Of a stretch of 64,000 bases of DNA, positions 1-64,000 are shown in pieces (position 1 is the first letter of the stretch; each line of letters starts with the position of its first letter). Position numbers and translations under genes: made by a program. Under the pieces are notes generated by a model, which ran no database searches, had not been told where the DNA came from, and was given only the letters and a program-made list of their open reading frames with translations. The stretch covers positions 1 to 64,000 of the forward strand of contig JAIXUQ010000050.1 in NCBI GenBank assembly GCA_027483465.1, in the 5' to 3' direction. This DNA comes from Sphingomonadales bacterium (GTDB lineage Bacteria > Pseudomonadota > Alphaproteobacteria > Sphingomonadales > Sphingomonadaceae).

Positions 1-130
1 CCCCGGAGGGGGAGGATCGCTCCACCTCCCCCAGAGGGGGAGGATCGCGCCGCCTGCACCAGAGGGGGAGGATCGTGTGGCCCCTCCGGCGCTGCGCGCC
101 ACCCCCCCATCCTGCGGCTGGGGAGGATCG
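1..130. repeat. Cluster of GGGGGAGGATCG intergenic repeats
   Basis: Three copies of GGGGGAGGATCG begin at 8, 36 and 64, and a fourth, shorter by one G, begins at 120. One copy sits in a perfect hairpin (CCTCCCCC at 25-32, loop AGA, GGGGGAGG at 36-43). A related inverted element lies near 6929-6956 and a related palindrome occurs inside pdhC. This is the style of short dispersed palindromic repeat common between sphingomonad genes. The gap downstream of uvrA, up to 204, shows no other feature. Confidence 0.7.
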
Positions 131-204
131 TGGAGGGAGGGGGCGCACCAAAACGAATTGGGTGCAGGGTCCGCGACCCTGCCCGCCGGAGGCTGTACTT
201 TGCT

Positions 205-3087
<2,883 letters not shown>

Positions 3088-3096
3088 GACCGATCT

Positions 3097-3111
3097 GTTC
3101 CATATTTGTTC
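3097..3111 (-). promoter_or_regulatory. LexA (SOS) box upstream of uvrA
   Basis: The plus strand reads GTTC-CATATTT-GTTC, an exact match to the alphaproteobacterial LexA operator GTTC-N7-GTTC (GAAC-N7-GAAC on the gene strand). It lies just upstream of the uvrA start and so would overlap the promoter or initiation region. Binding by LexA is inferred from the established consensus. Confidence 0.85.
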
Positions 3112-3193
3112 ATATCGTGCAAGCAGGCCGCACGCCCAGCCGGCGTTAGGCGCAGGCGCAGGGGCGGGCAAGCGCGGGCTTGTCGCAAGCAAA

Positions 3194-3223
3194 GGCGCCG
3201 CCCGGCATGAACCGGGCGGCGCC
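3194..3223 (-). terminator. Rho-independent terminator
   Basis: A perfect 12-bp stem (GGCGCCGCCCGG / CCGGGCGGCGCC) with a 6-base loop. On the minus strand it is followed by TTTGCTT, so it terminates the small membrane-protein gene ending at 3247 before transcription reaches the uvrA promoter. Confidence 0.75.
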
Positions 3224-3246
3224 ATGGGCCAAACGGCTTTGCGCGG

Positions 3247-3657
3247 TTAAAGACCGAGCGCGCGGCGGCTGCGGCCTTCCAACCAGGTGCCGATCATCAG
3301 CGCGGCCATCACCGCATAGGACCAGAAGATCAGGCCCACGGCATAGGCCCGGGCAAAATCGCCGGTTTCGGCCATGCTGCCCACATGCACCACCAGCCCC
3401 AGGAACTGGAAGGCGGCGGCATACATCGGCCAGAACCGGTCAGACCGGAGCGCCATCACCAGCAGGCCGACCAGGAAGCCGGCATCCACCAGCAGGATGC
3501 TCATTTCCATGTGGCTGTAGCTGGTGCTGACAATCCGGCTGAGCAGCGTTGCGGCGATGCAGCCGATCGCGGTCAATTGCTCGTCACGGCCGCCGAAGCG
3601 GAAGGCGATCAGGCAGGCCACGGCCAGCGTGACCAGACCAAAGATTTCGAAGAACAT
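3247..3657 (-). CDS. Small integral membrane protein, unknown function
   Basis: I do not recognise the family. The 136-residue product starts MFFEIFGLVTLAVACL and has about four hydrophobic segments separated by short charged loops (FGGRDEQ, RSDRFWP, AETGDFAR), ending in an arginine-rich tail, so it should sit in the inner membrane. This start is preferred over one 14 codons upstream because an AGAGGGGGG ribosome-binding stretch lies just before it. It ends at a good terminator and seems to be monocistronic. Codon use matches its neighbours. Confidence 0.65.
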   Translation of the reverse strand: MFFEIFGLVTLAVACLIAFRFGGRDEQLTAIGCIAATLLSRIVSTSYSHMEMSILLVDAGFLVGLLVMALRSDRFWPMYAAAFQFLGLVVHVGSMAETGDFARAYAVGLIFWSYAVMAALMIGTWLEGRSRRALGL

Positions 3658-3749
3658 GGCAATCCCCCCTCTTGCCCTGCGCAACGAGGCCGGCGCCATG
3701 TGGCACCGGCCGCATCGCGGCGGGGCTCAACCCATCGCTGGCACAGCGA

Positions 3750-4106
3750 TCAGGCAGCAACCGTGAGGTGGCGCTGCGGGGCGGCCTGCTCTTCCAGCGA
3801 GAGGATGCCGGGAGGGCAGTTGCCGTTGAAGTTGACGGCGCCCAGGCCAACCTGGGTCTGGGCTTCGCGCAGGGCGGCGTGGGTGGCGATGATGCGGCCG
3901 CGCGCCTCGATCAGCTGCTGGCAGGTGGCCATGGCATTCATCAGCGCATCCTGGCCGATGCAGGCGGCCAGATTGGCTTCCTGGCGGGCCATCGGCATCA
4001 CCGCGGTCAGTTGGGCAACGGCGGCGACAGCGGCATCGATGGCGGCTTCGGCGGCGAACAGCTGTTCGGCAACCTTGTTGGCGGCGAGGCGGCGTTCCTT
4101 GAGCAT
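3750..4106 (-). CDS. Conserved hypothetical protein, alanine-rich helical
   Basis: A 118-residue protein with no signal peptide or membrane segment. Residues about 1-90 are alanine-rich and predicted helical with heptad-like spacing, including two cysteines (ACIGQ and ATCQQ); the tail is a less regular GAVNFNGNCPPGILSLEEQAAP segment. An AGGAG ribosome-binding site precedes the ATG. Function unknown; a small helical cytoplasmic protein is all that can be supported. It lies downstream of, and is co-oriented with, the LuxR-type regulator, with a strong palindrome between them, so it is probably transcribed separately. Confidence 0.6.
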   Translation of the reverse strand: MLKERRLAANKVAEQLFAAEAAIDAAVAAVAQLTAVMPMARQEANLAACIGQDALMNAMATCQQLIEARGRIIATHAALREAQTQVGLGAVNFNGNCPPGILSLEEQAAPQRHLTVAA

Positions 4107-4157
4107 GGCACACTCCTGATCATTCTGGCACGCGGGGGCGGCCAGGGGTTGGTCGTC

Positions 4158-4182
4158 CTTCCGGACGACGGTCGTCCGGAAG
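4158..4182. terminator. Perfect 12-bp palindrome, terminator or operator
   Basis: CTTCCGGACGAC, one G, then GTCGTCCGGAAG. It begins just after the regulator gene stop and ends before the next gene's ribosome-binding site. There is no U-run, so it could be a weak terminator for the regulator or an operator for the gene at 3750-4106. Confidence 0.45.
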
Positions 4183-4184
4183 TG

Positions 4185-4919
4185 CTAGATGAGTGACTTC
4201 AGCGCGGCGAAGGCTGCAAGAATGCCCCCGAAGGTGAGCGCCGAAGCAAAAGCGATGAACAGCATCCAACCGAGTCGGTGGCTGATCGCCAGATCATTCG
4301 TGCGGCCCCAGGGACGCGTCGCGTGGAAAGGCCGGGCATCAATGCCAGGGTCGGGGGCCATCATGCCCGGCCTGTCCGTTGCAAGCGTCGGCTCGAGAGC
4401 CGCTTTGCCTGTCAGTGCGCCGGGATGAGCGAGGATACCACCCAGCGGACCAACATCCGGCCTGTGCGGGGGGTGCAGCGTCCGTGCGAGGGATCCTTGT
4501 TCAAGCAAATTGGGGTCGCTGGAACGAGAGGAAGCTGCACCGGGATCCGCAGAAGCCGGTGCCCCAAACATGGCGAAATTGGCCGGCTCGGCAATCTCCG
4601 GCGCTTGGTATATCAACGACTGATAGGTGGCCTCAGCCTCCAAATCCTTGATTTCCAAGGACTTGGCGCCACCGCCGCTTTCGTGCGCGTGCAGCAGCAT
4701 GGCCGCTTCGGTGCGGTTGGCGACGCCCAGTTTGCGGATCGCGGTGCGCAGCCGCATGTCCACCGTGTGGTGGGAAATGCGCAGTTCGCGGGCGATATCC
4801 TTGGAGGTGAGGTGGGCATAGACCCGGCGCAGGCATTCCCGCTCCGCTTCGGACAGCAGGTCCAGCCGATCAGGCGGCGGGTTGGTGGGATCGAGCCGTG
4901 TTGTCACAGTAGGACACAT
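4185..4919 (-). CDS. LuxR-type HTH regulator with C-terminal membrane anchor
   Basis: A 244-residue transcription regulator. Residues about 15-75 are a GerE/LuxR helix-turn-helix (LSEAERECLRRVYAHLTSKD, then ISHHTVDMRLRTAIRKLGV), a type seen in sphingomonads. A long low-complexity linker follows, and the last ~25 residues form one hydrophobic segment (WMLFIAFASALTFGGILAAF), so the DNA-binding domain is probably tethered to the inner membrane from the cytoplasm. There is no receiver or autoinducer domain. The start is uncertain: an in-frame ATG 25 codons upstream exists, but MCPTVTTRLDPTNPP fits the domain edge better. The upstream gap carries an AT-rich promoter-like stretch. Target genes cannot be read from the sequence. 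Confidence 0.75.
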   Translation of the reverse strand: MCPTVTTRLDPTNPPPDRLDLLSEAERECLRRVYAHLTSKDIARELRISHHTVDMRLRTAIRKLGVANRTEAAMLLHAHESGGGAKSLEIKDLEAEATYQSLIYQAPEIAEPANFAMFGAPASADPGAASSRSSDPNLLEQGSLARTLHPPHRPDVGPLGGILAHPGALTGKAALEPTLATDRPGMMAPDPGIDARPFHATRPWGRTNDLAISHRLGWMLFIAFASALTFGGILAAFAALKSLI

Positions 4920-5329
4920 CGGGACACCGACGCGAAAGTCAAGCGCCGGGGCCGACCTGCGGCCGAAATCATGACTCAAGGTTCCACTCAACATCGCCGC
5001 GACCCCATGCGACTATCAGCTACCCCAACAATCTATATCCACATTCTTAGCATAATTTACAAGTTTAATCCCGGAGGTCTGCGGTGGCGCGATGACACAG
5101 CGGCATCCCACTGGGCCATCACACTGGGGCATGGCACAGCGGCCGGGCGGCCCCATGGCCCGGCGCGTGCCTGCCGCTGCTCCGGCCGACAGGGCCGCCC
5201 GGCGATGCCAGCACGCCTGTCCCCCGCTGTGGCGGCGCGTTCACGCATAATTCGCGTGGCTGCCGGATGTGGCGGCTTTTGCCGCACGGCCGGCAGTGCC
5301 ACCATATCCCCAAAGAGGGGGTGTGCGTG
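4920..5329. promoter_or_regulatory. Divergent intergenic region with AT-rich promoter zone
   Basis: This 410-base gap separates the regulator (minus) from the carboxyltransferase (plus). Positions about 5025-5065 are markedly AT-rich and on the minus strand offer TTGTAA (5057-5062) followed 17 bases later by GATATA (5034-5039), a plausible though weak promoter for the regulator. The rest is GC-rich with no convincing gene. The carboxyltransferase ribosome-binding site (AGAGGGG) sits at about 5314-5320. Confidence 0.4.
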
Positions 5330-6877
5330 ATGGGTTGGCAGGACGAGGTGGCTGAACTGCACCGCCGCCAGGCGGCGGCGATGGCGATGGGCGGGCCGGA
5401 AAAGCTGGCGCGGCAGCGGGCGCAGGGCCGGCTGAACGCGCGGGAGCGGCTGGCCGCGCTGGTGGATGCCGGCAGCTTCCGCGAGATCGGTGCGCTGGCC
5501 GGCTTTGCCACCTATGATGGCGATGGCGGCATGACGGCGTTTCAGCCGGCCAATTTCCTGTTTGGCCGGGCCACCATCGCCGGGCGGCCGGTGGTGGCCA
5601 CGGCCGATGATTTCACCGTGCGCGGCGGCGCCGCCGATGCCAGTCTGCACCGCAAGCTGAGCGATGCCGAGCGGCTGGCCGGCGAATATGGCCTGCCGCT
5701 GATCCGCATGATCGAAGGCACCGGCGGCGGCGGCAGCGTGCGCACGCTGGAAACCGCCGGCTACACCTACATCCCCGAGATCCCGGGGTGGGACGAGATG
5801 ACCGCCAATCTGGCCCGGGTGCCGGTGGTGGCGCTGGGCCTGGGCGCCGTGGCCGGGCTGGGCGCCGGCCGCATGGTGATGGCGCATTATTCGCTGCTGG
5901 TGGATGGGATGGCCCAGATGTTTGTTGCCGGCCCGCCGGTGGTGGCCGCAGCCGGCGAACAGCGAACCAAGGAGGAACTGGGCGGCGCCGCCATCCATGC
6001 CGGCAATGGCGCCGTGGATGACCGGGTGGCCAGCGAGGCCGAGGCTTTCCTGCGCACGCGCTGGTTCCTGTCGTACCTGCCATCGTCGGTGGACGAACTG
6101 CCGGCCCGCGCGCCGTGCAATGACCCGGCGTCCCGCGCCGAGGACTGGCTGATCGGTGCGGTGCCGCGCGATCCGCGCCGCCTCTATCCGGTGCGGCCGA
6201 TCGTGGAGGCGATCATGGACCGGGGCAGCTGGTTCGAGATCGGCCGCGAATGGGGCACCGGGGTGGTGACCGGGCTGGCCCGGCTGGATGGCTGGCCGGT
6301 GGCGGTGATCGCATCAAACCCCGAAAATCTGGGCGGGCTGTGGACCGCGGCCACCGCCCGCAAGGTGGAGCGCATGGTCGATCTGGCCGACACATTCCAT
6401 CTGCCGCTGGTGCAACTGGTGGACAATCCCGGCTTCCTGATCGGCCGGCGGGCGGAGGAAGAGGCCACAATCCGCTGGGGTTCCAGGGCCTTGGCAGCCA
6501 TATATCAATCATCCGTACCCTGGGCCTGCGTGGTGATGCGCAAGGCCTATGGCATGGCCGGCAGCGGCCACGCCCCGGCCGACCGGTTCCGCTGGCGCAT
6601 GGCCTGGCCATCGGGGGACTGGGGATCATTGCCGATCGCCGGCGGGCTGGAGGCGGCCTATCGCGCCGAGCTGGAGGCCGCGCCCGATCCGGCGGCGCGG
6701 CTGGCGGAAATCCGCGAACGCCTGGAACGGGTGCGCTCCCCGTTCCGCACCGCCGAGAAATATGGCGTGGAAGCGATCATCGATCCGCGCCAGACCCGGG
6801 CGGAGCTCTGCCAGTTCGCGGCCTTGGCGCAGCGGGCGCTGAAACCGGGCCGCAAGGGGCGGGGGCTGCGGCCATAG
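5330..6877 (+). CDS. Acyl-CoA carboxylase carboxyltransferase (beta) subunit
   Basis: Transfers carboxyl from carboxybiotin to an acyl-CoA (propionyl-, methylcrotonyl- or similar). The 515-residue product has the two crotonase-fold halves of the family: N-terminal LARQRAQGRLNARERLAAL and the GTGGGGS oxyanion segment, then a C-terminal half with ASNPENLGG, VDNPGFLIG and a helical end. The ATG chosen is preceded by AGAGGGG about 10 bases upstream; an in-frame ATG 21 codons earlier lacks one. No biotin carboxylase, biotin carrier or mutase gene is next door, so the partner must be elsewhere and the exact acyl substrate cannot be assigned. It may be monocistronic. Confidence 0.85.
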   Translation: MGWQDEVAELHRRQAAAMAMGGPEKLARQRAQGRLNARERLAALVDAGSFREIGALAGFATYDGDGGMTAFQPANFLFGRATIAGRPVVATADDFTVRGGAADASLHRKLSDAERLAGEYGLPLIRMIEGTGGGGSVRTLETAGYTYIPEIPGWDEMTANLARVPVVALGLGAVAGLGAGRMVMAHYSLLVDGMAQMFVAGPPVVAAAGEQRTKEELGGAAIHAGNGAVDDRVASEAEAFLRTRWFLSYLPSSVDELPARAPCNDPASRAEDWLIGAVPRDPRRLYPVRPIVEAIMDRGSWFEIGREWGTGVVTGLARLDGWPVAVIASNPENLGGLWTAATARKVERMVDLADTFHLPLVQLVDNPGFLIGRRAEEEATIRWGSRALAAIYQSSVPWACVVMRKAYGMAGSGHAPADRFRWRMAWPSGDWGSLPIAGGLEAAYRAELEAAPDPAARLAEIRERLERVRSPFRTAEKYGVEAIIDPRQTRAELCQFAALAQRALKPGRKGRGLRP

Positions 6878-7139
6878 CGGGGGACGATTACCCCTCTGCC
6901 TTGCTGGGCAGGGGCGGATTGCGTCGAAGATCCTCCCCAGCCGCCGGATGGGGAGGTGGCGCCGCAGGCGACGGCGGGGTCGCGCCGCCGGGCGATCGCA
7001 TGACCACCAGGACAAGGGCATGGCGTGGCAAAGCCACGCCGTCGAAGCTGCTCTGCCGGCTTGATGCCGGCAGCCAGCCCGGCCGATCGCTGCGCCGAGT
7101 CTGATGCGATCGCCGGGCGATCGCATCAGCCGGCTTCGC
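6878..7139. repeat. Hairpin-rich intergenic repeat region
   Basis: Several inverted repeats follow each other here: a GC-rich imperfect hairpin near 6890-6914 that could terminate the upstream gene; CCTCCCC/GGGGAGG (6932-6938 and 6950-6956), related to the repeats at the window start; GGCGTGGC-aaa-GCCACGCC (7022-7040); CTGCCGGC-ttgat-GCCGGCAG (7053-7073); and a 14-bp perfect palindrome at 7101-7129 built around GCGATCGC, part of which (GGCGATCGCATGA) is also seen at 6991-7003. No gene is evident. Confidence 0.65.
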
Positions 7140-7421
7140 TCATTGCGGCGGCGGGGCCATGCCCATGGCCTGCATCCGCTTCATGCCCTCCACCAGTTCG
7201 GGCTGGGTGACAAAGCCGTCCTTGTCACCATCCAGCATGGCAAAGCCCATTTCGCGGCGGCCGGCGGCGAGCCATTCCTCTTTGCTCCACTTGCCATCCT
7301 TGTTGGCATCGGCGGCCATCAGCCGTTCGCGCGGGGTGCCACCGGCCGGGGCGGCGGGGGCGGTTTGGGCCAGTGCCGGGGCGGCAAGGGCCAGCGCAAG
7401 CAGGGCAGGCATGAGTCGCAT
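7140..7421 (-). CDS. Exported EF-hand calcium-binding protein
   Basis: A 93-residue protein with a cleavable signal peptide (MRLMPALLALALAAPALAQ) and two EF-hand loops, DANKDGKWSKEE and DGDKDGFVTQPE, which carry acidic ligands at positions 1, 3, 5 and 12. It should be a periplasmic calcium-binding protein; binding is inferred from the motif. The second in-frame ATG is chosen because AAGGAG lies six bases before it, whereas that motif abuts the first ATG. The tail is methionine/proline-rich. Confidence 0.75.
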   Translation of the reverse strand: MRLMPALLALALAAPALAQTAPAAPAGGTPRERLMAADANKDGKWSKEEWLAAGRREMGFAMLDGDKDGFVTQPELVEGMKRMQAMGMAPPPQ

Positions 7422-7477
7422 CGTCATCTCCTTGGTGTTCCTGCCAGCATCAACGCCGGCGTGGGGCCAATCCCCCG

Positions 7478-8302
7478 CTATTCGCGGCGCAGATTGTTCA
7501 CCCGGTCCCGCGTGACGGGATAATCAATGCCTTCGGGAATGGTCAGCCACGGCTCGCCGTCGATGGTCACGAACGCCGGCTGCACATAGGGCGCGGCCTG
7601 GGCCGACACGCGGTCAAACAGGCCGGTCAGCGATTGATATTGTGCCAGCCGGTGCATGTTGCACCAGGTGGGAAACACCATGGCGGCGGTGCCGGCTTCA
7701 TATTCGGCCAGCACGGCGGCGGCGGTGGCCCAGCGCAGCGCCTTGGCCTCGAACCCGTCGGGCGTGATGGCGGCGCTGGCCGAACGGCCAGCATCGGCCA
7801 GATAGAATCGCGTGTCAAACCGGCGGGCGATGGCGGCGGCGGCCGGCGGCTCCCAGCGGGCGAAGGGGATGAAGCGGCCGGCATCCACCCGGTGCGCCAT
7901 CGCGCCCAGCATGCCGGCGAAGCCCACCGATTCGGCGGAATCGGGGCCGGCGGCCAGTAGGGCGCGGGCCTGGGCCAGCGCCACCGGATCGGGCGCCGGG
8001 CCATCGGTGAGCAGCACGCCGGTTTCCTCCAGCGCCTCGCGCGCGCACGTGACCCGGGCGGCGGCGTCAACATCCGTCAGCCCGTCAAAGCCGCTGGCCA
8101 GTGCCGGATCGCGGGCGATGCGGATATCCGCCGCGTCCACCCGGCCGCCGGGAAACACCAGGGCGCCGCCGGCAAAGGCCAGATTCTCGCCGCGCTGCAC
8201 CACCAGAAACTCCGGCACGCCGCCGGGGCCTTCGCGCGCCAGGATCACCGTGGCGGCGGGAATGGCGGCCGGGTTGGCCGGGGGCGAGGCAAAATCCGTC
8301 AT
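7478..8302 (-). CDS. Nudix hydrolase, NUDT19-like
   Basis: Hydrolyses a nucleoside diphosphate linked to another moiety. In this 274-residue protein the Nudix box is split: the glycine part ([10 protein letters not shown]) is separated by about 35 residues from the catalytic [12 protein letters not shown] helix. That insertion is characteristic of the NUDT19/RP2p branch, known for CoA diphosphatases in eukaryotes, so CoA or acyl-CoA is a possible but unproved substrate. The carboxy half ([20 protein letters not shown]) fits the same branch. It is cytoplasmic and convergent to nothing; ispG starts divergently about 107 bases away. Confidence 0.8.
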
Positions 8303-8409
8303 GCCGGGATGATAAGCCGCGTCTTGCGCGCGTGCATCCCTGTGCTATCGGGCAGGGCGAATTTTCCGTGCGCCGGGCAGGGCAAGAGATCAGACAGGAG
8401 CCGATTGGC

Positions 8410-9540
8410 ATGAGCGTGCGTCCGTGGCGTGATATCACCCGCCGCAAGAGCCGGCAGATCATGGTGGGCAAGGTGCCGGTGGGCGGCGATGCCCCCATCG
8501 CCGTGCAGACCATGACCAACACCCCCACCGAGGATGCGGCGGCCACGATCGACCAGATCCGCGCCTGCGAAGAGGTGGGCGTGGACATCATCCGCGTGAG
8601 CTGCCCCACCCCGGAGGCCACCGCCGCCTTCCGCCAGATCACCCGCGCCGCGCGCGTGCCGGTGGTGGCCGATATCCATTTCCACTACAAGCGGGCGCTG
8701 GAAGCCGCCGATGCCGGCGCCGCCTGCCTGCGCATCAACCCCGGCAACATCGGCAGCCGGGCGCGCATCAAGGAGGTGGTGAACGCCGCCAAGGCCAATG
8801 GCTGCGCCATCCGCATCGGCGTGAATGCCGGGTCCCTGGAAAAGCATCTGCTCGAAAAATATGGCGAGCCCTGCCCGGAAGCGCTGGTGGAAAGCGCGCT
8901 GGAGCACATGAAATATCTGCAGGACGAGGATTTCCACGAGTTCAAGATCAGCGTGAAGGCCAGCGACGTGTTCCTGGCCGTGGCCGCCTACAACGGCCTG
9001 GCCGAGGTGTGCGATTATCCGCTGCACCTGGGCATCACCGAAGCCGGCGGCCTGCAGGGCGGCACAGTCAAATCCTCCATCGGCCTGGGCATGTTGTTGT
9101 GGGCCGGCATTGGTGACACGATCCGCGTTTCGCTCTCCGCCGATCCGGTGGAGGAGGTGAAGGTGGGCTATCACATCCTGAAATCGCTGGGCATCCGGGC
9201 GCGCGGGGTGAAGATCGTGTCGTGCCCGTCGTGCGCCCGCCAGGGGTTTGACGTGGTGAAGACGGTGGACGCGCTGGAAAAGCGGCTGGCCCACATCACC
9301 ACGCCGCTGTCGCTTTCGGTGCTGGGCTGTGTGGTGAATGGCCCCGGCGAAGCGCGCGAGACCGATATCGGCCTGACCGGCGGCGGCAACGGCCGGCACG
9401 CCGTGTTCCTTTCGGGCATTTCCGATCATGTGATCGATGATGAACGCATGCTGGAGCATATTGTGGGCCTGGTGGAAGCCAAGGCGGCCGAGATCGAGGC
9501 CGCCAACGCCGCCGCTGCCGCCGCCGTCGCTGCGGAATAA
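8410..9540 (+). CDS. ispG: 4-hydroxy-3-methylbut-2-en-1-yl diphosphate synthase (IspG)
   Basis: Converts methylerythritol cyclodiphosphate to HMBPP in the MEP isoprenoid pathway, using a [4Fe-4S] cluster. The 376-residue product begins [20 protein letters not shown] and carries [14 protein letters not shown] and [10 protein letters not shown] family motifs, with cluster cysteines in SCPSCARQG and [11 protein letters not shown]. The last ~20 residues are an alanine/glutamate-rich tail. The ATG is preceded by CAGGAG with good spacing; an in-frame extension upstream overlaps the divergent Nudix gene and is not credible. A small membrane-protein gene follows after five bases. ispDF of the same pathway is 28 kb away. 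Confidence 0.96.
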
Positions 9541-9545
9541 ACGGC

Positions 9546-9875
9546 ATGCACGGCGGCCCCCCGCGCCCGCGCCGGGTGGAGGAACCGGTGCGCCAGCAGG
9601 CGGTGGCCTATGGCTATCGCGTGGCCTATTGGTGTTTCGGGCTAGGGGCGCTGGTCGTCCTGCTCGAAGCCGTCGGCCTTGGCTTTGATGCGACACGCCT
9701 CACCTGGATCGCCGGCCTGGTTGCCCCGGCGGCGCTGGCCTTCCTGCTGCGCCGGCTGTGGCTGCCCGATCGGGTGGACCGGGGCGCCCGCTATTGGCTG
9801 TTTGCCGTCCCGTCCGTCAGCCTCGCCTTCTTCAGCGTGATGTGGATGTTCCGTGCCATGGGGCGGATGCTGTGA
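9546..9875 (+). CDS. Small membrane protein, unknown function
   Basis: A 109-residue protein beginning five bases after ispG, so probably in its transcript. After a charged N-terminus (HGGPPRPRRVEEPVRQQAV) it has three hydrophobic stretches (VAYWCFGLGALVVLLEAVGL, TWIAGLVAPAALAFLLRRL and YWLFAVPSVSLAFFSVMWMF). I do not recognise a family. Its stop overlaps the next small ORF by four bases (GTGA), suggesting the two are translated together. Confidence 0.6.
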   Translation: MHGGPPRPRRVEEPVRQQAVAYGYRVAYWCFGLGALVVLLEAVGLGFDATRLTWIAGLVAPAALAFLLRRLWLPDRVDRGARYWLFAVPSVSLAFFSVMWMFRAMGRML

Positions 9876-10057
9876 TCCGCCTGGCCAGCGCCGCGCTCTG
9901 GCTGGGCGTGGGGGTGGCCAAGATGGCGGTGCTGGCGCTGGCCATCGATGGGGACTGGCAGCGCGCCGGCCTGGCACTGATCGCGGCCTGGGCGATGGCC
10001 GGGCTGGCGCTGTGGCTGCGCCGGGGTTTGCGGGGTCGGGGCTTGCCAGCCGGCTGA
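9872..10057 (+). CDS. Very small membrane protein, GTG start
   Basis: A 61-residue ORF that starts at GTG within the GTGA overlap with the preceding gene. It has two hydrophobic segments (LASAALWLGVGVAKMAVLAL and AGLALIAAWAMAGLALWL) joined by DGDWQR, and a basic tail. It is short and unrecognised; the evidence for it is the stop-start overlap, the codon bias, and a clean two-helix hairpin topology. It may be co-translated with its neighbour. Confidence 0.5.
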   Translation: MIRLASAALWLGVGVAKMAVLALAIDGDWQRAGLALIAAWAMAGLALWLRRGLRGRGLPAG

Positions 10058-10077
10058 GCCCGCGCCATGGGCGGGCG

Positions 10078-10557
10078 ATGATCCGTGCCGCCACCCCTGC
10101 CGATATTCCCGCCATCCACCGCCTGATCGTGGAACTGGCGATTTACGAGAAAGAGCCGGATGCGGTGAAGGCCACCCATGCCGATCTTGAACGCGCCCTG
10201 TTCGGGGATCGGCCGGTGGCGGAATGCGTGCTGGCCGAAGTGGACGGGCAGGCGGTGGGCCTGGCGCTGTTCTTCACCAATTTCTCGACCTGGACCGGCA
10301 AGCCCGGCCTGTATCTGGAAGATTTGTTCGTGATGCCCTCGGCACGCGGGCAGGGGCTGGGCAAGGCGCTGCTGGTGCACCTGGCCGGCATCGCGGTGGC
10401 ACGCGGCCATGGCCGGTTCGAATGGTCGGTGCTGGATTGGAACACGCCGGCCATCGGATTTTACAAGGCGCTGGGCGCCAAGCCGATGGACGAGTGGACG
10501 GTGATGCGCGTGGATGGCGCTGCACTCACTGCGCTGGCGGCCGAAGCGGCTGGCTGA
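10078..10557 (+). CDS. GNAT N-acetyltransferase, SSAT-like
   Basis: Acetyl-CoA-dependent N-acetyltransferase of 159 residues. The order MIRAATPADIPAIHRLI, then NFSTWTGKPGLYLEDLFV, then the acetyl-CoA loop RGQGLGKALL and the FEWSVLDWNTPAIGFYKALGA motif, closely fits the diamine/spermidine acetyltransferase-like branch. Polyamine or another small amine is the likely substrate; this cannot be settled here. The ATG follows the ispG downstream genes by 20 bases and may be in the same transcript. A GC-rich hairpin downstream separates it from convergent ppa. Confidence 0.85.
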   Translation: MIRAATPADIPAIHRLIVELAIYEKEPDAVKATHADLERALFGDRPVAECVLAEVDGQAVGLALFFTNFSTWTGKPGLYLEDLFVMPSARGQGLGKALLVHLAGIAVARGHGRFEWSVLDWNTPAIGFYKALGAKPMDEWTVMRVDGAALTALAAEAAG

Positions 10558-10601
10558 GCGCCAGCGGCGGGCATCGGCGGCCGGCATTGGCGGCGGGCAA
10601 G

Positions 10602-10625
10602 GGGGGCGGCGCATCGGCCGCCCCC
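10602..10625. terminator. Convergent-junction hairpin
   Basis: A 9-bp perfect stem (GGGGGCGGC / GCCGCCCCC) with a 6-base loop lies between the GNAT gene and convergent ppa. There is no T-run on either strand, so it is at most a weak bidirectional terminator. Confidence 0.45.
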
Positions 10626-10632
10626 GATGCCC

Positions 10633-11214
10633 TCAGCGCGGCGCGCCAGGATGTTCCTTGCTTTCCACCAGCAGCTTGCCGGCGGCCTGGGCGTTATAGC
10701 GCTCAATCGATTCGAGGATCAGCCGCTCGGCGGTGGCGCGGCCTTCCCAGCCCTGGCACTTCACCCACTTGCCGGGCTCCAGATCCTTGTAGTGGGTGAA
10801 GAAATGCTCGATCTGATCGAGCACGATTTTCGGCAGGTCGCCATATTCCTGCACATCGGAATAATAGGGATAGACCTTGTTGACGCTGACACACAGCAGC
10901 TTGGCATCGCCGCCGCCGTCATCCTCCATCATCAGCACGCCCACCGGCCGCACGCGGGCGATGGAGCCCGGCATGAACGGCGTGCGCGCCACGATCAGCG
11001 CATCGATGGGATCGCCATCATCGGCCAGCGTGTGCGGGATGAAGCCATAATTGCACGGATAGCGCATCGGCGTGTGCAGGATGCGGTCGATGAACAGCGC
11101 GCCGGAGGCCTTGTCCAGCTCATATTTCACCGGTTCGCCGCCCAGCGGGCATTCGATCACCACATTGACATCGTGGGGCGGGTTCACGCCAATCGGAATC
11201 GCATCGATGCGCAT
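10633..11214 (-). CDS. ppa: Inorganic pyrophosphatase
   Basis: Family I soluble pyrophosphatase: hydrolyses PPi to two phosphates and so drives biosynthetic reactions. The 193-residue product has VVIECPLGGEPVKYELDK, RYPCNYGFIPHTLADDGDPIDAL (the DGDPID metal motif) and LPKIVLDQIEHFFTHYKDLE, with a C-terminal tail about 15 residues longer than the E. coli enzyme. The start MRIDAIPIGVNPPHDVN is standard; a CAGGAGACG ribosome-binding site precedes it. Monocistronic, divergent from the SMR gene. Confidence 0.95.
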   Translation of the reverse strand: MRIDAIPIGVNPPHDVNVVIECPLGGEPVKYELDKASGALFIDRILHTPMRYPCNYGFIPHTLADDGDPIDALIVARTPFMPGSIARVRPVGVLMMEDDGGGDAKLLCVSVNKVYPYYSDVQEYGDLPKIVLDQIEHFFTHYKDLEPGKWVKCQGWEGRATAERLILESIERYNAQAAGKLLVESKEHPGAPR

Positions 11215-11329
11215 GGAAGATCGTCTCCTGTTTCGTGAATCTTTATGACGTGCCGGTTAGGAGGCTGCGACGATGTTGTCCACAGTGCAAATGCCGCGCG
11301 GCGGCCAACTGGCCTGAAAGGATGAGGAC

Positions 11330-11668
11330 ATGACGACAGGATGGGGCGCGGGATGGGCCTGGGTGGCGCTGCTGGCCGGCGGCCTGTGCGAGGCCGGCTT
11401 CACCACGGCGTTGCGCCATATCGATGGCGGGCGCAATCTGCCGGCGCTGCTGGCCTTCATCGTGGCGGTCAGCGCCTCCATGGGCCTGCTGGAGGCGGCC
11501 AGCCGCCATATCCCGCTGGGCACCGCCTATGCGGTGTGGGCCGGCATCGGCGCCGGCGCCACCGCGCTGATCGGGGTTGCCTTCTATGGCGAGCCGCTGT
11601 CTCTGGCGCGCGGCCTGCTGCTGGCCGGCCTCATCGCCTGCATCGCCGGGCTTAAACTGATCCCCTGA
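11330..11668 (+). CDS. SMR-family transporter, SugE/Gdx-like
   Basis: A 112-residue inner-membrane protein with four hydrophobic helices, the hallmark of small multidrug resistance transporters. The essential glutamate is at position 21 in helix 1 (GGLCEAGFTTALRH), and helix 3 contains PLGTAYAVWAGIGAGATALIG, closest to the SugE/Gdx subgroup that exports guanidinium or quaternary cations. Some SMR-type genes are riboswitch-controlled; the ~110-base leader has only two tiny hairpins and I could not match a guanidine motif. Convergent with the M61 peptidase gene, one base away. Confidence 0.85.
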   Translation: MTTGWGAGWAWVALLAGGLCEAGFTTALRHIDGGRNLPALLAFIVAVSASMGLLEAASRHIPLGTAYAVWAGIGAGATALIGVAFYGEPLSLARGLLLAGLIACIAGLKLIP

Positions 11669-11669
11669 C

Positions 11670-13604
11670 TCAACGCAGCGGGCTCAGCAACTGCTCCAGC
11701 CCGGTCGGCTTCTTCGCATCGGCCGGGGCGATGCGTTCCAGGCGGGGATAGCGCAGGCCGCCGTACCAGGCCCAGTCCACGCTGCGCACCCGGTCATCGG
11801 TTTTCACCAGCAGGCGGATGGGCGCATTGCCGTCCTTCGCGGCCGTCACCGCGGCGCGCAGCGCATCATCGCTGTAGGGCAGTTCGTTCACCGCGATCAG
11901 CGTGTCTCCCACGGTCAGGCCGGCGTTGAACGCGGCGCTGTTCCACAGCACCTGCTCCACCTTGCCGTTGGTGCCCAGCAGCAGCCCGCCGGAAAACATC
12001 AGGTTCACCTGGCGCCGGTTGGCATCGGTGAAGGCGGCGGTTGGCTTGTCCTGATAGACCAGCCGCCAGCCCAGCATCTCCAGCCCCTTCAGCGGCGCGC
12101 CGCCGGCCTTTTCGGTGAGGCGCTGGTGCAACAGGCCCGACCAGTCGTGCGGCTGCACCGCATTGAGATCGGCCACCAGGCTGGCGAAATCATAGGGTTT
12201 CACCCCCCAGTCGCCTTCGCCGGTGCCAAAGAAGCGGCGGGCGAAATCATCCAGGCTCTTCCTGCCGCCGCTCAACTGGCGGATGGTGGCGTCCACCTCG
12301 ATCCACACCAGCATGCCTTCGGCATAATAATCCTCGCTGCGCTGGAAGCTCAGCCAGCCCTTGGGCGCGCGCGGCGTGATGATCGGATCGTTGGTGGTGT
12401 CATCCAGGCTGCGCCAGCCGCGCGCCGGGCGGTTGTCCAGGGTGGCGGCGATGGCGGCCAGTTGGTCGATCGTGTCGGCCACGCTCACCAGGCCGGAACG
12501 CGCCTGCAAGACATAGCCCCAATATTGGGTCTGGCCTTCATACACCCACAGCATCGAATTGCGCAGCGGCGTGCGGTAATCGGGCACGATCTGATCGGCG
12601 CCGCGCCGGTGCTTGCCGTTCCAGCTGTGGGTGAATTCGTGCGGCAGCAGGTTGCGCCGGCCGGGCCCGCGCTCCCAATCGGTGAAATAGCCGGTGTCCA
12701 CCCCGTTTTCGGAGCTGCGGTGATGCTCAAGCCCGATGCCGCCCAGCTTCTCGGTGAGCGAGAGCAGGAAATCATAATGATCAAACTGGCGGGTGCCAAA
12801 CAGCTTCATCGCCTGGGTCACCAGCGCCTTGTGCTTGCCGATCTGCTCGTCGCTGGCCTTCAGGAAGCGCGCTTCATCGGCCACCACATTCAGGGTGACA
12901 TTGTTGCCCAGATCCCATTTGGCGAAATGGCGGCCGGCAAAGAAGGGGCTGTCCACCATCGTTTCATAATCCACCGGGGCATAGGTGATCCGGTTGCCCT
13001 CACGCGCTTTCTCGCGCAGCGCCGATCCGGCCTGCCAGCCCTGCGGCCAGGTCACGCTCAGTTCCACCGGGATGGCGCGGGTGAACCAGCCGGCGGGATA
13101 GAGCGACACGCTGTTGGGTTGCAGGTTGATCATGTCGCTGGTGACAACGATGCGCCCCTGCGGGCCATCGGTGGCCGACAGGAAATCAAACCGCACATCC
13201 AGCGCCGTCGCCCCGGCCGGCACCTCCACCCAGAAGGCGAAGACATCCAGCGGATCGCGCTTCCACGCGAGCAGCGTGCCCTGGCTGCGGATTTCGAGGC
13301 CCGCCAGCTTCTCGATCTCGCCGCGCGGGGCATGTTTGCCGGGCAGCCATTTCGGGAACAGCAGCGCCATCGGCTTGCCGGCAAGTTCGGGCGGCACCGG
13401 GATGGTTTCGCGCACCCGGAACACGCCGCGCTGCGTGTCGGTTGCGTCCACATCCAGCCGGATCGTGCCGGGGAAGGGCAGATCGCGGGCGGCGGGCAGG
13501 GCATCCACCACCGGCGTGGGCTGCGGCAGGGAGCGCTGGGGGGGCAGGCTCTGGGCCAGCACGGGGGCAGCGATCAGGGCGGAGGCGAGGAGCAAGGTGC
13601 GCAT
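11670..13604 (-). CDS. M61-family metallo-aminopeptidase with PDZ domain
   Basis: A 644-residue exported peptidase. It has a signal peptide (MRTLLLASALIAAPVLA), an N-terminal beta-rich domain, a catalytic zinc motif LPHEFTHSWNGKHRR near residue 320 with a downstream acidic ligand region (MLWVYEGQTQYWG), and a C-terminal PDZ domain (NSAAFNAGLTVGDTLIAVNE). These match glycyl-aminopeptidase-like M61 enzymes, which act in the periplasm. Length is typical. Monocistronic; it faces the hisS promoter region upstream. Confidence 0.92.
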   Translation of the reverse strand: MRTLLLASALIAAPVLAQSLPPQRSLPQPTPVVDALPAARDLPFPGTIRLDVDATDTQRGVFRVRETIPVPPELAGKPMALLFPKWLPGKHAPRGEIEKLAGLEIRSQGTLLAWKRDPLDVFAFWVEVPAGATALDVRFDFLSATDGPQGRIVVTSDMINLQPNSVSLYPAGWFTRAIPVELSVTWPQGWQAGSALREKAREGNRITYAPVDYETMVDSPFFAGRHFAKWDLGNNVTLNVVADEARFLKASDEQIGKHKALVTQAMKLFGTRQFDHYDFLLSLTEKLGGIGLEHHRSSENGVDTGYFTDWERGPGRRNLLPHEFTHSWNGKHRRGADQIVPDYRTPLRNSMLWVYEGQTQYWGYVLQARSGLVSVADTIDQLAAIAATLDNRPARGWRSLDDTTNDPIITPRAPKGWLSFQRSEDYYAEGMLVWIEVDATIRQLSGGRKSLDDFARRFFGTGEGDWGVKPYDFASLVADLNAVQPHDWSGLLHQRLTEKAGGAPLKGLEMLGWRLVYQDKPTAAFTDANRRQVNLMFSGGLLLGTNGKVEQVLWNSAAFNAGLTVGDTLIAVNELPYSDDALRAAVTAAKDGNAPIRLLVKTDDRVRSVDWAWYGGLRYPRLERIAPADAKKPTGLEQLLSPLR

Positions 13605-13686
13605 GGCCGTTGGTTAGCCAAGTGCAGGCGGAGAGGAAAGGGGGGAGAGATTGCACCGAAGTTCGCTCTCGCCTATGCCGCCGCGC

Positions 13687-14994
13687 ATGAGCAAGGCACC
13701 GCAGAAACCGAGGGGCACACAGGACATGATCGGCGAGGCCGCGGCCCGCTTTGATCATGTGATCGAAACGTTCAACCGGGTGCGCAAACTCCACGGCTTT
13801 GGCCGGGTGGAGGTGCCGGTGTTCGAAGCCACCGCCGTGTTCGCGCGCAGCCTGGGCGAGACGACCGATGTCGTTTCCAAGGAAATGTATGAATTCACCG
13901 ATCGCGGCGGCGATGCCATGTGCCTGCGGCCGGAATTCACCGCCGGCATCGCGCGCGCCTATATCGAAAATGGCTGGCAGCAGCATGCACCGCTGAAGCT
14001 TGCCGCCTGGGGGCCGCTGTTCCGTTATGAACGGCCGCAAAAGGGCCGTTTCCGCCAGTTCCACCAACTGGACGCCGAGATATTGGGCGCCGGCGAGCCG
14101 GCGGCGGACGTGGAGGTGATCGCGCTGGGCCAGCATCTGCTCGATGAACTGGGCGTGGCCGGTGACGTGGTGGTGACGCTGAACTCGATGGGCGATCCGG
14201 CCACCCGCGCCGCCTGGAGCGCCGCCGTTGCCGCCCATTTCGCCGCCCACCGCGGCGACCTGAGCGAGGACAGCCAGCGCCGGCTGGAGGCCAACCCGCT
14301 GCGCATCCTTGACAGCAAGGATGCCCGCGATCAGGCGCTGGTGGCGGATGCGCCGCAGATCGACGCCTATTTCACCGCCGAGGCCGGCGCCTTTTTCGAA
14401 AGCCTGCAGAAGGGCTTGCAGGCCAGCGGCATCGCCTGGACGCGCAACGCCCGGCTGGTGCGCGGGCTGGATTATTACCGGCACAGCGTGTTTGAATTCG
14501 TGACGCAAAGCCTGGGCGCGCAAGGGACAGTGCTGGGCGGCGGCCGCTATGACGGGCTGATCGGCCACATGGGCGGGCCGGACACGCCGGCCGTGGGCTG
14601 GGCCGCGGGGATCGAGCGGCTGGCGATGCTGGTGGCGGAGCCGGAATTGCCTGTAGTTGACGTTGCCGTTATCCCAGAACATCCCAGCGTAGAATTGGAG
14701 GCTGTCCGGCTTGTTGGTGCTTTGCGCCGCGCTGGCTTTTCTGTTTTTTCCTCCTTCAAGGGAAATGCCAAGAGGCGCTTTGAAGTCGCAAAGAAGGTAA
14801 GCCCTGTTTGGCAGCTATCTGTTTTGCCTGGCTCGCAAGGCCTCGTGTGGGTTGACTTAAAGAGATTTGGTTCCTCGGTCGAAATTGATCGCTTGGTTGC
14901 TGAAAGAATTTTGCAGTCAGTTCCGGGCTTTCGTTGGCAAACTGATCTTGATCCGCCAGCCCACAAGCTTCGTGCCAGCTATCAAAGCATTTGA
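13687..14994 (+). CDS. hisS: Histidine-tRNA ligase with unusual C-terminal domain
   Basis: Class II synthetase that charges tRNA-His. The 435-residue product has the catalytic core ([11 protein letters not shown] start, [40 protein letters not shown]) in typical GC-rich codons. From about 14645 the base composition drops sharply (45-55% GC in sampled 60-base blocks against ~70% nearby), and the anticodon-binding domain it encodes is divergent: [19 protein letters not shown] and [14 protein letters not shown] still fit the fold, but the usual ILGEDE-type strand is replaced by [20 protein letters not shown] and an unusual tail follows. The frame is intact. Start is ATG at [10 protein letters not shown]. 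prfA follows after 12 bases. Confidence 0.93.
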
Positions 14995-15006
14995 GTTGCT
15001 TTTGCA

Positions 15007-16071
15007 ATGACCCTGCCCATCGAGCGCATCGCCCAGATCGAGCGCCGCCATGCCCAATTGGCGCACGACATGGGCAATCCGGCGCTGCCGCCCGAACAAT
15101 TCGTGGCGCTTTCCAAGGATTATGCCGAGCTGACCCCGGTGGTGGAGGCGGCGACGGCGTGGCGGGCGCTGCTGGCCGAACAGGCCGAATTGCAGGCCAT
15201 TCCTGCCGGGGACGAGATGCATGGCATCGCCCAGGAGGAACTGGCCAGCATCGCCGCGCGGCTGCCGGCGGCGGAGCGGGCGCTGGCGCTGCAACTGCTG
15301 CCGCGCGATGCCGCCGATGCGCGTTCGGCCGTGCTGGAAATCCGCGCCGGCACCGGGGGGGACGAAGCCGCGCTGTTTGCCGGCGATCTTGCCCGCATGT
15401 ATGAACGTTATGCCGCAAGCCACGGCTGGCGTTGGGAAATCATTTCGGAAAACGCCTCCGATCTGGGCGGTTTCAAGGAAGTGATCGCCAGTGTTTCGGG
15501 CGCCGGCGTGTTTGCCCGGCTGAAATTTGAAAGCGGTGTTCACCGCGTGCAGCGCGTGCCGGTGACCGAGGCCGGCGGGCGCATCCACACCAGCGCCGCC
15601 ACCGTGGCCGTGCTGCCCGAAGCCGAGGATGTGGACATCAGCATCGACGACAAGGATCTGCGCATCGACGTGTTCCGCGCCAGCGGCGCCGGCGGCCAGC
15701 ATGTGAACGTGACCGACAGTGCGGTGCGCATCACCCATATCCCCAGCGGCGTGGTGGTGGCGGTGCAGGACGAGCGCAGCCAGCACAAGAACAAGGCCAA
15801 GGCGCTGAAATTGCTGCGCGCCCGCCTGTTTGATGCCGAGCGGGAACGGCTGGCCAGCAGCCGCAGTGCCGACCGCCGCGCCATGGTGGGCAGCGGGGAC
15901 CGCTCCGAACGCATCCGCACCTATAATTTCCCGCAAGGCCGGGTGACCGATCACCGCATCAACCTGACCCTGCACCGCCTGGCCGAAATACTGGAAGGGC
16001 CGGGGCTGGACGAAGTGGTGCGCGCGCTGGTGGCCGAGGACGAAGCGGCGCGGCTGGCGAGCCTGGGCTGA
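15007..16071 (+). CDS. prfA: Peptide chain release factor 1
   Basis: Recognises UAA and UAG stop codons and triggers peptide release. The 354-residue protein has the GGQ loop (SGAGGQHVN), whose glutamine contacts the peptidyl-transferase centre, and the RF1-type PxT codon-recognition motif as PVT in [38 protein letters not shown] is also RF1-typical. It lies between hisS and prmC; its stop overlaps the prmC start (TGATG), so enzyme and methylase are translationally coupled. Confidence 0.97.
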
Positions 16072-16901
16072 TGCAGGCCATCGCCGCGCTGGCCGCCGCC
16101 GCCGCGCGCATCGGCGGGGAGACGCCGCGGCTGGATGCCGAGGTGCTGCTGGCGCATCTGCTGGGCTGCACGCGCGGCGATCTGCTGTTGCGGCCGGATC
16201 GCAGCATCGACGCGCAAGCCTATGACATATTGATCAATCGCCGCGCCGCCGGAGAGCCGGTGGCGCATATCACCGGCCGGCGCGAATTCTGGTCGCTCGA
16301 TCTGATCGTCTCGCCCGCCGTGCTGATCCCCCGGCCCGACAGCGAGACGCTGATCGAGGTGGCGCTGCGCCTGTGCCGGCCGCCGCCGGCGCGCATCCTC
16401 GATCTGGGCACCGGTTCGGGCGCGCTGCTGCTGGCGGCGCTGAGCGAGTGGCCGGCGGCCACCGGCCTGGGCATCGATGCCAGCCCGGCGGCGCTCGCGG
16501 TGGCGCAGGCCAATGCCCGGCACACCGGCCTGGCCGACCGCGCCGCCTTCCGGCTGGGCGATTGGGGTGCGGGCCTGGCCGAGCGGTTTGATCTGGTGCT
16601 GGCCAACCCGCCCTATATCGCTGAAAACGAGCCGCTTTCGCCCGAAGTGCGGGCGCATGAGCCGGCCAGCGCGCTGTTTGCCGGCGCCGACGGCCTGGCG
16701 GATTATCGCCGCATCCTGCCGCAACTGCCCGGCCTGCTGGCACCCGCTGGCCTTGCCCTGCTGGAAATCGGCCACACCCTGGGCGCGGCGCTGCTGGCGC
16801 TGGCGGCGGCGCAGGGCCTGGCGGCGGCACTTTATCCCGATCTGGCCGGGCGGGATCGCTGTGTCGCGTTACGGGTCCCGCCGCTCCAGCCGCCGGCCTG
16901 A
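16071..16901 (+). CDS. prmC: Release factor glutamine methyltransferase (PrmC)
   Basis: SAM-dependent enzyme that methylates the GGQ glutamine of RF1 and RF2. The 276-residue product has SAM motif I (ILDLGTGSGALLLAAL) and the catalytic NPPY at residues 179-182. The N-terminal helical domain carries ARIGGETPRLDAEVLLAHLL and VAHITGRREFWSL. The ATG overlaps the prfA stop by one base. The last 33 bases overlap the 3' end of the convergent serine-hydrolase gene. Confidence 0.95.
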   Translation: MQAIAALAAAAARIGGETPRLDAEVLLAHLLGCTRGDLLLRPDRSIDAQAYDILINRRAAGEPVAHITGRREFWSLDLIVSPAVLIPRPDSETLIEVALRLCRPPPARILDLGTGSGALLLAALSEWPAATGLGIDASPAALAVAQANARHTGLADRAAFRLGDWGAGLAERFDLVLANPPYIAENEPLSPEVRAHEPASALFAGADGLADYRRILPQLPGLLAPAGLALLEIGHTLGAALLALAAAQGLAAALYPDLAGRDRCVALRVPPLQPPA

Positions 16902-18545
16902 CCAGATCAGCACCTGCGGCACCAGATTGACGAAGGCGTCAAAGCTGAGCCGTTCCGGATTGTTGCGCGGTTCGGCCGGGGCCCACAGCGTCTTGCCGAT
17001 CCGGCGCAGGCTGCTGACGCCGCCCAGATAGAGCCGATCCCCGCGCGCGACGATATCGATGCCGCCAATCCACGGATCATCGCTCTGATAATGGCCCGCC
17101 AGCGCCGCCAGCTCGGGCGGGGTGGGGGGCAGGGATGCTGCCACGCCGGAGCGCACATAACGCCGGCTGCCGTGATCAATGGCAATCACCGCGCCGGCAC
17201 CGGGCTGGGCGCCGTCGCGCACCGCCACCAGCGGCCAATCGGCCAGGCCGGGATGCGCCGTCACCAGCAGATCGGGCCCCGGCATCTGCAGGCTGCCGCG
17301 CTGGCCGCCATGATCCACCACCAGGCCAGGCAGGATGGTAAGCGTGGCGCCATCGGCCGTGTAGCTGCCAACAAAATCGCCGGCATTGGCGGGCAGGGCG
17401 CCCAGCGGCGGCGGCGCCGGGATGGCCGCGCCGCTGGCCGCCGCCCGCAGCGCGCGCAGGGCAAACAGCGTGATCAGGCGCGGCCGGTAATTGATGCCGC
17501 CCACCGCACAACTGGCGAAGGCCCCCAGCCCGGCCGCCGCATCCACATGGAAAGACGAGGAAAAACTCACCATGCCGCCGGTGTGGTGCAGCAGCAGCCG
17601 GCCTTCATCCTGCCGCTGCATCAGGCCCAGGCCATAGGTTTCGGCCGGCACCGCCGGGTCTTGCGGCACGGGGGCCTCCAGCCACAGCCGCGCCTGCGCA
17701 TCGGTGAGCAGCGGCGCACCCTTGCCCTGGCCCACCGCAATCAGGAAGCGCAGATAGCGCGCCATGTCGGGCAGGGGAGCCGCCACCGATCCGGCCCCCA
17801 GATCGGCATCCACCCACGGCGCCGGCGCCAGCGCCATGGCAGTGAGCACCGGCCGGTCGGGCCGCAGCGGGGCATAGCTGGCCGGATAGCGTGCCCGGTC
17901 CCGCCACTGGATGGCACCGCGCGTGGCGGCCATGCCCAGCGGCTTGCACACCCGCTCCTCGATCACCCGGTGCAGCGGCTTGCCCTCGATGCGGGCGATC
18001 ATCTTGCCCAGCAGGTCATAGCCGGTGTTGCTGTAGCTCCAGGCCTTGCCGGCGGCAAAACCGCGCCACAATTTCATGCCCAGCGCCGGGGCGAAATCGG
18101 CCAGGCCGGTGGTGTGATCCAACAGGCCGCGGATGCTGAACGGCCCACCCGATGACACGCCGGGCAGGCGGGCTTCGGGCAGATGCTGGCGCAGTTCATC
18201 GTCCAGCGTCAGCTTGCCCTCGGCTTGCAGGCTGAGGATCACCAGCGCGATAAAGCTCTTGGAAATACTGCCGATCTGCCAAAGCTCATCACCGTTCAGC
18301 GGCTGGCTGTCACGATAATCGCGATTGCCCGACAGGATGGTGAAGCTCTTGCCGCCGCTCACCAGCACCAGCCCCAGGGCGGGCAGGCCGAAATGGCGGC
18401 GATGGGCATCCAGATAGGCGGCAACGGCCTCCAGCGCCCGGGTTTCGCCGGCGCTGGCACCGGGGGCGATGATGCTGGCACTGGCGGCCCCGGCCAGGGC
18501 GGCGGCTCCGGCCCCGCCCAGAAAAATCCGGCGATCCAACAGCAT
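16869..18545 (-). CDS. Tat-exported serine hydrolase, class C beta-lactamase fold
   Basis: A 558-residue penicillin-binding-protein/class C-type hydrolase. The N-terminus MLLDRRIFLGGAGAAALAG fits a twin-arginine signal. Active-site motifs are SISK (S93, K96) and YSN (Y171-N173); a third motif, LHHTGG, follows in the second half. After about residue 400 there is an extra ~150-residue beta-rich domain typical of esterase/peptidase-like family members rather than true beta-lactamases. Substrate unknown. The in-frame ATG 21 codons upstream is rejected because the Tat motif would then be buried. It converges on prmC with a 33-base overlap and follows mazG by 69 bases. Confidence 0.85.
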   Translation of the reverse strand: MLLDRRIFLGGAGAAALAGAASASIIAPGASAGETRALEAVAAYLDAHRRHFGLPALGLVLVSGGKSFTILSGNRDYRDSQPLNGDELWQIGSISKSFIALVILSLQAEGKLTLDDELRQHLPEARLPGVSSGGPFSIRGLLDHTTGLADFAPALGMKLWRGFAAGKAWSYSNTGYDLLGKMIARIEGKPLHRVIEERVCKPLGMAATRGAIQWRDRARYPASYAPLRPDRPVLTAMALAPAPWVDADLGAGSVAAPLPDMARYLRFLIAVGQGKGAPLLTDAQARLWLEAPVPQDPAVPAETYGLGLMQRQDEGRLLLHHTGGMVSFSSSFHVDAAAGLGAFASCAVGGINYRPRLITLFALRALRAAASGAAIPAPPPLGALPANAGDFVGSYTADGATLTILPGLVVDHGGQRGSLQMPGPDLLVTAHPGLADWPLVAVRDGAQPGAGAVIAIDHGSRRYVRSGVAASLPPTPPELAALAGHYQSDDPWIGGIDIVARGDRLYLGGVSSLRRIGKTLWAPAEPRNNPERLSFDAFVNLVPQVLIWSGRRLERRDP

Positions 18546-18614
18546 CGGCGATTCTCCCCACCCGTGGCTGCACCGCCTGACCATGCAACCGGCCACCGGC
18601 CGGTGCAAGCCCGA

Positions 18615-19403
18615 TCAGCGGCGTTCCTGCGCCTTCACCGCCTGCCACAGCGCCTCCTTGTCGGCCAGCGGCAGGGCCGCAAAACCGGCCCCGGCCATCG
18701 CCTCCATGGCGCGGAAGCGGCGCTCGAACTTGGCGTTGCCGGCGCGCAGCGCGGCTTCAGGATCAATGCCATGGCGGCGCGCCAGATTGGCGATCACGAA
18801 CAGCACATCGCCCAGTTCCTCGGCGCGGTGGGCGGGATCGCTGGCGGCGTCAAACTCGGCCATTTCCTCGTCCAGCTTGGCGCGCACGCCGGCCACATCA
18901 GGCCATTCGAAATCCACCCGGGCGGCCCGGCCTTGCAGCTTTTCGGCGCGCATCAGCGCGGGCAGGGCGCTCGCCACCCCGTCCAGCGCCGAAACCGGCC
19001 GTTCCGGCGCGCCGGCCGCCGCCCGTTCGGCGGCCTTGATGCGTTCCCATTCGTCCTTCTGCGCCTCGGCATCGGCGGCGGGTTGGGCATCGCCAAAGAT
19101 ATGGGGATGCCGCCGCTCCATCTTCTCGCACAGGGCGGTCACCACGTCCCCCAGCGCGAAATGGCCGGCCTCTTCCGCCATGCGGCTGTGGAACACCACC
19201 TGGAACAACAGGTCGCCCAATTCCTTCTTCAGCTCGGCCCAGTCGCGCTGGGCGATGGCCTCGGCCACTTCATAGGCCTCCTCGATCGTGTAGGGGGCGA
19301 TGCTGTCAAAATCCTGGGCCAGATCCCATGGGCAGCCGGTCATCGGGGTGCGCAGCCGCGCCATGATGCCGGCCAGACGATCAAGAGACAGGTTGGTGCT
19401 CAT
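18615..19403 (-). CDS. mazG: Nucleoside triphosphate pyrophosphohydrolase MazG
   Basis: Hydrolyses NTPs/dNTPs to monophosphate and PPi as a house-cleaning enzyme. The 262-residue product shows the tandem MazG domains: first CPWDLAQDFDSI, EEAYEVAEAI and ELGDLLFQVVFH; second DEEMAEF with EELGDVLFVIANLARRHG. The EExxE...ExxD metal-binding patterns are intact in both halves. Length matches the family. It is divergent from the GST gene and probably shares a transcript with the serine hydrolase behind it. Confidence 0.95.
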   Translation of the reverse strand: MSTNLSLDRLAGIMARLRTPMTGCPWDLAQDFDSIAPYTIEEAYEVAEAIAQRDWAELKKELGDLLFQVVFHSRMAEEAGHFALGDVVTALCEKMERRHPHIFGDAQPAADAEAQKDEWERIKAAERAAAGAPERPVSALDGVASALPALMRAEKLQGRAARVDFEWPDVAGVRAKLDEEMAEFDAASDPAHRAEELGDVLFVIANLARRHGIDPEAALRAGNAKFERRFRAMEAMAGAGFAALPLADKEALWQAVKAQERR

Positions 19404-19481
19404 GCCCCCGTCCTGCCGCAGCCGGGGCAGACTTTCAATCGCGCCGCTGTCACGCTAAGCCACCGGCCGGAGGGCCCGCAC

Positions 19482-20069
19482 ATGCTGACCATTTATGGGG
19501 ACCGGATTTCGGGCAATTGCCTGAAGGTGAAATGGGTGGCCGATCATCTGGGCCTGTCCTATCGCTGGGTGGATGTGGACGTGGTGAAGGGCGAGGCCAA
19601 GGCGCCGGAGTTCATCGCGCGGTTCCCGATGGGCCAGGTGCCGGCCGTGCTGCTGGCCGATGGCCGGGCGCTGGCCCAGTCCAATGCGATCATGCTGCAT
19701 CTGGCCGAAGGCAGCGCGCTGGTGCCAGCGGACGGCTTTGCCCGGGCCGAAATGCTGCAATGGCTGTTCTGGGAACAATATAGCCACGAGCCGGCGATCG
19801 CGGTGCGGCGCTTCCAGAAACATTATCTCGGCCGCGCCGATGCCGAGATTGATCCGGCCCTGATGGTGAAGGGCCGCGCCGCGCTCGATCTGATGGAGCG
19901 GCACCTGGCCACGCGCGACTGGTTTGCCGGCACCGCGCCCAGCTGTGCCGACATCGGCCTGGTGGCCTATACGCGGGTCGCCCACGAAGGCGGCTTTGCG
20001 CTGGCCGAATGGCCGGCCGTGCAGGCCTGGGTGCGCCGCACCGAGGCCGGGCTGCGCATCAGCGGCTGA
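19482..20069 (+). CDS. Glutathione S-transferase family protein
   Basis: A 195-residue cytosolic GST. The N-terminal thioredoxin-fold domain reads MLTIYGDRISGNCLKVKWVA and contains the cis-proline segment MGQVPAVLLADG and the glutathione-contacting AQSNAIMLHLAE. The C-terminal helical domain has APSCADIGLVAYTRV, the N-capping box. The catalytic residue is not obvious (a serine in ISGN is a candidate). Its substrate is unknown. ATG chosen with GGAGGG a few bases upstream; it is divergent from mazG. Confidence 0.88.
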   Translation: MLTIYGDRISGNCLKVKWVADHLGLSYRWVDVDVVKGEAKAPEFIARFPMGQVPAVLLADGRALAQSNAIMLHLAEGSALVPADGFARAEMLQWLFWEQYSHEPAIAVRRFQKHYLGRADAEIDPALMVKGRAALDLMERHLATRDWFAGTAPSCADIGLVAYTRVAHEGGFALAEWPAVQAWVRRTEAGLRISG

Positions 20070-20128
20070 ACCGGGGCGGCAGCCGAGGGGGACGCGAGGG
20101 CACCCTCCCTCCCAGCGGCATTTTTTCG

Positions 20129-20142
20129 ATAATATATATTAT
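20129..20142. promoter_or_regulatory. AT-only palindrome upstream of second serine hydrolase
   Basis: ATAATATATATTAT is a perfect 14-bp palindrome following a run of six T, conspicuous in this GC-rich DNA. It lies about 55-65 bases before the hydrolase start and is a plausible promoter/-10 zone or regulator site for that gene. Confidence 0.4.
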
Positions 20143-20195
20143 GTTTAATACCGCCTGCCGGTTGCGCTTGTCTGGTGGGATTGTTAGCCTGTGAC

Positions 20196-21353
20196 ATGCC
20201 TTGTCGTCCGATCCCTGCAGCCATTGCGCTGTCCCTGTCGTTCGCAACTGGCGCCGCCGCTGCCCCCGATCGCGATGCCGTCTCGAAGCTGGTTGAGACC
20301 GCCCGGGTCGAACAGAAAATCCCCGGCCTGGCCTTGTTGGTGATGCAGAATGGCAAGGTCGTGCAGCAACAGGGCTTTGGTCTTGCCAATGTCGAGCTGG
20401 CGGTTCCCGTTTCGCCGGCATCATTGTTTCAGACCGGTTCAATCGGAAAAATGTTCACCGCCGCGCTGGTCCTGAAACTGGCCGAAGCCGGCCGGTGGTC
20501 ACTGGATGACCCATTGGCCAGATATCTGCCGGGCACGCCGCCGGCCTGGTCCGCCGTGACCCTCAGGATGATGCTGAATCACACATCCGGCATCGCCAAT
20601 TATGCACTTGCCGATTATCTCACGATCATCAACGCCACATCAGCCGACCTGTCGAAGATTGCATTTGCCAAACCGCTGGATTTTCCGCCCGGCACTGATT
20701 GGCGATACAGCAACACGGCCTATGTGCTGCTTGGCCTTGCCATTGAAAAGGTCACGGGCCGCTTCTATGGCGATTTGCTGGTGGAACAGGTGTTTCGGCC
20801 ACTGGGCATGGCGACCGCGCAACCGATCAGCGAGCGCGACATCACCCCGAACCGGGTGGCAGGTTATGAACTTGGTGCCGACAATGTTCTGAAAAATCAG
20901 AACTATCAGAACTATATGCCACAGATCCTGAACAGCACCGCCGATGGTTCACTCTATTTCAGCCTGCAGGATTATGCCGCTTGGGAAGCGGCGGTGTTGC
21001 GGCGCGATACCGTGCTGAAGCAGGCAAGCTGGGATGAGATGTTCCGGCCCGGCCCGCTCAAATCCGGCGGCCGCGTGGCCTATGGCATGGGATGGAACCT
21101 GCGTTCCAGTGGCGACATGTTCCTGCGCGCGCACAATGGCAGTTGGCAGGGCTTTCAGACCGCTTATGTCGCCATCGAGCGCGGCAAAGGCAAGGACGAC
21201 AGCCTGGCCGTGATCGTGCTGACCAATCTGGATGCGGCAAAACCAGGCAATATCGCCCGCAATGTTGCTGCCTTGCTGGCGCCATCTGCTGCCACGCTGG
21301 TGGCATGTCTGCCAACCGATGTGCGCAAGCCCTGCCCCGCCAGCCAGCCATGA
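20196..21353 (+). CDS. Exported serine hydrolase, class C beta-lactamase fold
   Basis: A 385-residue protein with a signal peptide (MPCRPIPAAIALSLSFATGA) and all three family motifs: SIGK (S82, K85), YSN (Y171-N173) and HNG near the C-terminus (LRAHNGSWQGF). It belongs to the broad beta-lactamase/D-alanyl carboxypeptidase/esterase group; the substrate cannot be told. It is unrelated in detail to the hydrolase at 16869-18545. Codon use is less GC-rich than the neighbours (a 60-base block at 20881 is 40% GC, rich in AAT/CAG codons), suggesting acquisition. A fragment duplicated from the next gene follows its stop directly. Confidence 0.85.
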   Translation: MPCRPIPAAIALSLSFATGAAAAPDRDAVSKLVETARVEQKIPGLALLVMQNGKVVQQQGFGLANVELAVPVSPASLFQTGSIGKMFTAALVLKLAEAGRWSLDDPLARYLPGTPPAWSAVTLRMMLNHTSGIANYALADYLTIINATSADLSKIAFAKPLDFPPGTDWRYSNTAYVLLGLAIEKVTGRFYGDLLVEQVFRPLGMATAQPISERDITPNRVAGYELGADNVLKNQNYQNYMPQILNSTADGSLYFSLQDYAAWEAAVLRRDTVLKQASWDEMFRPGPLKSGGRVAYGMGWNLRSSGDMFLRAHNGSWQGFQTAYVAIERGKGKDDSLAVIVLTNLDAAKPGNIARNVAALLAPSAATLVACLPTDVRKPCPASQP

Positions 21354-21375
21354 ACAAGGCTGGATTGATGGCGGC

Positions 21376-21427
21376 GCCACCGGCTGGCGCGATTATCTGC
21401 CGGGCCTTGCCGTGGCGGTGCTGGCCA
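21376..21427 (+). repeat. 52-bp partial duplication of the yeiH-like gene 5' end (upstream copy)
   Basis: This stretch matches 21702-21753 inside the transporter gene at 49 of 52 positions by my alignment, including a run of 29 identical bases. Read in the matching frame it encodes ATGWRDYLPGLAVAVLAS, then runs to a stop at 21462, so it is a non-functional fragment. Its partner copy lies 326 bases downstream. Confidence 0.85.
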
Positions 21428-21572
21428 GCCCGGTGAGCCTCGCCGCCGCCTCGGGCCGATAGATTTCGCCGCCGCCATCCACCAGGCCACCCACCGACAG
21501 ATCGTTGCGCACATAATCAGCCAGCGAAAGCCGCTGCCAATCGCCCAGGCGCCATTTTTCCACCTGGGCCAT
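21393..21572 (-). pseudogene. Short ORF or gene remnant, unknown
   Basis: A 59-codon ORF beginning MAQVEKWRLGDWQRLSLADY and continuing through GGLVDGGGEIYRPEAAARLT. The first ~50 residues have protein-like composition and sphingomonad codon use; the last ten (STATARPGR) are simply the antisense of the duplicated transporter fragment. The likely reading is the N-terminus of a larger gene cut off when the 52-bp duplicate arose. I do not recognise the parent family. No clear ribosome-binding site was seen. Confidence 0.4.
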
Positions 21573-21635
21573 GGCCGCAGGCTATGCGCCGGTGATGGGG
21601 CTGACAAGCGCGCCATTGGCCTTTAAGCCTTGGCC

Positions 21636-22688
21636 ATGAACCCCCTGCCCGACTCCCTGCCGCAGGCCGCCGATCTTTACGGCGATATCGAACGCACGCC
21701 GGCCACCGGCTGGCGCGATTATCTGCCGGGGCTGGCGGTGGCGGTGCTGGCCACGCTGGCGGCGGCCTCGCTGGCGGATCGTTATCATGCGCCGCTCACG
21801 CTGCTGGCGCTGCTGATCGGGCTGGCGATGAATTTCCTCTCGGCCGATCGCCGGCTCACGCCCGGACTCACCCTGGCCAGCCGTGAACTGCTGCGCTGGG
21901 CGATCGTGCTGGTGGGCGCGCGCATCACGCTGGCGCAGATCATCGCGCTGGGGCCGCAATCGCTGCTGGCGGTGCTGGCCATCGTGGTGCTCACGCTGGG
22001 CGCCGGGGTGCTGGCGGCGCGGGCGCTGGGCTTTTCCAGCGCCTTTGGCACATTGTCGGGCGGGGCGGTGGCGATCTGCGGCGCTTCGGCGGCGATGGCG
22101 CTTTCGGCGACCCTGTCGGAACGGCGGCTGCGCCAGGCCGAACTCACGCTGGTGCTGGTCGGCACCTCCACCATGAGCAGCGCGGCGCTGGTGCTCTATC
22201 CGGCCATCTGCGAATTGTTCCGCCTGAGCGATGTGCAGGCCGGCTTCGTGCTGGGCGCCTCCATCCACGATGTCGCGCAAACGCTGGGCGCGGGCTATGC
22301 CTTCTCACCGGCTGCCGGCGAAACGGCGACCATCGTCAAGCTGGCGCGCGTGGCCCTGCTGGCGCCGGTGCTGGCGCTGGTGGCGCTGGCCTTTCCGGCG
22401 CCGCTGAAGATCAAGGGCGGCAAGCCGGCGGCACCGCTGCTGCCTTGGTTTGTCTTCGGCTTTTTCGTGGTGGCCGGCATCAACTCCACCGGCTTCATCC
22501 CGGCCGCTGCCTCCAGCCTTGCGGCCGATGCCTCCAGCTGGATGCTGGCCGTTTCGGTGGCGGCCACCGCCATCCGTTCTCCGCTGGGCGAGATATTGAA
22601 GGCCGGGCCCAAGCCGCTTCTGGTGGGCGTGGTGGCCAGCCTGACCAGCCTGTCGGCCGCGCTCGGTTTTGCGCTGCTGGCGCTATAG
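21636..22688 (+). CDS. YeiH/UPF0324-family putative sulfate export transporter
   Basis: A 350-residue inner-membrane protein with about ten hydrophobic helices. Family signatures are visible: LLRWAIVLVGARITLAQI, GTLSGGAVAICGASAAMALS, and GFVLGASIHDVAQTLGAGYA, with a soluble N-terminus (NPLPDSLPQAADLYGDIERT). The family name is based on homology to YeiH; transport of sulfite/sulfate or related anions is proposed rather than proved. ATG chosen; an in-frame TTG two codons upstream is possible. Its 5' end is partly duplicated upstream. The stop overlaps the convergent MBL gene by six bases. Confidence 0.85.
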   Translation: MNPLPDSLPQAADLYGDIERTPATGWRDYLPGLAVAVLATLAAASLADRYHAPLTLLALLIGLAMNFLSADRRLTPGLTLASRELLRWAIVLVGARITLAQIIALGPQSLLAVLAIVVLTLGAGVLAARALGFSSAFGTLSGGAVAICGASAAMALSATLSERRLRQAELTLVLVGTSTMSSAALVLYPAICELFRLSDVQAGFVLGASIHDVAQTLGAGYAFSPAAGETATIVKLARVALLAPVLALVALAFPAPLKIKGGKPAAPLLPWFVFGFFVVAGINSTGFIPAAASSLAADASSWMLAVSVAATAIRSPLGEILKAGPKPLLVGVVASLTSLSAALGFALLAL

Positions 22689-23462
22689 GCTGATCATCTG
22701 CCCGTCAAAGGCCGGTTCCACCCCGGCCGGCAGTTCGGCGGCCAGCGTCGCATAGTCCATGGATTGATCCATGTGGGTGAGGATGGCCCGGCGCGGCCGG
22801 CGCTGCTCGATCCACGCCAGCGTTTGCGCCAGGTGGCTGTGGGTGGGGTGCGGTTCGCGGCGCAGCGCATCCACCACCCACAGATCAAGGCCGGCCAGCG
22901 CCGCATCGGCACGGGCATCAAAGCCTTTTACATCAGTGGAATAGGCGAAACTTCTGCCGCCATGATCAAAGCGCACGCCGGTTGATTCAATCTCGCCATG
23001 CAATTGCGGAAAGGCCGTGATGGTGAGGTCCCCAAGGCTGATCGGGCCGGTGAAATCATGGGCGGTGCAGGTGGCGGGATAGCCGGCTGCCCCCTGGAAC
23101 ACATAATCAAAGCGGGATTTCAGCACCGCGAAGGTGGCGGGGCTGGCCAACACGGCAACCGGGCGGCGCATGGCGTGAAACAACTGGCGCAGATCATCAA
23201 TGCCGTGGGCGTGATCGGCATGATCATGGGTGATGATCACCGCGTCCAGATGCGCCACCCCGGCCGACAGCAATTGTTCGCGGCAATCCGGCCCGCAATC
23301 GATCAGCACGCTCTGCCCGGCGGCCTCCACCAGCACGGCCACACGGCGGCGGCGGTTTTTCGGATTGGCCGGATCGCACAGGCCCCAATTGCCGCGGCCA
23401 TCAGCACCGCCGATGCGCGGCACCCCGCTGGAGGTGCCACAGCCCAGGATGGTGATACGCAT
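22683..23462 (-). CDS. MBL-fold phosphodiesterase, PhnP-like
   Basis: A 259-residue metallo-beta-lactamase-fold hydrolase. Metal-binding HDHADH is in VIITHDHADHAHGIDDLRQL; other ligands are in PQLHGE, STDVKG and LTHMDQS. The N-terminus MRITILGCGTSSGVPRIGG and the NPKNRRRR segment are typical of the PhnP/RNase Z-like branch that cleaves cyclic phosphodiesters. The start is set by ATG just after the tatD stop, 25 bases away; longer in-frame reading merely overlaps tatD. Last gene of a long minus-strand block. Confidence 0.88.
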   Translation of the reverse strand: MRITILGCGTSSGVPRIGGADGRGNWGLCDPANPKNRRRRVAVLVEAAGQSVLIDCGPDCREQLLSAGVAHLDAVIITHDHADHAHGIDDLRQLFHAMRRPVAVLASPATFAVLKSRFDYVFQGAAGYPATCTAHDFTGPISLGDLTITAFPQLHGEIESTGVRFDHGGRSFAYSTDVKGFDARADAALAGLDLWVVDALRREPHPTHSHLAQTLAWIEQRRPRRAILTHMDQSMDYATLAAELPAGVEPAFDGQMISL

Positions 23463-23487
23463 GCCCCTGCCCTTTTCGCGCGGCCGG

Positions 23488-24261
23488 TCAGGCCCTGGTC
23501 TTGGCGAACAGCGCGTGAAAATTGCGCGTGGTGGTGGCAGCCAGATCGTCCAGGGCCTCCCCGCGCAATTTAGCGAGGAAACGGGCGGTGTGGGCCACGA
23601 ACGCCGGTTCGCACGGCTTGCCGCGCATCGGAACCGGCGCCAGATAGGGCGCATCGGTTTCCACCAGCAGGCGATCGGCCGGGATGGTTTGCGCCGTCGC
23701 CTGCAGATCACGCGCGCTCTTGAAGGTGACGATGCCTGAAAGGCTGATGTAGAAACCCAGCGCAAGTGCTTCTTCGGCAAAGGCCTGGCTGGCGGTGAAG
23801 CAATGGATCACACCGGTCAGCCGGCCCTCGCCCGGTTCCTTCAGCAGGGCCAGCGTGTCCGCCTCGGCCTCGCGGGTGTGGACGATCAGTGGCAGGCCGG
23901 TGGCGCGGGCAGCAGTGATATGGCTGCGGAAACTCGCCTGCTGCCGCGCCCGGTCCGACTTGTCGTAATAATAATCGAGGCCGGTCTCCCCGATGGCAAC
24001 CACGCGGGGATGGGCGGTGGCGGCAATCAGCGTGGCGGCATCGGTATCCGGGTGATCATCGGCCTCGTGCGGGTGGATGCCCACGCTGGCCCACACGCCG
24101 TCGTGGGCATCGGCAATGGCGATCACGTGCGGCCACTCGCTGAGGCGGCAGGAAATGGCCAGAAAGCCCCTCACCCCGGCGGCGCGGGCGCGGGCCAGCA
24201 CGCCGGGCACATCATCGCCCAGGCCGGCATAATTCAGGTGGCAATGGCTGTCGATCAGCAT
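23488..24261 (-). CDS. tatD: TatD-family metal-dependent DNase
   Basis: A 257-residue TIM-barrel hydrolase with metal ligands DSHCHLN near the N-terminus, GIHPHEA, IGETGLDYYYDKS, IVHTREA, IHCFTAS and ETDAPYLAPVP, all classic TatD motifs. The family acts as 3'-5' exonuclease or D-aminoacyl-related hydrolase. It is encoded three bases after the metG stop and almost certainly co-transcribed with metG, holB and tmk, an arrangement widespread in bacteria. Confidence 0.95.
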   Translation of the reverse strand: MLIDSHCHLNYAGLGDDVPGVLARARAAGVRGFLAISCRLSEWPHVIAIADAHDGVWASVGIHPHEADDHPDTDAATLIAATAHPRVVAIGETGLDYYYDKSDRARQQASFRSHITAARATGLPLIVHTREAEADTLALLKEPGEGRLTGVIHCFTASQAFAEEALALGFYISLSGIVTFKSARDLQATAQTIPADRLLVETDAPYLAPVPMRGKPCEPAFVAHTARFLAKLRGEALDDLAATTTRNFHALFAKTRA

Positions 24262-24264
24262 GGC

Positions 24265-25788
24265 TCAGCCATCCAGCGTGATGCGCGGGAACACGCCGGC
24301 CGGCGCCGGCAGTTGCGTACCGGCCGCAACTGGCGTGTTGAAGCCGTTGAAATCACGCGCATCTGCTGCCACGCCCAGTTGATCGAGCAGCAGCGACGTG
24401 CTGCCCGGCATGAAGGGCTGGGCCAGCAGCACGATGCGGCGGGTGGCATCCAGCGTGGCGGCGAGCACTTCGGCCATGCGGGTGGTGTCGCCGCTCTTGG
24501 CCAGGGCCCAGGGCGCATTCTCGGCAAAATAGCCGTTGGCCGCCGTCACCATCGCCATCACGGCATCGAGCGCGCGGTGCAGCGCCAGGCTGTTCATCGC
24601 GGCAAAATAGGCCTCGGCGCCGGCGTGGAAGGCCTGTTTCAGGCGCAATTCCGTCTCGCCGGCCTCGCCCCACACCGGCATCACGCCGCCCAAATTCTTG
24701 GCCACCATCGCCAGGCTGCGCTGCGCCAGATTGCCGATGCCGTTGGCCAGATCGGCGTTGGTGCGCTCCACGATGGCCTCGTCGCTGTAGCTGCCATCCT
24801 CGCCAAAGGCGACCTCGCGGCAGAGGAACCAGCGCAGCCGGTCGACGCCGAAGCGCTGGGCCATTTCGGCCGGATCAACCACATTGCCGAGCGACTTCGA
24901 CATTTTCTCGCCACGGTTGAGCAGGAAGCCATGGCCGAACACGGTCTTCGGCAGGGCCAGCCCGGCCGACATCAGGAAGGCCGGCCAGTAGACGGTGTGA
25001 AACCGCACCACATCCTTGCCGACGATGTGGAGCGCGGCCGGCCACCATTCCCCGTCCAGCCCGCCGGCACCGGTGAGATAATTGGCCAGCGCATCCAGCC
25101 AGACATACATCACATGCCGTTCATCGCCCGGCACCGGGATGCCCCAGGCAAAGCTGGTGCGGCTGACCGAAAGATCCGAAAGCCCGCCGGCAACAAAGGC
25201 GCGCATCTCGTTGAAACGGCTGGCGGGCTGGATGAAATCGGGCTGGCTGTCATACAGCGCCAGCAGCCGGTCCTGATAGGCTGAAAGGCGGAAGAACCAG
25301 CTTTCCTCCACCGTCCATTCCACCGGCGTGCCCTGCGGCGAAAGCCGGGCGCCATCATCAGCCGTGACCAGTTCGGCCTCGTCGTAAAAGGCCTCGTCCC
25401 GCACCGAATACCAGCCTTCATAGCGGCCGAGATAGAGATCATCATTGGCCGCCATGCGCTGCCACAGCGCCTGCACCAGCGCCTTGTGATCGGCATCGGT
25501 GGTGCGGATGAACCGGTCAAAGCTGATGCCCAGCGCCGCGTCGAGCGCCTGGAACGGCGCCACCATCTGATCGACATAGGCCTTGGGCGCCATCCCGGCG
25601 GCGCGGGCGGCCTGATCGATCTTCAGGCCATGCTCGTCGGTGCCGGTCAGGAAACGCACCTCGTGCCCGTCCAACCGCTTGAAGCGGGCGATCACGTCGC
25701 TGGCGATCGCCTCATAGGCATGGCCCATGTGCGGGCGGCCATTGGGATAGGCGATGGCCGTGGTGAGATAGAAACGCGGCTTGGTCAT
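24265..25788 (-). CDS. metG: Methionine-tRNA ligase
   Basis: Class I synthetase charging initiator and elongator tRNA-Met. The 507-residue product has the HIGH-type signature HMGH at residues 20-23 (AYPNGRPHMGHAYEA) and GEKMSKSLGN, and lacks both the extended zinc knuckle pair and the C-terminal EMAP-like tRNA-binding domain, as in the short type common in alphaproteobacteria. The ATG at MTKPRFYLTT is preferred over one four codons upstream. Lies 38 bases after holB. Confidence 0.96.
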   Translation of the reverse strand: MTKPRFYLTTAIAYPNGRPHMGHAYEAIASDVIARFKRLDGHEVRFLTGTDEHGLKIDQAARAAGMAPKAYVDQMVAPFQALDAALGISFDRFIRTTDADHKALVQALWQRMAANDDLYLGRYEGWYSVRDEAFYDEAELVTADDGARLSPQGTPVEWTVEESWFFRLSAYQDRLLALYDSQPDFIQPASRFNEMRAFVAGGLSDLSVSRTSFAWGIPVPGDERHVMYVWLDALANYLTGAGGLDGEWWPAALHIVGKDVVRFHTVYWPAFLMSAGLALPKTVFGHGFLLNRGEKMSKSLGNVVDPAEMAQRFGVDRLRWFLCREVAFGEDGSYSDEAIVERTNADLANGIGNLAQRSLAMVAKNLGGVMPVWGEAGETELRLKQAFHAGAEAYFAAMNSLALHRALDAVMAMVTAANGYFAENAPWALAKSGDTTRMAEVLAATLDATRRIVLLAQPFMPGSTSLLLDQLGVAADARDFNGFNTPVAAGTQLPAPAGVFPRITLDG

Positions 25789-25826
25789 GGGCGTGGCCAA
25801 TGCGGCAGAAGCCGGCGCGTTTCAAG

Positions 25827-26810
25827 TCAACTCGGCAGCGCAGCCAGGTGCATGGCCAGCCGCCAGGCCACCTGGCCGGGCTCAAGCTGCAACGGCACCG
25901 CCTCGCGCGCCAGCCGGCTGGCCTGTTCCCATTCGGTGATGGCCTGTGCCCGCTGCGGCCCGGCCAGCCCCTTGGCACGCGCCGCGATCAGGGCGGGCAC
26001 GGCATCGAGCAGCGCGGCATAGCGGCCTTCGCGGCCCTTCATGGTGACGGTTCGGGCCAGCGCCAGCGCCGCCGGATTGGCCCGTTCCGGCGGCAGGCCG
26101 GGCAGTGCCGCCAGATCGCGGCTCAGGCAGGTGATGCCGGCAGCGGCCAGGCTGAGCGCGCGGCCGGGGCAGCCAGCGGCCAGACGGAGCAACAGCGCCT
26201 CGTCCTCGCCATCCAGTTCGGCCCCCTCGCCTTCGGCCGCTGCAAGCACCCGGCGCACATCGGCATCCGGCAGGCGCGAGAAGCGCAGGGTGCGGCAGCG
26301 CGAACGGATGGTGGGCAACAGCCGGCCGGGCGAATGGCTGATCAACAGGAACACCGTGTCTTCCGACGGTTCCTCAAGGCTTTTCAGCAAGGCATTGGCG
26401 GTGTTGCGGTTCATATCGTCGGCCGCATCGATCACCACCACCCGGCGCGGGCCCAGCATCGGCGTGCCCGACAGGAATTCGCGCAGCGGCTGGCCCTCGC
26501 TGTCGGGCCGGCGGACGATCTGGCCAATCACGATCTCGGCGCGCAGCTTGCCGGTCTTGCCCACGGTGCGTTCGATCAGGCGGAAATCCAGATGCGATCC
26601 CGCCGCCATCAGCCGGGCGGCCTCGGCATCATCAGGCACCGCGAACTCCGGTGGGCAGCCGGCCAGAAGCCAGGTCGCGGCGGCGCGGGCAAACATCGCC
26701 TTGCCCAACCCCTGCTGGCCGGCCAGCAGCCAGCCATGGTGGGGGCGGCCGCCGCGAAAGGCCGCCATGAATTCCGCCACCGCGGCTTCATGGCCGATCA
26801 GGCCGGTCAC
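25827..26810 (-). CDS. holB: DNA polymerase III subunit delta prime
   Basis: Clamp-loader subunit that helps load the beta sliding clamp. The 327-residue protein has an AAA+ core: the degenerate P-loop LLAGQQGLGKAMF, the RRVVVIDAADDMNRNTANALLKSLEEP segment, the sensor-1 region and SRC (arginine finger in IRSRCRTLRF). Start is GTG (VTGLIGHEAAVAEF) overlapping the tmk stop in a GTGA four-base overlap; a longer frame runs through tmk and is spurious. Gene order tmk-holB-metG-tatD is conserved. Confidence 0.93.
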   Translation of the reverse strand: MTGLIGHEAAVAEFMAAFRGGRPHHGWLLAGQQGLGKAMFARAAATWLLAGCPPEFAVPDDAEAARLMAAGSHLDFRLIERTVGKTGKLRAEIVIGQIVRRPDSEGQPLREFLSGTPMLGPRRVVVIDAADDMNRNTANALLKSLEEPSEDTVFLLISHSPGRLLPTIRSRCRTLRFSRLPDADVRRVLAAAEGEGAELDGEDEALLLRLAAGCPGRALSLAAAGITCLSRDLAALPGLPPERANPAALALARTVTMKGREGRYAALLDAVPALIAARAKGLAGPQRAQAITEWEQASRLAREAVPLQLEPGQVAWRLAMHLAALPS

Positions 26811-27415
26811 AACGCCGCCATGATGCGGGCGTGAACATCGGCCACGCTGCCGCTGGCATCGATGGCGCGGCAGCGCGCGGGCTCGCGGCCGGGCAGGCCG
26901 GCGAAGAAGGCGGCGATGCGGGCATGGAAATCGCCGGCAAACCCCTCGAACCGGGCCTCGGCGCCGCCGCGCTGGCGGGCGCGGGCGAGGCCGGCTTCGG
27001 CATCCAGCCGAAACACCAGGGTGAGATCGGGCCACAGGCCGACCGCATCATCATGCAGCCGGGTGAGCGCCGCATCATCCAGCCCGTGCCCGGCGCCCTG
27101 ATAGGCGCGGGTGGAATCGACATAGCGATCGCAGATCACCATGGCCCCGCGCGCCAGCGCCGGCCGGATCACGCGGGCAACATGGTCCACCCGCGCCGCC
27201 GTCATCAACAGCGCCTCGCTCCACGGCGCCCAGCGCGCGGTGTCGCCGGTCACCAGCAGGCCGCGGATGGCTTCGGCGCCGGCGGTGCCGCCCGGTTCGC
27301 GGGTCAACACCACCTCGTGGCCTCGTCCGCCGATGGCATCGGCCAGCAGCCGGCCTTGCGTGGACTTGCCGCTCCCCTCCCCGCCTTCCAGCGTGATGAA
27401 GCGACCGCGGGCCAT
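26807..27415 (-). CDS. tmk: Thymidylate kinase
   Basis: Phosphorylates dTMP to dTDP. The 202-residue product has the P-loop GGEGSGKST at residues 11-19, the DR(Y/H) motif in VICDRYVDSTRAYQG, and LTREPGGTAGAE. Length is normal. Its start overlaps the dac stop by one base and its stop overlaps the holB GTG, so dac, tmk and holB are tightly coupled. Confidence 0.96.
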   Translation of the reverse strand: MARGRFITLEGGEGSGKSTQGRLLADAIGGRGHEVVLTREPGGTAGAEAIRGLLVTGDTARWAPWSEALLMTAARVDHVARVIRPALARGAMVICDRYVDSTRAYQGAGHGLDDAALTRLHDDAVGLWPDLTLVFRLDAEAGLARARQRGGAEARFEGFAGDFHARIAAFFAGLPGREPARCRAIDASGSVADVHARIMAAL

Positions 27416-28578
27416 CAGCCAAACAGCCCCAGCAGCCAGTTCAGCGCGCGGCGCACCATGCCGGCTTCCTCGATCGCCACCGGCGTCACCAGCGGGGCGC
27501 GGGCCGGCGGCTGGCCGGGCATGGTCACCACCAGCCAGCCCACCTGCGCCCCGGCCGGCAGCGGCGCCTTCAGCCCGGCCAGCGGCTGCACACTGGTCTT
27601 GCGCTCCATGGCAAAGCCGCGCGGCAGGGTGACAAACAGATCCTTGCCGGCCACCGCATCAATCCGGGCATCGGCCGCGCCGGCAATGGCGACCTGGCCC
27701 AGCACCTGGCCCTTCTTGCCCAGCGGCACATTCTGCCAGGCGGCAAAGCCCCAGTTCATGAAATCGACACTGGCCGACACGCGCTCGCCAAAGCTGGGCA
27801 GGCCGGCCACCACCATCACGATGCGGCGGCCGTTTTGCACCGCTGAACCGGTGAAGCCATAGCCGGCCTCTTCGGTGTGGCCGGTTTTCAGGCCATCGGC
27901 GCCGGCCACCTTGCCCAGCAGCGGGTTGCGGTTGCCCTGGGTGATGGCCTGGCCGCTGCCCATCGTCTTGCCCCAGGTGAAGCCCTCTTTCTGATAGAAA
28001 CGCGCGTAGAGATCGGGGAAATCGCGGATCGTCGCCTCGGCGATCATGGCGAGATCGCGCGCGGTCACATATTCCTGCGGATCGGGCCAGCCGTTGGTGT
28101 TGGTGAAATGGCTGCCCTTCAGGCCCAGCCGCTGGGCCTCGCGGTTCATCAGGGCGACATAATTGGCCTCGGTGCCGCCCAGGCCCTCGGCCAGCACCAC
28201 GCAGGCATCATTGCCCGACAGGGTGACGATGCCGTGCAGCAGATTTTCAACGCTCACCTGGCTGTTCACATCCAGGAACATGGTGCTGCCCTGGTTGTTC
28301 CATTTTTTCCACGTCTCCTCGCGCACCAGGATCGGCTGGTCCAGGCTGGCCTCACCGGCCTTGATCAGCTTGAAGGCGACATAGACGCTCATCATCTTGG
28401 CCATGGAGGCCGGCGGCATGCGCTTGTCCGCCGCCTTGGCAAACAGGATGCGGCCGGTTTGCAGATCCTTCATGAAGGCGATGGGCGCGGCGGTGTCATA
28501 GGCCTGGGCCAGCGCGGGCGCGGCAGCCAGGCTGGCAACAAGGGCAATTGGAGCAACAAAACGCATCGAAAAACGCAT
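27415..28578 (-). CDS. D-alanyl-D-alanine carboxypeptidase (low-MW PBP)
   Basis: Trims the terminal D-alanine of peptidoglycan stem peptides in the periplasm. The 387-residue product carries a signal peptide (MRFVAPIALVASLAAAPALA), SMAK (S58-K61), SGN (S121-N123) and KTG (K231-G233), the complete S11 active site, followed by a beta-rich C-terminal domain and an amphipathic end (RRALNWLLGLFG) that would anchor it on the membrane as in PBP5/6. The first ATG is used because AAGAAGG lies 13 bases before it; the alternative begins four codons later. Downstream of rlpA by 36 bases, overlapping tmk by one base. Confidence 0.95.
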   Translation of the reverse strand: MRFSMRFVAPIALVASLAAAPALAQAYDTAAPIAFMKDLQTGRILFAKAADKRMPPASMAKMMSVYVAFKLIKAGEASLDQPILVREETWKKWNNQGSTMFLDVNSQVSVENLLHGIVTLSGNDACVVLAEGLGGTEANYVALMNREAQRLGLKGSHFTNTNGWPDPQEYVTARDLAMIAEATIRDFPDLYARFYQKEGFTWGKTMGSGQAITQGNRNPLLGKVAGADGLKTGHTEEAGYGFTGSAVQNGRRIVMVVAGLPSFGERVSASVDFMNWGFAAWQNVPLGKKGQVLGQVAIAGAADARIDAVAGKDLFVTLPRGFAMERKTSVQPLAGLKAPLPAGAQVGWLVVTMPGQPPARAPLVTPVAIEEAGMVRRALNWLLGLFG

Positions 28579-28614
28579 CGAACAGGGGCCTTCTTGAACG
28601 GTTGCGCGCCGGCT

Positions 28615-29508
28615 TCAGCGGGCCGGCTGCGGCGGAATCACACGGGCATCGCCATAGCCGGCGCCGCGCACCTGCGCCAGCGCGGCGGCAGCGGCAGCGG
28701 CGCTGGCAAAGGGGCCCAGCCGCACACGGATCAGCCCGCCGGGCGCATTCTGGGTGGAAACCGGGCCAAACCCGGCCAGAAAGCCCGACAACCAGGCCGC
28801 GCGCCCGGCATCGGCCAGCGCCGCCACCTGCACCAGCCATTCGCCGCCAGCGGCCGAAGGCGGCAATGCTGCTGATGACGGCGGCAGCGCCACGGTGGCA
28901 ACGGCCGGCGGCGCGGCTTCGGCCACCACCACGGGCGGCGGCGGAGGCGGCGGTGCGGGCGCTTCATCCCGCCCGGCCGGAAACACCCGGCGGAGACGCA
29001 CCCGCGCGGTGCCGGCGCGATCCACACCCAGCAATTGCGCCGATTTGCGCGACAGATCGATGATGCGGCCCTTCGCGAACGGGCCGCGATCGTTGATCCG
29101 AACCGTCAAGCGCCGGCCATTGTCCAGATTTTCCACTTCCACCCAACTGGGCATCGGCAGGGTGCGGTGCGCGGCGGTGAGATCATCCTGATCATAGGTT
29201 TCGCCGTTGGCGGTGCTACCGGCGTGGAAACCGGGCCCATACCAGCTGGCCACGCCCTCTTCGGCATAGCCGCGATCATCGGCCGGATAATAGGTGATGC
29301 CGGCCACCTGATAGGGTTTGCCGATCTTCACCGGCCATGTGCCCAGCCGGGCGGCATCGCGGGCCACGGCCTGTTCGGCCGCCGCCAGATCAGACTGCGC
29401 GCCCGCAGCCGGCGGCCGGCTGGCCGTTGGCGGCGGGGTGCGACCGGCACAGGCGGCCAGCAACAGCGCCGCCAGCAGCGCTGCACCCTGGCGGGGAGGC
29501 GCCATCAT
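28615..29508 (-). CDS. rlpA: Septal ring lytic transglycosylase-type lipoprotein RlpA
   Basis: Outer-membrane lipoprotein of the septal ring that cleaves or binds peptidoglycan lacking stem peptides. The 297-residue product has a lipobox ending LLAAC (cysteine 20), a double-psi beta-barrel domain (GVASWYGPGFHAGSTANGE, then NDRGPFAKGRIIDLSRKSAQ), a proline/alanine spacer, and a SPOR domain in the last ~75 residues (WLVQVAALADAGRAAWLSG) that targets denuded septal glycan. The ATG overlaps the mltB stop (ATGATGG, four-base ATGA type). Confidence 0.93.
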   Translation of the reverse strand: MMAPPRQGAALLAALLLAACAGRTPPPTASRPPAAGAQSDLAAAEQAVARDAARLGTWPVKIGKPYQVAGITYYPADDRGYAEEGVASWYGPGFHAGSTANGETYDQDDLTAAHRTLPMPSWVEVENLDNGRRLTVRINDRGPFAKGRIIDLSRKSAQLLGVDRAGTARVRLRRVFPAGRDEAPAPPPPPPPVVVAEAAPPAVATVALPPSSAALPPSAAGGEWLVQVAALADAGRAAWLSGFLAGFGPVSTQNAPGGLIRVRLGPFASAAAAAAALAQVRGAGYGDARVIPPQPAR

Positions 29509-30593
29509 TGCGATGCGGCCGTTTCGGCGCCGGCGATCTGCAAGCCGGCCGGCAGGCTGATGGCATCGGCCAGCAGCGCCACCGACAGCGCATAGAGATT
29601 GGAGCAATTATAGCCCAGGATGGCGCGATAGCTGCGGGTGACGAGATAGGCGCCCTGCCCCGGCCCGTCCGGCTCGATCAGGCTCATGTCCACATCGTCG
29701 GCCGGCCAGGCGGCATTGACCGGCACGAACCCCAGTTGCCGCCATTCGCGCGCCGGTTTCAGCGCCGAATGCCGGGCCAGCGGCCCCATGCAGCGGCTGG
29801 GCGGCACCGTGGCGGCCAGCGCCGCGCGATCCAGCCCATCGGGCAGCAGCGCGCGGAACCCCCAGCCTTCACCCGGTTGCCAGCCGTGGGTGGCGAGATA
29901 ATGGCCAATGGAGGCAAAGACATCGGCCGGGCTGCCCCACAGATCCACGCGGCCATCGCCATCGCCGTCGCGGCCATAATCCAGATAGGAACTGGGCAGG
30001 AACTGGGTCTGGCCAAAGGCGCCGGCCCAACTGCCCTTCATCGCCTCACGCGGGGCATGGCCTTCGCCCACCATGCGAACGGCGGCATCCAGTTCGGCGG
30101 TGAACAATTCGCGCCGCCGGCCTTCAAAGGCCAGCGTGGCCAGGGCCGAGGGCAGATCATGCCGGCCCATCACCCGGCCATAGCTGGTTTCAATGCCCCA
30201 GATCGCGGCGATCACCGCTGCCGGCACGCCGCTGTTGGCTTCGGCCTGGGCCAGAAGATCGCGGTGGGCGGCGAACTGGCGCTGGCCAAAGGGGATGCGG
30301 TCACCGCGGAATTTGCCGGCCAGATAATCGGGAAAGCGCACCGGGCGGGCGGCGGTGCCGGGCTGGCTGCGATCGGCGCCGATCACATGCGGCGTGAGCG
30401 CGACGCCGGCCAGCGCCGCATCCAGCCATTCCGGTTTCAGCCCGCGGGCGGCGGCATCGGCGCGATACTGGTTGAGCCAATCGGCAAAGGCGGCCTGCTG
30501 TTCCGGCGACACCCGCGCCTCGTCGGCACGCGCCGGCCACAGCGGCAACGCCATCACGATGATCAGACAGAGAGAACCCACAAAACGCAGCAT
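29505..30593 (-). CDS. Lytic murein transglycosylase B family
   Basis: A 362-residue exported muramidase-like enzyme that cleaves glycan strands to form 1,6-anhydro ends. Signal peptide MLRFVGSLCLIIVMALPLWPA; catalytic glutamate 135 in IWGIETSYGRVMG; AGAFGQTQFLPSSYLDYGRDGDGDGRVDLW and GLLPDGLD-like segments typical of MltB/SLT_2. No lipobox is evident, so it may be soluble in the periplasm. First of the mltB-rlpA-dac cell-wall trio; 37 bases separate it from hflX upstream. Confidence 0.92.
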   Translation of the reverse strand: MLRFVGSLCLIIVMALPLWPARADEARVSPEQQAAFADWLNQYRADAAARGLKPEWLDAALAGVALTPHVIGADRSQPGTAARPVRFPDYLAGKFRGDRIPFGQRQFAAHRDLLAQAEANSGVPAAVIAAIWGIETSYGRVMGRHDLPSALATLAFEGRRRELFTAELDAAVRMVGEGHAPREAMKGSWAGAFGQTQFLPSSYLDYGRDGDGDGRVDLWGSPADVFASIGHYLATHGWQPGEGWGFRALLPDGLDRAALAATVPPSRCMGPLARHSALKPAREWRQLGFVPVNAAWPADDVDMSLIEPDGPGQGAYLVTRSYRAILGYNCSNLYALSVALLADAISLPAGLQIAGAETAASQ

Positions 30594-30630
30594 TAACCCT
30601 CATTGCCAAAGCCAGCCGCGCGGGAAAACC

Positions 30631-32028
30631 TCAAATCAGCGTATCAAAGCGGGCCTTGTCCTTGTCGGAGAGGCGGACGTCGAGAATCATGCACGCTTCG
30701 TCGCTGCTGCTGTCCACCACCTCACCATGGCTGTGCAGCCAGGCGATGCGGCGGCCATCGGCCAGCGGCACGCGGATGCGGTGCACGCGCGCGCCGGCCC
30801 GCAGCGCGGTGTCCATCGCGGCCTGCAACTGGGCGATGCCTTCGCCGGTGAGCGCCGAAACCGGGATGGCATCATCCCCGGCGCGGGCGCGCACCAGTTC
30901 GGCCTGTTCGGTCGGCAGCGCGTCCATCTTGTTGAACAGGGTGAGCATCGGGGTTTCGCGCCCACCGGGCGCCAGGCCCAGATCGGCCAGCACGTCCAGC
31001 ACATCCTGGGCCTGGGCCTCGCTGTCCGGGTGGCTGATGTCGCGCACGTGGATGATCAGATCGGCCTCCAGCACCTCCTCCAGCGTGGCGCGGAAGGCTG
31101 CGACCAACTGGGTGGGCAGATCGGAGACGAACCCCACCGTGTCGGACAATACGACCTTGTCATGCCCCGGCAGCCGGATGGCGCGCATGGTGGGGTCCAG
31201 CGTGGCAAACAGCAGATCCTCGGCGCGCACCTCGGCGCCGGTCAGCCGGTTGAACAGGGTGGATTTGCCGGCATTGGTATAGCCGACCAGCGCCACCACC
31301 GGCCACGGCGCCTTCTGCCGGTTGCGCCGGTGCAGGCCGCGGGTGCGGCGCACCTCCTCAAGCTCTTTCTTCAGCCGGGCGATGCGGTCGCGGATCAGGC
31401 GGCGGTCCGTCTCGATCTGCGATTCGCCGGGGCCGCCCAGAAAGCCGAAGCCGCCGCGCTGGCGTTCAAGGTGGGTCCAGCTGCGCACCAGCCGGCTGGA
31501 CTGATAATGAAGATGCGCCAGTTCCACCTGCAACGTGCCTTCGGCGGTGCTGGCGCGCTCGCCGAAAATCTCCAGGATCAGCCCGGTGCGGTCGATCAGC
31601 TTGGCCTTCAGCGCCTTTTCCAGGTTGCGCTGCTGCACCGGCGTGACCGCGCCATCCACGATCACCACCTCCACGCCCAGCGCCGCCACCAGCCCGGCCA
31701 GCCGATCAATCTGGCCGCTGCCCAGCAGATGCGAGACGGAAACGCTGCGCAGCCGCACCACCTCGGCATGCACGACGTTCAGCGCGATGGCGCGGGTGAG
31801 GCCCACGGCTTCGGCCAGCTTGGCATCGGGTGAGCGCTGGGCAGCCGAGTCACGGCCTGGATGGCCACCCCGGCCGCTGGCGATATGGGGCAGGATGACG
31901 ATGGCGCGCGCGCCCGTGCGCAGGCCGCGCGCCTCGTCAAACCCGGCGATGGTCAGCTGGTTGGGGCCGGTGACGGGCGCCCCAATGATGGGGGCTGTTG
32001 TCGCCGCCCCGGCGGGTTGTTCAGGCAA
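30631..32028 (-). CDS. hflX: GTPase HflX
   Basis: Ribosome-associated GTPase that rescues stalled or heat-damaged ribosomes. The 465-residue product contains the HflX N-terminal domain (VVIVDGAVTPVQQRNLEKAL, EGTLQVELAHLHYQSSRL and the GGFGFLGGPGESQIETDRR hallmark), a coiled helical linker, and the G domain (GYTNAGKST P-loop, DTVGF, NKMD). Directly downstream of hfq with eight bases between, the classic hfq-hflX pairing. Confidence 0.96.
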   Translation of the reverse strand: MPEQPAGAATTAPIIGAPVTGPNQLTIAGFDEARGLRTGARAIVILPHIASGRGGHPGRDSAAQRSPDAKLAEAVGLTRAIALNVVHAEVVRLRSVSVSHLLGSGQIDRLAGLVAALGVEVVIVDGAVTPVQQRNLEKALKAKLIDRTGLILEIFGERASTAEGTLQVELAHLHYQSSRLVRSWTHLERQRGGFGFLGGPGESQIETDRRLIRDRIARLKKELEEVRRTRGLHRRNRQKAPWPVVALVGYTNAGKSTLFNRLTGAEVRAEDLLFATLDPTMRAIRLPGHDKVVLSDTVGFVSDLPTQLVAAFRATLEEVLEADLIIHVRDISHPDSEAQAQDVLDVLADLGLAPGGRETPMLTLFNKMDALPTEQAELVRARAGDDAIPVSALTGEGIAQLQAAMDTALRAGARVHRIRVPLADGRRIAWLHSHGEVVDSSSDEACMILDVRLSDKDKARFDTLI

Positions 32029-32036
32029 TCAGGCGC

Positions 32037-32276
32037 TCACTCTTCGGTTTCGGCCTCGAACAGTTGCAGCGGAGTGGCCGGCATCACCGTCGAGATGGCA
32101 TGCTTGTACACCAGCTGGCTGTGGCCGTCACGGCGCAACAGCACCGAAAAATTGTCAAACCAGGTGATCACGCCTTGCAGCTTTACGCCGTTCACCAGGA
32201 ACATCGTCACCGGGGTGCGGGTTTTGCGCACCGTGTTGAGAAACACATCCTGCAGGCTGTTGGGTTTGTCGGCCAT
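32037..32276 (-). CDS. hfq: RNA chaperone Hfq
   Basis: Hexameric Sm-like protein that pairs small RNAs with mRNAs. The 79-residue product begins [20 protein letters not shown], has Sm1 ([20 protein letters not shown]) and Sm2 with the VYKHAIS hallmark, and a short acidic C-tail ([13 protein letters not shown]). An in-frame ATG 15 codons upstream gives a non-conserved extension. Lies between ntrX and hflX; the ~108-base gap after ntrX could hold its own promoter. Confidence 0.97.
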
Positions 32277-32384
32277 CGGGTCATCCCTGTTCTTCTTGGG
32301 CGCGAACGCGCCGCCCTGCAATCGGCATAGGCAGGGAACCGGGGCTTTTCAAATATTCCTTTCGTCACAGGCCGCTGATGGTGG

Positions 32385-33785
<1,401 letters not shown>

Positions 33786-33817
33786 GGCGGGGAAGCATCC
33801 TCAACTGGGGGGCAGTC

Positions 33818-36148
33818 TCAAACAGGGGCGATCACGCTGGCCGTGGTCAGGGCCGGCGGCAGCATCTGGGCTTGGGCGGGTGGGGCATCGGGCAGTGGCG
33901 CGCGGGCCAGGGTGGCCACCACCATGGCACCGGGGCCGGCCGGATTGTCGGCCAGTTCCAGCTGGCCGCCATGATCCTCGATGATCTTGGCGGTGATGGC
34001 GAGGCCAAGTCCGGTGCCGCGCGCCCGGGTGGTGACATAGGGTTCCAGCAGGCGCATCCGGTCTTCGGCCGGAAAGCCCAGGCCATTGTCGGTGACGGCA
34101 AGGCGGATCTGGCTGCCGGCCTCGGCCAGGCTGATGGCGATTTGGCCGGGGCCGCCATCGGCCTCCATGCGCGCGGTCACGCTTTCGGCGGCGTTCTTGA
34201 TCAGATTGGTGATGGCGCGCGCCAGTTGCTGCCGGTCACACACCAGCGGGGCAGTGGTCTCGCCCGACAGGCTGAAGCGGATGGCCGGGAAGGCCACTTC
34301 CTGCAGCACCAGCGCCTGGCGCACCAGCCGGTCAAGCTGGTCGGGCGCAAACACCGGCTTGGGCAGGCGGGCGAATTCGGAAAATTCGTCCACCATGCGC
34401 CTGAGGTCCCCCACCTGGCGGACGATGGTGCCGGTGAGCGTGGTGAAGGTGTCCGCGTCCTCGGCGATCTGGCGGCCGAACTTGCGTTGCAGCCGCTCGG
34501 CGGCCAGCTGGATGGGGGTGAGCGGGTTCTTGATCTCGTGTGCGATGCGGCGGGCGACATCGGCCCAGGCGGCACGGCGCTGATCGGCCAGTTGCGCCGA
34601 GATGTCGTCAAAGGTCAGCACGAAGCCGGCACCGCCCTGGCCCTCACCGGCCGCGCCAAAGCGCACCGCCAGCGTCTGGGTTTCGCCATCGCGCTGGATG
34701 CGCACCTGGCCGGCGGCATCGCCGCTGTGGCGGGCCTGGTCCAGCAGTTCGGCCAGTTCGGGGGCCACGTCGCTCAGCCGCTGGCCGCGCAGCAGCCGGT
34801 GCGGCACCCCCAGCAACGAGGCGGCGGACGCATTGGCGACGCGGATTTCGCCATCGGGCGCGATGGACATCACCCCGGCCGAAACACCGGCCAGCACGGC
34901 CTCGGTGAAGCGGCGGCGGGTGTCGAGTTCGCCATTGGCGCTGAGAAGCGCGGCCTGCTGGCTTTTCAGCTGGCTGGTCATGCGGTTGAAGGCGCGTTCC
35001 AGCACGCCGATCTCGTCGGCATCGCCGCGCACCGGCACGCGCACATCCAGATCGCCGGCACCCACCCGTTCGGCGGCAAAGGCCAGCCGGGCGATGGGCT
35101 CCACCAGCCGGTTGGCCAGCCACAGCGCAAACCAGATGGCAACGATCAGGGTGAGCAGCGAGACCGCCATCAACACCAGGTTGAAGCGCAACTGCATCAC
35201 CCGGCTGCGCTCGATCAGCGACTTGTATTCGTCCAGCGCACCGGCGGCCTTGCTGGCGCGGGCCAGCACGGCGGGGTCCACCCGGCGGCTGACATAGAGG
35301 AAGGTGGCCGGCAGGCCGGGCACCGCCACGGCGGCCTCCACCCGGTCCTCCCCGGCGCCGATCAGGGTGACCGGCGCAGCCACCGCCCGGCCCAGATCAA
35401 TGTCAGACAGATGGTTGGCGACATCGGCCGGGCCCACCTTGCTGAGCGCCACGAATTCCAGCCCGCCGGCCGTGCGCCGCACCACCGCGGCTTCAGTGAG
35501 GGTGCGGCCGGCCACCTGGAAATCCAGCCCGCGCCGGAACAGCGCCGAGCCCTCGCCGAAATCGCGCGCATACGAGGCGACGTCGGCCGCCATCACCACG
35601 ATATCATCGGCAATGCGCTGGCGGTTTTCCTCCACATACGCCTGGGCGACCTGGTTGGAGCCATCGAGCACGGTGCGCACCCGGTCGGAAAACCAGAATT
35701 GCACGCCAAACTGGAACAGCAGCGAGGCAAACACCACCACCAGCAGCGTGGGCACCGCGGCGATGGAGGCAAACAGCGCCACCAGCCGCAGGTGCAGCCG
35801 GGCGCCGGCCAGGCCGCGCCGGCGATTGGTGACCAGCACCGCCACGCGCCGGCCGATCAGCACCACCAGCAGCATCGCCGGCACCAGATTGGCCACCACC
35901 AACAGCGCCACCAGCGGCTGCGAGGCGCCATTGGCCGGCAAACCGCGCCCGGTGAGCCAGGCATAGCTGGACCAGCCGGCCACGATGGTGAGCACCGCCG
36001 CCAGCAATTCCAGCCTGGGATAGAAACCGGCGCTGCGGCTGATGCGCAGCGCCCGGCGGGACAGGCGCCGCCAGCGCACCGCCTGCCGCGCCAGCAGGCC
36101 GCGCCGCCGCCGCACCATGATGTTCAGTTGATGCGAATCGCCTGCCAC
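33818..36148 (-). CDS. ntrY: NtrY-family sensor histidine kinase
   Basis: Membrane sensor kinase of the NtrYX two-component pair, linked in alphaproteobacteria to nitrogen metabolism, redox or respiration. The 776-residue product has three to four N-terminal membrane helices (LLAAVLTIVAGW, LVALLVVANLVPAMLLVVLI, LVALFASIAAVPTLLVVVF), a periplasmic sensor region, another helix (LVLMAVSLLTLIVAIWFALW), HAMP, PAS, then the H-box RIAHEIKNPLTP at about residue 535 and the ATP-binding N, G1 and G2 boxes (NLIKNAAES, DNGLGFP, GTGLGLAI). A start ten codons later is possible. No ntrBC genes precede it; dusB lies 78 bases upstream. Confidence 0.94.
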   Translation of the reverse strand: MAGDSHQLNIMVRRRRGLLARQAVRWRRLSRRALRISRSAGFYPRLELLAAVLTIVAGWSSYAWLTGRGLPANGASQPLVALLVVANLVPAMLLVVLIGRRVAVLVTNRRRGLAGARLHLRLVALFASIAAVPTLLVVVFASLLFQFGVQFWFSDRVRTVLDGSNQVAQAYVEENRQRIADDIVVMAADVASYARDFGEGSALFRRGLDFQVAGRTLTEAAVVRRTAGGLEFVALSKVGPADVANHLSDIDLGRAVAAPVTLIGAGEDRVEAAVAVPGLPATFLYVSRRVDPAVLARASKAAGALDEYKSLIERSRVMQLRFNLVLMAVSLLTLIVAIWFALWLANRLVEPIARLAFAAERVGAGDLDVRVPVRGDADEIGVLERAFNRMTSQLKSQQAALLSANGELDTRRRFTEAVLAGVSAGVMSIAPDGEIRVANASAASLLGVPHRLLRGQRLSDVAPELAELLDQARHSGDAAGQVRIQRDGETQTLAVRFGAAGEGQGGAGFVLTFDDISAQLADQRRAAWADVARRIAHEIKNPLTPIQLAAERLQRKFGRQIAEDADTFTTLTGTIVRQVGDLRRMVDEFSEFARLPKPVFAPDQLDRLVRQALVLQEVAFPAIRFSLSGETTAPLVCDRQQLARAITNLIKNAAESVTARMEADGGPGQIAISLAEAGSQIRLAVTDNGLGFPAEDRMRLLEPYVTTRARGTGLGLAITAKIIEDHGGQLELADNPAGPGAMVVATLARAPLPDAPPAQAQMLPPALTTASVIAPV

Positions 36149-36226
36149 AATGCGGCGGTGATAGCCGATTGCTGTTGCAACGGGAACACAGTCAATCGCC
36201 GCAGCGTTGCCTTTATGCGACAGGCG

Positions 36227-37237
36227 TCAGGCGGCCTGATCGAGCACCGGGGCGCGCAGCAGCGCCTCATAGAAACGGTCGATCATCGCCAGCACAGCGC
36301 TGCTGCTGGTCACCTGGTTGACGGCGTGGCGGAACTGGGCGCTGTCGTGCAGGCCTTTGGTGTACCAGCCCAGATGCTTGCGCGCGAGATTGACCCCGTT
36401 CAGCTCGCCATACAGATCAAGCATCAGGCCATAATGTTCCTTCACCAGCGCATGCTGTTCGGCGAGGCTTGGGTCGGCCGGCACAGGCCGGCCGGTGAGC
36501 GCCGCCATCACCTGCGCCAGCAACCAGGGCCGGCCATAGGCGCCACGCCCGATCATCACGCCATCAGCGCCGCTCTGGGCCAGCGCCGCCCTGGCATCTT
36601 CAATCGAACAAATGTCACCATTCACGATCACAGGCAGTTGCACGGCATTCTTCACTTTGCGCACGAAGGCCCAATCAGCGGTGCCGCTGTACAGCTGGCA
36701 GCGGGTGCGGCCGTGCACGGTGATCAGCTGCACCCCTTCCGCTTCGGCGATGCGGGCGAGTTCGGGCGCGTTCAGGCTGTTGTGATCCCAGCCCATGCGC
36801 ATCTTCAGCGTCACCGGCAGCTTCACGGCCTTCACGGTGGCACGGATCAGCTGGGTGGCCAGCGGCAGATCGCGCATTAGGCTGGAGCCGGCGTGGCCAT
36901 TGACCACCTTCTTCACCGGGCAACCCATGTTGATGTCGATGATGGCGGCGCCCTTCTGCTCGTTCAGCTTGGCGGCTTCGGCCATGCGCTGCGGCTCGCA
37001 GCCGGCCAGCTGCATCGAAACCGGCTCCTCGCTGGGGTGCCAGGCGGCCTTCTGGATGCTCTGCCGCGTCTCGCGGATCATCGCTTCGGATGCGATCATC
37101 TCGGTCACGGTCAGCCCCGCGCCGAAACGGCGCACCAGCGTGCGGAACGGCATGTCGGTCACGCCGGTCATCGGCGCCAGGATCACCGGCACGTCGATAC
37201 GGTTGGGGCCGATCTGGATGGGGGAAATCAGGGTCAT
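36227..37237 (-). CDS. dusB: tRNA-dihydrouridine synthase (DusB/NifR3)
   Basis: FMN-dependent enzyme reducing uridine in the tRNA D-loop. The 336-residue product starts [20 protein letters not shown] and carries APMTGVTD, the catalytic cysteine in [10 protein letters not shown], and [12 protein letters not shown]. NifR3 is the alphaproteobacterial name because it precedes ntrBC; here the next genes are ntrY-ntrX, with ntrBC absent. Start chosen at the ATG after which the domain begins. Divergent from ispDF. Confidence 0.95.
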
Positions 37238-37297
37238 CGCCGGCGGGCCATAGCGCAGATTGGCCCTTTTCCACAAGGCAAGCGGCCTTTATGCGGC

Positions 37298-38449
37298 ATG
37301 GCCATGCGCATCCATGCCATCATCGTCGCCGCCGGCAGCGGCATCAGGGCCGGCGGCGGCATCCCGAAACAATATCGCAGCGTCGCCGGCCAGCCGCTGC
37401 TGCGCCATGCCATCGAGGGCCTGCTCGGCCATCCGGCGATCAGCGGCGTCACCGTGGTGATCAACCCCGATTGCCGCGCGCTTTATGATGCCGCCGTCGC
37501 CGGCCTGCCGCTGCCCGCGCCGGTGGCCGGCGGCGCCACCCGCCAGGCATCAGTGCTGGCCGGGCTGGAGGCGCTGGCCGCCGATCCGCCCGATCTTGTG
37601 CTGGTGCATGATGCCGCCCGCGCCTTTGTGCCGGCCGCGATGATCGATGCGCTGCTGGCGGCGTTCAATGATCCCGCATTGGATGGCGCATGCCCCGCCC
37701 TGCCCCAGGTGGACAGTCTGCGCCGCGGGGCGGATGGCCGCTTTTCCGGCAGTGTCGATCGCGACAATCTCTGGCGGGTGCAGACCCCGCAGGCCTTCCG
37801 CTATCCGGCGATCCTGGCCGCCCACCGCGCCGCCGCGCCGGGGCAGACGGACGAGGTGGCCATCGCGCTCGCCGCCGGCCTGGGCGTGGCGATCACGCCG
37901 GGCGACGAGCACGCTTTCAAGGTGACGGAGCCGGCCGATTTTGCCAAGGCGCAAGCCATGACCAACTATTCCTTCCGCGCCGCCTCCGGCTTTGATGTCC
38001 ACAAATTCGGGCCGGGCGATCATGTCTGGCTGTGCGGGGTGAAAATCCCCCACGAGGCCGGGCTGGTGGGCCACAGCGATGCCGATGCCGGTCTCCATGC
38101 CCTCACCGATGCGCTGCTCGGCACCATTGCCGCCGGCGACATCGGCGACCATTTCCCGCCCAGCGATGATCGCTGGAAAGGCGCCGCGTCTGACCAGTTC
38201 CTGGCCCACGCCGCAGCGCTGGTGCGGGTGCGCGGCGGCATCATCGATCATGTCGATGTCACGCTGATCTGCGAGCGGCCCAAGATCGGCCCCCACCGCG
38301 AGGCGATGCGGGCCCGGCTGGCCGACATCCTGGGCCTTGCGCCCAATCGGGTGAGCGTGAAGGCCACCACCACCGAGAAGCTGGGCTTCACCGGCCGGCA
38401 GGAGGGCATCGCCGCCCAGGCCATGGCCAGCGTGCGGGTGCCGGAATGA
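37298..38449 (+). CDS. ispDF: Bifunctional IspD/IspF enzyme
   Basis: Catalyses two MEP-pathway steps: MEP to CDP-ME (IspD) and CDP-ME-2-phosphate to MEcPP (IspF). The 383-residue fusion has IspD motifs first ([29 protein letters not shown]) and IspF from about residue 230 ([48 protein letters not shown]), with the IspF zinc ligands D and H in FDVH. The fusion is the rule in alphaproteobacteria. Start is ATG at MAMRIHAII; an ATG two codons later is equally possible. pncC overlaps its stop by four bases. Confidence 0.95.
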
Positions 38450-38943
38450 GCGGGATGGACGCCGAACTGGTCGCCATGGCCGAACTGGTGCTGGCCGAAA
38501 ACCGCCGGGCCGGGCGCCGTATCGCGGTGGCCGAAAGCTGCACGGGCGGGCTGGTGGCCGCCGCGCTCACCGAAATCGCCGGATCATCCGACGTGTTTGA
38601 ACGCGGCTTTGTCACCTATTCCAACGAGGCCAAGATGGAATTGCTCGGCGTGTCGGAGGATGTGCTGGCCACCTTTGGCGCTGTCTCGCCGGCCACGGCC
38701 TGGGCGATGGCACAGGGCGTGCTGGCCGCCAGCCCGGCCGATATCGCGGTGTCGATCACCGGCATCGCCGGGCCGGGCGGTGCCACGCCGGGCAAGCCGG
38801 TGGGCATGGTGGTGTTTGCCCGGGCGGTGCGCGGCGAACCGGACGAAGCGGTGGTGGCCGATACCCGCCAGTTCGGCGATCTGGGCCGCAGCGAGGTGCG
38901 CCGCCAGGCGGCGCTGGTGGCGCTGGGCCTGCTGAGGCCCTGA
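38446..38943 (+). CDS. pncC: Nicotinamide-nucleotide amidase (CinA C-terminal domain)
   Basis: Deamidates NMN to nicotinic acid mononucleotide in the pyridine nucleotide cycle. The 165-residue product is a stand-alone CinA C-terminal domain: [34 protein letters not shown], and [20 protein letters not shown]. There is no N-terminal COG1058 domain. Its ATGA start overlaps the ispDF stop, so the two are co-translated. Confidence 0.92.
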
Positions 38944-38954
38944 CCTTTCAGGCC

Positions 38955-39422
38955 CTAACGCGGTCCATACAGCGCCTCGGCCCGGCGCACGAAGGCACTG
39001 ACCATCTTTTCAAAGGCTTCGGCAAACACCATGCCGGCCAGCGCCTCGAACGCGCGGTTGCGGAACTGGAAATCCACCGAAAAATCAATGTCGCAGCCGC
39101 CGCCCGGCCGGTCACAGAACTGCCAGTCGTTGAACAGATATTTCATCGGGCCATCAAGATAATCGACATGGACATGGCCCTTGCCGGCGGCATTGACCGG
39201 TTCCAGCGTCACCCGGCTGGTGAATTTCTCGCGGATCATGCGAAAGCCCACCACCATGTCGGCCACCAGCACCTCGCGGCCATCCGGCTGCGGCTGTTTC
39301 GGCCCCACCCGCATGCCCTGCACCCAGGGCAGGAACTCGCCATAACGGCCGACATCGGCGACCAGAGCAAACATCTCGGCCGCCGACCATGGCAGGGAAC
39401 GCACTTCGCGGTGTTTGGGCAT
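38955..39422 (-). CDS. RatA/COQ10-family START-like protein
   Basis: A 155-residue polyketide-cyclase/START fold protein. [39 protein letters not shown] and the C-terminal FAEAFEKMVSAFVRRAEALYG are the standard RatA/Coq10 pattern. Family members are reported as ubiquinone-binding chaperones or as the RatA toxin; the ubiquinone role is more likely here given its place directly after lipA. The start overlaps the lipA stop by one base (TGATG). Confidence 0.88.
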   Translation of the reverse strand: MPKHREVRSLPWSAAEMFALVADVGRYGEFLPWVQGMRVGPKQPQPDGREVLVADMVVGFRMIREKFTSRVTLEPVNAAGKGHVHVDYLDGPMKYLFNDWQFCDRPGGGCDIDFSVDFQFRNRAFEALAGMVFAEAFEKMVSAFVRRAEALYGPR

Positions 39423-40372
39423 CAGCCCCGCTTAGCGGCGGGGCTGGCGGCTGCCGCCTGCGCCTTTCGCCGCGCCTGCATTTCGGCAAAATCCCGGCCG
39501 GCGTGATAGGAGGAGCGGGTGAGCGGCGAGGCCGCCACCAGCAGGAAGCCCTTGGAGCGGGCAACGGCGGCATAGGCCTGGAAACTGGCCGGCGGCACGA
39601 ATTCGATCACCTTGGCGTGGCGCGGCGTGGGCTGGAGATATTGGCCCACGGTGAGGAAATCCACCCCGGCCGAACGCATGTCGTCAAACACCTGGTGCAG
39701 TTCGAGCGCGGTTTCACCCAGGCCCACCATCAGCCCCGATTTGGTGAAGATGGTGGGGGACAGCGCCTTCACCTTGTCGAGCAGGCGCAGCGAATGATAA
39801 TAGCGCGCGCCCGGCCGGATGGTGGGATAGAGGCGCGGCACGGTTTCCAGATTGTGGTTGTACACATCGGGGCCGGCCTCCACGATCATTTCCACCGCCC
39901 GGTCCATCTTGTTGCGGAAATCGGGCGTGAGGATTTCGATCGTCGTCTCCGGCGTTTGCCGGCGCAATTCGTTGATCACCTTCACGAACTGGCTGGCGCC
40001 GCCATCGGGCAGATCATCCCGGTCAACCGAGGTGATGACGATATGCTGCAAGCCCAAGCGGGCCGCGGCCTCGGCGACATGGCCAGGTTCGGCGGCGTCC
40101 ACCATGGCCGGCATGCCGGTCTTCACGTTACAAAAGGCGCAGGCGCGGGTGCAGGTGTCGCCCAGGATCATCACCGTGGCGTGCTTCTGGCTCCAGCATT
40201 CACCGATATTGGGGCAGGCCGCCTCCTCGCACACGGTGTTGAGCTTGAGCCCGCGCATCAGCGTGCGGGTTTCGTTGTACGCCTTGCTGGTGGGCGCCCT
40301 CACCCGGATCCAGTCCGGCTTGCGCGGCAGGCCCGACGGGGTGGTGGGCAGATCAAGGACATTCTGGCTCAT
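39422..40372 (-). CDS. lipA: Lipoyl synthase (LipA)
   Basis: Radical-SAM enzyme inserting two sulfurs into octanoylated domains to form lipoate, needed by the PDH complex encoded about 1.5 kb away. The 316-residue product has the CxxxCxxC radical-SAM motif in CTRACAFC, an auxiliary-cluster motif [25 protein letters not shown], and [10 protein letters not shown]-terminal alanine-rich tail follows. A start at [11 protein letters not shown] is standard. It overlaps the RatA-like gene by one base. Confidence 0.96.
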
Positions 40373-40477
40373 GCCGCAGGATTAGCCGCAGTTGCCGCCG
40401 ATGCCAACATCAGCGGGTGACGATGCTGCCATAACCGCGTAACATGGCCGCAGGGCAGAGCGACACAGGGGAAGATC

Positions 40478-41176
40478 ATGCCGGAATTCAAGGCTTTGCT
40501 GGAAGGCTATCGCCGCTTCCGCACCGGGGCCTATCAGGAACAGCGCCGCCGTTACGATGCCTTGGCCGACAAGGGCCAGGCGCCGGGCGTGCTGGTGATC
40601 AGCTGTTCCGACAGCCGGGTGGACCCGACCCGGATTTTCGACACCGAACCGGGCCAGATGTTCGTGGTGCGCAATGTCGCTAATCTGGTGCCGCACTTCG
40701 ATCCCGATCCCTCGCATGGCCAGCACAGCACGTCGGCCGCGATTGAATATGCCGTCACCCAATTGAAGGTGCACCACATCCTGGTGCTGGGCCATGCCCG
40801 CTGCGGCGGCATCAAGGCCAGTCTGGAAGGCACGTTCGACAATGCCCAACCCGGCGAGGGCGGGTTCATCAACCGCTGGATGAGCCAGATTGCTTCGGCC
40901 CGGGACACGATTCGCGCCGCAGCGCAGCTTTCGCCCGACATTGATGCGTGCAGTGCGCTGGAACTGGCCTCGATCCGGCTGTCGATCGACAATCTGCGCA
41001 GCTTCCCGTTCATCGCCAAGGCCGAAGCCAAGGGCGAACTGCATCTGCAAGGCGCGCTGTTCGACATTGCCGAGGGCGTGCTGCGCGTGCTCAACCACGA
41101 AAGCGGCAAGTTTGAATCGCTGTCGGTGGATTGGGAGGCGGAGCCGGCGCCGGCACAACTCAAGGCGGTGCCTTAG
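40478..41176 (+). CDS. Beta-class carbonic anhydrase
   Basis: Interconverts CO2 and bicarbonate. The 232-residue protein carries the beta-CA zinc ligands C43 (with D45 and R47 in CSDSRVDP), H106 and C109 (GHARCGG), and PGQMFVVRNVANLVPHF. No signal peptide, so it is cytoplasmic. Transcribed divergently from lipA. The element inserted directly downstream begins at the last base of its TAG stop codon, so the very C-terminus (APAQLKAVP) may have been trimmed at insertion. Confidence 0.95.
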   Translation: MPEFKALLEGYRRFRTGAYQEQRRRYDALADKGQAPGVLVISCSDSRVDPTRIFDTEPGQMFVVRNVANLVPHFDPDPSHGQHSTSAAIEYAVTQLKVHHILVLGHARCGGIKASLEGTFDNAQPGEGGFINRWMSQIASARDTIRAAAQLSPDIDACSALELASIRLSIDNLRSFPFIAKAEAKGELHLQGALFDIAEGVLRVLNHESGKFESLSVDWEAEPAPAQLKAVP

Positions 41177-41362
41177 AGCATTTCCCGACCAATCTGAATC
41201 AGCGTCATCGCCGTTCCGGCGACCCCCACGGGGCGGGCGGACTTTGGCCCTTGGCTGCGTCGCTCGTCGGTTGCGATGGCGGCTGCATCGCGCCCTCCTC
41301 GCACCTTGCCACGAACCAAATTCCGCGCCGTGCCGCCGTTCCACATTGGTCGGGAAATGCTC
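41176..41362. mobile_element. MITE-like element with 18-bp perfect terminal inverted repeats
   Basis: The left end GAGCATTTCCCGACCAAT (41176-41193) has an exact inverted copy ending at 41362, and the next few bases inward also partly match. The 187-bp interior is GC-rich and encodes no transposase. Non-autonomous elements with similar ends are widespread in alphaproteobacteria. I see no clear target duplication. The left end supplies the last G of the carbonic anhydrase TAG stop. Confidence 0.75.
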
Positions 41363-41364
41363 CA

Positions 41365-41462
41365 ACGGAAACGGGCGCATCCATCACAAACAGGGGGGAG
41401 TGATGGATGCGCCCGTGCCGGAGGGCCGGCGGTAAGGGCAGTTACCGCGATGGCCAACCGAT
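41365..41462 (-). ncRNA. Candidate small RNA with three C-rich-loop hairpins
   Basis: Read leftward on the minus strand, an AT-rich stretch offers TTGAAA (41493-41498) and TATATG (41469-41474), a possible promoter with 18-base spacing. It is followed by three perfect hairpins: GCGGTAA/TTACCGC with loop CTGCCC (41429-41448), GCCGG/CCGGC with loop CCCT, and a 17-bp stem ACGGGCGCATCCATCAC whose loop begins TCCCCCC (41371-41416), ending in TTTCC. C-rich loops are known in anti-Shine-Dalgarno-type alphaproteobacterial sRNAs. A structure-only call. Confidence 0.4.
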
Positions 41463-41528
41463 GACCTGCATATAGGACAATATTGGTCCTGATTTCAAGC
41501 GGGAAACATTGCCTTCCTGTCATCTTTA

Positions 41529-41549
41529 GGTGCGGCAGGCTGCCGCACC
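41529..41549 (-). terminator. Hairpin at the end of the lpdA-side transcript
   Basis: GGTGCGGCA / TGCCGCACC, nine perfect base pairs with a three-base loop, six bases past the stop of the 123-residue hypothetical gene. No U-tract follows on the minus strand (TAAAGATG), so a strong rho-independent role is uncertain. Confidence 0.45.
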
Positions 41550-41555
41550 CCCGGA

Positions 41556-41927
41556 TCAGCGTTCGGCTTCATACACCCGGCCGCGCGGATCGCGTGAACC
41601 GGCCGCCTGGTTCACATTCTCCTTGAAGCGCTGATAGTTGCAGCCGAACGGGCCACCCGGCCCCCAGGTGCCGGAACAGGTGCCGGCCGTGCCGACATCG
41701 GGCCCGAGCAAACGGTTGCGTTCGTTCGAAACACTGAGCGTGCCGCGCTCCCCGAACGACCGCAGCACCGGCAATGGCGCGCGATAGGGCGATGGCGGCG
41801 GCTCGCGATTCGCGCAAACGACGATCTCGTCAGGCCGGCTTTTCGGTGGGCAGATCACGCTCCACCCCGGCGGCATCAGCGCGGCGGTGCCACTGGCGGC
41901 CATCAGCATGGCGGCCAGCGCGCCCAT
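41556..41927 (-). CDS. Exported hypothetical protein
   Basis: A 123-residue protein with an apparent signal peptide (MGALAAMLMAASGTAALM) and a mature part rich in arginine, proline and glycine with four cysteines (VICPP, VVCANRE, GTCSG, FGCNY). The tail reads SRDPRGRVYEAER. I do not recognise the family. Its ATG overlaps the lpdA stop by one base (TGATG), so it is the last gene of the PDH operon. Periplasmic location is inferred. Confidence 0.6.
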   Translation of the reverse strand: MGALAAMLMAASGTAALMPPGWSVICPPKSRPDEIVVCANREPPPSPYRAPLPVLRSFGERGTLSVSNERNRLLGPDVGTAGTCSGTWGPGGPFGCNYQRFKENVNQAAGSRDPRGRVYEAER

Positions 41928-43324
41928 CAATAGTGCAGCGCCCGCCCGTACGCGTCGAGCACGCTTTCATGCATCATCTCGCTCAGCGTCGGGTGCGGGA
42001 AGATGGTGTGCATCAATTCCGCCTCGGTCGTCTCCAGCCCCATGGCGATGGCATAGCCCTGGATCAACTCGGTCACCTCGGCGCCGACCATGTGGGCGCC
42101 CAACAGTTGCCCGGTGGTGGCATCAAACACCGTCTTCACAAAGCCTTCCGCCTCCCCCAGCGCGATGGCCTTGCCATTGCCGATGAAGGGGAATTTGCCG
42201 ACGCGCACGCTGTGGCCGGCGGCCTTGGCTTTGGCTTCGGTCAGGCCGATGCTGGCCACCTGCGGGCGGGCATAGGTGCAGCCGGGAATGCGCGCCACGT
42301 CCATCGCGTGGGGGTGGCCGCCGGCGATATGCTCCACCGCGATGATGCCTTCATGGCTGGCCTTGTGCGCCAGCCAGGGCGGGCCGGTCACATCGCCGAT
42401 GGCATAAAGGCCGGGCAGATTGGTTTGGCACATCGGATCGGTGACGATATGGCCGCGGTTGGTGGCGACGCCGAGCGCTTCGAGACCGATGTTTTCCGTG
42501 TTGGGCACGATGCCGATGGCAACGATGACATGGCTGTAGCGGTCGGTGCTGGCCTTGCCATCGGCGGTGGTGATGGTGGCGGTCACGCCCTCGGGCCCCG
42601 GCGTCACGTCGCTCACTTTGGCGCCGGTCATGATCGTCAGGCCCTGCTTGGTCAGCGCCTTTTGCGCGAAGGCTGAAACCTCCTCATCCTCCACTGGCAG
42701 GATGCGTTCGAGCATCTCCACCACCGTCACCGTCGCGCCCATGTCGCTGTAGAAGCTGGCGAATTCGATGCCGATGGCGCCCGATCCGATCACCAGCAAT
42801 TTCGTCGGCATCGCCGGCGGCACCATGGCGTGGCGATAGGTCCAGATGCGGTTGCCGTCCGCCTCAAGGCCCGGCAGATCGCGGGCGCGGGCGCCGGTCG
42901 CCACGATGACATTCCTGGCGCTGAGCACCCGCTCACTATTGGCGGTCGTAACCGAGACGCTGGTCGGCCCGGTCAAGCGCCCCTGCCCTTCCACCACCTC
43001 GATCCTGTTCTTCTTCATCAGGCCCTTCACGCCGCTGTTCAGCTGCGCCGCCACCTTGCGGGAACGGTCGGTCACCTTCTTCAGATCAAACGCGGGCTTC
43101 TCCACGCTGAGCCCATAGGCATCGGCGTGGGTGATATAATGATAGATTTCGCTGGTGCGCAGCAGCGCCTTGGTCGGGATGCAGCCCCAGTTCAGGCAAA
43201 TGCCGCCCAACCGCTCACGCTCGACAATGGCGACCTTCAAGCCCAACTGGCTTGCGCGGATCGCGGCGACATAGCCGCCGGGGCCGGAGCCGAGGATAAC
43301 GAGATCAAATGTTTCAGGCGTCAT
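41927..43324 (-). CDS. lpdA: Dihydrolipoyl dehydrogenase (E3)
   Basis: FAD flavoprotein that reoxidises dihydrolipoamide on the PDH complex, reducing NAD. The 465-residue product has the FAD GxGxxG motif VILGSGPGGYVAAI, the redox-active disulfide C43/C48 (GICLNWGCIPTKALL), a central NAD-binding VIGSGAIGIEFASFY and the C-terminal HPTLSEMMHE with catalytic histidine. Start overlaps the upstream 112-residue ORF (ATGA), and its stop overlaps the next gene. Confidence 0.96.
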   Translation of the reverse strand: MTPETFDLVILGSGPGGYVAAIRASQLGLKVAIVERERLGGICLNWGCIPTKALLRTSEIYHYITHADAYGLSVEKPAFDLKKVTDRSRKVAAQLNSGVKGLMKKNRIEVVEGQGRLTGPTSVSVTTANSERVLSARNVIVATGARARDLPGLEADGNRIWTYRHAMVPPAMPTKLLVIGSGAIGIEFASFYSDMGATVTVVEMLERILPVEDEEVSAFAQKALTKQGLTIMTGAKVSDVTPGPEGVTATITTADGKASTDRYSHVIVAIGIVPNTENIGLEALGVATNRGHIVTDPMCQTNLPGLYAIGDVTGPPWLAHKASHEGIIAVEHIAGGHPHAMDVARIPGCTYARPQVASIGLTEAKAKAAGHSVRVGKFPFIGNGKAIALGEAEGFVKTVFDATTGQLLGAHMVGAEVTELIQGYAIAMGLETTEAELMHTIFPHPTLSEMMHESVLDAYGRALHY

Positions 43325-43659
43325 TGTAACCTTCTGCTGTTCAATCGTGATGCGAGTTGTCGCAAATAACTCACCACTGACTCACGTTTCCCGATCAAAG
43401 CAGTGTCGGGTTGCACACGCCGGGGATGATCACCCTGAGAATAACAGAGAGCTACACACAATTTGATCCACGTGCGTCGATGAGATGCAGGCTCTGGAGC
43501 TATCTGAAGTGCATCGGAATATATGTTGCCGACAGTCAACCAATTGCGAGCATGCGCCTTATCCAAATTTATGTCTATTCTCTGTTCAAATAATGTGATG
43601 GCGTCTATTTCGTCTCCGTCTCCGACCAGTGAAAGCGAATTCAGTGGTTGGCGCATCAT
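43321..43659 (-). CDS. Low-GC hypothetical gene in the PDH operon, possibly carrier-protein-like
   Basis: A 112-residue ORF fitted exactly between pdhC (3 bases) and lpdA (four-base ATGA overlap). Base composition is foreign: sampled blocks are 37-58% GC. Its middle, LSLVGDGDEIDAITLFEQRI then LDKAHARNWLTVGNIYSDAL, resembles the second half of an acyl-carrier-type helical bundle (as in an LVxxxDSLDxxxLxxxLE...TVGD pattern), but the attachment serine is absent. The carboxyl part (RTWIKLCVALCYSQGDHP, RVQPDTALIGK) resembles a carrier N-terminus. The resemblance is weak and inferred by eye. No signal or membrane segment. Two consecutive ATG codons could start it. Confidence 0.6.
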   Translation of the reverse strand: MMRQPLNSLSLVGDGDEIDAITLFEQRIDINLDKAHARNWLTVGNIYSDALQIAPEPASHRRTWIKLCVALCYSQGDHPRRVQPDTALIGKRESVVSYLRQLASRLNSRRLQ

Positions 43660-43662
43660 AAA

Positions 43663-44958
43663 CTACGCCACCAGTCCTAGCGGGTTCTCGATCAGCGCCT
43701 TGATCGCGCCCATCAGTTCGGCGCCGTCCGCCCCATCGATGGCGCGGTGATCGAAGCTGCCGGTGATGGTCATCACCGTGGCGATGGCGAGCGCGTCGCC
43801 CTTCACCACGGCGCGCTTCTCGCCGGCGCCCACGGCCAGGATCATCGCCTGCGGCGGGTTGATCACCGCGTCAAACTGCTTGATGCCAAACATGCCCAGA
43901 TTGGAAAGCGACGCGGTGCCGCCCTGATATTCGTGCGGCTGCAACTTGCCGGCGCGGGCCTTTTCGGCGAGCACCTTCATTTCGCTGGCAATCTGGCTGA
44001 CGGCCTTGCCATCGGCGCCGGTGATGATCGGCGTGATCAGGCCCGAGGGCGCGGCTACGGCCACCGAGATATCGGCGCGCTCATAGACGAGCAAATGATC
44101 GCCGGCGAACGAGACGTTGCACTTGGGCACTTGGCGCAGGCCGAGCGCCAGCGCCTTGATGACGAGATCGTTGACGCTCACCTTGATGCCGCGCGGTTCC
44201 AGCGCCTTGTTCAATTCGCCGCGCAGCTTGAGCAGCGCATCCAGTTCCACGTCGAGCGTCAAATAGATGTGCGGGATGGACTGTTTGGCCTCGGTCAGCC
44301 GGCGGGCGATCACCTTGCGCACATTGCCCAGCTTCTCGACGCTGTGCGGAATGTCGCTGGTGACCGGGGCGGCGGGTGCCGGCGCCGGAGCCGGGGCGGG
44401 CGCTGCCGGCACCCCCTCTCCCGGGCCGCCCTGCGGGCGTCTCTCGACCTCTCCCCCAGGGGGAGAGGTGATGGCCACCGGCTTGCCGGCCGCGGCCTCC
44501 ACATCAGCGCGCACGATGCGGCCGCGCGGGCCGCTGCCGGCCACGCTGGCCAGATCGACGCCCTTCAGTTCGGCGATGCGGCGGGCGAGCGGGCTGGCGA
44601 TGATGCGCTCCCCAGCCGCCGGCGGCGCAGCCACTGGGGCCGGGGCGGCGGCTGGCGCTGCCGCCGGAGCGGGAGCCGGGGCGGGTGCCGGCTTCGGCGG
44701 CGGCGCACTGCCCTCGCCGTCGCCGGCCAGCCGCAGGATCACCGTGCCCACCGGCACATTTTCGAGGCCCTCGGGCACGGCGATCTCGATCACCACGCCT
44801 TCGTCCACGGCCTCCACCTCCATGGTGGCCTTGTCGGTCTCGATCTCGGCGATGATATCGCCCGATTTCACCGTGTCACCCGGCTTCACATGCCATTTGG
44901 CCAGCGTGCCCACCTCCATGGTGGGCGACAGGGCGGGCATGGTCACATCAATCGCCAT
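43663..44958 (-). CDS. pdhC: Pyruvate dehydrogenase E2, dihydrolipoamide acetyltransferase
   Basis: Core of the PDH complex; transfers acetyl from lipoamide to CoA. The 431-residue product has one lipoyl domain (lipoyl lysine 43 in [12 protein letters not shown]), an alanine/proline linker, a peripheral-subunit-binding domain ([20 protein letters not shown]), and a catalytic domain ending with the active-site histidine in [17 protein letters not shown]. Inside the linker, about 20 residues (from [12 protein letters not shown] to GEGVP) are encoded by an intergenic-type palindromic repeat in frame. ATG at [11 protein letters not shown] is used; an earlier frame merely overlaps the NYN gene. 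Confidence 0.95.
44411..44470. repeat. Palindromic repeat inserted in frame in pdhC
   Basis: The block from CCCCTCTCCC to GGGGGAGAGGTG contains a perfect inverted repeat, CCTCTCCCCC (44448-44457), one A, GGGGGAGAGG (44459-44468), preceded by the CTCTCCCGGGC half. It resembles the GGGGGAGG repeats seen in intergenic gaps elsewhere in the window. It adds about 20 codons and keeps the frame open. Confidence 0.7.
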
Positions 44959-44959
44959 A

Positions 44960-45613
44960 TCAATTGTCCACAAAAAGCTGATCGACCAGCGCGGACTGTT
45001 CGCCATCGTCCGGGTTGTCGATCAGGTCGGCCATGTCGAGGAAATAGGCGGCGGCCCCGGCCAGCGCGCCGGAATAACGGACCTCGGCGCCCTGATCGGA
45101 TTTCATCGCCCAGGCCACCACCAGCGCGCGCTTGCCGATGGCGTTGATCTTCTTCACCAGCGGCACGAAATCGCCATCGCCGGCCACCAGCGCCACCACA
45201 TCGCAGCGGTCAGACACGGCCAGGTCAAACGCCTCCAGCGCCAGCCACACATCGATGCCCTGTTCCTTGGGCGGTTCGCTGTTGGTGTCGATGCGGGTGA
45301 AATGCGGGGTGATGTTGCTGGCGGCCAGGATCTGATCAAACACCCGGTCGTTGCGCAGCGCATCCTCGACGAAATTGCCGGTGCGCGCCCGCTCCTCCAG
45401 ATCGCGCACCGTGTAGCGGCCGCGGAAATAATGCGCCTCCACCACGCGGGCGCGGCTGCGCGGCACATCTTCCATGTCGGCGGTGGCGACGCGGATGAAA
45501 TCCATCAGGCCCGACAGCGACAGGCGGCGCCCGGCCACATGCTCGAACTTGTAGAAGTTCGAAACGCGGTTGAAATAGCTGCCGTCGATCATCACGGCGA
45601 TGCGCGTCTGCAT
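44960..45613 (-). CDS. NYN/LabA-type domain protein (PIN-like nuclease family)
   Basis: A 217-residue single NYN domain. Conserved acidic sites are D10 in VMIDGSYFN, the [10 protein letters not shown] and [16 protein letters not shown] segments, and the [17 protein letters not shown] core; these are the Mg-binding residues of the NYN/PIN fold, and related proteins are RNases or, as LabA, regulators. It lies in the PDH operon, five bases after pdhB and one base before pdhC. ATG at [11 protein letters not shown] is used. A role in controlling this operon's mRNA is only a guess. Confidence 0.85.
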
Positions 45614-45618
45614 GGGCC

Positions 45619-46980
45619 CTACCTGTAACACACGGCGCGTGCGGCGGCGACGACATCCTCTGCCTTCAGCAACGCGGCCTTTTCCAGATTGGCGGCATAG
45701 GGCAGCGGCACGTCCACATTCGTCACCCGCAGCACCGGCGCATCCAGATCGTCAAAGCCATCCTCCATGCAGATCGCCATGATTTCCGAGGCGATCGAGC
45801 AGGTCGGCCAGCCTTCCTCCACCACCACCAGGCGGTTGGTCTTCTTCAGGCTGGCCAGCACGGTGGCGCGATCCAGCGGGCGCAGGGTGCGCAGATCGAT
45901 CACCTCGGCCTCGATCCCCTCGGCAGCCAGGGTGGCGGCGGCCTGCAGCGCCACGCCCACGCCGATGCTGTAGCTCACCAGCGTGACATGCTGGCCAGCG
46001 CGGCAGATGCGGGCCTTGCCGATCGGCACGACATGCTCGCCCTCCGGCACGTCAAAGCTCTGGCCATAGAGCAGCTCATTCTCAAGGAACACCACCGGAT
46101 CGGGGCTGCGGATGGCGGCCTTCAGCAAGCCCTTGGCATCGGCGGCATCATAGGGCGAAATCACGATCAGGCCGGGGACACTGGCATACCAGGGGCCATA
46201 ATTCTGGCTGTGCTGGGCGGCCACGCGGCTGGCGGCACCATTGGGGCCGCGGAACACGATCGGGCAGCGCATCTGCCCGCCCGACATGTAGAGGGTTTTC
46301 GCCGCCGAATTGATGATATGGTCAATCGCCTGCATGGCGAAGTTGAAGGTCATGAACTCCACCACCGGTTTCAGCCCGCCCATGGCGGCGCCGGTGCCCA
46401 GGCCGGCAAAGCCATATTCGGTGATCGGCGTGTCGATCACGCGGGCGGGGCCGAACTCCTCGAGCAAGCCTTGCGTCACCTTGTAGGCGCCCTGATATTC
46501 GGCCACCTCCTCGCCCATCACGAACACCGTGCCATCGCCGCGCATTTCCTCGGCCATGGCATCGCGCAGCGCCTCGCGCACCGTCTGGCGGCGGGTGGGG
46601 CCGCTGGCGGGTTCGGGCGCGGTGATGGCAGGCGCGGTGACGGCGGGGGCGATGGCGGCCGGCGTAGGTTCAGGCGTGATCGCGGCAACCGGCGACGGTG
46701 CGGCGGCGGGGGGCGCAACGGGCGCTGGCGCCGGCGCCTCATCCTCGCCGGTGATGCTGATGATCGGGGTGCCCACCTTCACGCCTTCGCTGCCGGCGGC
46801 CACCAGCAGGGCGGCCACGGTGCCGCCATCATCGGCTTCCAGTTCCATGGTCGCCTTGTCGGTCTCAATCTCGGCGATCACGTCACCGGGTTTCACCACA
46901 TCGCCCACGGCCACCAGCCATTTGGCCAGCGTGCCCTCTTCCATGGTGGGCGACATGGCGGGAAGCAGGATCTGCGGCAT
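45619..46980 (-). CDS. pdhB: Pyruvate dehydrogenase E1 beta with N-terminal lipoyl domain
   Basis: E1 beta subunit of the PDH complex, which decarboxylates pyruvate with TPP. The 453-residue product has an N-terminal lipoyl domain ([20 protein letters not shown] with lysine 42 in TDKATMELE), a proline/alanine linker and the transketolase-like E1 beta core ([35 protein letters not shown]). A lipoyl domain on E1 beta is typical of alphaproteobacteria. It overlaps the pdhA stop by one base (TGATG). Confidence 0.96.
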
Positions 46981-48029
46981 CAGTAGGTTCCCAGCAGCAC
47001 GTCGGTGTGGAGTTCGGACAGGGCCGGTTCCGGCGCTTCCAGGGCGAAATCGGCGCTTTCGGCCACCTCGTCACGCACCTCGCGGTCAATGGCCTTCAGC
47101 GCGGCCTCGTCGGCAAAGCCGCCGTCGATGATTTCCTTCTTCAGCCCCTCGATCGGGTCGCTCTTCTCGCGCATCGCCTGCACTTCCTCGCGGCTGCGAT
47201 ACTTGGCCGGGTCGCTCATCGAATGGCCGCGATAGCGGTAGGTCTTCATTTCCATCAACACCGGGCCGTTGCCGGCGCGCACCCAATCGATGGCGGTCCT
47301 GGCCGCTCCGCGCACCGCCAGCACGTCCATCCCGTCCACTTGCATGCCGGGCACGCGGAAGCTTTCGCCGCGGCGATACAATTGATCCTCGGAACTGGCG
47401 CGGTTCACCGATGTGCCCATGGCATATTGGTTGTTCTCGATCACGAAGATCACCGGCAGCTTCCACAGCTCGGCCATGTTGAAGCTTTCATAGACCTGGC
47501 CCTGATTGGCCGCGCCATCGCCGAAATAGGTGACCGCGATATGGCCATCGCCCTTGTATTTGTGGGCAAAGCCCAACCCGGCGCCCAGCGGCACCTGGGC
47601 GGCCACAATGCCGTGGCCGCCGAAAAAGCCATGCTCCACGCTGAACATGTGCATGGAACCGCCCTTGCCGCGGCTGATGCCGGCGGCGCGGCCGGTCAGT
47701 TCGGCCATCACCGCCCGGGCATCGATGCCGCAGGCCAGCATATGGCCATGATCGCGATAGCCGGTGATGATGGAATCGCCGCGCTTCAGTTCGGCCTGCA
47801 TGCCCACCACCACGGCTTCCTGGCCGATGTAGAGGTGACAGAAACCGCCGATCTGCCCCATGCCGTAAAGCTGGCCGGCCCGCTCCTCAAACCGGCGGAT
47901 CAGCACCATCTGGCGATACATGGCCAGCAGCTCTTCTTTGCTGGCCACGAACCGTTGCGGTTCATCGGGGCGGGGCCAGTTCGGCGCTGCCGGTGCGGAG
48001 ACAGCCTTGCGGCCGGTGCTGCGAGCCAA
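46980..48029 (-). CDS. pdhA: Pyruvate dehydrogenase E1 alpha
   Basis: E1 alpha, binding TPP: the TPP motif is [20 protein letters not shown] through IENN. The 349-residue protein shows [39 protein letters not shown] and the phosphorylation-loop-like [11 protein letters not shown]. It is first in the operon pdhA-pdhB-NYN-pdhC-orf-lpdA-orf. Upstream are two palindromes that may control the operon. Confidence 0.96.
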
Positions 48030-48044
48030 GTTGATCCCCTTCTC

Positions 48045-48061
48045 CCAAGTGGTGAACTTGG
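48045..48061. promoter_or_regulatory. CCAAGT-N5-ACTTGG palindrome in the pdhA leader
   Basis: A 6-bp inverted repeat with five bases between halves, just downstream of an AT-rich CATAATATA (-10-like, about 48062-48070) on the pdhA strand. It could be an operator at the transcription start or a leader hairpin. Confidence 0.35.
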
Positions 48062-48098
48062 TATATTATGTCGCAGGCTGGGGCGGCAAGTGTCACTT

Positions 48099-48115
48099 TT
48101 TGGCAATGTGCCAAA
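48099..48115. promoter_or_regulatory. TTTGGCA-N3-TGCCAAA palindrome upstream of pdhA
   Basis: A perfect 7-bp inverted repeat with a three-base spacer, 30-50 bases upstream of the -10-like AT stretch of the pdh promoter. A regulator-binding site is plausible; no known regulator is assigned. A separate CCGGTTAACCGG palindrome lies just beyond. Confidence 0.4.
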
Positions 48116-48140
48116 CCGGTTAACCGGCCGCGGCGGCGGA

Positions 48141-48476
48141 TCAGCGGGCGGCCGGCGGCTCTGCGGGCGGCAGCGGCACGATCACTTCATCCGGGCGCAC
48201 CATGTCGAGCCGGCGGCGCACCAGTTCATCGGCCAGATCGGGATCAACCCCGCGCGGATCGAGCAGCACCAGCCGCTGTTGCAGCGCGGCCTTCTGCTCA
48301 TCGGTTTCGCGCACCTGGGCTTCAAGCCGGGCGCGCTGGGCCTGATAATCGCGCAGCGCGCCATAGCCGGTGGGGCCGGAGGCGGCATGGAAGGCGAAAT
48401 AACCGGCCACGACAATGCAGCTGACCGGCAGCGCCGACCGCACGATATAATCCCTCAGGCCGAATTTGGCTGCCAT
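48141..48476 (-). CDS. ftsB: Cell division protein FtsB/DivIC family
   Basis: A 111-residue septum-formation-initiator protein: a short cytoplasmic N-terminus, one membrane helix (VSCIVVAGYFAFHAASG) and a coiled coil (YQAQRARLEAQVRETDEQKAALQQRL), ending in VRRRLDMVRPDEVIVPLP. It links FtsL and FtsQ at the divisome. Next to pdhA, as in many alphaproteobacteria; probably its own transcript. Confidence 0.9.
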   Translation of the reverse strand: MAAKFGLRDYIVRSALPVSCIVVAGYFAFHAASGPTGYGALRDYQAQRARLEAQVRETDEQKAALQQRLVLLDPRGVDPDLADELVRRRLDMVRPDEVIVPLPPAEPPAAR

Positions 48477-48578
48477 TCGTCCAATTTATGCAAACACTGC
48501 CCTATCCACAAGGCTGCAATGCCGCCGTTTCGCTGCTAGCGTGGTGCAAACATCATCATACCGGGGAGAGGCCTGCCA

Positions 48579-50618
48579 ATGACCGCCATCAATCATGTTG
48601 TTGATCTTGCGAAGGATGGCGATATCGCCGTGGTCACGGTGAATTCGCCGCCGGTCAACGCGCTGTCGGCCGATGTGCGCGATGGCCTGGCCGGCGCCTT
48701 TGCCGCCATCGCCGGCGATTCGGACGTGAAGGCCGCCGTGCTGGTGTGCGCCGGGCGCACCTTCATCGCCGGGGCGGATATTTCCGAATTCGGCAAGCCG
48801 CCGCGCGGGGCCGCCCTGCCCGCCGTGCAGGATGCGATGGAAAGCGCCCCCGTGCCGGTGATCGCCGCCATCCACGGCACCGCGCTGGGCGGCGGCCTTG
48901 AGGTGGCGCTGTGCGCCCATTACCGGGTGAGCGATGCCAAGGCGAAATTCGGCCTGCCCGAAGTGAAGCTGGGCCTGCTGCCCGGCGCCGGCGGCACCCA
49001 GCGGCTGCCGCGCATCGTCGGCGCGAAGAAGGCGACCGAGATGGTGACCAGCGGTGCCCAGATGAACGCCCGCGATGCGCTGGCCACCGGCCTGGTGGAC
49101 GAAGTGGTGGAGGGTGATCTGACGGCCGGCGCCATCGCCTTCGCCCGCCGCGTGGTGGCCGAGGGCCGGCCGCTGAAGAAGGTGCGCGATGATGCCAGCA
49201 AGCTGGGTGGCGATGCGGCCAGCCTGGCGCCCTTCTTTGCCGAGTTCCGCGCGAAAAATGCCAAGGCGTTCAAGGGCTTTGATGCGCCCGAAGCCAATAT
49301 CAAGTGCATCGAGGCCGCCGTTGCCCTGCCGTTCGAGGATGGGCTGAAGGTGGAGCGCAGCGAATTCATGAAGCTGATGACCGGGCTCCAGTCCGCCGCC
49401 CAGCGCCATGTCTTCTTTGCCGAGCGCGCCGCCGCCAAGATCGATGGCCTGCCCGCCGATGTGCAGCCGCTGCCGGTTAAGAAGGTGGGGGTGATCGGCG
49501 CCGGCACCATGGGCGGCGGCATTTCGATGAACTTCCTCAGTGTCGGCATTCCGGTGACGATCGTGGAGCAGAAGCAGGAGGCGCTGGACCGCGGTGTTGC
49601 CATCATCCGCAAGAATTACCAGAACAGCGCCGACAAGGGCCGGTTTCCGCAGAGCGAGGTCGAAGCCCGCATGGGCCGGCTCACCCCGTCGCTCAATCTG
49701 GAGGATCTGGCCGATTGCGACCTGATCATCGAAGCCGTGTTCGAGAATATGGCGATCAAGAAGGATATTTTCGGCAAGCTCGACAAGATCGCCAAGCCCG
49801 GCGCCATCCTGGCCAGCAACACCTCCTATCTTGACGTGGACGAGATCGCTGCGGCCACCACGCGGCCCGAATATGTGCTGGGCATGCATTATTTCTCGCC
49901 GGCCAATGTGATGCGTCTGCTGGAGGTGGTGCGCGGCGCGAAGACTGACAGCCAAGTGCTGGCCACCGCCATGGCGATCGGCAAGGCCACCGGCAAGATC
50001 GCCGTGGTGGCCGGCGTGTGCCACGGCTTCATCGGCAACCGCATGCTGGCCCGCCGCCAGCAACAGGCCAATGCGCTGCTGCTGGAAGGCGCCGCACCGG
50101 CCGATATCGACCGGGTGCTCACCGATTTCGGCTTCCCGATGGGGCCGTTCCAGATGAGCGACCTGGCCGGGCTGGACATCGGCTGGAACGCCGAAACATC
50201 GAAGGGCGAGACGGTGCGGGACCGGCTGTGCGAAGCCGGCTTGCGCGGCCAGAAGAACGGCAAGGGCTTTTACCTTTATGACGAACAGCGTAACCGCACG
50301 CCCAACCCGGAAGCGCTGGCCATCATCGATGCCTATGCCAGCGAAAAGGGCATCAACCGCCGCCAGATCGACGATCAGGAAATCCTGGAACGCTGCCTGT
50401 TCCCGATGGTTAACGAAGGCGCCCGCATCCTGGCCGAAGGCAAGGCCCAGCGCGCCAGCGACATCGATATCGTCTGGATCAACGGCTATGGCTGGCCGGT
50501 CTATCGCGGCGGCCCGATGTTCTGGGCCGAGAAGGACGTCGGCCGTGAGCGCATCATCGCCGTGCTGGAACAGATGGGCGAGGATGTGTCCCCGGTGCTG
50601 CGGGACGGCTGGCAATGA
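48579..50618 (+). CDS. Bifunctional enoyl-CoA hydratase / 3-hydroxyacyl-CoA dehydrogenase
   Basis: Multifunctional beta-oxidation enzyme. Of 679 residues, 1 to about 200 are a crotonase domain ([47 protein letters not shown]), followed by the NAD-binding domain ([18 protein letters not shown]) and HAD C-domain ([31 protein letters not shown]). It lacks an epimerase/isomerase region, matching peroxisomal-type or FadJ-like proteins. Start ATG follows GGGGAGAGG. The downstream gene overlaps its stop by four bases. Confidence 0.92.
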
Positions 50619-51772
50619 TCCGGCGGCTGCTGCTGGTTCTGGCGGCGCTGATCGCCGCCCCGGCGCTGGCGCAGGCGCCCGCGCCGGATTACCGCAAGCC
50701 GGAAAACTGGCTGTGCCGGCCCGATGGGGCGGATCCGTGCAGCGGCGATGCCAGCGTGTCACGCGTGCCGGGCAATGCCGCCGTCACGCTCGACATGCTG
50801 CCGGCCGCGCCCAAGCCGGCGATCGACTGTTTCTATGTCTATCCCACCGTCTCCACCGATCCCGGCGCCAACAGCGACATGCTGGCCGATCCGGCCGAAA
50901 AAACGGTGGCGCTGGCCCAGGCCGCGCCCTTCCGCCAGGCCTGCCGCGTATTTGCGCCGCTCTACCGCCAGGTCACGCTGGCGGCGCTGCGCGATCGCCT
51001 GCTGGGCAAAGGCAGCGGCGGGGACCGGGCGCTGGCCTATGGCGATGTGAAAGCGGCCTGGGAGGATTATCTCAAGCACGACAACAAGGGTCGGGGGGTG
51101 ATCCTGATCGGCCATTCCCAGGGCAGCGGCATGCTCAAGGCGCTGATCCAGAACGAGATTGAGGGCAAGCCGGTGGCCGCCCGCCTGATCGCCGCCTATC
51201 TGGGCGGGCATAATCTGCTGGTGCCCGAAGGCGGCGTGGTGGGCGGCGATTTCCGCCTGACGCCGCTGTGCACCGCCGCTGGCCAGACCGGCTGCGCCCT
51301 GGCCTGGGTGAGCTTCCGGGACACGATGGCGGTGCCGCCGGCCAGCCTGTTTGGCCGCCCGCCGCCGGGCAGCCCGTCCGGCCTGCAAGTGGCCTGCACC
51401 AATCCGGCCGCGCTGGCCGGCGGGCGGGCAACCCTGCGGCCGCTGATGGTCAACCGCGCCGGCATCGTTGACAATGGCGCGCCGCCGCCGAAATGGGCCA
51501 AGGGGCGCAACATCTACACGCCGTTCGTCGCCCTGCCCGGCCTGCTCAGCGGCGAATGCATGGCGCGCGACAACGCCCATGTGCTGTCGGTGGGCATCAA
51601 CGCCGATCCGGCCGATCCGCGCACCGATGTGATCAACGGCGATGTGGTGGTGAACGGCCAGATCCTTGATGTGTGGGGCCTGCACCTGATCGACATGCAG
51701 GTGGTGATGGAGGATCTCGTCAACCTGGCGCGCACGCAAGGGGAAAGCTGGCTGCGGCAACGCGGTAAGTAA
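50615..51772 (+). CDS. DUF3089 exported alpha/beta hydrolase
   Basis: A 385-residue exported hydrolase: signal peptide [39 protein letters not shown], and the nucleophile elbow GHSQGS with serine 168. DUF3089 proteins are lipase/esterase-like; substrate unknown. ATGA overlap with the preceding beta-oxidation gene suggests co-translation, possibly a lipid-processing link. Confidence 0.88.
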
Positions 51773-51803
51773 CCGTTCATCCGGCCCGTGCGTATAGGGC
51801 GGC

Positions 51804-52280
51804 ATGATCGATCGTCGCTTGCTGTTGGGCCTGGTCAGCGCTCTGCCCCTTGCCGCCCCCGCTCTCGCCAATGGCGGGCGCTTCGCCGTCAGCTTCACGC
51901 CGGCGGAATGGAAACGCCGGCTGGGCCCCGATGCCTATGCCGTGCTGCGCGAGGAGGCGACCGAGCGGCCGTTCACCTCGCCGCTGAACAGCGAAAAGCG
52001 CGCTGGCACCTTTGTCTGCCGCGGCTGCGGCCAGGCGCTGTTCAGTTCGGCCCACAAGTTTGACAGCGGCACCGGCTGGCCGAGTTTCTGGCAGCCGATC
52101 AGCAAGGCCGCCATCGCCACCACCGAGGATCGCAGCTATTTCATGCTGCGCACCGAGGTGCATTGCAGCCGCTGCGGCGGGCATCAGGGCCATGTTTTTG
52201 ATGATGGCCCGCGCCCCACCGGCCTGCGCTATTGCATCAACGGCCTCTCGCTCAGCTTTGTTCCGGGGAAAAGCGCATGA
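51804..52280 (+). CDS. msrB: Exported peptide-methionine (R)-S-oxide reductase MsrB
   Basis: Reduces methionine-R-sulfoxide in proteins. The 158-residue product begins with a Tat-like or Sec signal (MIDRRLLLGLVSALPLAAPA), so it is probably periplasmic. Catalytic cysteine 144 (LRYCINGLSLSF) and structural zinc ligands C72, C75, C121, C124 are present. Its stop overlaps the msrA start by four bases (ATGA). Confidence 0.93.
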   Translation: MIDRRLLLGLVSALPLAAPALANGGRFAVSFTPAEWKRRLGPDAYAVLREEATERPFTSPLNSEKRAGTFVCRGCGQALFSSAHKFDSGTGWPSFWQPISKAAIATTEDRSYFMLRTEVHCSRCGGHQGHVFDDGPRPTGLRYCINGLSLSFVPGKSA

Positions 52281-52933
52281 AGCCGCTCCTGATCGCCCTC
52301 GCCCTGCTCGCTGCCCCGACGGCTGCGGCCGAGCGCATGATCCTGGCGCCCGCTCCGGCGGTGGATGCGCCGCTGGCCCGGGCGCCCTTGCAAAAGGCGG
52401 TGTTTGCCGGCGGCTGCTTCTGGGGCGTGGAGGCGGTGTTTGAACGGGTGAAGGGCGTGACCGCGGCGGTTTCGGGCTATGCCGGCGGGGCGCGCGCCAC
52501 CGCCATCTATGAAGTGGTGGGATCGGGCCTGACCGGCCATGCCGAGGCGGTGGAGGTGACCTATGATCCGGCCCAGGTCTCCTATGGCACGCTGCTGCGC
52601 GTCTTCTTCTCGGTGGCGCATGATCCCACCCAGTTGAACCGGCAGGGCCCCGATCAGGGCCCGCAATATCGCACCGCCCTGTTCCCGCGCGGCCCCGAGC
52701 AGGAGCGTATTGCCCGCGCCTATGTCGCCCAGCTTGAACAGGCCGGCGTGTGGCGGCCAAAGATCGTCACCACGTTCGAAGGCGCCAAGCCTTTCTATGC
52801 GGCGGAGGGATATCACCAGAATTATCTGCGGGCGCACCCCACCCAGCCCTATATCGTGTGGAACGATATCCCCAAGGTGGAGGGCTTCCGCCGCCTGTTC
52901 CCGGCGCTGTGGAGCGACCGGCCGGCGGCATGA
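52277..52933 (+). CDS. msrA: Exported peptide-methionine (S)-S-oxide reductase MsrA
   Basis: Reduces methionine-S-sulfoxide. The 218-residue protein has a signal peptide (MKPLLIALALLAAPTAAAE) and the catalytic motif GGCFWG with cysteine 47, then GYAGG, and the C-terminal YHQNYL. The start is set by the ATGA overlap with msrB, with which it forms an exported repair pair. The extension seen upstream in frame is the msrB end. Confidence 0.94.
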   Translation: MKPLLIALALLAAPTAAAERMILAPAPAVDAPLARAPLQKAVFAGGCFWGVEAVFERVKGVTAAVSGYAGGARATAIYEVVGSGLTGHAEAVEVTYDPAQVSYGTLLRVFFSVAHDPTQLNRQGPDQGPQYRTALFPRGPEQERIARAYVAQLEQAGVWRPKIVTTFEGAKPFYAAEGYHQNYLRAHPTQPYIVWNDIPKVEGFRRLFPALWSDRPAA

Positions 52934-52940
52934 TCCGGCT

Positions 52941-53831
52941 TCAGTTCCAGCCGAAGCGATAGGCGTAACCCAGGCCCACGGCAAACTGGTTGCGGGTGCC
53001 GCGCTGGCGGATCAGGCTGGAATCGCCCACCACATCGCCCAGCCGGTCATAGCTGGTGAACAGGGTGACGGCGCCATTCTTGCCAAAGCGGCCGAGCGGC
53101 TTGGTGAGGCCCGCCGTGGCGCCGGCGCTGATCAGGCCGCTGCCGGTGCGGAAGCGGCTGAGCCCGGTGGCGGCGGCCTGGGCGCTGGTCACGCCGAAAT
53201 AGACATTGCTGTAATCGCTGTTGGCCCAGGTGGCGCGCAGGCCGAAATTCCACAGCAGGCTGGCATCGCGCTTGCGGTCGTTCCAGCCGATGCTGGTATC
53301 GGCGATCACGCCCTCGTGACCGCCCACGCCCTGCCGCACTTCGGCGCGCAGGCGCAGCTTGCCGCCCACCAGGCTCTTCTGGGCAAAGCCGCCAAATTCG
53401 CCGGCCAGATCGACATCACCCATGCCGCGCAGGGCCGTGGAGGCGCCGGTGACGAGGAAGGGCGAGCCGCCGGTTGATTCCTGCCGGCCAAAGCGCAGCT
53501 TGGCCAGAGGGCCCAGCTTCCAGCCATCCTGGTTCACCGCATTCCAGCCCAGGCCATCGGGCACCGAGAAAAACACGCTGTCCTTGTAGTTGAGCCGCAC
53601 GTCGGGGAAAATTGACAGCGCGGTGTCGCGGCTGCCCTGCCAGGCCGGGGCCACCACCGGGGCGATGCCGATGGACATGGTCCACGCCTTGGGCGCCGGC
53701 GGGCGCATGCCGGCGGGCGGGCCGGCGGGCGCATTGGCCGGGGCCCCCGCCGGGGCGGTTTGGGCGGCCAGCGGGCTGGCGGCACACACCAGGGCAACAA
53801 CAAGCGCGGGGGCAACGGGCGGACGGCGCAT
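52941..53831 (-). CDS. MipA/OmpV-family outer membrane protein
   Basis: A 296-residue beta-barrel protein with a signal peptide (MRRPPVAPALVVALVCAASPLA), a proline/alanine spacer and barrel-like alternation ending in RNQFAVGLGYAYRFGWN with a terminal aromatic pair typical for outer-membrane insertion. MipA/OmpV markers include YDRLGDVVGDSSL. In other bacteria MipA scaffolds MltA and PBP1b; here its role is inferred. Convergent to msrA by seven bases. Confidence 0.85.
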   Translation of the reverse strand: MRRPPVAPALVVALVCAASPLAAQTAPAGAPANAPAGPPAGMRPPAPKAWTMSIGIAPVVAPAWQGSRDTALSIFPDVRLNYKDSVFFSVPDGLGWNAVNQDGWKLGPLAKLRFGRQESTGGSPFLVTGASTALRGMGDVDLAGEFGGFAQKSLVGGKLRLRAEVRQGVGGHEGVIADTSIGWNDRKRDASLLWNFGLRATWANSDYSNVYFGVTSAQAAATGLSRFRTGSGLISAGATAGLTKPLGRFGKNGAVTLFTSYDRLGDVVGDSSLIRQRGTRNQFAVGLGYAYRFGWN

Positions 53832-53972
53832 CGGGGGGCTCCTCTATCGCGGCGGGCTTTAGCCGAATTGTTACAGCGAGGCAATCTTGCCGCCTACGCA
53901 ATCGCCACGATGCAAAGACCGGCCGCGCGGGCCCACATTAAGGCCACGCAACATGGGATTGGGAGGATGATG

Positions 53973-54221
53973 ATGAGCCATTTGCCACAGGATCTGCACG
54001 ATGTGTTCCCGGCCGATGCCGAACGGCTGCGGGCGCTGAAGGAGCATGACCGGCATTTCCGCACCCTGGCTGATCGGTACGCCGCGCTGGATGATGAAAT
54101 CCGCCGCAGCGAAACCGGCGTGGCACCGGCCATGGCCGATGCCCATGCCGAAGCCATGAAGAAGGAGCGGCTGGCCGTGCTGGACCAGATCGCCGCCATC
54201 CTGGAAGGAGAACAGGCATGA
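53973..54221 (+). CDS. DUF465 (YdcH-like) small protein
   Basis: An 82-residue helical protein matching DUF465: LPQDLHDVFPADAERLRALK, HDRHFRTLADRYAALDDEIRR, and KKERLAVLDQIAAIL. Three consecutive ATG codons are available; the third is chosen because GGGAGG lies six bases before it. Four-base ATGA overlap with the DksA-like gene indicates co-translation. Function unknown. Confidence 0.82.
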   Translation: MSHLPQDLHDVFPADAERLRALKEHDRHFRTLADRYAALDDEIRRSETGVAPAMADAHAEAMKKERLAVLDQIAAILEGEQA

Positions 54222-54532
54222 ACATCGATGCGATCGCCGCGACGCTGCGCGGCCGCCTGGCCGAAGTGCAGGCCGAAATCGCCCGGCTGGAACAGGCCAC
54301 CATCCAGCCGCTGTCACCGAAATTTGCCGATCAGGTGGGCGATCTGGAAGAACTGGCCACCAACGAAGGGCTGGAAGTGGCCCATATTCACGAGGCCGAG
54401 CAGATCGTGGCGGCGCTGGCCCGCATCGAGGCCGGCGAATACGGCGTGTGCAGCAATTGCAGTGCCGATATCGCACCGGCACGGCTGGCCGCCCTGCCCA
54501 CCGCCACCCGCTGCATCAAATGCGCGGCGTGA
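54218..54532 (+). CDS. TraR/DksA-family zinc-finger protein
   Basis: A 104-residue protein with an N-terminal coiled-coil hairpin and a C4 zinc finger (C78, C81, C99, C102; GVCSNCSADI and RCIKCAA). DksA-type proteins bind the RNA polymerase secondary channel; this short form has DLEELA near the coiled-coil tip instead of the DxxDxA motif of DksA, so it may be a TraR-like or a distinct relative. Translated with the DUF465 protein. Confidence 0.85.
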   Translation: MNIDAIAATLRGRLAEVQAEIARLEQATIQPLSPKFADQVGDLEELATNEGLEVAHIHEAEQIVAALARIEAGEYGVCSNCSADIAPARLAALPTATRCIKCAA

Positions 54533-54576
54533 TGGCAGGATGACAGGCGGCGCCCGGCCCGCTAACGCCCTTGGTC

Positions 54577-55164
54577 ATGACCATCCTGCCCCACACCGCG
54601 CCCTTTGCCCGTTTTGCCGAATGGTTTGCCGAGGCCGGGGCCAGCGAGCCCAATGATCCCAATGCCATGGCGCTGGCCACTGCCAGCGCCGATGGGGCCC
54701 CGTCGCTGCGGGTGGTGCTGCTGAAGGCGTGGGATGAGCGCGGTTTCGTGTTCTACACCAATCTCACCAGCCAGAAGGGCCGGGAGATCGCCGCCAACCC
54801 CAATGTGCACCTGAATTTCCACTGGAAAAGCCTGCAGCGCCAGGTGCGCATCGGCGGCACGGCGGCGCTGGTGAGCGCGGCGGAGGCCGATGCCTATTTC
54901 GCCACCCGCCCGCGCGAGAGCCAGTTGGGCGCCTGGGCCAGCCTGCAAAGCCAGCCCCTGCCCGATCGCGCCACCTTCGAGGCGCGGCTGGCCGATTTTG
55001 CCCGCCAGTTTCCCGATGTGGTGCCGCGCCCACCGCACTGGAGCGGCTGGCGCGTGACCCCGGCGCGCATCGAGTTCTGGCAGGCGCGCGATGGCCGCTG
55101 GCACGAGCGCGAGGCCTATCTGCGCAGCGGCGACGGCTGGTCGCTCGGGCTGGTCTATCCCTGA
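54577..55164 (+). CDS. pdxH: Pyridoxamine 5'-phosphate oxidase (PdxH)
   Basis: FMN enzyme making pyridoxal 5'-phosphate. The 195-residue product has NAMALATASADGAPSLRVVL, FVFYTNLTSQKGREI, and the C-terminal WRVTPARIEFWQARDGRWHE FMN/PLP-binding region. Slightly short but complete. Start is ATG; an in-frame TTG two codons upstream is unlikely. Its stop overlaps the phzF start (TGATG). Confidence 0.95.
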   Translation: MTILPHTAPFARFAEWFAEAGASEPNDPNAMALATASADGAPSLRVVLLKAWDERGFVFYTNLTSQKGREIAANPNVHLNFHWKSLQRQVRIGGTAALVSAAEADAYFATRPRESQLGAWASLQSQPLPDRATFEARLADFARQFPDVVPRPPHWSGWRVTPARIEFWQARDGRWHEREAYLRSGDGWSLGLVYP

Positions 55165-55997
55165 TGCGGATCAGCCTGACCCAGGTGGATGCCTTTGCCG
55201 ACGGGCCGTTCACCGGCAACCCGGCCGCCGTGATGTTTCTGGAACGTTGGCTGCCCGATGCCGTGCTGCAGGGCATCGCGGCCGACAATAATCTTTCGGA
55301 AACCGCCTTTCTGGTGCCGGCCGCCGATGCCGCCGCCGATTTCGAATTGCGCTGGTTCACGCCAAAGCTTGAGGTGGCGCTGTGCGGCCATGCCACGCTG
55401 GCCAGCGGCCATGTCGTGCTGGAGGCGCTGCCCGATCTGCCCGAAGTGCGTTTCCGCACCCGTCAGGCCGGGCTGCTCAAGGTGGGCCGCAGCCCCAATG
55501 GCCTCACGCTCGATCTGCCGGCCTGGCCGGCCGAACAGGCCGTGGGCGGCGCGCAGCTGGCGGCCATCACCGCCGCGCTGGGGGCCACCCCGGCCGCCGT
55601 CCTGGCGCGGGGGGAGGAGTATCTGGTCGCGGTGTTTGATCTGCCCGACGAGGTGCGCGGCCTGCGGCCCGATTACGATGCCATCCTCGCGCTGGCGCCG
55701 GGGGTTGACCTGATGCTGATCGCCACCGCGCCGGGGGAGGCCACCGACGTGATCAGCCGGGTGTTCGTGCCGGCCTGCGGCATCGATGAAGACCCGGTGA
55801 CCGGATCGGCCCACGCCGTCATCACCCCGTTCTGGGCCAGCCGTTTCCGCCGGGCCGGCTTCAGCGCCGAACAGGCCAGCGCGCGCGGCGGCCGGCTGCA
55901 TTGCACGCTGGCTGGCGACCGGGTGATCCTGGCCGGCCGCGCCCGCAGCGTGATCCGCGGCGAGTATGACTTGCCGGATGCGGCCATAAGCGGCTAA
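55164..55997 (+). CDS. PhzF-family isomerase
   Basis: A 277-residue DapF-fold protein. Signature: VDAFADGPFTGNPAAV, NNLSETAFLVP, CGHATLASGHV, and the second-half GIDEDPVTGSAHAV. In PhzF the catalytic glutamate is in the NLSETAF motif, present here. The family includes phenazine-pathway PhzF; no other phz genes are near, so the substrate is unknown. It shares the two-domain fold of DapF encoded next. Confidence 0.85.
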   Translation: MRISLTQVDAFADGPFTGNPAAVMFLERWLPDAVLQGIAADNNLSETAFLVPAADAAADFELRWFTPKLEVALCGHATLASGHVVLEALPDLPEVRFRTRQAGLLKVGRSPNGLTLDLPAWPAEQAVGGAQLAAITAALGATPAAVLARGEEYLVAVFDLPDEVRGLRPDYDAILALAPGVDLMLIATAPGEATDVISRVFVPACGIDEDPVTGSAHAVITPFWASRFRRAGFSAEQASARGGRLHCTLAGDRVILAGRARSVIRGEYDLPDAAISG

Positions 55998-56006
55998 CCG
56001 GCCGCC

Positions 56007-56816
56007 ATGGCGATGCGCCCCTTCATCAAGATGCACGGCCTGGGCAATGATTTCCTGGTGCTGGATGCGCGCGCGGCCCCCGTGGCGCTCAGCCCCGGCC
56101 AGGTGCGGGCGCTGGCCAACCGCCACACCGGCATCGGTTTTGACCAGTTGATCCTGATCGAGCCCAGCGCCACCGCCGATGTGCGCCTGCGCTTCTGGAA
56201 CAGCGATGGCGGCGAGGTGGCGGCGTGCGGCAACGGCAGCCGTGCCGCCGCCGCGCTGCTGGGCGGCCACCAGCGCATCGAAACCGCCGGCGGCGTGCTG
56301 GAAAGCAGCGCCTTTGCCGATGGCGCCGAGGTGGACATGGGGCCGCCGCACTGGGATTGGCAAGCGGTGCCGCTGGCCTTTGCCCTCGACACGCTGGCGC
56401 TGCCCCTGGCCTGGGAGGAACTGGCCCAGCCCAGCGCGCTTTCGGTGGGCAATCCGCACGCGGTGTTTTTCGTGGCCGATGCCGCCGCCGTGCGGCTGGA
56501 AACGATGGGCCCGCTGATCGAGCATGACCCGGTGTTTCCGCAGCGGGTGAATGTGGGCGTGTGCCAGGTGCTGGCCCGCGATGCGATCATCCTGCGCGTG
56601 TGGGAACGCGGTGCCGGCGCCACGCTGGCCTGCGGCACCGGGGCGGTGGCCGCGGTGGCGGCCGGGCAGCGGCGCGGCCTGCTGGATGATCGCGTGCGGG
56701 TGACCATGCCCGGCGGCGATCTGGTGGTGACGCGGCGGGCCGATGGCCATCTGCTGCTGGCCGGGCCGGCGCAGGTGGCCTTCACCGGCGCGGTGGATCT
56801 GGAGCGTTACGCATGA
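56007..56816 (+). CDS. dapF: Diaminopimelate epimerase
   Basis: Interconverts LL- and meso-DAP for peptidoglycan and lysine. The 269-residue product has FIKMHGLGNDFLVLDAR, the two catalytic cysteines (AACGNGSRAAA and LACGTGAVAAVA), and RHTGIGFDQLI. Nine bases after phzF; the stop overlaps the ftsY start by four bases (ATGA). In many relatives mtaB sits between dapF and ftsY; it is not here. Confidence 0.95.
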   Translation: MAMRPFIKMHGLGNDFLVLDARAAPVALSPGQVRALANRHTGIGFDQLILIEPSATADVRLRFWNSDGGEVAACGNGSRAAAALLGGHQRIETAGGVLESSAFADGAEVDMGPPHWDWQAVPLAFALDTLALPLAWEELAQPSALSVGNPHAVFFVADAAAVRLETMGPLIEHDPVFPQRVNVGVCQVLARDAIILRVWERGAGATLACGTGAVAAVAAGQRRGLLDDRVRVTMPGGDLVVTRRADGHLLLAGPAQVAFTGAVDLERYA

Positions 56817-57727
56817 GCTGGTTTGGCCGCCTTTCCGAAGGCCTGTCGAAATCGACGAAGAAACTGGCCAACAACATCACCGGGCTGGCCACCGGCACGC
56901 TGCCGCTGGACGATGACCGGCTGGACGCCATCGAGGAAGGGCTGATCGCCGCCGATCTGGGCCCGGCCGTGGCGGCGCGCATCCGCGACCGGCTGGGCGA
57001 TCAGAAATTCGCCAAGGGCATCGATGATGAAGGCGTGCGCGCCGTGGTGGCCGAGGAGGTGGCGCGCGTGCTGGCGCCGGTGGCGCTGCCGCTGGCCATC
57101 ACCCGGCGGCCGCAGGTGATCCTGGTGGTGGGCGTGAACGGCAGCGGCAAGACCACCACCATCGCCAAGCTGGCCCACCGCTTCAAGGCCGACGGGCAGC
57201 GGGTGATGCTGGCCGCCGGGGACACGTTCCGCGCCGCCGCCATCGCCCAGCTGAAAATCTGGGCCGACCGGGTGGGCGTGCCGATCGTGGCCGGCGAACA
57301 GGGCGGCGATGCCGCCAGCCTGGCCTTTGAAGCGGTGAAGCGCGCCATCGACGAGCAGGTTGACGTGCTGATCATCGACACCGCCGGCCGCCTGCAGAAC
57401 AAGGCCGGGCTGATGGACGAACTGGCCAAGCTGAAGCGGGTGATCGGCAAGCTTGATCCGGCCGCGCCGCATGATGTGCTGCTGGTGCTGGATGCCACCA
57501 CCGGCCAGAATGCGCTCAGCCAGATCGAGGTGTTTGGCCAGGTCGCCGGCGTCACCGGGCTGGTGATGACCAAGCTTGATGGTTCGGCGCGCGGCGGCAT
57601 GCTGGTGGCGGCGGCCGGACGTTTTGGCCTGCCCATCCATGCCATCGGCGTGGGCGAGGGCATGGACGATCTGCAACCCTTCCGGCCCGAGGAATTTGCC
57701 GCAGCGCTCGCTGGCACCGCCAGCTGA
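56813..57727 (+). CDS. ftsY: Signal recognition particle receptor FtsY
   Basis: GTPase that docks Ffh-ribosome complexes at the membrane. The 304-residue protein begins directly with the N domain (MSWFGRLSEGLSKSTKKLA), lacks an acidic A domain, and has G motifs GVNGSGKTT, DTAGRLQN, TKLDGSARGG and GVGEGMDDLQPF. The gene for its partner Ffh is 2.6 kb downstream on the same strand. Convergent with the EAL gene by two bases. Confidence 0.96.
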   Translation: MSWFGRLSEGLSKSTKKLANNITGLATGTLPLDDDRLDAIEEGLIAADLGPAVAARIRDRLGDQKFAKGIDDEGVRAVVAEEVARVLAPVALPLAITRRPQVILVVGVNGSGKTTTIAKLAHRFKADGQRVMLAAGDTFRAAAIAQLKIWADRVGVPIVAGEQGGDAASLAFEAVKRAIDEQVDVLIIDTAGRLQNKAGLMDELAKLKRVIGKLDPAAPHDVLLVLDATTGQNALSQIEVFGQVAGVTGLVMTKLDGSARGGMLVAAAGRFGLPIHAIGVGEGMDDLQPFRPEEFAAALAGTAS

Positions 57728-57728
57728 T

Positions 57729-60062
57729 TCAGGCCGCCGCCCGTGCCGCGCCGGCGGCCACCGCTTCGGCCGCGGCGATGGCGGCCGGCAATTCGCTGGC
57801 CGGCACGGGGCGCGCAAACAGATAGCCCTGCACCCGCTCCACCCCGGCGCCGCGCACCAGCGCCAGATCGGCCGGCTCCTCCACCCCTTCGGCCACCAGC
57901 AGCACCCCCAGCGACTGGGCCAGGCTGGCCGCGCCGCGAAAGATGCTGGCCGCCACCGGATCATCGGCCGCCCCGGTGAGGAGGCCGCTGGCGATCTTCA
58001 CCGCCGTGATCGGCAACCGGCCCAGCCGTTCCAGCGAGGAAAAGCCCGAACCGAAATCATCCATCGCCACCCCGGCGCCCAGATCGATCAGCCGCTTCAG
58101 ATTGGCGGCACTGGCCAGCGTGTCGGTCATCAGCAGCGATTCGGTCACCTCGATGGCAAAGCGCCCCGGCGCCAGCCCGGCCTCGGCAAGATCAGCCACA
58201 ATCTCGTCCACCAGATCAGGCTGGCGCAGATCGGGTACCGAGATATTCACCCACAGCGCCACATGATCAGGCAGCGGCGCCAGCGTGGCGGCGGCCTGGC
58301 GCAGCACGATCCGGCGCAACTGGCCGATCAGGCCGCGGCTTTCGGCGATGGCCACGATCAGCGCCGGGTCCACTGCCTGGCCCGCTGGCAACAGATCGGC
58401 CGGCATGCGCACCAGCGCTTCCACCGCCGCCACCCGGCCGCTGGCCAGATCCAGCATCGGCTGATAGGCGACATCGATATGCTGGGCGCGGATGGCGGCG
58501 CGCACCCGGGTTTCCAGGATGGCGGTGCGGGTGGCGGCTTCGGCCATCTGCGCCTGAAACAGCCGGATATGGCTCCCTGCTTCGGCCTTGGCGGCCAGCA
58601 GCGCCAGATCGGCGGCGCGCATCAGGCTTTCGGGCAGCATGGCATGGTCGGGCGCCAGCGCGATGCCGATGGCGGTGCCCACATTCACTTCCGTCTCGCC
58701 AAAGCGGGCCGGCACATCGATCACCGCCTGCAAGGCGGCGGCCACCGCCTGGGCGGCGGCCGGGTCCGCCACCGGCGCGATCACGCCAAATTCATCATTG
58801 GTCAGCCGCGCGACCATCAGCCGGGGATCGGCGGTGCGCAGGCGAAAGCCGATGCGGGTGATCAGCCGGTCGCCAATGGCGTGGCCGTGGCGCTCGTTCA
58901 CCAGCTTGAAGCCGTCAAGATCGATCAGCAGCAGCGCCAGCGCCTCGCCGCGATCCAGCCGCTGGCCCAGTTCCTCCAGAAAGGCGCGGCGGTTGGCCAG
59001 CCCGGTCAGCGGGCAGCGGCGCAGTTCGCGGTTCAACTCGGCGATGGCGTTGCGCTCCCCGGTGGTGTCGCGCATGATCGCCACCCAGCCGGCTTCGGGC
59101 ACCGGGATGCATTCGATGTCGATCACCCGCTCATCATTCAGCCGCAGCACGCCGTTGAAGGCCTGGCGGGCGGCCACCAGCAGCGCGGCATGGTTGAGAA
59201 ATTCCTCCGGATCGCTGGAGGCGCGGCTGAGATGCGGCGCTGTCGCCAGAAGCTCGGGCAGCCGCAGGCTCGGCGGCAGCGCATCGGGCAGGCCCAGCAA
59301 CTGGCGCGCGCTCTGGTTGATCAGCACGATCTCCAGCTGCTCGTTGAGCAGCACCAGCGGATCCTTGAAATGCTGGAGCGCGGTGTGGGTGCGCAGCCGC
59401 TCGCTGCGCTGCTCCTCGCGCGCCACCAGCAGCGCCGACAGCGCCGCATAGGACCGCAGCGCCAGCGCCACACAGGCCCCGGCATACACGCTGATGCCGA
59501 CAAAGCTGAGCAGGTTCCACGGCCGCGGCCAGTGCAGCAGCGTGCCCAGCGCCGCCGGCACCGCCAGCGCCAGCAATTGCACCAGCGTGGCGCCCGGCCG
59601 GCCGGGCCCGCTGCCATTGCCCACGCCCAGCACGGCCAGCGCCATCATCACCACCAGCGTTTCCAGGATGAACGGCGCCTGCCCGGCCATGACGCTGATC
59701 ACCAGCCCGCCCATCGCCCCCGACGAGCAGAGCGTGCCCCAGAAATAGGCCCGCTCGATCCGGTCATGCTGATCACCGAACAGCGGCCGCCGCGCCCGCC
59801 AGCAGGCCGCCGCCAGCAGGGCAAAGCCGGCCGGCGCGATGAGCGCAAACAGCATCGCCGGCCAGCTGCCAGCCTTGAGCGCGATCAGCAGCGCCAGCAC
59901 CGAGGCAACCGCGCCGCCCACGGCCAGCGGCAGGAAATTGCGGCCCAGTTCCTCGGTGAATTCGTTGCGCAGATAGCGCGGCAGCGGCGGGCCCAGCATG
60001 GCTTCGATCCGCGCGTGCAGCGGCGGCGCGGCGGGATCGGGATCAGGTGGGGCGGCGGCCAT
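57729..60062 (-). CDS. Membrane GGDEF/EAL protein with degenerate GGDEF motif
   Basis: A 777-residue c-di-GMP protein: about six N-terminal membrane helices (PLAVGGAVASVLALLIAL through NLLSFVGISVYAGACVALAL), a PAS-like region (HFKDPLVLLNEQLEIVLINQ), then a GGDEF domain and an EAL domain. The GGDEF site reads RLTNDEFG, so cyclase activity is probably lost. The EAL domain keeps EALVRM, NISVPDL, EVTESLL, DDFGSGFSS, the lysine in VKIA and AEGVE, so it should be an active phosphodiesterase. The start is uncertain: ATG at MAAAPPDPD is used; an in-frame TTG 13 codons upstream follows AAGGGG. Confidence 0.9.
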   Translation of the reverse strand: MAAAPPDPDPAAPPLHARIEAMLGPPLPRYLRNEFTEELGRNFLPLAVGGAVASVLALLIALKAGSWPAMLFALIAPAGFALLAAACWRARRPLFGDQHDRIERAYFWGTLCSSGAMGGLVISVMAGQAPFILETLVVMMALAVLGVGNGSGPGRPGATLVQLLALAVPAALGTLLHWPRPWNLLSFVGISVYAGACVALALRSYAALSALLVAREEQRSERLRTHTALQHFKDPLVLLNEQLEIVLINQSARQLLGLPDALPPSLRLPELLATAPHLSRASSDPEEFLNHAALLVAARQAFNGVLRLNDERVIDIECIPVPEAGWVAIMRDTTGERNAIAELNRELRRCPLTGLANRRAFLEELGQRLDRGEALALLLIDLDGFKLVNERHGHAIGDRLITRIGFRLRTADPRLMVARLTNDEFGVIAPVADPAAAQAVAAALQAVIDVPARFGETEVNVGTAIGIALAPDHAMLPESLMRAADLALLAAKAEAGSHIRLFQAQMAEAATRTAILETRVRAAIRAQHIDVAYQPMLDLASGRVAAVEALVRMPADLLPAGQAVDPALIVAIAESRGLIGQLRRIVLRQAAATLAPLPDHVALWVNISVPDLRQPDLVDEIVADLAEAGLAPGRFAIEVTESLLMTDTLASAANLKRLIDLGAGVAMDDFGSGFSSLERLGRLPITAVKIASGLLTGAADDPVAASIFRGAASLAQSLGVLLVAEGVEEPADLALVRGAGVERVQGYLFARPVPASELPAAIAAAEAVAAGAARAAA

Positions 60063-60297
60063 GGCTTGGGCAATTGAAATCCATATCGGGCCAATTTTCA
60101 ATGCCCCTTAACCATTTCCGGCCGGCCCGGCGGGCGGCCGGGCGGTACCCTTGACGGGGCCGGCCGGGCCGCCTATGGGCAACGCGGGCCTCCAGCCAGG
60201 GGCCTTTGCGTCCGAGGATGCACGCCGGCCAGCGAGTTTTCGCCCGCCGGCGCGTTTCCGTTTGGCGGCAATGCGATCACCACTGGGCAACCAGCAC

Positions 60298-60303
60298 AGG
60301 AGG
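60298..60303 (+). promoter_or_regulatory. Ribosome-binding site deciding the ffh TTG start
   Basis: AGGAGG, a full Shine-Dalgarno match, ends nine bases before a TTG codon that opens MFDSLSERLGGIFDRLRGRG, the standard Ffh N-terminus. Any upstream ATG would place this site inside the coding region. Confidence 0.85.
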
Positions 60304-60312
60304 CCTCGGCCT

Positions 60313-61803
60313 TTGTTTGACAGTCTTTCCGAGCGGCTTGGCGGCATATTCGACCGTTTGCGCGGCCGTGGCGCGCTGACCGAGATCGACGTGCGGGCCG
60401 CCATGCGCGAGGTGCGCGTGGCCCTGCTGGAAGCCGATGTGGCGCTGCCGGTGGTGAAGGATTTCATCGAGGCCGCCACCCAGCGCGCCATCGGTGCCGA
60501 GGTGATCAAATCGGTCACGCCCGGCCAGATGGTCGTCAAGATCGTCAATGATTGCCTGATCGAATTGCTGGCTGGCGGCGATGAACTGCCGCCGCTGAAG
60601 ATCAATGTCACCCCGCCGGCGGTGATCATGATGGTGGGCCTGCAGGGATCGGGCAAGACGACCAGCACCGCCAAGCTGGCCGGCTGGCTGGGCACGCGGG
60701 AACGCAAGAAGGTGATGATGGCCAGCCTGGACGTGGCGCGGCCGGCCGCCCAGGAACAGTTGCGCGTGCTGGGCGAACAGACCGGCATCGCCACCCTGCC
60801 GATCATCGCCGGCCAGAGCCCGGTGCAGATCGCCGAGCGCGCCCGCCAGGCCGCCCGCCTGCAGGGTTTTGACGTGGTGCTGCTCGACACCGCCGGCCGC
60901 CTGGGCGTGGACGAGGCGCTGATGGCCGAGATGGCCGCCATCGCCGGCGCCACCAGCCCCGATGAAATCCTGCTGGTGGTTGACAGCCTGACCGGGCAGG
61001 ACGCGGTGAACGTGGCCGGCGCCTTCAAGGCGCGGGTGCCGCTCACCGGGGTCATCCTCACCCGCATGGATGGCGATGCGCGCGGCGGCGCGGCGCTGTC
61101 GATGCGCCATGTCACCGGCACGCCGATCCGCTTTGCCGGCACCGGCGAGAAGCTGGACGCGCTGGAAGCCTTTGATGCCAATCGCGTGGCCGGGCGCATT
61201 CTGGGCATGGGCGACATCGTGGGCCTGGTGGAAAAGGCCGCCGCCAATTTCGAGGCCGAACAGGCCGAGAAGATGGCGGAGAAGCTGGCCAAGGGCCAGT
61301 TTGACATGGACGATCTGCGCCAACAGTTGGCCCAGATGAAGAAGATGGGCGGGCTTTCCGGCCTGGCCGCCATGATGCCCGGCATGGGCGCCGCCAAGAA
61401 GGCGATGGACAATGGCGCCATCAATCCCAAGCTGCTTGACCGGATGGAGGCGATCATCCTGTCGATGACCGCCAAGGAACGCGCCAAACCGGAAATCCTC
61501 ACCGCCAAGCGCAAGATCCGCATCGCCAACGGTTCCGGCACCACCGTGCAGGATGTGAACAAGCTGCTGAAGATGCACCAGGAAATGGCCAATGCCATGA
61601 AGCGGTTGCGCAAGATGGGCGGCATCAAGGGCATGATGAAGATGCTGTCGGGCCAAGGTGGCCTGTTGGGAGGCGGCCCTGGCCCCGAAGGTGCCGGCCC
61701 CGAGGCCGGCGGCGCCATCGACATGGGCGCGCTGGGCCGCATGTTTGGCCGCCCCGGCCTTGGCAATCTGCCGCCGGGCTTCAACAAGTTTGGCAGAAAA
61801 TAA
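60313..61803 (+). CDS. ffh: Signal recognition particle protein Ffh
   Basis: Binds signal sequences and 4.5S RNA to deliver ribosomes to FtsY. The 496-residue product has the N domain, G domain (GLQGSGKTTSTAKLAG, DTAGRLGVD, TRMDGDARGGA, GTGEKLDALEAFD) and a methionine-rich M domain (MMPGMGAAKKAM, KRLRKMGGIKGMMKML). Start is TTG with AGGAGG nine bases before it. Followed by rpsP after 48 bases, the conserved ffh-rpsP-rimM-trmD order. Confidence 0.96.
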   Translation: MFDSLSERLGGIFDRLRGRGALTEIDVRAAMREVRVALLEADVALPVVKDFIEAATQRAIGAEVIKSVTPGQMVVKIVNDCLIELLAGGDELPPLKINVTPPAVIMMVGLQGSGKTTSTAKLAGWLGTRERKKVMMASLDVARPAAQEQLRVLGEQTGIATLPIIAGQSPVQIAERARQAARLQGFDVVLLDTAGRLGVDEALMAEMAAIAGATSPDEILLVVDSLTGQDAVNVAGAFKARVPLTGVILTRMDGDARGGAALSMRHVTGTPIRFAGTGEKLDALEAFDANRVAGRILGMGDIVGLVEKAAANFEAEQAEKMAEKLAKGQFDMDDLRQQLAQMKKMGGLSGLAAMMPGMGAAKKAMDNGAINPKLLDRMEAIILSMTAKERAKPEILTAKRKIRIANGSGTTVQDVNKLLKMHQEMANAMKRLRKMGGIKGMMKMLSGQGGLLGGGPGPEGAGPEAGGAIDMGALGRMFGRPGLGNLPPGFNKFGRK

Positions 61804-61851
61804 CCCGAACCCCCTGAAATTCAACGCATTACTGGAAGGAAGACAAAGAAG

Positions 61852-62283
61852 ATGGCTATTGCAATTCGTCTGGCCCGCGGCGGCATGAAAAAGCGCCCGT
61901 TCTACCGCATCGTGGTCTCTGACAGCCGCTCCCCGCGTGATGGCAAGTTCCTCGAAAAGATCGGCACCTACAACCCGCTGCTGCCGCGTGACGATGCCAA
62001 CCGCGTGACGCTGGACAGCGAGCGCGCCGCCTATTGGCTGGGCGTGGGCGCCCAGCCGACCGACCGTGTCGCCCGTTTCCTGGATGCCGCCGGCCTGCGC
62101 ACCCGCGCCGCCCGCAGCAACCCCAAGAAGGGCGAACCCGGCGCCAAGGCCAAGGAACGCGCCGAACTGGCCGCCCAGAAGGAAGCCGAAGCCGCTGAAG
62201 CCGCTGCGGCTGCTGCCGCCGAAGCTGCCGCTGCTGCCGAAGCCCCGGCCGCCGAGGCTGCCGAAGGCGAAACCGCCGAATAA
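61852..62283 (+). CDS. rpsP: 30S ribosomal protein bS16
   Basis: Structural protein of the small subunit. The 143-residue product has a conserved first 80 residues ([20 protein letters not shown], then [11 protein letters not shown]) and a long alanine/glutamate-rich C-terminal extension, usual in alphaproteobacteria, against about 82 residues in E. coli. GGAAGGAAG lies ahead of the ATG. Confidence 0.96.
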
Positions 62284-62295
62284 GGCGCCATCGGC

Positions 62296-62784
62296 ATGGC
62301 GGCGCAATCCATCGTGTTGGCCGCCATTGCCGGCGCCCATGGCATCAGGGGCGAGGTGCGGCTCAAGCTGTTCACCGATGCCCTCGACAATCTGGCCCGT
62401 CACGCCCGCTTTGAAGCGGGCGGGCGGGCCATCGTTTTGCAGGCGGTGCGGCCCGACAAGCCGGGCATGGCGATCGCCCGGATCGACGGCGTGACCGACC
62501 GCACCGCGGCCGAGGCGCTGCGCGGACTGCAGTTGAGCGTGCCACGCGACGCGCTGCCGCCGCTGGCCGAGGGCGAATATTATGTCGCTGACTATATCGG
62601 CCGGCCGGTGGTGGACGAAACCGGCGCAGCGGTCGGCACGGTCAGATCCGTGGAGAATTTCGGCGCGTCCGACATTCTCGACATCGCGCTGGCCGGCGGC
62701 GGCAGCGTGATGGTGCCGTTCGTGGCCGACGTGGTGACCGAAACCGCCACGGCGCTGATCATTGACCGGGTGTGGCTGGCCTAG
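62296..62784 (+). CDS. rimM: Ribosome maturation factor RimM
   Basis: Helps assemble the 30S head region with bS19. The 162-residue product shows AAIAGAHGIRGEVRLKLFTD, the central EYYVADYIGRPVVDE and the PRC-barrel VPFVADVVTETATAL. Twelve bases after rpsP. Its stop is followed after two bases by the palindrome of the inserted vapBC module instead of trmD. Confidence 0.95.
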   Translation: MAAQSIVLAAIAGAHGIRGEVRLKLFTDALDNLARHARFEAGGRAIVLQAVRPDKPGMAIARIDGVTDRTAAEALRGLQLSVPRDALPPLAEGEYYVADYIGRPVVDETGAAVGTVRSVENFGASDILDIALAGGGSVMVPFVADVVTETATALIIDRVWLA

Positions 62785-62786
62785 TA

Positions 62787-62801
62787 TATACGGCACGTAT
62801 A
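62787..62801 (+). promoter_or_regulatory. Palindromic operator upstream of vapB
   Basis: TATACG-GCA-CGTATA, a perfect 6-bp inverted repeat around three bases, sits between the rimM stop and the vapB start in AT-rich DNA that also gives TATATACG. VapB-type antitoxins bind palindromes in their own promoters, so an autorepression site is likely; the assignment is inferred. Confidence 0.6.
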
Positions 62802-62819
62802 GACAGAGGCCCCGCCGCC

Positions 62820-63104
62820 ATGCCCCGCACCAAGGTCTTCAAATCCGGCAACAGCGCCGCCGTGCGCCTGCCTGCCAGCTTCGCCCCGCCGCCGGGCACG
62901 CTGGTGGAGGTGCGCGAGGAGGCCGGCCGCTGGGTGATCGAACCGGTGCCGGCCGAGGTGCCGCTGATCAATCTGGATGGCATCTGGGGCAGTTGCCCGG
63001 GCATCAAGCCCATTGCCAGCGAGGATCGGGTGTTCGACGAGCGACCATCCACCATCATGGCGCGTGAGCAGGCAGAGCGGGACAAGCGCGCGCGTGGCGA
63101 GTGA
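62820..63104 (+). CDS. vapB: VapB-family antitoxin (AbrB-like)
   Basis: A 94-residue antitoxin whose first ~50 residues have the swapped-hairpin AbrB/MazE-like DNA-binding pattern (MPRTKVFKSGNSAAVRLPAS, then GTLVEVREEAGRWVIEPVP). The C-terminal tail (PLINLDGIWGSCPGI through [14 protein letters not shown]) would bind the toxin. The ATG follows a palindromic operator. It overlaps vapC by 11 bases and is placed inside the rpsP-rimM-trmD operon. Confidence 0.88.
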   Translation: MPRTKVFKSGNSAAVRLPASFAPPPGTLVEVREEAGRWVIEPVPAEVPLINLDGIWGSCPGIKPIASEDRVFDERPSTIMAREQAERDKRARGE

Positions 63105-63483
63105 GCTGCGCTATCTGCTTGATACAAATATCTGCATCTACATTCTCGATGCGGCACGACCGTCTTTGCGCGTGAAGCTCGAGCAGCAGCCAGTGGGCAG
63201 TCTTGCCACCTCGACCATCGTGCTGGCAGAGATCCTGCGCGGCATTGATCTCGCTGACCGCAATGCCATGTCCCGGCTGAACGGCCTGTTGAACATCGTA
63301 CCGGCCCTGCCCTTCGATGCCGCCGCAGCAGAAGCCTATGCCCGCCTGCCGTTCCGCCGCGGGCGATTTGACCGGCTGATCGCTGCCCATGCCCTGTCAC
63401 TGGGGCTCACCATCATCACCGCCAATCTGGCCGATTTCGCCGATGTGCCGGGCCTGAAGGCCGAAGACTGGATGCAGCCATGA
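63094..63483 (+). CDS. vapC: VapC-family PIN-domain toxin
   Basis: A 129-residue PIN-domain endoribonuclease. Acidic active-site residues D10 ([14 protein letters not shown]), E46 (VLAEILRG), D93 ([11 protein letters not shown]) and an acidic residue in [11 protein letters not shown] are in place, so it looks functional. Start is GTG inside the vapB 3' end, since no better in-frame start precedes LRYLLDTN. The stop overlaps the trmD ATG by four bases (ATGA), tying toxin and trmD translation. Confidence 0.9.
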
Positions 63484-64000
63484 GCTGGCGCGCCACCATC
63501 CTCTCCCTGTACCCGGCCATGTTTCCGGGGCCGCTGGGCCACAGCCTGGCCGGCCGGGCGCTGGCCGATGGCCGCTGGGCGCTCGAAGCGGTGAACATCC
63601 GCGATTTCGCCACCGACCGGCACCGCACCGTTGACGACACGCCGGCCGGCGGCGGGCCGGGCATGGTGCTGAAGGCCGATGTGCTGGCCGCCGCCATCGA
63701 TCATGTCGCCGATGGCCGCCCGGTGCTGGCAATGACCCCGCGCGGCCGGCCGCTCAGCCAGGCGCGGGTGCGCCACCTTGCGGGCGGCCCCGGCGCCATC
63801 ATCCTGTGCGGCCGGTTCGAAGGCTTTGACGAGCGGATCTTCCAGCGCCGCGCCATCGAGGAGGTGTCGATCGGCGATTATGTGCTGTCGGGCGGGGAGA
63901 TGGCGGCGCTGGTGCTGATGGATGCTTGCGTCAGGCTGTTGCCCGGTGTAATGGGCGCGCCTTCAAGCGGGACCGAGGAAAGCCACGAGAGCGGCCTTCT
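63480..64000 (+). CDS. trmD: tRNA (guanine-N1)-methyltransferase TrmD (partial)
   Basis: Methylates G37 of tRNAs to prevent frameshifting. The first 173 codons are visible before the window edge; the family is about 240 residues. It shows [49 protein letters not shown] and the trefoil-knot segment [18 protein letters not shown]. Its start overlaps the vapC stop in ATGA. The last gene of the conserved rpsP-rimM-trmD set, here separated from rimM by vapBC. No frame disruption is seen. Confidence 0.95.

What the first reader, a model, noticed from the sequence alone, without database searches (positions are those of the whole stretch)
14645..15000. HisRS C-terminal domain encoded by foreign-looking low-GC DNA
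The hisS catalytic core has neighbour-like GC-rich codons, but from about 14645 the gene turns AT-richer (45-55% GC in blocks I counted, codons such as GTT, TTG, AAA, AGA), then returns to about 70% at prfA. The protein stays in frame and still looks like the anticodon-binding fold, but is divergent with an odd tail. This suggests the domain was replaced by recombination. Because alphaproteobacterial HisRS/tRNA-His recognition is already unusual, a swapped anticodon domain could affect tRNA identity.
Basis: partly seen in the sequence, partly recalled or inferred. Interest (0 to 1): 0.7.

Follow-up and report, generated by a model that had tools for sequence, protein, structure and literature searches.

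The report
Swappable tail on an essential translation enzyme
In this sphingomonad the tail of an essential enzyme that charges tRNA with histidine was replaced by a very different, AT-richer version, and its relatives carry many such replacements although the tRNA it serves has not changed, which is unexpected for so basic an enzyme.

Summary
The GC drop is real. [quoted passage not shown] Against two sister species, DNA identity is 72-98% in the core, 22-50% across the CTD, and 77-93% in prfA.

The larger result is that this recurs. Of 134 family HisRS sequences examined, 58 keep a canonical CTD and 76 carry divergent types, several low-GC. The core tree needs at least 25 canonical/non-canonical changes, 8 of them forced by starred branches. 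In 17 of 29 pairs with cores at least 94% identical, the CTDs share fewer than 45 identical residues. Outside the family, 20 of 20 order relatives and 54 of 54 scored bacterial loci fit the canonical profile best. ThrRS in the genus shows nothing similar.

Best reading: the CTD is an exchangeable module moved by recombination in conserved flanks, tolerated because the core reads G-1:C73. The driver is unknown. I found no donor, and my searches listed no published report.

The parts
13687..14994 (+). hisS, histidyl-tRNA synthetase, 435 aa
   Evidence: TIGR00442 411.9 bits against a cut-off of 286.75
13687..14643 (+). conserved catalytic core with host-like composition
   Evidence: GC3 0.833; 96% aa identity to L003 and L005
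14032..14058 (+). motif-2 loop R116-Q124; Q118 and R123 are the counterparts of the E. coli residues said to read C73 and G-1
   Evidence: invariant in 18 of 18 sequences; roles from PMC10100707 passage
14596..14631 (+). motif 3 ([12 protein letters not shown]), last conserved block before the swap; likely left recombination flank
   Evidence: role as flank inferred
14644..14991 (+). replaced low-GC anticodon-binding domain (type C) with a longer tail
14755..14799 (+). [14 protein letters not shown] stretch, counterpart of the type-C block YRGNAKRRxExAxK
   Evidence: alignment A1
15007..16071 (+). prfA, where homology to sister species resumes; likely right recombination flank
   Evidence: prfA follows hisS within 622 bp in 133 of 134 family rows

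Best explanation
The last ~115 codons of hisS behave as an exchangeable module. [quoted passage not shown] the window carries one low-GC replacement. INFERRED mechanism: incoming hisS-prfA DNA from another sphingomonad recombines in the conserved flanks (end of the core, start of prfA), swapping the CTD between them; low-GC cassettes first entered from sources not seen. INFERRED tolerance: histidine identity is read mainly by the core at G-1:C73, so the CTD need only support tRNA binding and can vary. INFERRED driver, the weakest step (about 0.3): changing selection from something that binds the CTD surface, such as a phage protein, a toxin or a natural product. The confidence below is for replacement and exchange of the module, not for the driver.
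For: Sharp edges at motif 3 and the prfA start. Foreign composition. Recurrence: 76 of 134 family sequences non-canonical, at least 25 changes on the core tree with 8 forced by starred branches (quick tree); one clade of canonical rows rejected in the genus tree, p-AU 7e-40. In 17 of 29 pairs with cores at least 94% identical the CTDs share under 45 identical residues, against 0 of 29 for the first 100 residues (pairs are not independent). Exchange: L009/L011 differ in 5 of 102 same-residue CTD codons but 58 of 299 core codons (p 0.00024), and in 8 of 80 against 50 of 219 near and far from the junction, while L011's sister L004 has an unrelated CTD. Five pairs among L018, L143, L200, L235 have CTDs 58-67% identical on cores 71-77% identical. 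Retained fold and purifying selection. Unchanged tRNA-His. ThrRS control.
Against: No donor found in phages, plasmids, three viral scans or 385 class genomes. Older type-B lineages also have lowered GC3, so low GC is not proof of recent transfer in every case. PMC9976931 (passages) reports E. coli HisRS changes in the CTD that alter tRNA selection, so the domain is not free everywhere. Order relatives outside the family keep canonical CTDs, and the 53-nt tRNA-His stretches seen for other families were not checked for G-1 and C73, so tolerance alone is not shown to explain why only this family varies. No direct evidence for any CTD-binding attacker. The test that L009, L011 and L012 (similar CTDs) are not one core clade is borderline (p-AU 0.048).
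Confidence: 0.82

Rival explanations
1. Relaxed constraint only: the CTD matters little in this family, so any anticodon-domain-like CTD that arrives by recombination is tolerated and turnover is neutral. Same replacement mechanism, no attacker.
For: G-1:C73 tRNA-His and conserved motif-2 loop; anticodon a minor element in the T. thermophilus complex (PMC9976931 passages); CTD dN/dS is above core dN/dS in all 18 same-type pairs.
Against: CTDs are never lost among 134 complete family rows, dN/dS stays at 0.14-0.37 in 11 variant pairs, and canonical pairs are similar at 0.06-0.31 in 7; CTDs turn over even between cores 97-98% identical; ThrRS shows nothing similar.
Confidence: 0.45
2. In-place accelerated divergence: the CTD evolved fast and drifted to low GC without replacement.
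For: Types A, B and C are detectable homologues by profile; CTDs evolve faster than cores within types.
Against: Cores 97-98% identical with CTDs lacking a BLAST match (L122/L127, L004/L009, L004/L011); CTD younger than core in L009/L011; similar CTDs on distant cores; non-genic GC of the window is 0.665, not 0.5 (crude gene calls).
Confidence: 0.05
3. tRNA-identity change: the new CTD goes with an altered tRNA-His.
For: The domain is the anticodon-binding one.
Against: 20 of 20 tRNA-His genes have G-1 and C73; five of five shared alleles serve both CTD kinds. Base modifications were not tested.
Confidence: 0.03
4. Mobile element at the 3' end of hisS: an element integrated there, brought its own CTD and was later lost.
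For: Swap at the 3' end of a conserved gene with foreign composition.
Against: prfA follows hisS within 622 bp in 133 of 134 family rows; in the other (L208) 780 nt fetched show no prfA. The type-C profile gave one place per genome in 108 of 112 matching genomes.
Confidence: 0.06
5. Assembly or binning chimera in the window genome.
For: The genome is a 118-contig draft; no reads were available.
Against: In-frame type-C domain with both edges at gene-structural borders; the same pattern in single-contig genomes, for example G136-type and G200-type neighbours aside, G118 and G125 type C.
Confidence: 0.03

Closest known systems
Bacterial HisRS with canonical anticodon-binding domain (TIGR00442, PF03129)
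   Same: Core, motif-2 loop, gene order with prfA among relatives, predicted CTD fold
   Different: CTD sequence outside Pfam's reach and unrelated in DNA to that of sister species; canonical GxDE motif absent from the window CTD (type C: 1 of 31)
Alphaproteobacterial HisRS/tRNA-His with A73 and no G-1 (Caulobacter and others; PMC3937112, PMC9976931 passages)
   Same: An alphaproteobacterial HisRS shaped by horizontal transfer
   Different: Here tRNA-His is normal G-1:C73 and only the CTD is exchanged, repeatedly
Segmentally variable genes (PMC387263, passages)
   Same: One gene with a conserved and a variable segment; synthetases are discussed there
   Different: Its ProRS example has a conserved anticodon domain and a variable insertion; in the passages read, no recurrent replacement between sister species is described

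Membership tests
Histidyl-tRNA synthetase (TIGR00442 hisS) | Score above the curated cut-off of the equivalog model | tested here: met
   411.9 bits against 286.75; matched stretch 6-371 of 435
Histidyl-tRNA synthetase (TIGR00442 hisS) | Motif-2 residues that read G-1 and C73 (Q118, R123 in E. coli) | tested here: met
   invariant in 18 of 18; assignment by the RPQKGRxRQFHQ motif, E. coli numbering from PMC10100707
HGTP anticodon-binding domain (PF03129) | Pfam gathering score | tested here: not met
   no match listed for the window CTD or whole protein at E <= 10
HGTP anticodon-binding domain (PF03129) | Profile homology to canonical CTDs | tested here: met
   A1 (22 type-C CTDs and one orphan, window first) against canonical A2: probability 99.2%
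HGTP anticodon-binding domain (PF03129) | Alternating alpha/beta fold of class IIa anticodon domains | tested here: met
A73/no-G-1 tRNA-His system of other Alphaproteobacteria | tRNA-His with A73 and without genomic G-1 | tested here: not met
   G-1 and C73 in the window genome and 19 others
Working histidyl-tRNA synthetase | Charges tRNA-His in the cell | not testable with these tools
   only full hisS match in the genome; inferred essential

The most novel reading that the evidence does not exclude
The anticodon-binding domain of an essential aminoacyl-tRNA synthetase behaves like a variable antigen in one bacterial family: it is swapped again and again because some HisRS-directed weapon (phage protein, toxin or natural product) binds this domain, so a foreign CTD gives escape while the core keeps tRNA identity.
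Probability: 0.3. Interest if true: 0.92.

Novelty: new variant of a known kind. Interest (0 to 1): 0.7.

Why it matters
Aminoacyl-tRNA synthetases are expected to change slowly and together with their tRNAs. Here one domain of an essential synthetase turns over between closely related species while the tRNA stays the same. That makes it testable how far the anticodon domain is needed when identity sits in the acceptor stem, and it raises the possibility of an unknown attacker of HisRS in sphingomonads. In practice, whole hisS should not be used as a marker gene in this family, and Pfam-based annotation misses many of these domains.

Tried and rejected
Rejected: tRNA-identity change; in-place drift; mobile element at the hisS 3' end. 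The plasmid-borne hisS of Sphingomonas parapaucimobilis lies in a chromosome-like hisS-prfA-prmC region and has a canonical CTD (L299), so it is no cassette source.

Led nowhere: a first tRNA-His pattern with a wrong gap (redone); phage and plasmid searches with the CTD and with the whole protein (the CTDs of those hits were not inspected); viral scans with three CTDs (one 14-residue match, taken as chance); G098's second hisS-prfA copy, at a contig end with broken frames, taken as a mixed assembly; profile A1 against PDB sequences, where the best rows are designed proteins (TIM barrels and the like) and HisRS follows at 0.0015.

Limits: the relatives are not a random sample (best matches plus 80 regions picked from the list), so 76 of 134 is no prevalence. 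Of 135 family hisS loci fetched, L010 was dropped because its contig ends inside the CTD. Three non-family rows (L038, L060, L061) are in the tree and left out of the counts of 134. CTD types come from motifs with seven hand corrections; an HMM check agrees except that one B row and the three orphans fit type C best. GC3 class figures use first-pass classes. Of the 60 other-bacteria loci, 54 could be scored; only 13 of them show the GxDE motif, so 'canonical' there means best fit to profile A2. Searches are samples with capped lists. In one search I did not compare every place with the hisS coordinates. tRNA-His was read in full in 20 genomes; the pattern missed 7 of 60. 'Family' is the tool's group f1; that it is Sphingomonadaceae in a broad sense is inferred from record titles (NCBI puts Sandarakinorhabdus in Sphingosinicellaceae).

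Full report
OBSERVATION. hisS lies at 13687-14994 on the + strand and encodes 435 residues. GC falls to 0.49-0.52 in the 150-bp windows between 14650 and 15024 and recovers in prfA. Against the whole window the CTD (345 bp, GC 0.507, mean 0.674) is 4.1 standard deviations low, and only one other cluster (43245-43724) is as low. Its GC3 is 0.465 against 0.833 for the core; none of 1271 windows of 115 codons in the other crudely called genes is that low (minimum 0.548).

REPLACEMENT, NOT DRIFT. Nine relatives were aligned as DNA with the window. Homology runs through motif 3 (14596-14631), stops at about 14640 and resumes at the prfA ATG (15007). In 60-nt bins against L003 and L005, identity is 72-98% in the core, 22-50% through the CTD and 77-93% in prfA. 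The window core is 96% identical to those of L003 and L005, which have canonical CTDs. The best-scoring CTD relative of the window is 56% identical over 55 residues, on a core 71% identical.

FAMILY-WIDE PATTERN. hisS was found in 194 of 199 family genomes. I analysed 134 family sequences with complete ends, of 135 fetched. By motif 58 are canonical (A), 42 type B (SGSPRKRFDKAVK), 31 type C (YRGNAKRR...LFVR; the window) and 3 orphans. CTD GC3 minus core GC3 has a median of +0.02 in A, -0.11 in B and -0.22 in C (first-pass classes; A against non-A, 54 against 83 rows, Mann-Whitney p 2.9e-14). The core tree (137 rows, quick method) needs at least 25 changes between A and non-A, 8 of them forced by starred branches, and 33 for four states. 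In the genus DNA tree (21 rows) one clade of canonical rows is rejected (p-AU 7e-40), and the window sits in a 100/100 clade of ten rows, five A and five C. Among 29 pairs with cores at least 94% identical, 17 have fewer than 45 identical CTD residues; for the first 100 residues it is 0 of 29. For cores 88-94% identical it is 131 of 163 against 0 of 163 (pairs overlap in species, so they are not independent).

THE CTD MOVES. L009 and L011 carry nearly the same CTD: 5 of 102 same-residue codons differ, against 58 of 299 in the core and 60 of 345 in prfA (core against CTD, Fisher p 0.00024). The last 80 core codons are also unusually similar, 8 of 80 against 50 of 219. L004, sister of L011 at 100/97 support, has a CTD with no BLAST match to theirs. 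A test that L009, L011 and L012, which share a CTD lineage, are one core clade gives p-AU 0.048, borderline. Five pairs among L018, L143, L200 and L235 have CTDs 58-67% identical on cores 71-77% identical. This fits homologous recombination in the conserved flanks. prfA follows hisS within 622 bp in 133 of 134 family rows; the other, L208, shows none in the 780 nt fetched. So no resident element explains it.

SPECIFIC TO THIS DOMAIN AND, AS FAR AS SAMPLED, THIS FAMILY. ThrRS has the same kind of CTD; in 19 genus relatives its CTD is 78-91% identical to the window genome's and its core 77-96%. For HisRS, 19 of 21 genus relatives give only partial CTD matches at 27-55% identity, two give none, and cores are 75-96% identical. 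Outside the family, 20 of 20 order relatives are canonical by eye and by profile, and 54 of 54 scored loci from other bacteria (of 60 fetched) fit the canonical profile best. Among 196 order genomes the type-B profile reaches 2.3e-33 inside the family and at best 5.0e-7 outside it. Among 385 class genomes the best type-C score outside the family is 67 bits, within the range of canonical CTDs, and the five outside hits inspected are canonical; confirmed type-C rows score 86-127 bits.

tRNA. tRNA-His has G-1 and C73 in 20 of 20 genomes read (19 of the genus, one of another genus). The window genome's gene is identical over 78 nt to that of three canonical-CTD genomes, and five of five alleles shared by two or more genomes serve both CTD kinds. 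PMC3937112 (passages) describes Sphingomonadales tRNA-His as normal G-1/C73. PMC9976931 (passages) describes G-1 as the major and the anticodon as the minor determinant in the T. thermophilus complex, the anticodon as unread in Aeropyrum pernix, but also CTD changes in E. coli HisRS that alter tRNA selection. PMC10100707 (passage) names R123 and Q118 of E. coli HisRS as readers of G-1 and C73; their counterparts are invariant here.

HOW IT MOST LIKELY WORKS. Shown: replacement, recurrence, movement, retained fold and selection, unchanged tRNA-His in the genus. Inferred: recombination through conserved flanks; tolerance because the core reads identity; an external driver. The driver is the weakest link, and a neutral version (tolerance plus recombination) is at least as likely. 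Why this family and not its order relatives is not explained. The origin of the low-GC cassettes is unknown.

LITERATURE. Ten searches of the open library (listings seen) showed no paper on recurrent replacement of the HisRS anticodon domain or on this pattern in sphingomonads. Most subscription papers are not held, so this is no proof that nothing is in print.

Noticed in passing
window 43321-43659 (-): 112-aa orphan ORF in the lowest-GC stretch of the window (0.467 over 345 bp), between a dihydrolipoamide-dehydrogenase-like gene (41927-43324) and an E2-like acyltransferase gene (43663-45006), both on the same strand; no Pfam match at E <= 1 or NCBIfam match at E <= 0.01.
   Followed up: partly
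L127, L129, L140, L201, L215 CTDs and window 14926-14991: Several divergent CTDs, like the window's, have an extra tail beyond the usual end, often with a hydrophobic stretch near the end; function unknown.
   Followed up: no
L013 (same gene as L052), L200, L273, L128: Gaps of 317-622 bp between hisS and prfA in some family members, larger than the usual overlap; contents not examined, might be CTD remnants or small genes.
   Followed up: no
L361, L362 (G098): Two hisS-prfA loci in one genome, one at a contig end with broken frames; probably a mixed assembly.
   Followed up: partly
L048, L365 (G022, Sandarakinorhabdus rubra): Assembly break inside the hisS CTD, with the rest of the CTD and prfA on another contig.
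   Followed up: partly
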